Of a DNA stretch of 64,000 nucleotides, positions 1 through 64,000 are shown one piece after another. Source of the DNA: Hirudinaria manillensis (lineage: Eukaryota; Annelida; Clitellata; Hirudinida; Hirudinidae); NCBI GenBank assembly GCA_034509925.1, contig CM067529.1, positions 5,093,001-5,157,000 on the forward strand, in the 5' to 3' direction. The notes beneath the pieces were generated by a model that was not told the DNA's origin, made no database searches, and worked only from the letters and a program-made list of their open reading frames with translations. Every line of letters starts with the position of its first letter. Position 1 is the first letter of the stretch. A program made the position numbers and the translations under genes.

Positions 1-759
1 GAGAATTAGAGAAAAAATAAATGATTTTCCAACTCATTCATCCATCAATCAACGACATCATCAGCCTCAAATAGTCCGTTTAAATCGCCAGAATTCGCAT
101 TCGGAACTCCCCGAAAACGTGAATCCCAATGAAATGGAGAAACTTTGATAAGTTTTCTTTTAAAATTTTCTCGAAAGTTTCTGATGCACGTGACTCGAGA
201 AAATGAATGTGGATTTAAAATTCATCATCTCGGATCAGAGAGAAAATAAATAATTGTTTTACGGAATCCATCTTCTTAGGAGGGGATTGATGCTATTTCT
301 ATTTTTAAAAATCAAATACATTCTTCCGAGATCACGTTAATTGTAAGAGAAACTCTGTTCTGATGTATCATCTGATTACTTGCTAAATTAATTTCCGATT
401 AATATCTTTTTAATCACAGAAAATTGATCGATTGTAGGGGAAAGTCTTAAAAACTTCTTTGAGATTTACAAACGTCCAGAGGATGGTTTGTGAACAAGGA
501 ATTCCTTTGACCACTGAGACGTGCAGGACTTTTATTAAAACTTTGATGTACTGCCTCAGACCGTCGCTTCGGGTAGATTTCCGAGCAACACGCAGGATGA
601 CGCCAGGATATTTATTCGCTTCGGACTTGTTCATCTTAACGAGTTCCTTTGGATTGAGGCCAAAACCCACCACGCGATGGCAATAGTTTTTGTATTCTTT
701 CGATTCTTTCGTTCTGTGTCTTGTTTCTGTTTTGTTTCGTTTGTTTGTTTTTTTTTTAG
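1..759. other. Window start; no assigned gene, one ambiguous open stretch at 410-686
   Basis: AT-rich sequence. Between about 410 and 686 both strands are open with coding-like codon choice: 75 codons on plus, 87 on minus. The minus frame has a plausible basic segment (ARKSTRSDGLRQYIKVLIKV) and the plus frame a hydrophobic patch (YLFASDLFILTSSFGL). I recognise neither. The plus frame could be an upstream exon of the gene that follows, but I found no donor in matching phase. Confidence 0.3.
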
Positions 760-2041
760 GTCAAATAATTTGGCTGCAATTATTACAGCTGGACATGGAA
801 GAAAATATCTTGGTTCGTCAGGGCTCAACGAGGAGACAAGAATCATCGGAAGCGACTTGCAACAAAAAGGACGAGAAGAAAGGGAAAAGCGAGGTTGTAC
901 AAGCGCGAGTTCATCGGAACGATGTGTCGATGAATGTCTCCATCGAGCTTCCGGACGACTCGGGGGACGGAGATGATGACGTCATCGTTGGAAAGCAGCA
1001 GGGCCACAGAGAATCGAGTGTCAATAGCGCATCGTCGCACACGAGCGACAAACGACTCGATGAATACAAATGTCTCCTCACCGGGGAATTTGCCACCCAA
1101 AAAAGAATTTGGGTCGAGTCTGCAGGAGATCGAAAGTTCAGGCACAGATTGGAATCCGACGGAAAATGTTCTTCCACGCGCGAATTCGAATCTCCGGAGA
1201 ACAACTCGAACAGGCTTTCAGTGGCCGCCAAGAACTTTTTTACACGCAGACGTTCTCATCAGAACTGCCTCATCAACACGAAGAATGGCGAAGAATCCTC
1301 TCAGTTGGCTCCGTCCGAGGAAGTCGAACAGGAAAAGAAGAAGAAGCAACGAAAAGCATCGGGCATCGAAGCCTTGTTGAGGCAGAGTTGTTCCGATGTT
1401 CGGGCATTGCTGGTAGGGGATGGGTCGGTGTTTTCCTCGGTCGGAGGGGGATTGTCGGGGACTGGATTCTTTCCAAGAAGCAGACGACAATCGACTGCCA
1501 CTCTCTTCCAACCCGGTCCTAGGATTTCTCCCTCGCCATTCGAAAGCTACAACGGGGCACCCTTTCTGAGGTGATTCGACGTTTGAAATTTGTCGATTCG
1601 ACTCTGACATTTTTTGTTCTTTCAATTTATATTTGTAGGTACGCACATTTAGCTTCGAGCAGTCAACCTCAGTCGTTCCAATCCCCCGTGTTGACTTCTC
1701 TCGCTCCTCCCCCATCAATCATCTGCGACGGACTCCTCAGCATTCCGACGACGCCGACAAATAACCAAAACCTTTCCTCTTACAACCCGAATACTCTCAC
1801 TTTGGCTAGCAGCAGATCGGATTACGGTTCACAGCAACTTCAGGGGGTGACATTGATTTTCTTGTTTTTCAAAGTTGAAAGCTTTTCTTGCAAAAAACCG
1901 TTCCCTTTCCAGGGACAGCCCCGTAGACGCTCCATTTTGTTGACGCCGAGATCGAGTTTTCTCGTCACCGTCGGCAACCAGGCATCCATTGACTTCAGGG
2001 ATTCAGATTTGAGCGTCAATTACCCGAATTCGTACGGTTAG
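760..2041 (+). CDS. Unidentified Ser/Arg-rich protein, C-terminal exons (5' partial)
   Basis: Three exons, 760-1570, 1639-1846 and 1913-2041 (stop TAG), with GT-AG introns and consistent phase. The first acceptor follows a long T tract. The 382 visible residues are hydrophilic and low in complexity: an acidic stretch (LPDDSGDGDDDV), a basic run (EQEKKKKQRKASG), and repeated basic-Ser sites (STRRQES, RRRSH, RRQST, RRRSI) of the kind used by PKA-type kinases, then a Pro/Ser/Asn-rich tail. This looks like a long cytoplasmic tail or a disordered region. The exon opens with a short hydrophobic stretch (QIIWLQLLQLDMEEN) that could be the end of a membrane helix. Candidate AATAAA signals follow from about 2088. 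I do not recognise the family. Earlier exons must lie upstream. Confidence 0.6.
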
Positions 2042-3182
2042 GCTTTTCCAAATAGTTCGTGGCAGCATTTTGAAGACTAATGAAGCTAATAAATCATAAT
2101 AAATAAATAAATAAAAAAAAATGAATATAAATAATAATAATAATAATAATAATATTTCGTTTGGAAAATAAATATTAATTTGAAATGATTAAAATAGAAA
2201 TCCCAAAATGATCACGGAACGTTCGTATAAGCTTATTTCGATCAATCAAAAAGGAGACATAAACAGTTTGAAGTCGTGGTATCATAAATAGGAAATATTT
2301 TATAATTGCCTGCACATCAGATTTCGTTCATTCATTGAGGATTGCTTCCATTCAATGGAATTCAATGGGACACGACTTTGGCTGGAGTTCGGTTGTATCG
2401 AATAGTTGGGCTTTGCGTACGTCGAAGCGTTGGATCTCGTGCCGACTGGACTTGCCAGAATCCGGCATGGATTCCAATGTGGCAGACCGAGATGCGTAGG
2501 AAACATTTTCCTTTGAAATCGCCTTCAGTTGGTGGGAACTTCAATTACGAGACTTCAAAAAATAAGGACGTAACATCCCCTTAAATAAACAACGGCATAA
2601 AAGAAAAAAAAACGAAATCCCAAATAATCCTTCGCGGACTGCTTAATGAGATCGCAGTGCATTGGAATGGTTTAGAGTTTAATTACGCTCATTATTTTGA
2701 TATATTTGATACATTTTGAGTCGAACAAATATAAATATGACATCGTACTAAATAAATAATTAATTCTAATAAAGAAATAATTAATTGATTCTAAATGTCG
2801 AATTAAACACGCGTGAAAATACGTGAATATTTTCTGACAAACAACATCGAAGAATGATTTCAAATCAGGAACTGAAGTCATCACTTGGAAAAGAATTGTT
2901 ATCTTGATATTTCCACTCCTTCAGCAGATAGGAAGATGGATGGATGGATGGGTGGGTGGGTGGATTGAGGGGCGTACCGACGGACGAAACGGCGGACGGA
3001 CTGACGGACGGACTGACGGACGGATAGATGGATGGATGGATGGATGGAGAGGATTTTATCTTCAAATTCAGTTCCATCAACTATCGAAAAATTTCAGAAG
3101 ATTTTGCTGATTTTTCATTTCACTGTAACAACGTGTGACATCATCATAATAAATAAATAAATAGTAATACTACTACTACTAC

Positions 3183-3213
<31 letters not shown>

Positions 3214-4028
3214 TCCATCAGATTAATTGACACAATTATATTTAATCATATGAATGGCTAAATTCGCCTTGTAATTATTTTCTAATTGTTTTATTTTATT
3301 TACAATTACTCGACAAGAACCATTATTAATTTATTTATTGATTTATTGTTTAATTAATTAATTTATTTATTTATTTATTTATTATCGTGTGACAGAATGA
3401 TGCGCTGGAAATCAACAATAAAAACCCATTAAGTTTTAAAGCCGAAAAATTATTAGGATTTGACGTATCAAAGTTGATTTTTAAGAAATTTACAAAATTT
3501 AAAAAAATAAAAAACACGAATTTAATTAAAATAACTGAAAAATATGAATATTAACTCCTCAATGGGCACGTAGGAAACTCTCAACATCAGCACTTTGCAC
3601 TCGAGTTCACAGAGTAAAGGTATTCCATTAGACGGCATTTTGAAAAAGAAAGAATAATTTATAATCGAAGAAATATTTTAAAATTTGTCATTAATTTATG
3701 AAATTTGCACGGAACGAGTACGAAAATTATTTGATTTTCCCGAGAATTCGTGGAAAATGAAGCCTAAAAAGACGTCTTCTAGGGGGCTTAATCTTCGGAA
3801 TTTCCAGGCAATAAAACAAGAGCAACTTGTGAGATTTCAGACGTTTCTCGAGTTCTTTGGCTCGTTTGTCGAGATGACGTCGACGTTTGTTGATGTTTTG
3901 AATCGACATCGATTGTCGTCACGACCTCGTCTGACGCGAGTCACGTCAGCAGATCAGAAGTCCGCATTGCAAACCGGCCGTAGAGAGTTAAAGAAAAAAA
4001 AATGACCAGTTTTGACTTTTAATTCCAG
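2042..4028. other. Intergenic region or 5' part of the next gene, with simple repeats
   Basis: Contains (TAA)n near 2126-2152 and 3180-3212, (TTTA)n near 3360-3380, and a tetranucleotide-derived block at 2935-3050. A more GC-balanced stretch at 2310-2560 is open on both strands but matches nothing I know. The unseen 5' exons of the SLC4A11-like gene may lie in the 3680-4000 part, where a plus-strand frame is open. I could not join it in phase to the first certain exon. Confidence 0.5.
2935..3050. repeat. Degenerate tetranucleotide minisatellite (GATG/GACG-type)
   Basis: Runs of GATG and GGTG units pass into GACGGACT-like units and back to GATG. This is a mosaic of related 4-mers and gives spurious open frames on both strands. 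Confidence 0.8.
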
Positions 4029-4361
4029 AGGAAAGCGAAGGGGTCAGTCTCATTTACATACGTCTGGAAAAAGTTCCGATGAAGGATTTCGCTGCCGAGA
4101 TTCGCGCCCATTTGGACGTGGAGCATTTTCTGAACCAGGCACAGTTGATGTTGGACATCCAAGAAACGAACGTCGATCAAATACTCGACTCGATGCTCAA
4201 ACATCTCCTAGGGCAAGAAGAAAGCGCCACTGCCTACATCGAGGCCAAGAGGGTTCTTTTCACCAGAGATTCAGGTTCAATTGGTTCTCTAGTTTTATGT
4301 TTGTTTTTTTTATGTTGTTGCTGTTGTTGTTGTTGTTATTGTTGCTGTTGTTGTTGTTATT

Positions 4362-4397
<36 letters not shown>

Positions 4398-4406
4398 ATT
4401 GTTGTT

Positions 4407-4485
<79 letters not shown>

Positions 4486-5399
4486 CACTTTGTACATCAA
4501 GCACAAACTGAACATCGTTGCACGTCTCAATCGATGGCTGGTTTCCTATTAATGCCTTTGCTACTATGACGATAATGATTACGTTGATGATGATAATGAT
4601 TATGACGATGATGATAATGATGATGATGATGCTATTCGTGTTGTACTGCGGGCAAGATAAGATAGTTGATGTGACGTGGAGATTGTGGATCTACTTGGAA
4701 AGCGGGTTCACAGAGTTAAGATTTATGCTGCCTCATGTGATTGAATCTTATAAACTTGGTCGGTCACATCGCTGAGCGTGACATAGCTACGATATCGTTT
4801 GTCATTATCACCGTCGTTGTTGCTACTATCATCACCACTATCATCATCGTCGTCGTCGTCGTCATCATCGTCATCATCATCATCGTCGTCGTCATCGTCT
4901 TCATCAGCTCATCAGCTTGCCAAGACAATCCAGTGCACCTGCAGCACTTACTGTGGAGGTTATGATTACGATCCTTCCTGGATTTGTGTCCTGTGAGTGA
5001 CATTGAAGTTCATTTAATTGACATTAAGTGTTGCCTTTAAGTCGCCATTATGGATTTATTTGTTTGTTTATTCATATTTAATCGTTTATTTATTTATTTA
5101 ATTATTTATTTATTTATTTATTTATTTATCTGTTTATTTATTTATTGTTTAAATCAGAATATATAAATTATCCTGGTTCCCACAATTATCTTTTTGACGC
5201 CCCAAAACAAAGCACCAATTGTCTCATCGGTCTTCGCAACGTTGAGCGATAAATGGAAGTATCCAATGTTTCCTTAACAAACATCTGAGACCGACATTGC
5301 AACAACGCTGCAGAAATATAATGAATTATGAACTAATTATTATCAAAACGATTAAATTAAAGGTTTGTTAAAATTAAAACGAACAGATTATTATTATTA

Positions 5400-5450
<51 letters not shown>

Positions 5451-8400
5451 GCATCGGAAATAATAAATGATAATGAAAGTCATTAGTACAAATGGATGAC
5501 TTATGTTCATCCATTAGAAATTCTTCTCAAGTCTAAAAGCTATTTTCAGCTTAAAAGCATTTTCCCTTGAAAAGTGGAATAATCAGTAAAAGAAAAATTT
5601 AAAAAAAAAGAAGGGAAAACCCGTGTTTAATCGTCAGAAATCCTTTTGGGGTTTCCCTGAAAGACAAAACATTGTAAGGCAAACATAGAACTTGCAATAT
5701 TTACTTTTAATAAATAATTAAACAACAGGGGGGAGCAAAACATATGCCAGATGAAGTACGATTTATTAGCTATAATCAGCTACTTATGACTATCAAATAT
5801 AATTAATTAATTAATTCATTCATTCATTCATTCATAAATTATTTACGATGCATTTACGACATTCATCAGTTAAGATGGTAGATTTGAAACAAAGCAAAAC
5901 AAAGCTAACTGAAGATACACGTGTTTCGAGGTCATGGAAAAGGTAAGAAAAAATACTTGAAAACCTTCTTAACGTCAGAAAGACAATCTCTGTCAATCTG
6001 TCTGTCCGTCATTTTCTCCGAAATCAAAAATTTCTCGCAAAGAAAATCCCTTTTAACCCCATGCTGTACGACCCTCTTAACCCGTTTTGCACATAAATTC
6101 AGTAATTAAGTACAGACGACTCGTAATTTACTTGTACAGGTTTTGCAAGTTACAAGGCGTTACAAAGTATTTCAAATAAAATAAATACGAATAAAAGTAT
6201 TTTTTATTAAATAACACAAAAAAGAGTATATTATGGAGCTTAATACGTTTTGAGGTAGCGCTTGCACGATCGTTATTGGTGGTGATTTGGCATTTGGTAA
6301 TATTTAGTTCAAATAAAATGTTAAATCGAAGTTAAATGTTACGAACTGAAGTCTACGGAGTTAATGATCAGCTGTTTTGGAACGTGTTGAAAGCCATCGA
6401 GAATTATACGTTGATGGAGGAAAAATCACTCTCATTAGGATGGATATTCTAAAAAAAATAAGATTTTATTTTTATTATTTTGATGAATAATTAAATTAAT
6501 TCCGAATTTGAAAGGAAATGAAACGTTGAACAATAAAATAGTGATCGGAGATCATTGAAACGTTGAATAGCTAAAAGCAACTCTAGTACTTTTACATTTA
6601 CTTTTAAAGTAATTTTATAAAATGTTTTTGTTTAAAATACTTTTAAAAATATAATTCTTATTCTTGAGTACTTTTTTTTTATACGGATTACTTTTAACTT
6701 TACTAAGGCTTAAGAAATTCAGTACTTTTGTTAGTACATGACATTGACAAAAAAATATTCCGAAACAATATTTAAATATTCATAAGCATCGTATGAATAT
6801 TCAGATGTACCGTTTCTTCTGTCCAAAGAAGACACGTGGCAATTGCCAGGCTGAAAAATCCGGCAAATTTCGGCAGAACGAGTCAGGAAGTGCTGTTCAT
6901 AATACTCGTCGTCACGTCAACCAAAGAAGTGATTGAAATTCAATTCGATCGCCTTTTGATTCTTAAACCAATCATAAACGACGTTTGTTAAGTTAAGTTA
7001 AGTATGTCTGAAAGAATGTCATTTTAATGGGAGCTGAGTCTCGGAACGAATGAAATGATGTTCTAAAACATAAATAATAATAAATAAATATTAAATATTT
7101 AAAAATATTAAAAAATAAATAATAAACAAACGCAAGTGAAAATTGAACTCCTACGAACAAAACAGAAAGGAACGAAGACGGCCCTGGAGACTGGCAGGAC
7201 ATTTGCAACACTTTTTGCCGACTTCGATTTGAGACTGAGACTCCTGAGCGCCCGAACTGAACAGGAATTCAAGCAGTTGATGTGGGAACACATGAAGGAC
7301 TTGGCAGAGGAGCAGCAGTGCATCGGACAGATCAGGACCAGAAAGTCCAAGGATCTGACGGGACTTAAATCCGATCATTCGGAGTCGCGGGTGAATTGAT
7401 TTCATTGAATTATCCATTGATGACGAGACGTCAATAGATATGACATGAACTATTAACTGCCAGGAAGAAGGATTTTCATCGAAACGTCGGATTGATTTTT
7501 AAAATAGTTTACGATAACCAGACGGACAGCAAGTGCTGGTTGGGTGGAGGTCTGAAGGAAGATTGGCAGAGAAGGTCTCCTCACTATCTTTCCGACTTCA
7601 CCGACGGTTTCTGAAATTTTCTTTAAGTTTACATTCCGCTCATATTTTATGGCCGCACACGAGAGCCAGCGTGGCGTTATATCTAGCCCTATAATTGGCC
7701 GTTGCTATAATATACTAGGGCAATAACAAATTTTCCAGTCTACCAACTACTTTCAATTTCCAGCAATCGTTCGACAAATGAGAGATTTGTAGACGTTATC
7801 AATGGAATCGAATCAGGACATTAAACTTATCTGAGATGTTTATTCCTGAATTCTCCTCATTTTCTCCCCAAATTCTTCTTTTTCCGAGATTGAATTATTT
7901 CGTCGTAATTTCTTTTGCTCGTTTATTCGATGGCTTTTAGATTTTTGGCGCGAATTGCGTCTGATATTTGACAGCGCGGTTGTGAAATTAGGTGATAATT
8001 AGGTGATCCTTTAACTAATTATTGGTTAATAAAATAAGTTTTTCCGATTCAATTCTCAATATTAGTTCAATTAGTCTTTAAGTTGAATACCTGAATTGAA
8101 TTGGTTAACCAAACTTAAAATTAATTGGTTTATTAAAATCTCGAGTCGTAAAATCCCGACGGAAACGAATTGCCCATTGATTCTTCAAATTCATATTTCA
8201 TTTTGAAATCCAGGATTTTGTGGTAGCAACACACTTCACAAGACGTTATCGTCAACTTTTTTCCTTTACTTCGCCTGCATTCTTCCCGCCATCGCACTAG
8301 GCGTCCTCTATTATAGCAACACGAGCGGACCAACGGGGAATGGAGAAATTGGTAAAAAATTCTGATTTTTTTTATCCTGAAAAATGTCAAAAACATATGA

Positions 8401-11400
8401 AAATAATATACAAAATTATGTAAAAAAAATATTCGCAAATATATCAAAATAATTCTGTTCCGAGATATTATTCCACGAAGTTGGAAGTCTAAAAGCCATA
8501 TTGAACAATAATTCTTCCGCTTAAAACCATTGAAGACGTTAGGAAGGTCATCTATTCTCAAACGATCGCTGGACTTGCGTTCGCCATTTTTGGAGGGCAG
8601 CCAATGGTCGTCCTTCTTACGACTGCACCGCTGGCCATTTATACAAAAGGTTGTTTGCAGGATTCAAAAAGACGAACTGCGTGTTTTTTTTTATGTCGTG
8701 CATGTTATTATACGTGTCGTTAGAGAACGTGTTATGCATATCATTAGGAAGCATGTTATACATACATTATTAGGAATTATATTGTGAAAATTATTTTTAA
8801 AAAAAAAACATTCATTATTAGGAGACATATTATAAATATTATTAAAAAAACATATTATAAATATTATTAAAAAAACATATTATAAAAATTATTAAAAAAC
8901 ATGTCGATGAAATGACGATGTTTGTCTCTTTTGAAGTGGTGTTCAGCATTTGCGAAGATCTCGACCTGGACTTTGGAGGAATGTTTGCTTGCACGGGACT
9001 CTGGAACTCATTCTTTCTCTTAATTTACGCTGTCACAGATGCCAGCAAACTCATGCGTTGGTGTACCCGGTAACTTTTCAAACGAAACTTTTGTCTTCCT
9101 TTTTATAGCGCAATTTTTTCAATCAATTTAGTCTTAGAAAGAATAAACTTTTATTTTTTTAAGGAAAATATTTTTTTGGGGCGCAAAAAAGTATAAAAAA
9201 AACATAACTTTTTTCCGACCGGATTTCCACCAAATGAGTTTGGAAATTTGCAAAGCTATGTCGAAAATAATTTTTAATTCGTTATAAAATTATGTTTAGC
9301 TTATTATGAAATAATATTCAGTTTATCGTAAAATAATAATTAGCTTATGAATGACATTTTTTGAAAGAGACACTTTGTTCATTATATCCTCCCAGATCAA
9401 CTGAAGAGATTTTTGCTCTTTTCATATCCTTGGCACTGGCAGTTGACGCGTTCAAAAATGTAGCGTACGGTGAGATATTTCACGCACATTTTTTTCTAAT
9501 TTAACGTTTTTAATTCCTTTAATGAAAGTCTATAAACACGATTTAAAGATTTCGAAAACAACTACAACTCTCCTCACTGCCACAAGAACAGCTCGAGACT
9601 TTCGTTAGCGGTCAACAAATCAGTCAACGATTCGTCGGCCGAAGTTTCAGAATGTCTGAGAGAAAACAGTCTCTTGTATCTCCTTCTCATGTTGGGCACA
9701 GCGTGGCTCAGTCTGTCCTTATACAACTTCACGAAGACGTTAGTCATTCCTAGAAAAAAAAACAAGAAAACTGGGGGACTGTAATTCTCAGAGTAATTTG
9801 CTTCATTTCAGGCCTTTCCTGAACGCAAGCAAGAGGGAATTGATGGCCGACTGTGCTCTGCCCGTGTCTGTTTTGGTCATGTCATTTTTCGGCTCCTATC
9901 TTTTTAGAGATGTCAAACGTAATTATTACGAGTAACTTTATTATTAAATCGCTATCGCGGTCTCTTATGATGATGATGATGATGATGACGATGATGATGA
10001 CGATGATGATGACGATGATGATGATGTTTATGATGATGATGACGGTAACGATGCTGTTGAGGATGATGTTGGAAACGATAATCGATGTCGGCGTCGATGT
10101 CGTTATCATCACGATCGTCATGTCGTTAGCACTACTCGTCGTGTTTATTCATTGAAGTGAAGAAATTCAAAACAATCGATGACAACATATTCACTCCTCC
10201 ACCGCTGGATAAACTGGGTTGGCCTGCCATATTTGGATCCATGGGACTGGGATTTTGTTTGTCTTTGTTGTTCTTCATGGACCACAACATCGCCGGTGCT
10301 CTCGTCAACAGTTCTGACAACAGGTTCTCGAATTTGCTAGACTTCGTTAGCATTGCCGAACGCCTTTTAAAAGCCGTGTAAATGTAAACATCGTAGTCCG
10401 ATCGCAACCGGGCGCATCGATGGGCCATTTACAAAATGGCGAAACGTCTAAAATTCCCTCCGAGGCGTTGCATAAGTTTCCACTCCGCTTTCACCGCTTC
10501 CTGGATATTTACGGAAATGCTCGAAGTCGTCCGTAAATATTGTTGGAACACTCGTTTGTGGCAAATATGTTGGACGTGTTGTGGTGAATGAACAAAAGCG
10601 GAAGACGACGTGAATTATTGCATCGTGAATTAAATTTGAAATTTATCGTAATTTACTTTTTGAATACGATTGGATGCGTTTGAACGCGGTTGAATGCTTC
10701 GATTATATTTTCGAACATTCACTCGATAAAGAAGGGATTAATTAATCTAATAAGTTTTACTATTCTTTTGTCGATTTTTATAATATTTTATTTCTTCTAT
10801 TATTTCGAGCAACAAGTTGGAACGACTCATTTATTGAATAAATGCATTTTTATTGAATTTGCATTGAATTCACAGACTGAAGAAAGGTTCGGCATATCAC
10901 TGGGATCTGCTGGTCATAGGAATTATAAACGCGTTTCTGGCTTTCTTCGGTCTCCCCTTGGTTCACGGGGCGCTACCCCATTCCCCACTCCACGTGAGGG
11001 CGATGGCAGACGTTGAGGACAGGGTGTACCAGGGACACGTATATCTCAAGTAAGCAGAAATAGCTATCTGATTTCTAATGATTTTATATTTAGTTTATCA
11101 TTTAATCCTTGACAGTTTCAAACGTTAATCTCAAGTAGCCATTGCTAACCCTAATCCTAGCATTGCTGTATAAAACCAACAATGCATTCACCAATAAATA
11201 AATGAAGAGAAAGTCCCCATTTGCTTTCGGGCAAACTCCGACCAGAAGAATACGAGTTTTTCATTAACGGTTTTCCTTTTTTTTTGCACCTCCCGGGATA
11301 ACAACTCCTATCGAAAATTACTTGGAGCGAAGTTTGTCGAAGTTTTAATGCCAACGTATCGAAACTGAAATTGCAAACTTCAAAGAACTGGATAAAATGA

Positions 11401-13802
11401 ACGATATTGAAGTAATAAAAAAGATATTTTAGCTTCAGCTTTTCAATAATCACTTTAAACTTGAAAAATCGAGTGAAATTATGAAAATGAATTAAACTTA
11501 AATAAGCGTATTATAACGTCCTCATTGAATTTAATGTCTTCGATACGGATCTGAGATTACTTCGGAAAGAATAAGAAAAGATTGAAGGGTTCATTTCAGC
11601 CGTCTGATATCAAATCGACCATCTTTTAAACCCATGAGGTTTGTTGTTGTTCGATTTAACTCGGTTCTCCCGACTGCTTTTCTGTTACCTGTAGTCCTTC
11701 CAGTACCTTTGAGTGGCTTCCTGAAGGGCCCTGATCGTGGCATTAATTAAGAATCATCTTATCGAGATGGAACCTCATCGTCGTCTTCGTCAGAAACGTT
11801 TTGATTTCCCTGCCAACGTCTCCCTCCAGTTGAACTCGCAGTGAACAACATTTCATTCCCTTTCTCTGCCGTTGTTTTCGGGGCATTTGTCGAGGCGTGC
11901 TTGAATTTCTGGCATGTCTTAATTTGCTTCATTCATTTTATGTACGCCGTGCATATTGGCTGCATCAGCGGTTGCTATAATGTCGCAGACGATATACATT
12001 TCTTCTTTCCAAGTTCACGGATCTGAGATTTGGATTCCATTTTTGTATCAACCTCGGTATCATTCCGTTTGTGTTTTGAATCGTTTTAGTTCTCAAAGAT
12101 TCTAACTAGTCCCTCCTATCAAAGGTCTTTTTCTACTCTGAAAGGAACATGATAAAATTACGAAATCAGAAAAATTATTATTGGCGCCGGTGTGTCGTTG
12201 GTGTTACTCCTGCTTGTTGGTCAAAACCTAAAAAGCGAATAAATAAATAAATAATCAAAATCGTTGTCAAATGGCAGTTCAGTTCGGGTCATGAAAAGAT
12301 TAACTGCAAGTCATTCCTGACGTTCTAAAAATTTCGTGTTTTTCTTCTCCAATTTCAATGTTTTGATCCTATGCGTCGCCAAAAACATTTTTACCCCAAT
12401 TTAATCAATAACTGATTTTATTGTTACTGTTGCTGTAGTCGTCGTCAAATGTTGTCGTTCTTATAGTTGTTATATTTATATATAAATATTTAAGTTAGTA
12501 ACGTCGTAACATTTCCTCCGTTACTTATCGCAAACATTAAACTCTTGAATTCAGGATTATTTACGCCCGAGAGACGAGGGTGACGGGGGTGTGTTCCCAC
12601 ATCCTCATTGGTCTCTCACTTTTCTACATTGAAGAGTTAAAGAAGATTCCGAGACCCGTCCTTGACGGTTTGTTCCTATACCTTGCAGTGACGGCTCTCC
12701 ATGGCAACCAGTTGTTTGAGAGAATCTTACTGCTCGCTACCGAGCAGGTTTTTACCTTATTTTCATCGAATATCGACTTTGGTATAAAGATTTTTGCGAA
12801 TAGCATTTATTGCATCTGAACATAATAATAATAATAATTATTATTATTATTATCGCATTAATAAAATTTTATTATTATTATTAATATAATTCTAACTAAT
12901 ATCATAATTGATTTATTATAATATTTAAAATAATTAATTAATTATAATAATTAATGTATTAATAATAAGCAATCTTTGTGCAGGCTGCATATCCTCCCAA
13001 CCACTACATACGAACTGTTCCACAAAGAAAAGTTCATCTTTTCACGATGCTTCAACTTTTACAATTTGCAGTTTTGTGTGGTTTTGGGTTTTCGTCCATC
13101 CCTTACTTGAAGATGGTTTTTCCAATACTTCATCTGGTTATGCTGCCCATCAGGTTTATTTATTTATTTATTATTAAATATTAAATATATTGTTAATATT
13201 TAATTATTGTTAATATTAATTACAATAATATAATTATAATTTATTATATTTGTTATTATTAATATTATTATTACCTCCTATAAGGAAATGTCGTGCATAA
13301 GTAATCCCCCGGGGTTTTTTGGTTAAAATTCATAAATGCCTTTAATATTAGCCATATTTTAGCAAACTTATTATTTTTTAATCAAATTGTTGGCAAAAAG
13401 CCATATTGTCTTATAGACATTAAAATAAAGTATGCCTTATAACTTTTGATAATATGTTCACAACACTAAACAACAATTGATAAGTGAACCGTAATCTTTG
13501 AGGTGCACTTTGGTTCAGAGGGTCGCATTCGAGCCACCGTAAAACCAGCCCGATGTTCGCATCTACAATACACCTCTGGGAGATGGCGCTACATAAACGA
13601 TCTGAGCACCCCTAATGCATAAGTTTATTGCGCTATATAAATACTATTATTGACGTTGTTGTTATTAAATATTATGATGCCGTCATTAATGTGTAACGAT
13701 AATGATAATTAGATGAATCATTTTCATAATAATTTGTCTAGACACAAGTTGGTGCCCCGTTTAATCGACAAGAGATACCTTCAGTCATTGGACGGCCATT
13801 GA
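4029..13802 (+). CDS. SLC4A11: SLC4A11-like transporter (SLC4 family), 5' end not found
   Basis: Polytopic SLC4-family membrane protein; vertebrate SLC4A11 conducts H+/OH- (also NH3-linked) and was first described as a borate transporter. Sixteen exons join in phase: 4029-4274, 4908-4992, 6805-6928, 7166-7390, 7522-7606, 8214-8351, 8536-8649, 8937-9069, 9396-9469, 9549-9738, 9812-9918, 10158-10323, 10876-11049, 12555-12747, 12984-13153, 13742-13802. They give about 760 residues against about 890 in human, so roughly the first 110 are missing. In order I see the cytoplasmic domain ([32 protein letters not shown]), membrane-domain marks ([52 protein letters not shown]), an extracellular loop with several N-x-S/T sites, then [34 protein letters not shown] and [18 protein letters not shown]. 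The match favours SLC4A11 over anion exchangers or NBCs throughout. An ATG at 4079 is available, but the homology runs upstream of it. Confidence 0.93.
4308..4484. repeat. (TTG)n trinucleotide array in an SLC4A11-like intron
   Basis: About 175 bp of TTG/CTG/TTA triplets (CAA/CAG on the other strand) starting about 35 bp inside the intron after exon 4029-4274. Open frames of poly-Leu, poly-Cys and poly-Thr across it are artefacts. (GAT)n and (GTC/ATC)n tracts follow at 4570-4632 and 4820-4905. Confidence 0.9.
4993..6804. other. Long SLC4A11-like intron, no gene seen
   Basis: AT-rich, with (TTTA)n at 5080-5145 and (TTA)n at 5390-5450. The flanking exons join with the codon split CT|A, and the resulting protein aligns without a gap, so I see no need for another exon here. 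Confidence 0.6.
8815..8902. repeat. About 25-bp AT-rich tandem repeat, roughly 3 copies
   Basis: Near-identical units of the form CATATTATAAATATTATT followed by an A-run, repeated about three times just before the acceptor of exon 8937-9069. Confidence 0.6.
9966..10045. repeat. (GATGAT/GACGAT)n microsatellite in intron
   Basis: Roughly 80 bp of GAT triplets with regular GAC substitutions between exons 9812-9918 and 10158-10323. The Met-rich open frame through it is an artefact. Confidence 0.85.
11050..12554. other. Long SLC4A11-like intron, no gene seen
   Basis: About 1.5 kb between exons that join to give [14 protein letters not shown], in register with the family. No coding segment or clear repeat family recognised. 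Confidence 0.6.
13495..13670 (+). mobile_element. SINE-like fragment with GCGCTATATAAAT tail
   Basis: In the last SLC4A11-like intron a GC-balanced block (13495-13640) contrasts with AT-rich flanks. It ends GCGCTATATAAATACTATTA, which then degrades into TTG/TTA triplets. A tail of this kind (GCGCTATATAAAT plus ATT repeats) is seen in several marine-invertebrate SINE families. The head holds a weak B-box-like GGGTCGCATTCGAGCC. No target-site duplication was identified. Confidence 0.5.
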
Positions 13803-16633
13803 ACCTTCCTGGCGATGGCCGATACATTGACGATAATTTGATTTCAACTTTTCTCTCCTTCATTAAACATGCATGCAAGCGCCAAGCAATAAACTGTTTG
13901 CAATCAATAGTTAAGACGTGGCATAGGTATTGTAAGCAAGCGTTATTTGTTTGCGATATTCGTTTTTATAAACAATCTCTGTATTCTGATTAGCCCGACG
14001 TTGATTTTTGTGCATTTAAATCCATTTCTTAACTCGAATTTACAGAGGACTCCCCCTCTAAAATGGACAGGCTTCGAAATTTTTGCCGATTTTGAGACCC
14101 GACAGTAAAAATTTATTTGTCACCATTTGCAAAACAAAGTATTAATAGAATATTCTTTAAATTAATTTCAAACTGTAAGTCAAAAAATAGTATCGATTTC
14201 AAGGCTTCTTTAAAGCGAATTAAATTGATAATTAAAATGATATTCGAACGGTAAAAATGATTTTTTTAGGAACATAATAAACCCTAAAAATGTCCCTTGT
14301 TGAGACTCCATTTGTTAAAGGCAAACAATGTGTGCTCTGAAAGTTAAAAGTTTTTAATCTAAAATCGATTAGAGCAACTTTACGGCTGTCCTTGCGAAAT
14401 ATTTTTTATTTTTATTTATTTTTTAACATTTTAGAGCTATAAGAAGCGATAAGAAACATTAAACAACGTACGTACTGACATTGGCGTCAATAAACGTCGG
14501 AGTGCTGTTTTAACTTGTGATGTCTTGTAATATATGCAGTGACACCATCATAAACAATTACAGCCACTATTTCCAAGCACTAAATATGTATAAATTAAAA
14601 CAGAAATGAATGAGTGAACAACGGAATCAGAATTGCTTCGACAAGAACCACGAGTGCATATCCCTCTTATGCCCAAATTCATCTAGGTCATCGGATGACC
14701 TTCTTTTGTTACAAATTTTCAATATAATGCCCACGTGATACGATCACAATAGCAATATTAGTTACGTTCAAAATGTATCATATGACCTTTGTAAGTACGA
14801 CCTTCATCATATTGCATAACGTCTTCGTTATAGAGGTAGAATCAACATGCTAAGACAGTCCATAAAGCACGGATCATATTTCTGGCCGTTTGAAAGTGAA
14901 CGCTACGGACATACATCCCAATCAAATATGGATGACCTCAAATATATAGGAATGAAACCTCTCATCCACAGATACAATGAATGAATCCTAGGAATGTGTC
15001 ATAACTTCCATTCTGTTCCTAGTCATTACAACAAGGAAATAATCTACAAGTTTTTACCTACTTAAAGCCATCAAAGTATTTACTGTCACTGGTATTATTT
15101 TTATCGAAATAACAGCAATTCCCACTAATTGTGCCTTTTGGATCTGAGTGTCAGTTAGGACATAATCTAATTTATGTCCAATCCACCACAGAAGAAAATT
15201 TAAGATCAAGTTGAATCATGGCAATTATATAAATAAATATTTTAAAAGTAAAAGTTTGTATAGGTTTGCATTAAGTTTAAAGCGATATTTTACAATTTTT
15301 TAAACTGTTTTGATATTTTTGTTAGTAGGCTGATAGCCGATGAAGGCACTATATATTCATGAGGGGAGGGGCAATGGTGTTGTAAACAAATTTCAAAAGC
15401 GATACCGGCATGCGACTGTTTCATGTTTCATCAAAGAACTTCACAACTTGCAAAATAAAATTGTCAATGTAAGGTTTTTCCCGGAAGGAACTTTATTTTT
15501 AAACCGGTGGGGAGGCATTGTCGAATGGGTTAGAGTTAATTTTGGCCTAACCTCCTTATTAAATGCTTTCAAACTTAAATCAAAAGTTTGAAATTCTGTT
15601 CACACAATGATCAAGAGGTTTTTTCCCCAGAATGTTATGCTTAATATGAATTTTCTTCTTTTGGTAATGCCTTTCTACCGATATATAATAATGCTTTTTG
15701 ATTGAGAAATTTATTTAGCCTTGATTTTGATGCTTCTCCAGTGTTAAGTTCTCTCTGCAAAGGCCAGTAAAAAGTTCTTAGTCATTTTTTGACCTAAACT
15801 GAACTGAATATTTCATTAAAAAGTCTGCAAGGCTGGTAATTTTAAATAGTTGAAAATAATGATTTAATCCTACTGAACCTGATGTGCATTCAATATAGAA
15901 ATACGAAAATAAATCCGGTTTACATTAATATTACCATGTATTATAATGGATTGCAATAGCTCTAATATAGGTAATGACTAATAAAAACAGAATAGCATTT
16001 TTCGTTATAACATGCAGCCCCTCCTCTGATGGATATATCTTTAAAACTTTGTCCTCGACTCTTAGTCTTGATAAAAGTGAAATAATCTGGCTTATTCAGC
16101 AATAAAATAACGATAGAATTAATAAATAAATGTTTACATAAAATATTTAAATTATGCCAGGGTGTCTAGGGAACTATAAAAATCTTTAATAAAATCTTAG
16201 ATGAGAATTCATGAGCGTTACAAATCATTACCAACAAATATGTTATTAATTATTCAAAACTTAAAGCTTTAAAATAAGGCGCAATCGATTAATTTTATAT
16301 ATTTAAATAAAAACATTTATTTACTACCAAATTTTAATATTCAAGAATTTGATTCCACATTCTTGCAGAAGAATTCATTTCCGTTTTATCAATAGAACAG
16401 TGCTTAAGGTGGTTCTTAGTCGATTTTTATAAATTAAGAATTAATTAGCTTTTGGCTAAGTGAAATTTTAACGCTAATATTAAGAAAAAATATGTGCAAT
16501 CTGATATCACGCTCTTTGGCTAGTTCTATGGACAGGAAATCTTTCTGATGCGAATGGAGTTCGCAGTCACGTTTTTCGCGTAGAGATTCATTCGACGTGC
16601 ATTGATCGTGCTTTTACTATTTTCAATTGTAGA
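13803..16633. other. Intergenic, nothing assigned
   Basis: Roughly 2.8 kb of AT-rich sequence between two plus-strand genes. A plus-strand frame at 15340-15591 is the longest open stretch. It lacks recognisable motifs and splice context, so I do not call it. The SERBP1 promoter and 5' UTR should lie in the last few hundred bases. A TTTTCAATTGTAG acceptor-like sequence sits directly before the ATG, so a 5'-UTR intron is possible. Confidence 0.5.
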
Positions 16634-18050
16634 ATGGATACGACGGAGTACAGAGTTCTTATTCAGAACAAGTTCGAGGCTATTCAGTTCGACGATGATG
16701 CCGGAGACGATCCTTTAGAGAGGATAAATAAGTTGAAAGAGCAAGAGGCTTTGGCAAAGAAGAATGCCGCTGCAGCCCCAAAACCCGTTCAGGCTAAGAA
16801 GCCGGTTCCAACAGAAGTCACTTTGAAGAACGAGAAAAATATCGCACCGAAATCTGCACCTGCCAAGCCACTTGGTGCCAAATCTGCTGTCACTCAACCG
16901 AACAAATTGACTCAAAGTAAGATTGAAATAGCTTTTGTTCTGATCATCTTCGGCGATGCGATTGACCACGTGGTGATTTGCACGCTTCGAAATTTATTAT
17001 GGATAATTGTAGAAATCGAAATAATTATAGATAGGCCACCAAGAGCAGAAGCTGGCGCTGAAACCAAGCCAACGTGGAACAATGATGGAAAGCCAAGGGA
17101 AGACAGGCCATTCAGAGGAAGGGGAGGATTCAGGAGAGGTAGAGGAAACTTCAGAAGGGGCCCAGAGGAAGCTGCCGGAAAGCGTGAATTCGACCGCCAT
17201 AGCGGAAACGAGAAGAGGTGAGATTGCACAAACATTGGTCGTGGTGAATGCATGAACATGTTTCATAATAAACATGACGTGCATACCACTTTCATTTCAC
17301 TAGTGGTGTCAAGCCCCATGAGAAAAGAGAAGGAGGTGGTGCTCACAATTGGGGCTCTATTAGGGATGACATCAAGTATACGAATTACTTAAATTGAGTA
17401 GATTTTGGAAATTCACAGTTTTGTATTTTGTCAGTGAACAAATGGGAGAAAATGTTGCTCAGGAAGCTTCTTCTAGCCAGGATGATCTGACCAAGTACGA
17501 CTTTTGAATTGTGTTTTTAATTGTAATTTTTAAATTAAATTTGATTTAAATTATGAAGGTCTGAGGTCCCCAAGGAGGTCGATGCTGTTGCAGAGACAGC
17601 ACCTGAAAAGGCCCCTGAACCAGAGGAGAAGCAGTACACTTTGGATGAGTGGAAAAAGATGGAGCAGCAGAACAGGATGAAGACCTCATTCAATGTCAGG
17701 AAGGCCAACGAGGGTTGCCAAGACCCGAAGTGGGGTAAAATGGTTGTCTTGAAAAAGAATGCCAATGAGGAGGAAGAAGAGGAAGGTGAAGAGGAAGAAG
17801 AAGTGGAGGTTGGCATTGATTTATGTTAATTAATTGATTAGGGATCAAATACTTAGAAAGCATTTTGTAAATTTAGAAGAAACAGGCAAACAAGGTGGAC
17901 ATCCAGATCACCTTCAATGATGCTCGTCGTATCACAAGAGGCAGAGGTGGCATGAACAGGAGGGGATTCAACACTGAGAGGAGAGCACCCAGGAATGTGG
18001 CTGCGGTCCCTGAAATTGATAATGAGAAGGATTTCCCTAGTCTCTCATAA
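16634..18050 (+). CDS. SERBP1: SERBP1/HABP4 family RNA- and ribosome-binding protein
   Basis: Six exons: 16634-16916, 17031-17217, 17304-17375, 17435-17494, 17559-17808, 17877-18050 (TAA); 341 residues, close to mammalian HABP4/SERBP1. The family binds mRNA and clamps onto idle 80S ribosomes with eEF2. Landmarks in order: N-terminal FDDDAGDDPLERI; a Lys/Ala/Pro linker; RGG boxes (RPFRGRGGFRRGRGNF); DRHSG then SGVKPHEKREGGGAHNWGSI, the most conserved block; YTLDEWKKM with FNVRKANEGCQDPKWGK; a poly-Glu run; and an Arg/Gly tail ending DNEKDFPSLS. Exon phases close perfectly. The family is single-copy in most invertebrates, so SERBP1 and HABP4 are equally good names. Confidence 0.95.
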
Positions 18051-19581
18051 ATTCAATGCCTTTGAATGGGGATCATGATGGAAGCTTGCCTACAATGACT
18101 TATTTATTTGTATCCTGTGACATCTGATCCATTAAGAGCACTTTTCTAGTTTGGTTCGTGGATATAAAAAATATCAGTTCGAACAGTTATTTTGTGTTTT
18201 ACTAAATGCTTGGTGGGATGGCTGGTACCCTAGTGTCAATTTGGCCTTTGAATGCTTGATTTTTGCTATGAAAAATGGGCAATTAATCAACTGGCACAAA
18301 AGTGATGTTTGTTGTTCAATGTCTGCACTGGTTCTCTTAAATGAGGATACAAAATCTGGCACGACATGGATGAGCTTTCTGGTCTTCTCAGTGTTGCCTG
18401 GAAGTTATCTACATGTCTACATAGACTGCTGAAGGATGAAAAGTTCCTTGTTACTTTTGGTAGTATTTGTGCCAATGGTGGATTAGATAGTTAGGAGGTC
18501 AGGGCTTAAAACTAATACTGAGATAATTGAACCAATTATTTATTGTTGAGTTTAACATTTTACGCCCTAGTTGTAGCTATCTGCAGAATTACCAAGCAAT
18601 TACATGGATCCTCGACAAGCCATTAACCCATCTTAAATCATATGCACATCTGGGATTATCAAACCAAGGAGTTAATAAGTTTATGGGATCTCAATAACAA
18701 CAGCAATAGGTTTTAGCCAGATAGTGACATGCCAGTTTTGCTGGCTGCATGCCCTAGTGGTCTTTATGCTTGTTGTCTCAGAAATCTGGTAAATAATATT
18801 GAAGGATTATCCTCTGCTTTAATTGCAAGGAATTACTGTATTTAAGGCTGGTCTTCTTCATGTAGTTCAAATAATCCCTGATAATTCCATTAAAAACTCC
18901 AATAAAATTACATGATGGTAATCTGCTTTTGATTATTAAATTATAATTGATAGCATATTGACTTAATACTCTAGTTAACCTTCCAAGTTTTGAAAACCGT
19001 CACTTAATGTAAATCTTATGTTCTTAAACAATTTTTTTGATTGTCTAATGCAGAAGATTGCATTTCAATTTAATGTCGATGTATCAACAGAAAGACACGT
19101 TCCCGACAACATCTAAAAACATACATATTGGGCACAGCTATTTTTTGTAACTATCAAAACCCATTCACTTTTATGAGTGAAAAATCACTCTTTTAAAATA
19201 GACACGGTATGAATATTTTAAATATAATTCTAAAATAATGTCAAATGACGAAATGTGATAAATTCAACATAATATAAACATTGTATAATCTATTTTAACA
19301 AATACAATATAGATGTATACTTATTATATTTTGCAATAATAAATTTAATTTTCAAAATTTACCAAACTTATAAATATATTAGCGCAAATATCAAGCTTCG
19401 TATCTTTGGGTATCGACTTCCTTTTTACAACTTTCGCCGTGCTCGTTGTTATTGAGGTTTGTGTGCGCTGTTTCTTGGGAAATATTAGTATTTTTGTCGA
19501 TATAGTGGTCCGTATAAAAAATAAAATAAAAGCGTGCATTTCCATTTACCTCCCGCTTTTTGGATTTATTTTGGCAGCTAA
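18051..19581. other. SERBP1 3' UTR and RPS2 promoter region
   Basis: No open frame with family similarity. An AATAAA at 18901 could end a long SERBP1 3' UTR. Immediately before the RPS2 ATG there is a pyrimidine-rich stretch (CCTCCCGCTTTTT) consistent with a TOP-type start, and an acceptor-like TTTTGGCAG 4 bases before the ATG. Confidence 0.45.
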
Positions 19582-20585
<1,004 letters not shown>

Positions 20586-20608
20586 GACTTTAATTGGATG
20601 ATTTTTTA

Positions 20609-20614
20609 AATAAA
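20609..20614 (+). terminator. RPS2 polyadenylation signal
   Basis: AATAAA 24 bases after the stop codon, followed by a GT-rich stretch (CTGTAATGTGCTACTGTTG). Confidence 0.7.
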
Positions 20615-21125
20615 AGATCTTCTGTAATGTGCTACTGTTGTTTTTATGTTCCTACTGAATAGCAGTGAAATGATATATGTGGCCAGATTTGTGTAGGTGG
20701 TCATTAGAAAAGTGGATTTGCAGAGGTGGATTGCCCCAAAATTTGATGTTTAACATTTCATCTGAGTTGATGGGATTTGTTTAAGCTCAATGGTGTCAGT
20801 GTTAATGTGGTGTGAGTTTTGGGTGATTCTGTGGATTTGGAGGAGTTTGAAGTGCCTTATTGGTTAGGTTGCTTGGTTTGATATATTTCTGCTTATCATG
20901 GTCATTAATTTGAGTTGGAACTAGATTGTTTTATTGTAATGTCGGTTCACTAGCTGAGTATCGAATTATTTTTATTTATATTTTCGATAAGATGGCTTTT
21001 AAAATTAGTACGTCAAAGTTAGGCATGCAAACATCTTAAATATTGTCGCTGAGAAGTAAATAAGTCGACTTAACTAAAACACGAAGGAATTGTTAGTATA
21101 GAAATTGCTGCTCGGCAGGTAATGC
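20615..21125. other. Short convergent intergenic spacer
   Basis: Between the RPS2 3' end (+) and the lectin-receptor stop (-). GT-rich just after RPS2; no feature recognised. Confidence 0.5.
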
Positions 21126-22692
21126 CTAAGCTATGACGTATCTATCTTCCTCTTGAATCTTTTGCTGGCTCGATTCGCCAATAATGTCAGAGGGCTTCAG
21201 ATATCCGTCTTCAAGGGACGCGCAAACATCTTTGATGGAGTCGTACGTGTCACATCCATTGCTACATTCCTGGTTGCATTGGTTCATTTCTTGATGTGGC
21301 AGTTCATCTGTGCAAGACCTCATTAATGTTTGATAGCTAATTGGTTGTAGATATATTCCAGTGAAATTGTGATCCTGATTTATATTCTTTTGTCTGAGGT
21401 ATTTGAGTTTGATGCTTGAATATAGAACAATTCATATTGATCTGTGGAAGTGTAGAATTTGTGATTAAAGTGTGAAACATACTTTTTGGTAACAATGCAG
21501 GCCACCGAGATGATCAGTGCTGTGATAATCAATCCAGCTATTGCAGGAATCACTATAGTTTCCAAATTAACTGAAATCAAAATTTGTTTAAAAAAGTTTC
21601 CACAAAACTCTTAACCTTATGTTTGCAGGGAGACATTTTTGCAGACACATTTGCAAATCAAAATTTAAATTATAAATTATTCAAGCAACTTTAAGTTTCT
21701 TATGGAAAATATGAATAATATCTCTATCTATTGATGGTGCAAAGTGATGGTCCAGAAGCTTGGATGCAACAAGGTGTAAAACAAACTTTAGATTTAAAAT
21801 GGTGGATGTTTGGTGGCCACATAATGTCTTATTCAAATAATAATTGAGCATAAATTACTTTTCATACATTTAACCGGATGAAGTTTAACCAATTTCAATA
21901 GATGAATGAAATTTAGATGAGTTAACTAACCAAATTTATATTCTTTAGCTGACTCTCCAGAGATGCCATTCTGCTGAAGTTGTTGAGCATCAACTAAAAA
22001 ATTAAAATTTGTATGGTACTTATAGTAAACGAGATAGTGTAATAAGGTGGAAGGTTAACAAATTTCTACTTATAGAGTTATCGATCATTCCTGGTGTTGT
22101 AAATGACAGATCAGCTGGACCTGTAGTTTCATTGGATTTGAGCTCAGGTGGAGCAAGTCCGTGGACTGGTATATGAGCAACATCTATTACTAGGTCATCT
22201 CTTGAGCTTGGAGCAAGGCTTGAAGAGGTGCTTTCTATTGAATTCAACTTGGGATCAGGTATATGAGCGATTTCTATAACTAGGTCATCTCTTTGGATTG
22301 GAGCAAGGCTTGAAGAAGTCGTATATATTGAAGTAAAATTGGGATCTGGAAAACGTGTGACAGCAGACATTGTATATAGGAAGAAGTTGCTTAGTACATT
22401 ATTTTACCTCTAACGCAATCATATGTGACTATTTCGTAATCGTTGTTTGGCGCATACCAAACGCATCCAATTTTCCTTTTTTCAACGTTAAATCGACAGC
22501 TTTGCTGGCCATTGCAGATACTGATGACGTGGTTCTTGTGATCGTACGACGTGGGTTTAAGACAGTCCTGATCTCTTGGACAGCAATTCGTTTTGTAGCA
22601 GTTGGAATCTCCGAGGCGAAGATTCAAAATTTGTAGTAAGTAGCCATTTGCACAAGACAAGTGAAAAGCACTCTCGATGCACAGAGCTTTTT
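21126..22692 (-). CDS. Single-pass receptor with SUEL/Gal-lectin domain (signal-peptide exon not found)
   Basis: Minus-strand exons in order: 22692-22408, 22345-22070, 21993-21931, 21570-21483, 21414-21126 (stop TAG); all phases agree. Exon 1 encodes a SUEL/rhamnose-binding-lectin domain: LCIESAFHLSCANGYLLQI, then SICNGQQSCRFNV and NDYEIVTYDCVRG, with the usual spacing of Cys and Gly. Exon 2 is a Ser/Thr/Pro stalk with a tandem duplication of about 32 residues (SSSLAPIQRDDLVIEIAHIP, then SSSLAPSSRDDLVIDVAHIP). Exon 4 is one transmembrane helix (VIPAIAGLIITALIISVACI). Exon 5 is a cytoplasmic tail of about 96 residues with several Tyr and Cys. The previous exon must end with one base of a split codon; I did not find it between 22.7 and 24 kb. 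The role is presumably carbohydrate recognition at the cell surface. The last acceptor (TATATTCAAG) is my least certain junction; reading through it instead ends the protein at 21380. Confidence 0.78.
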
Positions 22693-25100
22693 CTAAAATA
22701 TTTGGAATAATATTATTGTAATAATTATTATTAAATTATTACAAATATAATTGATTTTATGTGCACCACATTCATAGCGTCAGAAGAGTCGTTCGCTATC
22801 ACTCAGTTCTCTTCCCCGAGGGCGCAGTGAGAAGAGGTTGCATGCAATTGAAGGTACGGGCGCACCAAGACATCTTTCGTTGGTAAGGATTTTGATTTTA
22901 TATGATAGGGATGAGTGAAGTACGGCCCTCGGGCCACATGCGGCTCGCACTGCTTTTTTTCAAAATGAACTTTTTAATAGTTAAACATTAAAACCAGCTT
23001 GCAAACTATATTTATCAATTATCTCTTTAATTTTTTTCTTGTGTGCAAACAATTTTTTCAGATAACTCGAAATACAAAATCCAGAAAAGAGGCAATCCGA
23101 ATATTATGGATATTCTCCCGATAATAAGCCTTTAATTTTTAATTATTTTATTTCATTTTAATATATAATTCTTAAATATTCTTTGTGTTTGGAGGTTAAA
23201 ACCACTAATCCTATCAGGGTTAGCCATGATCATCTGAGCTCGTTAATATCATTATATTATTTTATTAATTACTAACCCAGGAAGTAACACGTTGGCTCTC
23301 CAACGATATTGCAATAGATTGAGTAATTGCTATAAACAAGATTGTCAAATTACAATAATTGAGAAGTGACTTATTTATTATTCTTAAAATATTAAGAACA
23401 AGCAGAAATTAACAGGGCCGCTGTAATTATCGAGAAAGCGGAAAATGTGTCAAATGATGTCATCGCGGGGCATGTGCCATAAATCGGGTGGGGAAATTGA
23501 AAGTAAACAAAGGCCCAGACCCTGCTCGTTTACAAACGCGGAACGAATCACCTATTCTTTGAAAATTCTTAAAATTGACTCTGGCATCTGCCAAGCGATA
23601 TCAAGTTTACAAACACTCTTTAATATTTGTTATGATTAGCTTATGTTTATGTTTCGGTTGTTTCTGCTGATGAATCACGGTTCATTGCGAATGAATGTCT
23701 GAAGTTCTGCACAAAATCCTCACTCAACTCAGTAAATGTAGATTCAATGTCAGTAGATTTACGTTACATTATTTTGTTACTTGCAGAACATCATTTTCTG
23801 GAGCTCAATTGATTGAAACCGTGTGCTTGCGGGTCAAGTAGGATCGTATTGCTCTCTTTGATCATGGCATGGATTCCTGTTTTAATCACTGTCGACGTAA
23901 GATAAATTTTTAGGAGATTCTGTTAGAAACAATTAATGAAAGTAGTTGTTGGAGCATGTTAAACCCAATTAAAATCATTATTACAACAAGTTAGCAAACG
24001 CCCACAAAAGAATATTGAGAGTATGTTTCAAATTCTGGATCGGTAAAAACAGGGGCGTAATCTGGGAGTGGTCGTTTGTCCCCTTGGGAAACGTCGAAAT
24101 GAAGTCCCAGGATGTGAGAAGTTAAATGCTCGTGTTTTTTATTTCACTTTTAAATTACAAAAAGAAGAGATGACCTTAATTTGACGGCATCGCCAATCCT
24201 TGTTGATCACGACTGGTTAATTCAGAAAATGCACAATGAAATGGATTACGAACCCAGTCTCAAGTCTTCAAATATTCAACAATACAACCTGATCTAAAAT
24301 CGAGCTGGTAGCGACACTTCTAATAGATATGATTTCAGTTTGTCCAAGCCAAACTTGCCAGAGCGTTAAATTAAACATTGCGTCGAGGTTCCCAAGGTTT
24401 CCCGCTATCGATGCTTGAAAAATGTGGATTATCTTCTGGATTTCCGCAATCTTTTGTTTAAATCTAATTTTTGTACTACTTTGACGATGTAGCGCTGTCC
24501 ACCGTTTTCACAATGTCAACCCTTGATCTGCGCTTCAAGAATTGAGATCCACTGTTCTAATGCGATTAAATGTTTTCTATTTAGCGCTATACAATCATGT
24601 GCCATACAATTGAAACCACACGATTTAAAAAATATAATAAAATGGATAAGTTACGTTCAGTTCGTTTAACTTCTGCTTCGTTCAAGCGGTGCTTTTCTCA
24701 AGGATGTGGTCGGATAAAACGATTTATTTGAGCAAATGCCAACTAGCTTGGATCAACGTAACCTCAAAAAATGAATGTCACTGCAAAATCTGGGTCGAAA
24801 CATTATACGGATCTTTAATATTTATATATTTAATGGCTCTAGGGTTTATGGGTTCTGTTGTAAGGTAATGTACTGTCATTAAAATATAAAAAAAATAATA
24901 TCAAATTTATTATTGTTATTATTATTATTATTACCACCATCATCATCATCATCATTACCAACATCGTTGTCGTCATCATCATCTGACAATAATAATGATG
25001 ATCATCATTATCATCATTAATAGCTTGTTTACTGCAAAAAAAATGGCACGGAATAAACAGTATTGGACTTTCTCACGATGAATTGATGACTGGTTGTAAT
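22693..25100. other. Gene-poor AT-rich stretch
   Basis: Should contain the lectin-receptor signal exon and promoter. I see no certain exon. A possible hAT-type transposon end lies near 22910-22965. An ATG followed by a short hydrophobic stretch and GTAAGA donor on plus at 23865-23897 is probably chance. Confidence 0.4.
22908..22968 (+). mobile_element. hAT-like transposon terminus (fragment)
   Basis: The sequence TAGGGATGAGTGAAG, then GGCCCTCGGGCCACATGCGG, resembles the subterminal GC palindrome next to the CAGGG terminal repeats of many hAT elements. It is a GC-rich island in AT-rich sequence. No matching opposite end was found in the next kilobases, so this is at most a relic. Confidence 0.35.
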
Positions 25101-25208
25101 GGCTGCCATTAAAGCTGTTCCTCATCACTGCCACCACATCCGATGAAATCATCCTCACAAGGCCACTTAAATCACTTTAAGACCGATAACTTCACCACCA
25201 GTGCCAGC

Positions 25209-25209
25209 G

Positions 25210-25269
<60 letters not shown>

Positions 25270-25335
25270 GTCATAATAATAATGATAGTAATAATAATAA
25301 TAATAATAGTCATAATCATCATCAACAACAGCAGG
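25209..25335. repeat. (AAT)n microsatellite
   Basis: Interrupted AAT/CAT triplets; the poly-Asn frame is an artefact. Confidence 0.9.
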
Positions 25336-25578
25336 ATCATAATTGCGTTATCTTAATTTATCAAAATGTAAATGTTTGTGCAGACAATACTTGATATTCC
25401 TAACAAGTATAATTGCAACATCTTCCCCCTCCAAAAAAAGTGACTTGTTAGGAAATTTCTGTCGTTCACTGATGTGTTCAGTGGTTCATAATAACTGCGT
25501 ATTAAAGGAATTTTTATAGCTTCCTACTTTTAGAACCTAGGAACAGCAATACTAATAATAGTGGCTAACATAATATAG

Positions 25579-25609
<31 letters not shown>

Positions 25610-26490
25610 ATATAATAATGGTAGTAATAATACTAACAAACATTATTATATATAATAATAATAATACTTAATAAAAATTATTATTAAATTTATATTCATA
25701 TTATACAATTATTATTATATCATAATATATTTGAATATATATTATTATGCAACACATATACACATATATATATATTATATATAATAATCATATATTACTC
25801 ATAATTCATAAAAAAAATAATTAAATAAAAACCAGCCGAAAAATAAATGTTTTACAAAATGGGTTTTAAAGTATAATTACATTTTAAGCAAATTCGTTTT
25901 GTTTTTAAATGCGGGTTTGTTGTTGTTGTTGTTACGCAATAATTTGCCATAGGTTGAGACGTCGTTTTGTATTATAAAATGAACATCTTCCTCTTAAATG
26001 TTTGGCTTTTATCAACTCGAGTTGTTCAAAATTTATGAATTAATAAAATAATAATTTCATGAAATCAACAGAAATTCTAATAAAAATTTGTTTGTTAACA
26101 AAGAGATTTAATAAAAAAACATTGTTTAATAAAACCGCTTCCATGAAAATTACGAATTGAGCGCCTGCTCCAATCAATTTCAACAAATGTTTTTAAATAA
26201 TTATGAATATTTAAATAAAAAAAGCAAAGAAAATCGAAACTAAAATGAACACATAATTGAAAGCAAAATAAAGAAATTAAAATCACCTAATGCGTCAATC
26301 CAATGGAACTGAGAAGCTGAGAAGGTGAAGAGGAACAAGAGAATGAATTTCATGTTCACTTTTAAAATCAAAATACGTTCAAACAAGTGAGGACTTTGCT
26401 CAGAAAGAGCATCAAAACTGTGAAGCTTGGAAGACAATTATGCCTTGTCATCCAAACTCTGCCTTCATGCCTGCAGCTAGCCGAGGTAAT
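25336..26490. other. AT-rich intergenic, (AT)n tracts
   Basis: Includes (AT)n near 25573-25607 and 25757-25790. No coding signal. Confidence 0.5.
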
Positions 26491-26497
26491 CTACGGC

Positions 26498-26535
<38 letters not shown>

Positions 26536-26537
26536 TG

Positions 26538-26606
<69 letters not shown>

Positions 26607-26636
26607 GTAATAATAATAATAATAATAATAATGATG

Positions 26637-26679
<43 letters not shown>

Positions 26680-26700
26680 TAATAAATAATAATAATAATA
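26498..26700. repeat. (TAA)n microsatellite
   Basis: About 200 bp of TAA triplets with occasional TGA or TAG substitutions. The poly-Asn, poly-Tyr and poly-Leu frames are artefacts. Confidence 0.95.
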
Positions 26701-26971
26701 AATGTGATTAGTGCATTGACTATCCTCCCCAATCGCTGCATTCATGCGAATAGAAAAACGTTTTCGTAAAATAATTTCATCAACGTTTATTCTTTTCCAT
26801 CAAAATATGACTTGTAAAAAAATCAATTATTATTATTATTATTGTTATTATTATTATTCTCAGAAAACATTCGAACGATTACACGTGTAAAAGTCTTGCA
26901 GCCTCGAGGAGAGCGTTTCAAGTTTTAGGAAGGAAATACTTCCTTGGAACCATCGTCTTCGGAGTGGACTT

Positions 26972-29900
26972 TCACTGCCTGCACACGACAACCGGACATG
27001 GGGCGTGGTGGACCACGTAGTCGCTGACGCTGCCCATGATGGTCCTCTTGACTTTCCCGAGACCCCTCGTTCCGACGACCACCATGGCTGCCTCCTCCTC
27101 TTCGGCCACGCGGCAGATCGTCTCCCCTTTCTTCGATCCAGACTCGACTCTCATTCTTCCCGAAATCTGCCAACGATTTCCAGCAATTATTAGGGCCGTT
27201 ATGAAACTCGTCGCAGAAGTTTAAAAGTGAACTTCGTTTAAAAGTATATCATTCAAGAAGTTCTATGTTTTCGATTTAAGATTGAACCTCAAATTTTCAT
27301 TTGTTCACAAAAGTGGTGCCATGCAAATGTATTTTGTTGGATCGAACAAACAGCGTTTCTAATCAAATCATTTTAATCGATACTAAATGAGTTATTGAAT
27401 ATAATTATTAGATTTTATTTTAAGAAATTCTAAAAATCTCAACTAATCCTTCTTGATATTTTGAACGATTTGCACGAAAAGCCTACTTGGATGAAATTAA
27501 TGTACATTCATTAAATCAATGTTTAAAAGCAACCCACGAACGCATTTGGAATTAATGATGATGATGATAAATTATTATTAACAACAATTATTATTATACG
27601 ACGTAAATGGAGTGGTGACATAAGCACTAAAGTGAACTAGATTCGTTCAAATGCTCAGAAGCCACTTGAAATTAAAGCATTACTAGAAAATTAAACAATT
27701 TTTAAACAAATTAAAAAAAAAATTAAAACAAAATGACGGAGTTTAATCCTGAGATTAAAGAAAAACGAAATAAATAAATAAAAATTAAAATGGCCAATTT
27801 AAGGTCGAACGTTTCAGAGAAACAATTTAACGTTGTAATTTCATGCGGCAACAATTTGAAAGAAGATGGGGGGGGAATAATTTTTGCATTTAATTTAGGA
27901 AGCTAATTTACTGATGCTATTTGTAAAGTCCTATTTTTGTCTTTTGTAATTGTAATTACAATTATTAATTGGGAGCAGGGAATCGTCAAAAGATATTTAA
28001 TCGTCCGTAATGTCAACACGTTTTCCAAAAATTTGGATTACGTTGGGTTATATTGAAGCGTAAGAATAAGTTGTAGAATAGAATAAATTATATATGCTTT
28101 GATCACAAATATTATGCTCGATATTTAATTTCTTGCTTAAAAGTTTGTTTGTTTGTTTGTTTGTTTCTAAATTAAACTTATATTGTTAAGATTGGATGTA
28201 TGGTTGAAATGTATGGAATATATTAAACAATATTACACACTTATTTTCAATATAGCTAAATTTAGATAAACTTTAAATTGAAGAAATATTCAGGTTGCAT
28301 CGTTTCAGAACTAAAAAAAAGAATGATGGCAACGTGCTGACAATTTTTATGAATTTTTTGAACAAATTCTCGATTTTTCAGTCAAAATATTTCCTGAAAT
28401 TTGATCGTAATTGCTTGCATTGAACACTTCTGAAAAGGTAGAAGTTGCATGAAGAACTCTCAGAAGACGATTGAAAAGTCAAAATGGATTTCAATTGTTT
28501 GCATCCTGGTGAGATGAACAGCTGTTTCTAAGAACAGCCAGTCCTCTTCATTTTCATCATCCTCATTTTCATCATCATCATCATCTTCTCCTTTCTCGAG
28601 GTCTCAAATGTCCACCTCGATATTTAATTAACAGCAATTTATAAGCATTTAATGGCAGAATGTCTGCAATGAAGACCCCCAACCAATCCATTTCTTAACA
28701 TCTGCACTCGTCTCATCTTCCGCTCTCCATATTAAATTCTTCATCACCTTTTCCTCCTTTGATGAATTCAACCGAATGAGATTTAATAAATCTTCGATGC
28801 GTTCCTGCTTATTATTATTATTATTATTGTTGTTGTTGTTGTTATTTGAGTCAATTATAAATTGATTATTCCTGATGTGCGCAACAGTTGCCTTCCAGAC
28901 TTTGGAACGAGGGACAATCGTCTAACAGCTCTTCAAGTACTTGTACTTGTACCTCAAGCTCTTACAAGTACTTATACAAGTCAAGTTTGTAATGAGGCTT
29001 ATAATAAATGTAATAAATAATAATTGCAATCAACAGAGACAGTGTGGTCCTAAGAATCATTTACGATTTCACTTTTAAACAATGACTTTTAAACGTATGA
29101 TTTTTAAATTTATGACTCACCCCCTTTTCGAGAATCCACCCATTGTACCTGTCCTCCAAGGGACTCATTTTCTGAGCCTCTTTCTTCGGAGTGTCCTCGC
29201 TGGATTCTGAAAATAAATTCAAATTTGACAGCGCTTCTATATTTGTTCATGTTAAATATTATTAATAAATATTTTCAAAAAATTACTAGCGATTGGTTAC
29301 AAGAAATTAAAGTTATAATTGAAAACTTGAACTTAACGCAATTAACAAAAACAAATAAATAAACCACAAATAAAATTTTTTTTAAATCAAAATTTAAAAA
29401 AAATAGATCAAATTAAAAGCAGCTGAAACTCTGATCCCTTGGAATGTTCATCCTGAGGACATTTTATGGAGCAACGCAAGAAAATTTGAGACTTGAAACC
29501 CGAGTTTGTTGAGTGCATTTGGCCTGGAAATTGCTTCCAGCAACAGAATTTCCAACTTTAAAACATTATTTTAATTTTTTTCTTTACTTTATTTTGTTTC
29601 AAATAACAAAACTTTTTGCCACGTTTTAATTCGGACGTCGACGGTCGTTTCGTTTTTTTTTTTAGAAGACTTTGGTCAGAAGTGAGGAGCACAAAAAGAT
29701 CTCTAATTTACATATTTATTTAAGCCGTAACCTGTTTAAATTAAACCCTATTAAAATCTAATTAAGAATTTTCTTGAGTTGACATTATGTTGTGATATTT
29801 AAAACTATGATTAATTGGCTGAAAAGCGAGGTTTGCAAACACAACACTCAGACAAACTGATTTACGGGCGTCCACAAAGTCCTTCCATTAGAACGAAAAT

Positions 29901-31434
29901 GGAAATGCAGCGATGCTTTAAAATCATTTCGATTCGTTGCTCCACAAAATTAACTTCCGCCGAACACGACATGGATTGCAGGCAGGCATTAATTAAAAGT
30001 TTAAAATATAAATCTCAGTTCAAAAATCGGCCATTGTTGCTCTACGATCGCCTGATCGTGTTGTTCGTGTTGCGTTTCTGTTTGTAGCGATAACAGGTTT
30101 CAATTAAAGTGATTGAACGCTTCAATCAACGCATCCTCGTCTTCAATCGGCTTTGGAGAAACTTTAAGTTGATGAGTTGAGTCATTTTTCGAGTTTTGAG
30201 TACTTCTAAAGCCTCGCCGAGTTTGCAATATTTTTCTTGGAAGTAAGTACTGTGCAGGCGCCAATAAGCATTGATGTGTTATTGATTGTGAACTTGTACC
30301 ATCATCGGCACCACTCGTTCTTAACGTGGTTAAAGCCCACTTTATTCAGCAGTTTTTATGCAATAATTTATCAGATTTATCATTTAAATTAACCGATATT
30401 ATAAAAACAATTAGCTAATTCTTGCTAAAATCATCTCATTACTACATCTAGTAAATAGCTTTAACACGAGCAGATCGTAAGATCGTCCATAATGCTATTT
30501 GGAAATATGATGAAACTAAAATTTTATCTGAAAATAAAAATAAAAACAAACGAAAAATATGAAAAAAAAGATGGCCTACTGTGAACCGAACCTTCGTTGA
30601 TGTACAACAAAATGACCTCGTTGTCAGGGCGATGGACTGTTGACAAATACCCTGGAAATTTGGTTAAATACGTTTACAACTGCAACATCACGACCAAGTA
30701 AGCAAATATTATCGACAAATTGATTCTCAATTCTCAAATTGATTGTTGTGAACGTCTGATCGATCAAAAATCATTGGAAAGGTTCGAACGATTGGATTTC
30801 ATTGGTGCTAGCCACAACTGAAATAACTAAAAAAAACTACATTGATTTGGTACGTTCAATAAATAAATAAATAAATCTAATTCATTTCAAATGGAAATTA
30901 TTCAACAATCGCTACAGGCAATGCATGTCTTGGATATGCAAACGTCGATACTTCCTACTGAATTCCTAAGAACCCGGGTGGATTGTCACAGCAGAATGTT
31001 TATTTTTCTTTGTTATTAAAAGAAAAGATAATTAGATATTAAACGCTAAGCACCCCTTCAAGAACAACAGAGAAAATTGAGTATTTTTGGAAGATCCTTG
31101 ATCTATTCTTCGAAATAGATTCTTTTATATTCTTTTACTTTTAATATAAGTATAATAAAAGGTCAAGTAATAAGGTTAAGTTAAATGTCAAGAATAATTT
31201 GAAATGCTCATTAATAATAAAAAAAATATCAAAAATCAAAAGAAATTAACTTCGGCGTCATCTCAGGTAAGAAAATGAAAGCAACGACCATCAAATTGAG
31301 CACAGAACTAATAAATAAATAGATAAAATAATAAAGAAATAAAAAGTAAACAAAATAAATAAATTAAACTAACATAGGAAAGCCTGTTCTGCTTGATCGC
31401 TCGGATCGACGGCGATGATGATTTTCCTGGACAT
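26972..31434 (-). CDS. Universal stress protein (UspA family), ATP-binding type
   Basis: Four short exons spread over 4.5 kb, minus strand: 31434-31374 (ATG), 30651-30592, 29206-29121, 27166-26972 (TGA); 133 residues, phases exact. N-terminus RKIIIAVDPSDQAEQAFLWY carries the Asp of the nucleotide site. VHRPDNEVILLYINE is the second strand. The C-terminus VVVGTRGLGKVKRTIMGSVS matches the ATP-binding signature G-2x-G-9x-G-S, followed by YVVHHAPCPVVVC. The protein is slightly shorter than usual, losing length in the variable middle. Small cytosolic USP proteins bind ATP and respond to stress in bacteria and plants; the family is patchy in animals and absent from vertebrates. I-1 is 0.7 kb, I-2 1.4 kb and I-3 2.0 kb, much longer than introns in neighbouring genes. 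Confidence 0.93.
27167..29120. other. USP intron 3, no gene seen
   Basis: Contains short (ATG), (GTTT)n at 28144-28170 and (TTA/TTG)n near 28810-28845 repeats. The joined protein reads EKGISGRMRVESG, in register with the family, so no exon is missing. Confidence 0.6.
29207..30591. other. USP intron 2, no gene seen
   Basis: AT-rich. A plus-strand frame at 29815-30087 has no motif or splice context and is not called. Confidence 0.55.
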
Positions 31435-32558
31435 GATCCACCACCACGAAAGCAAGTTAATCTGAGTCTGAAATCCTCCAACTGGAAGAGCGTATGCTGG
31501 GCTGCCAGTTGTAATGGGCGTGTGTGGAAAGATGGGCGTGTGATCAATGCGGCAGGCTGCATGGAAGATGCACAGACGTTTCCTTGGTCCTACGGGCAGC
31601 TTTTGCTAACAATTGGTCAGAATTTGTTTGTGGTCAGAATACGTGTCTCTGACAACTATTGTGTCTAATTTACGGGCTTAACGAATGACTGCACCGATGA
31701 GACCTGATTGTGGTTTGACAATGCATCGATAATGCTGCTACCTGAACTTCCACAAATTCGTTTCAATTCGGTTTTCTTCTTGGTTCTGATAACCGTTAGT
31801 TAGTGGTTATTTAATCGTACTTTAGCAGCTTTAATAATACGCAATTGCATTATTTTATTAAAGACATGCATTGTTACCAATTAATGCATTGCTCGGTAGG
31901 GTGACTAGATTTCCAATAGGTCGATCTACGTTTCTAAGCAACAGTCTACAATTGACTATATTTATCTTTTTTAAATCTATCAATAATCAAAGTATCGTCA
32001 CTTATATTTTTTAAATACAGTATTTTTAGACTTAATGCATACAATGTTTGTGAAATGTCACATCTTAATAAATACATTTTTTAAATTAACTCTATTTCAT
32101 TGTTTATAAATTTATTTATTTTAAAGGTTAGTATTGTTGCAACATTATGCATTACAGACGTATTGAATAGACGCACAATTGAGTTATCGCCATTGAGTGA
32201 TAGTGGGTTGGAAAATACAAAGTGTCTATCAAACGCAAAGCAACTTTCCGAAAGAATGTAGCCAAAATATAAAAAAAAATAGAAGCTGTTTGGCTTCGTC
32301 GATCTTGCATCCATTGTACTTCATTTATTATTGCGTTCCTAAATTTTTATTTCTTGTTAGTTAGGACAATTAATTTATTTATAAGCTTTATAGGTAACAT
32401 GGGTGTTCGAACTTGTTTATATATTTTTAGGTTAATAATTATTTTATATTGGAATAAATATAACATTTCCATTATTTCGCATGTTTCACATTTTATTATG
32501 AACTTATAAAATTAATGCCACTAAAATGCATCTAAAAATAACTCTTCCACAACAATCA
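31435..32558. other. Divergent intergenic region between USP and PCNA
   Basis: Holds the promoters of USP (-) and PCNA (+). The plus-strand open frame 31393-31668 is antisense to USP exon 1 and is not a gene. Confidence 0.5.
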
Positions 32559-32567
32559 TTTCCCGCC
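32559..32567 (+). promoter_or_regulatory. E2F-type site upstream of PCNA
   Basis: TTTCCCGCC, an exact match to the E2F consensus TTTSSCGC, 54 bases before the PCNA ATG and inside a small GC-richer patch (to 32600). PCNA is a classic E2F target in flies and vertebrates. Confidence 0.6.
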
Positions 32568-32614
32568 GCCCTATAATTTACCTCCGTTCTCCGCGATATT
32601 TGCCGTGCTTATAA

Positions 32615-34023
<1,409 letters not shown>

Positions 34024-34064
34024 GTGCTTTACTTTGTTTTGAACTGATTTGCTAGAGAGTTTGT

Positions 34065-34070
34065 AATAAA
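34065..34070 (+). terminator. PCNA polyadenylation signal
   Basis: AATAAA 41 bases after the stop, followed by a TG-rich stretch. Confidence 0.65.
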
Positions 34071-34264
34071 ATGATTTTGGAGAGTGTAAAGAAATGAAGT
34101 TGTTTTCTTGATGGAGCATGGTCTGGTTCTGAGGACCTTGCTTCATGCTCTGTGGGGTGTCTGATCGTAGGTTTTGGCATTTATGGCCGGGGTTGGGGGA
34201 TTTCCGTGTTTGAATTTACGAGCGCTCGCGGCCGATGAATCGTTCTGTTATGGTGTAGGTCGGA

Positions 34265-35694
34265 ATGAACAGTAGAAGTTCGGAAACTTGTTGGCAGGTG
34301 GGAAGGACGGTGTTATCCGCTAATGAATATATGTTTGAAAATCAGATCGGCACCGACGTATTCTTTACTATAAGTTGGAATATGGCGGAAACAACGATCG
34401 GTGCTCATAGATACGTCTTGATCTCTAGAAGCCCCATATTCGAGGCAATGTTTTGTGGCAATATGTTGGAAAGTAGTAATGGATCGGCAGTGCAAATAAC
34501 AGACATAGATGTCGATTCATTTCAAGAGACTTTGAGGTAGGACATTTTTTGTTTATCGAAACAAAATCTTTCAAAACAATTTTTATTTACGACGATTGTT
34601 TTTTTCCACTAAGATTTGTTTACTGTGAAAAAGCCAATCTCTCTCTTCAGAATGTTTGTTCAGTCTTGTATGCATCCAAAAAGTATTTTTTACCTGACCT
34701 TACAAATCAATGCAAACTGTTTCTTGAGAGTAACCTAAAGGTTGATAATGTTTGTATAATAATTGATCAAAGTATCACTTATGATGAACATGAACTGACC
34801 AAAAAGTGCTTAGAATTTATATGTCCCAGGGCCCGCTTAGTTTTTGGAAATGAATCATTTCTGAATTTGTCACAAACAGCATTGTCTAAGATTATTGACT
34901 GTGACAATTTGTATGTTGAAAGTGAATCATGGCTTTTTAAGGAATGTTTAAGATGGGCCCAACACCAAGAAGCCATGAATATGCTGGAGAGTGTCAGCTT
35001 GGAATGTTCTGAAATGGCATCTGTTGATGAACACAGAATCAGAAATATTCTTGGTGATGTTGTCTTCAAGATAAGATATTTGCTCATGGAACCTCTGGAA
35101 TTTGCAAGGGCAGTTGGCAGTCAAAATGTATTGCAGGACAGTGAAAAAGCATTGATATACTATCATATTTTGACCGGTGAATCTTTACCTCCTGGTTCAG
35201 TTTTTAAGAAGAAAAATCGAGTTAACATCTGCAACAGATTTACTTCAACAGGATCAGCCCAACAGTGGTGGTCTTGTAATGGTCCAACAGATGCCATATC
35301 TTTCTCAATAGACATTGACATTGATTTGATAGGGGTTGTTCTTTATGGGGGCAAATCTCCTTGTCAGCACAATGTAAATGTAGAGATTTGTTTGACTGAA
35401 GACTCATCAGATGAGCTTACTAAACTTGCCTCTGTGGATTATTCATTAAATTCTGATGGCTCTTCATCACTGTGGGCAGTATACTTCGAATCACCAGTGC
35501 CTCTTCAATCGAGATCACTTTACACTATACTTGTTACTATGAGAGGGCCCCTCACCCACTATGGGACTTTCGGAAAAGAGATTGTTAGTAGCTCCGGGGT
35601 AACGTTTAGCTTTTCTAGTTCTGCAAAATCTACAAACGGATCAAATGTAAAGAGTGGCCAGATACCCCAATTGGTCTTTTTGAAGAAAAATTAA
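34265..35694 (+). CDS. BTB-BACK-PHR domain protein, BTBD3/BTBD6-like
   Basis: Two exons, 34265-34536 and 34614-35694 (TAA), joined by a 77-nt intron; about 450 residues. Residues about 25-130 form a BTB/POZ domain (GAHRYVLISRSPIFEAMFCG; LYASKKYFLPDLTNQC). A BACK domain follows (SLWLFKECLRWAQ-type helix, seen as ESWLFKECLRWAQHQEA), and a C-terminal PHR domain opens with NRFTSTGSAQQWW and closes with STNGSNVKSGQIPQLVF. This is the architecture of BTBD1/2/3/6, adaptors that bring substrates to Cullin-3 ubiquitin ligases. The gene is orthologous to the group; I cannot choose the member. The ATG at 34265 is the first in frame. An in-frame position is 13 codons before the BTB core, shorter than the vertebrate leader. 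Confidence 0.92.
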
Positions 35695-36223
35695 AACTGA
35701 CGATATTCTGAAACTTGTTAATAATGTTACACGCACTTTTGTGTCGAGCCTAAAAAACACAAAATGGTAAGAATAACAAATAACATATCTATTTGTTTGC
35801 TAATATTGCTTGTCGTTACAAAGGCTTGCAGACTGATCATAACTTCAGAATTTCACACTGTGCTGAATGACATGCTGGTGACAGCATCAGTAACTGACAA
35901 GCTCTATGCAAAGCCAACTTTAAACCAAATTAACATCTCTTATGATTTGCACTAATATTTTCATACTTTCGACCATGGTTCCAACATCACGAGTACCTCA
36001 CTTAAGGCATGGTTAATGGCCATAACCACAAGTTATGCTGGCCATCACTTATCCATATTCAAGTGTTGCATGATGCATGCACTGCTGCTGAGACTAAGTT
36101 GGTTTGGTTTGTATGATCGTTCTCCTCCAAATTGAATAAATAAGTCTCAATGGTCAAACACAAATTTTATTGGTAATCCAATGCTCAATGAAAAGGTTAA
36201 ATTGTTTCTGAGGTTCAAAGTCT
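35695..36223. other. Tail-to-tail 3' UTRs of BTBD-like and transketolase genes
   Basis: A plus-strand AATAAA (36135-36140) and a minus-strand AATAAA (36166-36171) lie about 30 bp apart, so the two transcripts probably overlap at their 3' ends. A 63-codon plus frame at 35764-35955 begins with a hydrophobic stretch but sits in the likely 3' UTR; not called. Confidence 0.6.
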
Positions 36224-39200
36224 TTACTTGGTGATGATGTCCCTGACTGCCAGTACGATGCTGTCGGCATTTATTCCAAAGAGTGCCAGAAGTTCGTCGG
36301 GCTTTCCGCTTCGAGGCACCCCATTAACTGCCAGATGTTTGATGATTATGTTCCTCTCCATCCTCAGAGCACTTGCAACAGCCTCTCCAATGCCTCCTGA
36401 GGAACAATTTATACAATAATGTCATATTGTTAGTCTTAATGTTTCATATTTCTTTGTTAATAAGGCAATCAAGACAAGATAAAAAAATAACAGAGGTCAC
36501 AAAATTGACTTGCAACATTAGAATTAATAAACAAAAAATTGGGACGGAAATATAAATCTCCTTTGATCTAAACAGGAAAACAAGGTCTGTAATATGCCCG
36601 GATTTTTAGCAAAAATCTTAAAACAACTTGCATTTAATTAATAAGATTAATAAATTGATATTTGGGAATATAAACAATTTTCAATCTTGTTCACATCACA
36701 ATGAAATATACAACCATTTTGGTAATTAATGTAGAATTTATCATAACAGAATCAATCACAACAATCGCGCTGTGTCTGCGTCACGTGCATTAGCAATGCG
36801 TTGAATGTACTTCAAAGTGCTCCTTCCAACTACAAAAGAAGTTGGACTCGAATCTGACCTTCAGGATAATGATCCTCCACGACAACTATGCGTCCTTCAG
36901 TTTTTCTTGCACAAGCCAAAAGGGTCTCTCCGTCGATGGGTTTTATGGTAAAAGGGTCCACAACAGTCACGTTAATTCCAGATTCTGACAGTATGTCGGC
37001 GGCCTTGAGAGCTTCGAACAAGGTGACGCACGCCGCCACGATCGTGACCTGGTCCTTTGCCGTCTGGCGAAGAATCTGAAACGCGTGCGCTCGTTTTTAT
37101 TTCGACACATTCTACGAATTCAAAATCACTAAATATTCACCTTTGCTTTTCCAATGGCAAAGCTTTCGTCGTTGTCGTAGACGACGGGCACGTTCGGACG
37201 ACTGGTCCTGACGTAACAAATCCCTTTGGTGTTTGCCGCGAGTTCGACGGCCCTTTCCGTGCTGACGGCATCGCTCGGGTAGAAAACGGTGCAAGTCGGA
37301 ATGGCTCTGAACATGGCAAGATCTTCAAGTCCCATTTGGGACGGTCCATCTTCTCCTATGAAAAGATGGAGAAGTAAATGCACGAACTGCTACGCTGCTT
37401 TGATCAAGACATCGGATCCTAACCGATAGATACTCCGCAGTGAGAGCCACAGAAATTGGCATCCGTTTGGGAAATGGCTCCCATTCTTATCTGATCATAA
37501 GCTCTTGACAGGAAGCATGCAAAAGAACTTGCAAAGGTGACAGTTCTATTCCTGGTAGCACAACCGATAGCAACTCCGATCAAATTCTGTTCTGCGATGA
37601 AGCATTCTATGAACTGCTCTGGACAAGCTTCCTAGAATTTACAGGAAAATAATGTTAAAATGTTGAAATTAAGTTTTCTTATACTGTTTATTTTTCATAC
37701 CTTCAACTTCATAGAGAAAGTAGAGTTTTTCATATCACCGTCGAGGGCAATTAGTCTCGGATTGGCTTTACCAAGCTTTGCCAAAATGTTTCCATAAGCT
37801 TGCCTTGTAGCAACCTGCAAATTAATTAATTATTCAATATATTGAAAAGATAATTTGTGCTTGGAAATGTGTTGTTAGGATGTGGAAATTTTGACAAAAA
37901 TCAAGTGAACCTAATACTAGTGTTTAAAAATGTAATTATCATATAAATCTTTGTTATTCAAACATTTCTACATATTTCTGGAAAAATTACACCTCAGGAA
38001 CAATTTGAATCCAGTTCACCTCAAATTGAGGTATAAGTCATGGATATGCCAAAATATCTTTTAACATAAATATCCATCAAAACAATTGCAAAGCTATCTA
38101 ATCCAAAGACAACCAGAGCAAGGTCTAAGCAGGGATGCACAATCAAAATATCAAATTAACAGACATCTATATGTTCCCAACCTTTTCTCCCTTCTTATAA
38201 TTTGGTGGTCCTGCCAGTTTGATTTTCCCGAACTCTAGTTCCGGAATGTTTTCTGATGGGAGATGAGGTTTAATGCCATGATGTCCTGAACTGGTGATTA
38301 GCTGACCAATCGACTCCATGGCTCCTTCTGATCTGTCACCCAAGGGTTTTCCATGCCAATTATCCTGGTCTTCAATGCCAGGAATGCCTTTGCCTTTGTA
38401 AGTTTTTGCAAGGATACAGAAAGGTTTGTCTTTAAGATTTGCAGCCCTGTGGAATGCTTTGCAGAGATCTTCAATGTTATGTCCATCAATCACTTCTGCA
38501 TGCCAACTTAAGAACAGATACATGGTTTAATAAATGCTTTTTAATAAGTTGAAAAGATATTCATTGACATCATCAACACTCCTACCCAAAAGCTTCAAAT
38601 CTCTGCTGGTAAGTATCCATATCATGTTGCAGAGATGTTGGCTCACTTTGACCAAGTCTATTGATATCGACAATAGCAACAAGATTGTCTAAGTGATAAT
38701 AACTGGAAAAATGAATTGCTTCCCAGATTGATCCTTCAGCACTCTCACCATCTCCAATAAGACAATAAACCTTATATCTGCAATCAAACAAAGCACAATA
38801 AGAAATGCACTACATACAGTGATACGTGAAACATTATTTTTCTAATAGCAATTTGTACAGTTCTTTCTTCATTAACTTACTGTGCTTTATCAATGTACTT
38901 GGCTACATATGCCATGCCAGCAGCACAACTCAATCCCTGACCTAAAGAACCAGTGGCAACATCCACAAAGTTCAATCTCTATAAAAATAATTTTTTAAAC
39001 ATAAATAACTAAAAGATTTTTTGGGATTACAAATTTATAGTCTTACTGGAGTTGGGTGACCTTCCAAATCAGAATCTAGTGTTCTCAGCTTCATGAGGTC
39101 CTTTGCATCAATGAGTCCTACTTCAGCCCAAGCTGCATACAGCAATGGTGCAGCATGTCCCTAGAGTTTATATAATTATAATTGCAAATAAATAATTTAA

Positions 39201-39526
39201 TAATTATTAAATCAGTCCGCACCTTAGACAGAACAAATCTATCATTTGAAGCACTCTTCGGGTCGTCAGGTTTGTATTTCATGGCATAAAAAAATAAGGT
39301 TGACATAAGTTCTGCAGCAGAACAACACGATGTCGGGTGCCTACGAACAATAATTTAAAAATTATGAATAGCCTTCTTAAGAAATTAAGGGATAAAGTTC
39401 TTTGGAAAACTTAACCAACCCCGAATTGCTGGCATTGGTAGCTCTGATTGAATGAATCCTGAGCTTGTTTGCAACAGCCTTCAAGGTGTCCACAAAATGT
39501 TGATCAATCTTTGGCAAGTCAGACAT
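36224..39526 (-). CDS. TKT: Transketolase
   Basis: TPP-dependent two-carbon transfer between sugar phosphates in the non-oxidative pentose phosphate pathway, cytosolic. Eleven exons (minus): 39526-39420, 39340-39223, 39160-39047, 38978-38881, 38777-38586, 38506-38182, 37814-37701, 37631-37424, 37355-37141, 37075-36859, 36396-36224 (TAA); 626 residues against 623 in human, all phases exact. Landmarks: [31 protein letters not shown]; the TPP/metal motif [14 protein letters not shown] through VDINRLGQS; the second half from [14 protein letters not shown] and [11 protein letters not shown]; the catalytic Glu in [50 protein letters not shown]; and [14 protein letters not shown]. Downstream neighbour WRAP53 is divergent, 1.3 kb away. 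No anomalies. Confidence 0.98.
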
Positions 39527-40832
39527 CTTCTCTCTCGGCAAGCGGCAACTACCAACACGGGCCGGGCTATAGGAAGATGGTAAAGATTACAAATGCACCT
39601 GAATGCCCATTGTAAGTTATCAAAAACCTTTAGACCAACAACTTTGTTAAATATTATTTCAATGTTATGGAATTTAATTTAAAATACAAGAAATCGATAT
39701 GTTCTATATATTTTTCTGCAGTGATTTAAGGGATCGATAAATAGCTGATATAATGGCTCAGTTATTAGCATTTTTGTAGTTTTTAAGGTGTATACTAAAA
39801 TATGATTTTAATAAAAAATACTAGAACCACTCCAGATTAATGAAACATTGTTTTCTTTATTATGGCGCAGGCACCATCAAAACCACCTTGACCTTTTCCA
39901 AATACTTTTGATCTTTCCCAAGGCTGGGGTCATTGTGAGCTCTATTGACTTTCAAGCCTTAAGATACGGAAACGGAATTAATGAACATCGGGATTTAATT
40001 AGATTAAATTATCGATTAAATTCTAATTAGTAGTCTTAGGTTATACAAAAAATTAATATTTTTCTACTTGGAAATGCATTAATAAATCTGCTGAATCCCT
40101 GCTAAATGCTTGATGATAGGTAAGTCGGCAAATTGTGCAAGCTCACGACATTTCTCCAATCATCTGAGAGCAGTGTTTCATCTTAAGGGTGGACATTTTA
40201 AGGGTGTAAAATTTCTATACTTCGAAGAAATTTCGAACTAGCAGACAACAAATCTGTTTATAAACATATATATGTATTTAAATATATTGTAGCACCTCAA
40301 AATTTCACACGAAGTCTGAACAAAAATAAAGAGGAATTTTTAAAAAATTTTTATCACATGATTAAGAGCATTCAAACATAAACAAAAATACTATAGATGT
40401 AAGGCTAGATTATTTTATATTAAAATTTCATTCCCCAACAATCTTTTTTCAAAAAGCCCACAAACAGCAGTGTTTTCTTTTAGGTTCTTTTAGGTTTTCT
40501 TCAGAGACGTAATTTGTTCTATAAGAGGATATTTATATATAGCTCCCTTTTCCCTTTCCTTCAGATGGATATATCCTGTAGGCTTCTGGAAAAAGGCCGA
40601 AATTACGTTTTCTTGATCGTCTCACAATTTATAAGATTACTAGCATGATATAATTTTAGTAATAAAATTTTTTCATGTAGTTTGTGATAAAATGTTATTA
40701 TTTTATGTATCATTTTAATTGTTTTACGTTAGATTATAAAACTATAGTTTTCAGTTTTCAATGCTGTTGTTTATAAGTTGGAAACACTATAGCCTAATTA
40801 TCGCCAAAATTTACAACTTTTTTTGGGAAAAT
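39527..40832. other. Divergent intergenic region between transketolase and WRAP53
   Basis: Contains both 5' ends. AT-rich; no motif I can support. Short GC-richer patch at 39530-39570 lies just upstream of the transketolase ATG. Confidence 0.5.
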
Positions 40833-42982
40833 ATGGAGGAAAACGTCACTGACGAAAATGCTTGTAGTGACATTCCAATGGAAGACTCTGTGAGCATTTC
40901 GGATACATATCTTCTGGAGCACTGCGAGGACTTGACAACCATAAGATCTTTATTTGATTGCTTGAAAGATAAAAAGCAGCCCTCTGAAACTACTGATTAC
41001 AGAAAAGAATTTTTAACAGAAGGAAATTTTTTAAGAGGAGTTCAATGGTGAGTTGAGGAAGCTGATAATCAATATTAAATAAAATTGGCCTAGTCTTAAT
41101 ACTAAGAAATTTTCAATTTTTTTTGCATATGCAAAATTCCTTGCAAAGCTAAAAAAATTACTAAATATATGTGCGGGTCAAATAAATTTCAATTTATTGG
41201 AAATCAAATAAAGTCAATTTTTGCTCCTTATATGAATCAGGTCGCCATGTGGAAACCAGCTATTGTCTCTTTCAAATGATAACAAGTTGAGGGTCTTCAA
41301 TTTTAATTATGATGTCAAGTCTCAAGAAACAGTGATGGTAAATGTTTTTTAAAATAGCTTTTCAAGGAATTAAAGTCTGTCATATAAAAATATTGACGTC
41401 ATTGTTCATCATAGGAACCGTTGTGCCAGAGCCACGAAGGGGACTTGGTTTACGATTTTGCTTGGTATCCAGGTTCAAATACGAACGACCCTCTAACATG
41501 CTGTTTTGTATCCTCATCCAAAGGCAGTCCTATCCACTTGTGGGATTCATTAAATGGTTACATGAGATGTTCTTACAGAGCTTACAATCATGTGGTAAGT
41601 AATATCTAACTTAATCATCTGATAAATAGATGTTTTGCATTTCAAACAACATGTTTATATGTTAATTATGAATAATGTGAGTTTGGTTTTAAACTGAGTT
41701 TAATTAATTGATCTTTTTTTTCACAGGATGAAATCACAGCACCTTATAGCTTGTCATTTGATTTGTATGGAGAAAAGCTGTTCTGTGGCTTTGAGAAAAT
41801 GGTGAGGGTGTTTGACATCGGTCAACCTGGCAGGGATTTTGAGTCAAGACCAACGTTCGGTTTGTGAATATCAATTTTATTGTGTTACTTTTGGGGAGTT
41901 GTTATTTGCCTAGCATGGTCACATTTTTTCTGAAACTGCTTTAATCTACAATCAGCTATTTTTCTTCAAAGAATAACAAATGATGTTAATGTGTTTCTGA
42001 TTGCAGTAGACAAGGAAGGTCAATCAGGGATAATTTCTTGCTTTGCTTTCAACCCTTCAAGTCCTTCTATGTATGCCTGTGGTTCTTATTCTAAATCAAG
42101 TAGGTTGCTTTGCTTCATGTCAGAGCCTTTGATCTTTGAGATTTATTATCTATTAATTTATTTATTATTTGCAGTTGGCATTTATTACGAACCGCAGGGA
42201 AGTGTAAGCTTCATATTGGAAGGTCACAGAGGAGGCGTCACTCATTTGAAGTTTTCACAAGATGGAAACTATTTGTTTTCAGGAGGAAGGAAGGTGGGCC
42301 TCTATACGACAATGCCTCGTGACTTTATGAGTTCATACTGGATTCAAAAATTCTTATGACATGTCTCTTGCAGGATCCTGAGATTTTGTGTTGGGATTTG
42401 AGAAATCCTGGAAAAATAGTTTTCGTCTTACGAAGGAAGGTGGAGACGAATCAGAGGATTTATTTTGATTTTGATCCGTAAGTGCTGCTCGGAGCAAATG
42501 ATTTGGAAAGTGGATCGGGAAAAGTAAGCGAACGTTTTTGTTTCAGGTCGGGGTCGGTGCTCATGTCGGGTTCTCACGACGGCACGGTTTCGTTCTGGGA
42601 TATTTCCAACAAGGGGTTGTTTGCCGGAGTGGATTCTGAGCCTATTCTTCCACCATTCTTCACCTATGCAGCACATTCGGATACTGTCAACAGCATAAGG
42701 TTTAACATTAATGAATTATTATAAACTTCTTTAAGCAATTCTTTCTGAAAATTTATAAGCAAATGTTTATCCATAAATGCTTGATTTCGCAAAACATTGT
42801 CACGAGATTCGATCGTAAATTTTTCTTTTAGCTGTCATCCGACTTTGCCGATCGTATCGACCGGTTCGGGACGAAGACACTTCTATCGGTCCGAGTGTTT
42901 CAGCGACGACGACGACAGCGAATCCGAAACGACTCCATTTGAAAATTCCATCAAACTCTGGAGATTCGACCAACATTCGTGA
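40833..42982 (+). CDS. WRAP53: Telomerase Cajal body protein 1 (WD-repeat)
   Basis: WD40 protein that binds the CAB box of scaRNAs and telomerase RNA and directs them to Cajal bodies. Nine exons: 40833-41047, 41241-41337, 41415-41594, 41727-41859, 42007-42099, 42175-42293, 42374-42477, 42547-42699, 42832-42982 (TGA); 414 residues, divisible and in phase throughout. Landmarks: [171 protein letters not shown]; final [12 protein letters not shown]. The N-terminal acidic part is much shorter than in human (532 residues). An in-frame ATG also exists at 40761; I chose 40833 because the protein then starts [11 protein letters not shown], acidic like the family. Confidence 0.95.
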
Positions 42983-43200
42983 AAGACAGTTGCTTGACAG
43001 TTTTTTTTTCTCAAATTCTGTACATATTATTTTAATAGAAAAAAGTTACGTAACATTCGTGGTGTATTTAAATTGTTTGCGTGCAATTGTCGGCTTGAAA
43101 CTTCTCGAACGACGATCCGAGCGTGGATCGCAGGAGTAAAAATCGTTTATACGAATTACTATGCATATTTCGAGTGAAGTGCTGAGCTGCTGGAAGACAC
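42983..43200. other. Short convergent spacer WRAP53 / Cys-loop receptor
   Basis: Only 218 bp separate the two stop codons on opposite strands. I see no clear AATAAA for either gene, so the 3' UTRs probably overlap or use variant signals. Confidence 0.5.
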
Positions 43201-46200
43201 TTAATAAATTCTTCTGGGTTTCGGTGTTCCGCTCCTCGCTATCGGATGGAGTAGGTATAGCGTCGTGGCTGCCACGGCCGTCAGGAAAACCCAGAAGAAG
43301 AGGCGATCGACGATTTCGGCGACTCTTTTCCATTCTCTGGACCATAGGGTTTCTCGTAATTTAATCAACTCTGCGCTGTTTAAACGCATGTGAGCTTCGC
43401 ATACAGTTCCGTGCTCGTAGTCTGTCGCTTTAGAGTTGCCGGGGATCCACGAACTGTTTTCGAGTGAAATGCCGTGGTTTCTTTCTCGGCCCCGGGTTTC
43501 GTCATCGTCTGGCGTTTGCAAAGGCTCGAGAAGGGTTTTTTTCTTGTGCATGCCCACAAGCCTGGCTATGTAGACTGAGACCAGTTTGTCTGCCCACTTC
43601 GGAACCGGTCTATCCGAGACGGCATACAGATTGAGAACGTAAACTGTCAACACCATACTGAGGGTGGTAATTCCCATGGTAAGAGTCAGGTAAACACCTG
43701 CGATTCGAAGAAGACATTAATTGGTTAAGTTTAACTGGTTAACTAAAGTTTAAACACTTTATATAACAACATTACGTGCCGAAAAAGATACTATGGCATT
43801 TAAACTATACAAGCGGATCGTACGCCAATGATTATGATAATGGTTACCAAGTAAGGGAATGTGTTCAGATGTTTTGGGTATGCTGTCGGTGACGTTGAGC
43901 AGAAGAATTCGAAAGGAAAGCAGTACAACGACGCCTATCTGAACCTTTTGAGCCGGAGTGGAAAAGAAGACGGAGAGGAGGATGACAGACGTCATGAGGG
44001 ATGGAAGGATGACATTCAGAATGTAGAATGTGTACCGTCGCCTTATGAATATTTGAAACTCTACGCACGATAGCCTGGAAAACAAATGAGCATTATTTTG
44101 ATTTATTTGTATTGATTTGTTTATTTCATTTTTACGATTGGAAATTAGGTTAGAAACGTTTTATGGAAACAGTCCTTTATATCTTTTGTGCGCCAATTAT
44201 AAATCAAATCTCGAGCAGATCGATATGATAATGCATTTTATGCATTTGTAAATACTAGTTATAGTTATTGGATTATGAGCACAGGGCTCAACCAATGGCA
44301 AGAGTGGATTTTAAAACTGCTCGTGATGGATTATGATGACCTTTATCCGGTACTCATGGACTTTGATTCAGTCACTTAAGGGAACAGAGTTCTCTCTCAC
44401 ATTATACCATCAATTTTTATATTTGGGTTTAGCTTTTATGTTATCTAATGTATTCCATTAGAAATGTATTTTCCATCATGGACTTGCAAGACTATTTCCT
44501 GAAATCGTGGCATATTTTCTTAAAGCTCATCACAGGGCGAAGAAAGCATCCTCTTAAATCAAGAGCTTTTTTTATACCGGGATTTCCAATGGTCCGACAT
44601 CGTCATTTAGAAAGCGATTGTATGCAATTGGAAACAATGTATCCAAGTATCCACGCATCCATGTAACCACGTGTGTATCCACGTTCATCAAAAGTTTACT
44701 CTCGAGTAAGATTTCGTTTTCCTAATGCAGTTGTGATGCGAACATCGAAGAATTTATGGCAATGGAAGATTTGCTTTCTTTTTGAGGCTTTCAAAGTTAT
44801 TCGCTCGACAAAGAAGATAATCACTGATTTGAAAGTGATGAAACCTTACTTCTCCCTGGAAGTTGATGTGTTCATTTCGCTGCGAACTGCTCTTGTTTTG
44901 AAAATCTCCCATTCTCCATTTTTCTCGAAGGAATCGAGGTTTACAATGTCTTCGACGCTGGTTAGATTCATTTTCATGGTGTGGTAAGACCAAGACCCGA
45001 ACATGATGGTGCAGCACTGCTCGTCGAATGGATAATAGGTTATGTCGATCTCACAAATAGTCTTGAACACCCCTCCAGGCTCCCAATGGATTTTCCCGTC
45101 GTGTTCTATGATGGCTCTGAACTGGCCAAACTCCTTGTAGATGTCTTCTGCTCTGAAATAAAGTTGATGAGTGAAGGACTCTGAATAATTAAAATCCTTA
45201 AAAGTTAAAATATTCGTAAACATATAAAGACGATTGAATGAGCATAATTCTTTCACATTTTACGTACTTCTAAACAAATAAAGACAACAGTCGAGGAAAA
45301 ACTGTTTGAAATGTTCGTAGGATAAAACAATTTTTTTGTAATAAAACATTTAGTAGCGAGAAACGCACCCTTTGATGGAAGCGAACTCGGGTCTCCAGAG
45401 TTTCCTGGCTTCGACAACGATGTCCTTCATGTGAAACTCGTTGACATCCCAACGAAGCCTTTCGTCGAGCCATTCCTTGGACGAGTTTAACAGAATATTC
45501 TTTCACATTTTTTCATATTTCGTAATTTTAAAAATTTATAAGAGCAGAAGGATGCAATGCTAATTCTCAGACAACATTTTTGGTTCGAATTATTTCAGTT
45601 TAAGACCACTTCAACTGTAGGTTACTTTCTTTTTAGCTTTATTTTGTTTTGTTGCTTGTTTTCGTGATGTTCCTAATCGACATGTTTGAGTAAAAAGATC
45701 CACCGAGCCAATTACCATTGACTTTAATTTGCCAAAACTCGAGTGATTTCAGGTGCAAGTGATTCCAACCTTAACGGACGTAAATAATTCTAAGCGAGAA
45801 CATTAATATTAATGAAAGCGTCGTTTAAAAAGTTCCAAGAAGAAGTCTTTCCATTAACCGTTTACGGTGTTTCTGTTGGAGAAATATTTTTCTTTTTTAT
45901 TTATTTTGTTTTATTTTGTTTTTTATGTTTTTATATTTTTATGCAAACGAAAGAATCTTAATGGCGGAAATGTAATCGAATACGTATCAGTTGGAATCAA
46001 TGCAGCAACATGGAGAGCATCCGGGAATGAGGTGAAGTTTGCAATTCCATCGTAAAAGGCTCCAAGAAGCACTTGAGAGGACAAAAAAGTTCTCAAATCC
46101 CACGTTAGGTTCCAGAAATTACAATTTTATTTCAACTGCGAGTCTCACATATTAAGATTCTTTTATGTGCAGAATAATTATAATATTGTTTATTCTTCAC

Positions 46201-48437
46201 ATCTTTTAGGTTAATTAATTTCTTATTGTTTGATTTTTTTATTCTTTAAATAGTTTATTTATTTAATAGTAACTTATTCGAGTTCTTATCCTTTAAAAAC
46301 ATTAAAACCAATTTAATTATTTTATGCAACCACCACGTGACCAACCAGAATCAACAGTCCTGTGGTGGTGAACACTTGGCTCTTGAGATTCTGCAGAAAG
46401 TAATTCAAATGTTAGAATTAAAATACAATCGAATTGAACATTTAAATGACTTCTAAATCGAATAAAAATAATTAAATTATTAAAAAATAAATATTCTCGA
46501 TTTCGATTCCAAAATGTCACTTCCAAACGTGCTAACGTCATTTTTGACCAGTTCAACGGGTTTTTCCAAAAAGGAAAAAAGTTTAAAATTTAAACAAAAC
46601 GAAAGTTTAGCTCAAAAATAAAAAAGAAAAACCGAGGTCTTAAAGAGGCAGGAAATGACGTCATTGAATTAATGGACTTCCCCGATTGTTTTACAAATGG
46701 TTTAAATGAGAAGCTGTGAATAACTTTTTAATCTTTTTTTTTTTAAATTTGTTATGAATAAAAATAAATTTATGATCTTCGAGCTGTTTAAAAGCGTCCA
46801 AAAGTGAAAATTGAAAAGTGAAACTCTCCACTCGTGACGCAGAATTGAAATTGGTTTACAGACTCAATTTTAAGAATATTTTAAGAACCCTGAATATTCA
46901 CGTCATCATCAACGTCGACGTCATCGTCATCGTCATCGCTAAAGTAACATTTGTGCCAAGGTCGTGCGTAATGCAGTAAGGCAATCTCCTTATTATTATT
47001 ATTATTATTGGCAGTATTTATGAAACGAATTTTGACATAATTAATACGATTTCTTGAAATTTCTTGAATTTATATGAAAATATTCAGTGACAAATATTCT
47101 AATATAATACTGAAACATAACATTTTATTTAATAATTTAGCAGCATTGATTTAATAAAACTTTCATTCAATAATTTATGATAATATATTCAATAATTTAT
47201 GAAAATATATTCTACCATAAATACGTTAAGCCATTTTTCGTCAAGAAAGTATACCCAAATTTTCCAAAAATTCACATGTTTTCAGTAAATGAATATTTCA
47301 AGATATGAATTGATTCGAAACTCATCCACCTTTCATTCGCAACATCTTTGATATCACGTGCCAGAAAAAGAACCAAAGCCATTGATAGATCGACCCATCA
47401 CCTTATGCATCACTATCATCACCTTATGTATCATAATCATCACCTCATCCATCACGATCATCACCTTATGGATAGGATTCATCGGTAATGTAGGCGAATG
47501 CATAAATCAGTTTTATTTCCTCGTTTGAAATGTTGTTGCGTTTCAATTCAGCGTCTGACATTTGCATCGTTTTATTGGATTTAGATTTTTATTGAATTTT
47601 AAATTAAATTCGCATTTAATTCCATTTTTATTCCGTTTATTTCATTCGAACCCAAAATGTATTTTTTTCTTATTCAGTTTACGTAGGTTGTTGCTTGTAA
47701 AGTGGAAATATATAAAAGATATTTTTTAAATTGAAAATTCACTGAAATGTGAAATAATTCCATTCGCTGAAACGTTGGAAGTCAATTCAATTGAAAATCT
47801 TCCTGGCAACAAAAGGGGGTTTCTTAACGAAAGTTTCTTACTTCGGATGTCACGCTGGATGACCAAGGAAGCGGTCAACCGTGAAGAGGTCGAGGTCGAA
47901 GGTCAGCTCGGCCTCGACCACAACCAGCCGATCACACTTCTGCGAGAATAAATTCCGAGCCAGGAAAAAATTGTGGAGAGATCAACCAGTCGAGTGAGAG
48001 GAAATTATAAATTCATGAGCTGGAAAGTGCAATTAGTCTCGTAGGAGATGAATGATTGGCGAGAATAAATTATAATGCATTATAATAAATTATCGTTATT
48101 CAGATTTTTCGGGCTAATGGTTAAAAATATGGAGGAAAGTTTTTCAAATTGAACTTGAACGCGGTGCCAGGCAGTTTGGAATAATTGGAAGATGGAGAAT
48201 TAATTACCAGGTGGTAACAGATCATCCTTTTGAGACAACTTTTCAAATTATTTCTTGTTATTTATTATGTTATTTATTATGCTATTTATTATATTGTTTA
48301 TTATATTGTTTATTATATTATTCATCATCAGTTAGGACTCTTCTTGTGTTGCGGGTGGCCGATGTTATTTCATTAGGACCCGACATTCTGGTTGATCTCT
48401 TATTGTGGTATGATTTATATTATATTATGATAATCAA

Positions 48438-48476
<39 letters not shown>

Positions 48477-49123
48477 GTTAATATCAATATTATATGTTCT
48501 GCTTGTCCATGTTGATAACAGGCTTGAAATGATCATTTTAATTGAGAAAAAGATTCTCGAAAAATCATTGTGAAGTGGAATTATTAATGGAAATCATTTC
48601 GTTCATCCAGGAATTAAAACTTGAGAAAACTGTGAAGCATTTTGTCAGTGGAAATAGAAAAAAAATCCATTAAAAAATCCTGGTGCCATACAAATCTCTA
48701 TCAGTTCCATAGTTTCAGTATTTCCTGCTAAATATTTTGAACTTCATCAAAGCGTCCTGTCATCGAAACCTCCAGTATTAATAAAACTTGAATTACAAAT
48801 TTTGACAATTAATATTATTGATAAACCGGGCCACAGAAATCGAAAAGTTTTCTAAGTATTTCCAGCTGGAAAACTGCTTTTCGCTCGGAAAAGTAGCGGA
48901 TAAACGACTCTCACCAACTCCTGGATCTGAAGAAGCGACAGTTGAACGTTGACTTCAACAGTTTTTGATGAGTTCAAGACCGGCCTGGCACTGGGGTTGT
49001 AACCGGATTCACTGAACAGACGTGCCAAAAGCTTCTCTTCATCTGTTTCGGTTCTACCTTCTTTGTGACCTCGAATGACAGAACGTACGAATGGATGATT
49101 ATTTGAGTCGAACTTTTTGTCAT
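43201..49123 (-). CDS. Nicotinic-type Cys-loop receptor subunit (non-alpha), start exon uncertain
   Basis: Exons (minus): from about 49060 (open to an ATG at 49123) to 48915; 46390-46346; 45475-45369; 45152-44850; 44074-43848; 43697-43201 (TAA); phases agree. Extracellular domain: EEKLLARLFSESGYNPSARP, VEVNVQLSLLQIQEL, SQVFTTTGLLILEWLDERLR, KLWRPEFASIK, the Cys loop CEIDITYYPFDEQCC, and FGSWSYHTM. Then pre-M1 IRRRYTFYILNVILPS, M2 in AQKVQIGVVVLLSFRILLLN, IPKTSEHIPLLG, M3, a long intracellular loop with an amphipathic helix (LRETLWSREWKRVAEIVDRL), and M4 (FFWVFLTAVAATTLYLL). Loop C has no adjacent Cys pair, so this is a non-alpha subunit. The pore motif is altered (AQK in place of GEK). The signal peptide is not found; the ATG at 49123 gives none, so an upstream exon is likely. 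Confidence 0.88.
47396..47480. repeat. 21-bp imperfect tandem repeat, 4 copies
   Basis: Units such as ATCACCTTATGCATCACTATC repeated four times with substitutions. Confidence 0.7.
47842..47939 (-). other. Candidate cassette exon with in-frame stop (Cys-loop gene)
   Basis: Minus strand, 98 nt, GC-rich in an AT-rich intron. Acceptor TTATTCTCGCAG and donor CCGAA|GTAAGA are both strong. The frame entered from the upstream exon (phase 0) is open for 29 codons (starting KCDRLVVVEAELTFDLDL) and then reads TGA; the length is not a multiple of 3. It also contains an 8-bp perfect inverted repeat (GGTCGAGG...CCTCGACC). Could be a stop-containing regulated exon, an exon of an unseen gene, or chance. Confidence 0.35.
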
Positions 49124-49174
49124 TATTTTATCATAATGTTTTTTTTAATTTAAAATTATTTTCAAATTATAATA

Positions 49175-49219
<45 letters not shown>

Positions 49220-49625
49220 TAATAATAACCGCGGACAACTTGCTTCCCTTGTAATTTTTATTGAATTAATTGGCTTGAAGTGGGAAATGTGAGAAATCAT
49301 CAACTATTCGCTTCCATCAAAGCCAGTGAGATTATTTGTTATTTTATTACTATTTATTATTATTATTATTATTATTGCAGGAATTATGGAAACTGTTTTA
49401 CCAAAAATAAATAAACAAATTATTAATTAATTAAAAATTAATTAATTAGAAGTGAAATGAATGTTGTCAACTCTACTGCCTCCATGAAATTGTCAATGAA
49501 AATCAAGAAAATATTTTAATTTTTAAGTATTTAAACATTTATATTTGAACTCAAACAGTGAATGAATTCTTGGTTTCATCGTGTTCATTCGGAAACAAAT
49601 GGAAGGAAGGATGATCGAGAGATGG
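49124..49625. other. Intergenic with (TAA)n
   Basis: (AATAAT)n at 49172-49230 and (TTA)n at 49350-49378; otherwise AT-rich without a gene. Confidence 0.6.
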
Positions 49626-50340
49626 TTATGACGGTGTGATGTTGTGACGGGGTGATGTTGTGACGGTGTGATGTTGTGAGGGGGTGATGTTGTGACGGTG
49701 TGATGTTGTGAGGGGGTGATGTTGTGACGGTGTGATGTTGTGAGGGGGTGATGTTGTGACGGTGTGATGTTGTGATGGTGTGATGTTGTGAGGGTGTGAT
49801 GTTGTGAGGGTGTGATGTTGTGACGGGGTGATGTTGTGACGGTGTGATGTTGTGACGGTGTGATGTTGTGAGGGGGTGATGTTGTGACGGTGTGATGTTG
49901 TGATGGTGTGATGTTGTGAGGGTGTGATGTTGTGAGGGTGTGATGTTGTGACGGGGTGATGTTGTGACGGTGTGATGTTGTGACGGTGTGATGTTGTGAC
50001 GGTGTGATGTTGTGAGGGTGTGACGTTGTGACGGTGTGATGTTGTGACGGTGTGATGTTGTGACGGTGTGATGTTGTGAGGGTGTGACGTTGTGACGGTG
50101 TGATGTTGTGACGGTGTGATGTTGTGATGGTGTGATGTTGTGACGGTGTGATGTTGTGACGGTGTGATGTTGTGACGGTGTGATGTTGTGATGGTGTGAT
50201 GTTGTGACGGTGTGATGTTGTGACGGTGTGATGTTGTGATGGTGTGATGTTGTGAGGGTGTGATGTTGTGAGGGTGTGATGTTGTGATGGTGTGATGTTG
50301 TGAGGGTGTGACGTTGTGATGGTGTGATGTTGTGATGATG
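49626..50340. repeat. 16-bp minisatellite, about 44 copies, with 8-unit higher-order repeat
   Basis: Unit TGATGTTGTGANGGKG, with N = C, G or T and K = G or T as the main variable sites. Sixteen bp times three makes 48 bp, so minus-strand frames read a 16-residue period (HHNITPSQHHTVTTSH-like); these are not genes. A run of eight variant units appears twice in succession, at about 49747-49874 and 49875-50002 (128 bp each). Confidence 0.95.
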
Positions 50341-50580
50341 GTTGCTTTCACATCTCAAGTGCCCAGCCCCTCCATTATTATCACTTCACTTCAACAGCAA
50401 CCACCGCCCTTATACTCTCTCCATCAGCAATACCCACCACCAACGTCATCATCAATGCCACCGCCGTCTCCATCATCATCAATACCACCACCATCATCAT
50501 ATTCGTACGTAAGTAAACTTCCGCTTTTAATTAAAATTCTTCCATGATTTGAAATCTTCCGGTAGCATTTTTCAATTACA

Positions 50581-50793
50581 AATATAATATAATATAATAT
50601 AATATAATATAATATAATATAATATAATATAATATAATATAATATAATATAATATAATATAATATAATATAATATAATATAATATAATATAATATAATAT
50701 AATATAATATAATATAATATAATATAATATAATATAATATAATATAATATAATATAATATAATATAATATAATATAATATAATATAATATAAT
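50581..50793. repeat. (AATAT)n array, left of the retroelement
   Basis: About 213 bp of perfect AATAT units ending abruptly at AAGGAAATGG, where retroelement coding sequence begins. Confidence 0.95.
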
Positions 50794-52015
50794 AAGGAAA
50801 TGGTTCGGGTTACCGCCTTCGCTATCGTCGATCGCCTTGTACAGCAGAAGCACACGGTTGAGGCTGCCCCTCAGATCCATCGTTGAAGAATATAAAATTA
50901 GCAAAATCAGAACTCAATGGTCGCTCAACAACTCCAGTGACAGCAGGGTCCGCGACGTCATGCCGAAACTCCGCTCAGGAAGGAAGTTCAGAGCCCAGGA
51001 AGAAATTGAGGAATCCGAGGCAATCCTAGCCTTTGAGGAGAAAAGAGGACCCGTGCAGGTAGACCGCCATGGAGTCGGATGGAACCATTTTCCAAGATGG
51101 TCCACAGCGAACGTGCAGACAAAAGCCGCCATGATAATCCAAGAGAGAAGGCGAGAGATGGAGACTGAAAGGATTGCGCTGGCAGTGCAGCAAAGCCAGC
51201 AAGGACAGTGGACAACCTGGGAAGACGTCATCCAAAGATCCATCACATGGAAAGACATTTGGAAAAAGTCTCCCCTCCGCTTGGCATTCCTCATAAGGTC
51301 GGTCTACGACGTGCTCCCTTCCGGGTCCAACTTACAGAAGTGGGGGATGGTTCAAGACGCCAGCTGCGAGCTCTGCGGAGGTGAACAGTCACTCCGGCAC
51401 GTGCTTTCATCATGCATGTACGCCCTTGCTCACGGTCGCTACACTTGGCGACATAACCAAGTCCTGCAGGTCGTGGTCGAGGCGGCTAAGACGGCATGCT
51501 CCCAGGCAAATGCCCGAGAAATCGCGGCACCAAGAAGAATGTACTTCTTAAGAGAGGGCTCAACGCAGCACCGCAAAAGGAACATGGCCCAAATGAGGGA
51601 CTTGCTATCCACAGCCAAAGACTGGACAGTTGCGGCAGACCTGCAGGGAGAAAGGCACTACCACCAGGTGATACAAGAGAGCGGCAAGCGGCCTGATCTG
51701 GTGCTGGCGTCGGCAGCAACCGATTCCGTCATTATCGTAGAGCTGACGGTCCTATGGGAGGACCGAATTGATGTCAGCAATGCTCTGAAGAGCGACCGTT
51801 ATGAAGAGCTGAAGATGGATTTAGAGGGGAAAGGTTATAGCGCCCGTGTGTTACCAATAGAAGTCGGAGCGAGAGGGCTGGTAGGCAAGTCTACATACGC
51901 CTTTCTCAGGAAGATAGGCCTTTCAAACAGGCAAACCAAACAGTTCGTCCAGAAAATAGCCGAGTCCGCAGAATCGGCTTCTCACTGGATCTGGACAACG
52001 AAGGACCAAAGGTAA
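50794..52015 (+). pseudogene. Retroelement ORF: RT thumb, CCHC knuckle, REL endonuclease (5' truncated)
   Basis: The open frame extends from the array junction (RKWFGLPPSLSSIALYSRST) to TAA at 52015 with no stop or frameshift, about 406 codons. In order: thumb region (RLPLRSIVEEYK); SPLRLAFLIRSVYDVLPSG; a CCHC knuckle C-x2-C-x7-H-x4-C in CELCGGEQSLRHVLSSC; and a restriction-like endonuclease with YTWRHNQVL, the PD...E catalytic core in KRPDLVLAS and VIIVELTVLWEDR, then KSDRYEELK. The family uses this domain to nick its DNA target. The palm and fingers of the polymerase and any N-terminal DNA-binding domain are missing, so the copy cannot be autonomous. Confidence 0.88.
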
Positions 52016-52390
52016 GCCTCAGACACGGCGAGGCTAGTCGTCCCTGTCCACTCCACCAAAACAGGGACTCCAGTGTAAGACCAGGAAAGAGACACCCCGG
52101 ACGGCATTCACACCAAAGTGATATAAGAAGTGCCGTAACGGCTACTTTGACGGTTTTTCAGACGGCGGAGCCCTCGCGGAATTTTTCGTAAAATGGCGGT
52201 GCGAGTATTGTTTGTTTGTCGGAAGTCGTTGTCTGGTTACCGGAAGAAAGTATCTGGCAGGGACATCCGCTTGATCAACGGATGCGGCCCAGCCCCCGAG
52301 AGTGTCAGGATTCAGGGCCGAAACACTCGTAGAGGGGGCCATTCCTCTGAAGATCCCTGTCAGAACGCTCGCTCAAGAGTTTCTATCAAT
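50794..52390 (+). mobile_element. 5'-truncated non-LTR retrotransposon with restriction-like endonuclease
   Basis: About 1.6 kb copy flanked on both sides by the same AATAT array. It starts inside the reverse transcriptase thumb, runs through the C-terminal zinc knuckle and endonuclease to a stop at 52015, and ends with a 3' UTR of about 375 bp. The 5' truncation is typical of target-primed reverse transcription. The protein layout places it among the early-branching clades with a C-terminal endonuclease (R2, R4, NeSL, CRE, Hero); I cannot choose the clade without a tree. GC content is far above the surroundings. Confidence 0.88.
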
Positions 52391-52525
52391 AATATAATAT
52401 AATATAATATAATATAATATAATATAATATAATATAATATAATATAATATAATATAATATAATATAATATAATATAATATAATATAATATAATATAATAT
52501 AATATAATATAATATAATATAATAT
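52391..52525. repeat. (AATAT)n array, right of the retroelement
   Basis: About 135 bp of the same pentanucleotide, same orientation as on the left side. Confidence 0.95.
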
Positions 52526-52686
52526 CGCTTTTAATCGATTACTCACCCATTTTTAAATAAACTTTAAATTATTTAAAAATAATTTTTAAATGAATTTCCG
52601 CAAAGACCGAGTTTTTGAAGTGCCCAAATAATTCACTCTTGCAAGTCGAAGCGGTACGACGATGATGATAATGATGATGGTGATAG

Positions 52687-53175
<489 letters not shown>

Positions 53176-55380
53176 ACGATAGCAAATAGGCTCTCGATAT
53201 AATGAGAGATTTTAATACTTTAAATTCGTGGCATAATATTTTTATTTACTTCCAAAAATAGGGTCGTAAAAGATCCAGAAATATTCCCAAAGAGCACGTG
53301 GCTATGATGGTGATGATGATGACGACGACGATGATGATGATAATGATGTTCCCGAGCACATGTTAATTTCTTTCTCTTCGTTTTTCAAAAGCAGCTGCAT
53401 GATATGTTTTAATAACGAATCTAATATTTCATATTTGTGCTATTTTTTATTTATTTGTTTTTATCATTTAATTCAATATTTATTTATTTAAGTTTGTTTT
53501 ACATTTCAACAACATTTCAGCAACAACAACAGCATCAAAGGACGATGCCACTTCAATTCCTGCATGTTTTCTTTCTTTTACAATCAGTTCTTCAAAAGAA
53601 ATGTTCTTTGGCTCCACGGAAAACATGCGCTGAACTAACAAACTTCTGCACTTCAAACAACTTCTCGACGATGTTTAAAACGTTGCACAAAACATTGTAA
53701 TACATTTAAATACAAAACAATGCAATACAAAGCATTGAAATCAAACAACATCCAAACAACGAAATAGTTACCCAATAACAACAATAAACTGAATAACATT
53801 TAATCGTCCGTATAATAATTAGTTAAATATAATTTAACCAAATTTAATAAAATACTAATTAATTGATTATCATTAATTATTTATGAATTTCATTAAATAT
53901 TAATTATAATTATAATGAACTGTTGGATGCATAAAACATGTTCATAATTTTTAATGGGAAAACTTTCAGCGATGGAGTGGCGAAAGTCATCGTAATATTT
54001 CTTCGTAATAGTCTGTTATTATTATTATTATTATTATAATTAATTACAACACAAAACTATTTGAATCATATATCATATATAATAATGATAATAACTATTA
54101 TTATATTTAAATGAAGATTATTGTTATTATTATCATTGTTATTAACATAATAAATATTATTTAATTGTGAAAGGTGACTAACAAATGTTTTCTTTGAAGC
54201 GAATGTTTTGAAAATGTTGTCTTTGTTTTGCTTGAAAAAGATTTAAAAAGATTTAAAAGTTTCAAACTTTGCCTCAGTTTCACGAAAGTTGGTTTTGCTT
54301 TCCTTGTGAAAGTTCGTGCAAATGTTCGTCGTGAACATTCGAACAAAAGAGCGTGGAAATTGTGGAAATTGATTGAACGATTGAATGATTGAATGATTGA
54401 TTGGATGATTGATTGATTGAATGAACGATTGAATGATTGATTGAATGATTGATTGAATGATTGAATTAGCATGTAATGTCTTCCATAAATTTCCTTTTCA
54501 ACCGTAAATAACCGAACACAGGTTTTTCAAACAAGAAGAAATCTCCACTCCAAGCATTCGGATAATGAATGATGCGTCTGGTGAGGTTTATTAGTTATTA
54601 TTACTGTTAATAAACAAATAAACTATTTATTTATTTGATTATAATAATAATAAGAAATAAACTACTTTTTATTTATTTGATTATTTATTATTATTATTAT
54701 TATTATCAATAATCAACAAGTAGTTCCTCACACATATTTAGTTATGATATCAATATTTCATTAATAAATATTATTATAATAAATATTATTAAATAAATCA
54801 ATCAACAATTAATGATAATAATCATTAAATTATTATTAAATCTTATATCTAAATATTATTAGATCCTACTAAATGCATGGCATCATATATCAATCAATAA
54901 CAACTTCAATCGTTCAATCAGTAACCGATTAAACGTTGATTTTTTTCTTCAAATTTCACCGAAATTACGATTATTATTACGAAAATATGTTTATTATTTT
55001 GTGTATTCAAGTATTATTATTTGAAGGTTAAAAAAATCTTTGAGAAGCAAAAAGTTGTTCTTGTCATAAACTTTTCGATTCATTTCTTGAACATTGTTTC
55101 TCATGAATTCATAAGGAATCGCTAAATTTCTGTGCTCACGTGTCGTCGATTTCAATGGTAAATTGTTATTTAATTAATTTTAAATTATTTATGCAATGAT
55201 GGTTTTGTCATCAGTCGTTCTCCAGTTATTCAATCCATCGTTTAATAACGACGAAGTGTGTTATAAAGTGAACGAACCACCGAATGGAAGCACTGATTGA
55301 ACAAAGATCGAGTCGACAAAGAAAGTGATTGAATGACATTGAACAAGTTAAAGTTGAAACAATAAACTCACAAGCAACCG
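53176..55380. other. AT-rich gene-poor stretch
   Basis: Short GAT and TTA triplet tracts, and a tetranucleotide-type block at 54370-54472 (ATTG/AATG units). No supported gene. Confidence 0.5.
54370..54472. repeat. Degenerate GATTGAAT-type tetranucleotide repeat
   Basis: Alternating ATTG and AATG units over about 100 bp; the Gln/Ser-rich minus frame is an artefact. Confidence 0.8.
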
Positions 55381-56235
55381 GTTCCCTTGCAACTCCAAAG
55401 AAGACAATCCATAAGACAACGTCAGTTACTAGCGAGTACATGGGTGTTGAAAGTCTTGAAGCATCTCCTTCGCGAGAGAAACGGTGAAAAGGCAACAGAT
55501 GTCGTGATAAGCGGGTTGCTTTTTAAGCACGCTGGAAACTGCTACGATTCCCCTATCAGGACCCCATCAAAATTGCATGGTTGCGTGGAAATTCTCCTAT
55601 CAATTCTCTCAAAATACAGCATCAACCCTCACACATTTCGTGGACAGGAATTCGTTTCAATACGCCGGAGATCAGGCTCGCAACTTAGGCCGTAACGTTT
55701 AATGCAATTTACTCCGGTCATTCTAATTCTAAGACTTTGGGCCGCTTCATTATTTAGTTCACCTCGTGTTACCTCTCCGATTCGGACCTTTTGCGGGCCG
55801 GATGAAGTCCGAGAGAGACTGCAATCATCACTGACGTCGGAGGCATTTCTCGACTTTCTCCAGCTTATTACGAATCGTAGAAAAAGTTCATTTTTATGGC
55901 TGACGATTGTTTTCAATCAACGGTTTGGAAAGAAAATTGGAAACGAATTTTGGAAACAAATTTGGAGAGAAATTTGAAAAGACGAGGACATGATGCTGTT
56001 GGAAAAGAATGAATGCGTCCCTCGATATGGAAACGATAATTTCCCTGGAGTGGAAGGAATTGAGATATTTCAACCGCCACCCTCGTTCTCTCTACGAACG
56101 GGTACCTGCTATTATTATGATGCAGAGTTCGACGATCTTTGTTGCTTTAGGAATTTCATTAAACCTACCTTTGGTGTTGATTCTGTGATGATTTCCCGAC
56201 AAGTTTTCAAATTTATGTCAAAGAAATTTATTTAA
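55381..56235. other. GC-richer block with open frames on both strands, unassigned
   Basis: Base composition changes at about 55380 and returns to AT-rich by 56240. Several frames of 80-100 codons are open on both strands, for example plus 55387-55695 ending INPHTFRGQEFVSIRRRSG and minus 55916-55629. None gives a family I know. Could be exons of a gene, an old transposon, or conserved non-coding DNA. Confidence 0.25.
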
Positions 56236-59883
<3,648 letters not shown>

Positions 59884-60064
59884 CTGCTGCAAGAAACTCA
59901 ATAAGGTTGGATCCTTGCTGTCGAATTTCTGAATAGTTTTGAGCCAAGCTTGTTTACAGATGGTCTTCCCTGAAATATTTGCTCTGATATCAGCTTCACT
60001 ACTATATCTGTGCACATCACATTGGTTTATGTTGGCATTCATGGCGCCTCTAACATTTTGGACG
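59884..60064 (-). CDS. Candidate internal exon of an unidentified gene
   Basis: Minus strand, 181 nt, open in one frame for 60 codons, with acceptor CTACTTGTACAG and donor TTGCAGCAG|GTAGAAG. The peptide is well mixed and unlike the AT-biased chance frames around it ([20 protein letters not shown], then [20 protein letters not shown]). I do not recognise it and found no partner exons in phase. Confidence 0.3.
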
Positions 60065-61334
60065 CTGTACAAGTAGGTCGCTCGTAGAATTTCAAATAGT
60101 GAGTTTCGAATATTTTACAATTATTTATCTGCTAAGGTTCCTCACTGTACCTACCACAAGTGCTGGAGTGTATGACCCAATAGAAATTTATAGCCACAGA
60201 GTTCTCAGTGAGTTCATGAGAGAGTCAATAGCCAAAACAACATACCACTTGTTTTGGTTTTTCGCATCTCTTTACAAGTAACATGAATTTCTAATTTATT
60301 TTAATCGCCACCTTTAATGGAAGTAAATGTTTTTTTTCTAAATTTCAGTTTGTCAGCGTTGGTCTCAGTTGAGTTTTCAATGGACTGAAATTCTTAAAAT
60401 ATTTCTGGGAGTGGAGTCGACGTTGATAAAGACCGCCTTGTCAATATATGTGTGAAAATTACATTGGCAGAAATGGTTACCAACTTTATACCGATAGACT
60501 TTTTCTAGTTCGTAGGGGAATGCTAGCTTTTCCAATAAAACGATTTTTTTGACTTGTTAAACGTTTTCAATCTCAGGGCTTTGGTCAGTTTGATCATTTG
60601 TGTTTGAGGTACTTAACCAACAGGTAGTTTACATTGTAATTCTGGGCAAATCGAATGGTTTTCTTCTCGACGGCGATTTGAGATGAATTTCCGAAGATAG
60701 TCGTGAGGTTTTCTGAATGCGTAATGCATGGAAAACGCAAAACGTAGGAAGTTGATTATCAGTAATATTCCTCCAAAGATTCTAGATGAATGTGGACAAC
60801 TTGGTATCGTGAGGCGCGGTTTGGTTGTTGGTATTGCAGCATTCTCCGGGTCGATGGCTTCTTAATAGCCAAGAAAGGTATTTGAGGAAAGCTTTGAAAA
60901 ATAACCCTTTTAACTCTTAATAATTCTGCAATATTTTTTAGCAAAAGGGAACTATAAATAGGGTTAGATAAGCTTTAAAGCAAGGCGGTCAGGTTCCTTT
61001 GACATCGACTTTATCTCGGTTCGGTGAGACATTAATTTAATACGTTATTATAACAGTTACTATCTACTTTTGAACTTTCGAAACTATTTAAATTCACATG
61101 TAATTTAAATGTAACTTTTTATTGTTAGTGAAGATATAATATGTAATATAATATGTACCTCAGAATGAAATTTGCTCCACTCCAGGGTCAACACTTAGCT
61201 AACTTTGTTTAGATCGAGGCAGTCGATGATGGAGGTGGGTGCTAAAATAGTCGCGATGATTCTATTTTTTGCTAAACATGATGTGAATCATTTTTCAGCC
61301 AAAATTTAAAGAAACTTTTCTGGGGTTTACTCAG
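60065..61334. other. Region upstream of the first certain GCN1 exon
   Basis: Must contain the promoter and perhaps a leader exon of GCN1. ATG ATG GAG|GTGGGT at about 61215-61223 could be a tiny first exon in phase 0, but this is speculative. Confidence 0.35.
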
Positions 61335-64000
61335 AAATTTATGTTTTCTAATCGGAGACATTTACTTTCCGAAGTGAAAGCATGTGTCAACGACACCGGT
61401 TCGACATATTTTTTATTTTCTTATCCAGCTTGCCGAGTTGTGTTTTGTGAATATATTATTTATGTATATATTGTTATCAAAAATAATAGAAATTTGTCTG
61501 GTAGTTACCATGTATGCCTGAATGAAATGGAGAAGAACATGTGGATAGACACATAACATTAAGTCTTACTTTTACAGAATGCCCCGAAGCTGCTGCAAAG
61601 GCAGTTGCCAAAGTGATTGCTATGAATCTGCAATATGTATATCAAGAACATGACACACTTTCAACAATGGAACAACTTCTTGATGCTTTGTGCAAGCGTT
61701 GGCTTAGTGCCACTTGTGCAGCACTAACTTGGAGTTTCAATGAAAAAATTGAGAATTTTAAGAAAACTGCTTACATTTGGTATTTATGCCATTAAAATTA
61801 TTAATTACATTCCTTAGAAATTCAATAACTTTTTCAAATAAATTACATTTTAGCCCATCAGAGTGCAAGCAGGCTTATTGCTTATTGAAATGGACAAACA
61901 AGATTTTAAGACAAGGCTATTCCAATGAAGAGTTTATGAAAAGTGATGACTTGGTTAAGATGGTATGGAGATTAATGTAAATGTTGAATAAAGAGAGTTT
62001 TTGTTTTAATAAAAAGATTTTTTCAGATTCAAATGCAACCTATTTTGGTTCATGCAGTTTGTTCATCAAACAGTGCAAAACTGAAACAACTTTGCAACAA
62101 AGAAGTCATTCAACTTTTAAACAAAGTAATGAAACTTTCAAAATAATTTTGAAATTATTTTTGGTAAAAAACTGTGTTAACGTTTTTAAAATTCTTCAGC
62201 ATCCAAGTTATCTTGAAGTGTACAAAACAGCCATTAAAGAATCAAAGGCCCCTCTGCTTTTCTTCTCCTTTGTTGGGATTCTGTTGAACCATCTATCGGA
62301 GATAAAAGACACGAAATCCATCGATGAAATTAAGGTGAGCAGTGTAAATCGACCGATTCTCAATTGACCGATCATTGTTTAACAAAAACACTGCTCTTTA
62401 TTCAATTCAAGGTTGTGTACAGAGACCATTATGTGGAGTTGGTGGTGAAAAGTCGAGAGAAAGTGAACGACATCAATTTAAATTCATGCCAATCATTCCT
62501 CTCTTATTTAAACCACGAAGACTTCAAGTCGTTCGTCTGGCCTACTGTCGACAGGTTCATGCTCAGAAATCCCGAAATCACCCTCTCTTGTGAGATCCTT
62601 GTCTTACTTTGTTGCATTTTCAGGTTTTCATTAAACAGTATATTATATGAACAGTAGCTTTTCGATGCTTTGCACTGAATTTTTAAGTCGGACCATGATA
62701 ATGATAATGACTTTCATGATCTTTCAGGTTTGACAAAACTTATTGGTGGCCTGTCCATTGATTTAAGCATCTATGCCCTTGACATAGGAAAGCATCTGGC
62801 AGGTTTGTGATTGGTGGACATTATTTTGTGAGAAGTCATTGAATGAATGATTTCCTTCTAAAATGTAGCTCAGTGCATCTCAAAGGAGGAGTTGCAGCAA
62901 GCTCTGGCTGTCGAGGGATGTCTTCTTTTGGCCGAGCAGTGCACGGATTCTTCTGCCATTAAGAAATTGATCGATCACTTGTTCAAGGTTCTTGCTGGTA
63001 AATAATAAACACTTGGTTATTGATTCGTTCAACTTTGAACGATGCTTTTATATGCAATGTCTGTCAATGCAATGTGATGTCATCGAACTGCAACTGACAG
63101 GTTCAGAGGGCAAGCTCTCTTTGGTGTCCCAGAAGGTGAACGTCTTAAGTGCCATCGGGAACTGCAGTCGGATGCCCTTCTCAGGAACCTCGGCAGAAGA
63201 AGTCGCTTCTTTCGTTCTCGTTCAGTTCGTCAAATATCTTCAAACCGAATGTGAGTCTTTCTGAGTTTAAGCAAATTATCAACAAGATGGTCTCATTATT
63301 TTGGTGATTTTCATTGTAATTGGCTATTTTCATTTAAATTGTATCAATTTTAATTAATTATTATTTAATTAATTAATCAACTATTCCATTAATTCTTTGT
63401 CGTTCTTCGTTTTTTTAGCCGCAGAGTCTGCGATGACTCATGCCGCCACGATAATGCAGCAGTGGACGTGCAAGCTGTCATCTTCTGTTCCTCTGGAATT
63501 TATACAATGGGTCGACAAGCTGTTGACAAACAAAACTTCAACTTCCAACTTTAGGTCGCCCGTCCTTCTCTGTCTGTCCAAACTCAAAGGTTTGCCATCA
63601 TTTATGCTTTTTCCACAATGATTTTGTGTGTGTGTGTGTGATTTTGCAATTTAAATATTTAAGTCTCTTACTTTATCACGAAAAAATTGATGCGTGACGA
63701 GAGCCGATAACAACAAGTATAATATTTTTTGTTGTGTTTTTTTTGTTTGATCTTCTCTGCTCACTCTGCCATTCACTCGATCTATTAATAAGATAATAAT
63801 GATAATTCATCATTAGTAATAATTAAAAGACAATTGCCTATCTTGCAACAGTTGAAGTTCTTTCTCAAATGACAAAATGCCTGCCAACCATCATCCAGGC
63901 TTTTGAGAAGTGCATCAGTCAGACTTTCCAGCTACAATTGGCAACGGAAGCCATTCATGCAGCTTGTCTTGCTCTGAGACTTGTCGAAATTGATTTCTCT
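61335..64000 (+). CDS. GCN1: GCN1-like eIF2-alpha kinase activator, N-terminal part (3' runs off window)
   Basis: GCN1 is a very large HEAT-repeat protein that binds stalled or colliding ribosomes and activates GCN2. Exons: 61335-61398, 61578-61779, 61854-61962, 62027-62125, 62200-62334, 62412-62589, 62728-62802, 62869-62997, 63101-63250, 63419-63589, 63852-end. All phases agree; about 485 residues are visible. Alignable landmarks: NRRHLLSEVKACVNDTECPE near the N-terminus; ATCAALTWSF; HPSYLEVYKTAIKE; FLSYLNHEDFKSFVWPTVDR and MLRNPEIT; LSIDLSIYALDIGKHLA; AEQCTDSSAIKKLIDHLFKV; AGSEGKLSLVSQKVNVLSAI; TNKTSTSNFRSPVL. The order and spacing follow human GCN1 from about residue 25. The ATG at 61341 is in frame and may be the start, but a leader exon is possible. 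Most of the gene lies beyond the window. Confidence 0.9.

Follow-up and report, generated by a model that had tools for sequence, protein, structure and literature searches.

A putative R2-group retrotransposon family in a leech genome inserts at TA, preferably within TA-rich microsatellites, and keeps its intact 5' ends almost only in head-to-tail arrays

The window copy and its flanking arrays

The window is a stretch of 64,000 nucleotides from the leech Hirudinaria manillensis (GCA_034509925.1, contig CM067529.1, positions 5,093,001 to 5,157,000), and it holds a 5'-truncated copy of a retrotransposon family, here called family A, set between two (AATAT)n arrays (Table 1). The earlier note had described the same pentanucleotide array in the same orientation on both sides, which TRF bears out with a 100% match over 50581-50794 and 52389-52525. 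Strict AATAT units lie at 50581-50790 and 52391-52525 on the same strand, and the window contains no further run of at least four AATAT or ATATT units beyond these two arrays. The left edge of the insertion, 50794/50795, falls within coding sequence past the RVT_1 domain, at about codon 752 of the full unit; its placement between array and sequence encoding the reverse transcriptase (RT) thumb is thus upheld, with 'thumb/linker' a fair description. The right end was also placed well except for a single base: the element ends in CAA at 52389, not at 52390. Aligned to the 3849-bp unit described below, the copy carries 22 mismatches in 1595 bases and no gaps, and reads ELTVLWE where the reference unit has ELTVPWE. 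The wider insertion region is flanked by a 16-bp minisatellite (44 copies; window 49625-50335) and an extended (AAT)n array of 163 units (window 52688-53176).

Table 1. Features of the family A insertion (window coordinates)
Feature	Position	Strand	Evidence
(AATAT)n array upstream of the insertion (left flank)	50581..50794	+	TRF: 42.8 units, 100% match
5'-truncated family A copy (unit bases 2255-3849)	50795..52389	+	blastn against the L009 tandem unit: 98.6% identity, gap-free
Residual open frame: predicted RT-endonuclease linker, CCHC knuckle and endonuclease motif	50795..52012	+	ORF 50783-52015; zf-RVT E=2e-7
Stop codon and 3' UTR, terminating ...TTTCTATCAA	52013..52389	+	Final 29 bases match 112 genome places with at most 3 mismatches
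Near-invariant target TA, right behind the 3' end	52390..52391	+	TA at 85/88 terminal ends trimmed, 82/88 untrimmed
Right (AATAT)n array, downstream flank	52390..52525	+	TRF 52389-52525: 27.4 units, 100% match

The family A unit and its predicted protein

The 3' UTR of the window copy matches many places across the leech genome (366 initial candidates, of which 40 were scored), and several of these matches recur at exactly 3849 bp spacing. A tandem array at one such locus (L009) served as the reference; its unit is 3849 bp long and has a single open frame of 1157 codons. As in the R2 group, this one frame encodes a reverse transcriptase, matched by RVT_1 (Pfam) at residues 420-677 with E=2e-23, and zf-RVT was matched as well. 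Two RT models of NCBIfam were also matched, both far under their cut-offs. A sequence search of the PDB with the RT returned R2 reverse transcriptases as its three best matches (best E 2.6e-22), followed by L1 and further RT chains, so that proteins of R2, the elements of 28S rDNA, are the closest solved relatives of the family A enzyme.

Downstream of the RT lies a CCHC knuckle, CELCGGEQSLRHVLSSC, at residues 942-958, with the spacing CX2CX7HX4C. This agrees with the spacing CX2-3CX7-8HX4C given for the restriction-like-endonuclease class in the consulted portion of PMC5678591. The knuckle is followed by an RPD...ELTVPWE motif (RPD...ELT at residues 1050-1069), readable as the PD..E motif of a restriction-like endonuclease. 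The endonuclease part gave no meaningful match in the PDB sequence search (one row, E 0.65), and its single-sequence structure model had a poor pLDDT of 43. An N-terminal pattern, CXCX12HX5C, occurs at residues 101-122, where Pfam matched no zinc finger. Judged from these sequence motifs, assignment of the window element to the R2 group of non-LTR retrotransposons is supported, and it shows features typical of those with a restriction-like endonuclease, in agreement with the element type named in the earlier note. By resemblance of its protein, family A may be HERO-like.

Family A inserts at TA, preferably in TA-rich microsatellites

The whole genome was searched with a 29-base pattern of the 3' end, allowing at most 3 mismatches; 112 places matched and the reversed control gave 0. 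We listed and read 103 of the 112. The tabulation comprises 104 ends, namely 102 listed places and two 22-nt ends (L018, L019), with one array junction (L100) read separately. Of the 104, 16 continue directly into a further unit, which leaves 88 terminal ends. TA stands directly behind 82 of the 88 terminal ends, and behind 85 once short tail repeats are trimmed, against a background of 7.5% of window positions outside the insertion; the three ends lacking TA after trimming are L061, L069 and L088.

Many of these TA dinucleotides open a microsatellite. Behind 17/88 terminal ends lies a pure array of the AATAT type that is 25 bp long or longer, where 0.076% is expected from genome-wide 25-mer counts (22,473 25-mers), an enrichment of 255-fold; behind 6/88 lies pure (TA)n of the same minimum length, where 0.003% is expected (about 2300-fold). 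By a wider definition, 37/88 ends open directly into pentamer repeat (15 bp or more) or TA repeat (12 bp or more), and the flanks of another 11 begin with a different tandem repeat, a TA run below that length or a stretch made up of A and T only. The remaining 40 terminal flanks have no clean array, many of them being TA rich, and microsatellites are therefore preferred, not required. In 22 of 25 pentamer-array flanks the TA is in phase with the repeat (chance 2/5, p~1e-6; the three misfits, L013, L078 and L093, were picked by eye), from which it follows that TA is part of the target and not added to it.

Insertion of family A into microsatellites far above chance is thereby confirmed, and the target is TA, preferably within TA-rich microsatellites. 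The earlier note had proposed that the element is target specific, had suggested AATAT repeats as a new target, and had recommended a genome-wide search by the 3' end with tabulation of downstream sequence, in which other copies with no AATAT enrichment would have spoken against it. That search gave the opposite outcome: specificity stands, on TA behind 85/88 ends and the 255-fold array enrichment, and so does the preference for AATAT arrays (17/88). AATAT as sole target does not, being ruled out by the many different repeat units behind the 3' ends; other flanks consist of (TA)n, (TACA)n, (TATGG)n, (TATTA)n or non-repetitive TA-rich DNA.

At five 3' ends (L017, L031, L032, L058, L088) a short exact repeat of the last 4-10 bases of the element precedes the flank, and these tail repeats look like synthesis restarted on the RNA end.

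The same microsatellite flanks many family A copies on either side, and where the outer flanks of five arrays of the element were compared it did so in four. Fifteen copies or arrays were scanned for target-site duplications: four had none and four only 2-6 bp, and six of the remaining seven lie in simple repeats, where a duplication is indistinguishable from the array. This leaves L024, which has a 34-bp direct duplication and a few ATT units in its flank.

A sister family in the same genome lacks the array preference

A second family, B, is about 68% identical to A over 1.7 kb of coding region and has a unit of 3972 bp. From 100 listed 3' ends (of 146) we picked 40 at regular intervals, five of the second batch being replaced since they lay inside arrays or had already been sampled; four of the 40 proved to be array junctions, which left 36. 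None of these 36 opens immediately into a pure array of pentamers or of TA, as compared to 37/88 in family A (p = 2e-7); counting L021 the figure is 1/37 (p = 3e-6), and with an offset of at most 4 bases allowed it is 2/37 (L137, L021). Family B ends in ordinary DNA. The preference for microsatellites thus belongs to family A and not to the genome or the method. TA follows the terminal CAGCATC of family B in 12/32 flanks (the 32 of 37 with TC), compared with 7.5% (p~2e-6), and this TA matches the first bases of the family's own 5' end. One B end (L117), judged by eye, runs into an internal stretch.

Intact 5' ends lie almost only in head-to-tail arrays

A genome-wide search with a 31-base pattern of the family A 5' end matched 18 places. 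At 17 of them the intact 5' end lies directly behind the 3' end of another copy, in the junction CAA|TACACC; one junction reads TACTCC instead, and none of the 17 carries extra bases. The eighteenth belongs to a solo copy in (AATAT)n (L094/L133), and one further solo copy starts at base 19. Read from the other side, 17 of the 18 copies that directly follow an A 3' end have an intact 5' end, L087 being the exception.

The 17 junctions fall in 15 arrays, each with a 5'-truncated first copy. The lengths of these upstream copies take 15 different values, from 22 to 2790 nt, and the 15 arrays therefore represent separate events. The spacing across the downstream copy is 3825-3869 in 11 of 12 cases, with C6 shortened to 2228; in the C2 array, sequence is deleted from within the upstream copy, and the downstream one ends prematurely. 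Within arrays, the units at L009 are identical and both copies at L011 have a private variant in common. Neighbour similarity across 13 of the 15 arrays (C2 and L019 left out) is concordant only in part. The C6 pair was misaligned and ignored, and several young arrays are too similar to inform; in C9b and C10a a copy from another array is closer than the neighbour, and C10a is clearly mixed.

Family B behaves alike, with 23 of 26 5' ends within a CAGCATC|TATACC junction (at most 1 mismatch); the remaining three have no such junction within 3 mismatches. One B array (G000 C4:10158399-10182248) contains seven 3' ends spaced exactly 3972 bp apart. Aligned from the first base, the 5' leaders of the two families need no gaps, and the initial TA is conserved. 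An Rfam scan of the L009 stretch containing two junctions matched no HDV-like, hammerhead or other ribozyme; its two rows were both to one bacterial sRNA model, at E 0.67. Folding of the whole leader was not notable (z -1.4). The first 108 nt (L009:2864-2971 in A, and L108 from its TATACC in B) contain three or four small hairpins whose loops are of the GAAAGA type; one hairpin has a compensatory change between the families (ACCGG/CCGGT vs ACCTG/CAGGT).

Discussion

We propose that the endonuclease of family A nicks a TA-rich simple repeat, and it may itself take part in the choice of site. A primer strand ending in TA-3' would then be extended from the RNA end ...UAUCAA by target-primed reverse transcription. 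Most copies would stop early and leave a 5'-truncated copy within one microsatellite. Synthesis that reaches the 5' end of the RNA (UACACC...) would usually continue, entering a second unit at its 3' end before stopping, such that a single event could produce both a truncated copy and a copy with an intact 5' end. The arrangement of the arrays is best explained by reverse transcription that continues across the border between two units. The run-on might be template jumping between two RNAs or the reading of a tandem or circular RNA. Taken as a whole, the account of a young R2-group element that targets TA-rich repeats, is copied by target priming and runs on into a second unit is in our judgement probable.

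Two explanations that dispense with targeting, both raised in the earlier note, are chance insertion in A/T-rich DNA and growth of the arrays from a short seed after insertion. The window averages 65% A+T and the genome is rich in simple repeats, as either would want, but TA at 85/88 terminal ends and arrays enriched 255- to 2300-fold go against chance. Because many different repeat units flank different copies and the sister family in the same genome has no such enrichment, array expansion does not account for the flanks either; we consider these explanations very improbable. The arrays of elements might instead have arisen by later, separate insertions beside an existing copy. According to the part of PMC2718515 consulted, Drosophila R1 arrays are built in this way, their units split by a 14-bp target duplication, and a TA could serve family A likewise; the mixed array C10a also fits. 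The target of family A is loose, however, in that any TA will do, and insertion at exactly the TA of its own 5' end in 17/18 cases would call for an additional and very stringent specificity. Later insertion is made less likely by the intact 5' ends of 17/18 copies behind 3' ends (all except L087), with only one of the 18 intact 5' ends found elsewhere, and the private variant in both copies at L011 is a further point against it. We regard this origin of the arrays as quite improbable.

The remaining choice concerns the template. R2 reverse transcriptase running off a template adds untemplated bases (as described in the portion of PMC2718515 consulted), and the A junctions, all 17 without extra bases and only one with a substitution, fit a continuous template better than jumping. 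If the RNA were tandem or circular (...CAA-UA-CACC...), the target TA would pair with the UA of the next unit, and run-on would give exact head-to-tail copies. Such a template is consistent with the clean junctions and with flanks that tend to match the first bases of the element's own 5' end in both families, the B flanks being enriched in TA behind CAGCATC (12/32). The 23 B junctions with at most 1 mismatch, the near-absence of intact 5' ends outside arrays, the 5' TA conserved between A and B, the identical L009 units and the equal spacing in B arrays are also consistent with it. Against it, the tail repeats at four of five ends would be re-starts on an RNA end at CAA that lacks UA, the solo intact 5' end (L094/L133) and the solo copy from base 19 speak for an RNA with a defined 5' end, Rfam matched no known ribozyme at the two L009 junctions, and array C10a is mixed. 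Tail repeats, solo copies and mixed array alike fit free RNA ends and jumping. We hold a tandem or circular RNA to be possible, if somewhat unlikely. The full form of this idea, concatemer replication, in which a head-to-tail or circular template sets the target by pairing TA with the next unit's UA and intact 5' ends occur in arrays only, is tentative and rather unlikely; were it true, target choice and array formation would be one mechanism, common to family B.

Family A joins known elements that target microsatellites, and this aspect is not new. In the portion of PMC4640811 that was available, the HERO clade, to which HERO-1_HR from the Californian leech belongs, consists of many non-specific families and some microsatellite-specific ones, for which a Repbase leech report is cited. 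Family A resembles the latter in microsatellite targeting and in its apparent restriction-like-endonuclease class, and the contrast between A and B is consistent with, not diagnostic of, such a clade. The elements of the R4/Dong type, to which the earlier note compared the insertion, are likewise microsatellite-targeting members of that class: in the parts of the reports consulted, DongAg and DongBg insert in microsatellites (PMC3636483) and TAA repeats lay upstream in the study of Bombyx Dong (PMC3774820). Family A differs from them in that any TA-containing repeat serves; its flanks are dominated by AATAT-type and TA arrays, not by the TAA repeats typical of Dong. The published microsatellite-specific HERO families are the closer precedent.

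Family A is unlike R2 in having no single site, the 88 terminal flanks being simple repeats or varied DNA as judged from the flanks themselves, and in its intact 5' ends, which are nearly always in tandem. The consulted portions of two studies describe extension of cDNA by template jumping of R2 protein in vitro (PMC11371274, PMC12180492), and the former also describes head-to-tail tandem products in cells with endonuclease-dead R2 proteins. Head-to-tail non-LTR arrays are formed as well by Drosophila R1 and the telomeric HeT-A (available parts of PMC2718515 and PMC11698117). In R1 a 14-bp target duplication stands between the units, which represent separate insertions (PMC2718515), and HeT-A is telomeric (PMC11698117); in contrast to both, the units of family A adjoin one another exactly, behind an upstream copy that is truncated.

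In the available portions of the literature searched we found neither a TA rule across many repeats, nor the sister-family contrast, nor the near-confinement of intact 5' ends to arrays; the rules on TA and on concatemers seem to be new. Two families of one genome with sharply different target choice offer a natural pair for finding the determinants of specificity in the R2 group, which would be useful for R2-based tools for RNA-templated gene insertion. The near-absence of intact 5' ends outside arrays would constitute a genomic record of cross-unit reverse transcription in nature, a process that the literature searched, in the parts available, otherwise describes from test tubes and transfected cells.

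One locus may bear on the priming of synthesis in its own way. At L018 (complement, about 6719-6740) the truncated 5' side of a copy is joined directly by a 22-nt inverted 3' end and then by a pentamer array, which looks like priming from both DNA ends.
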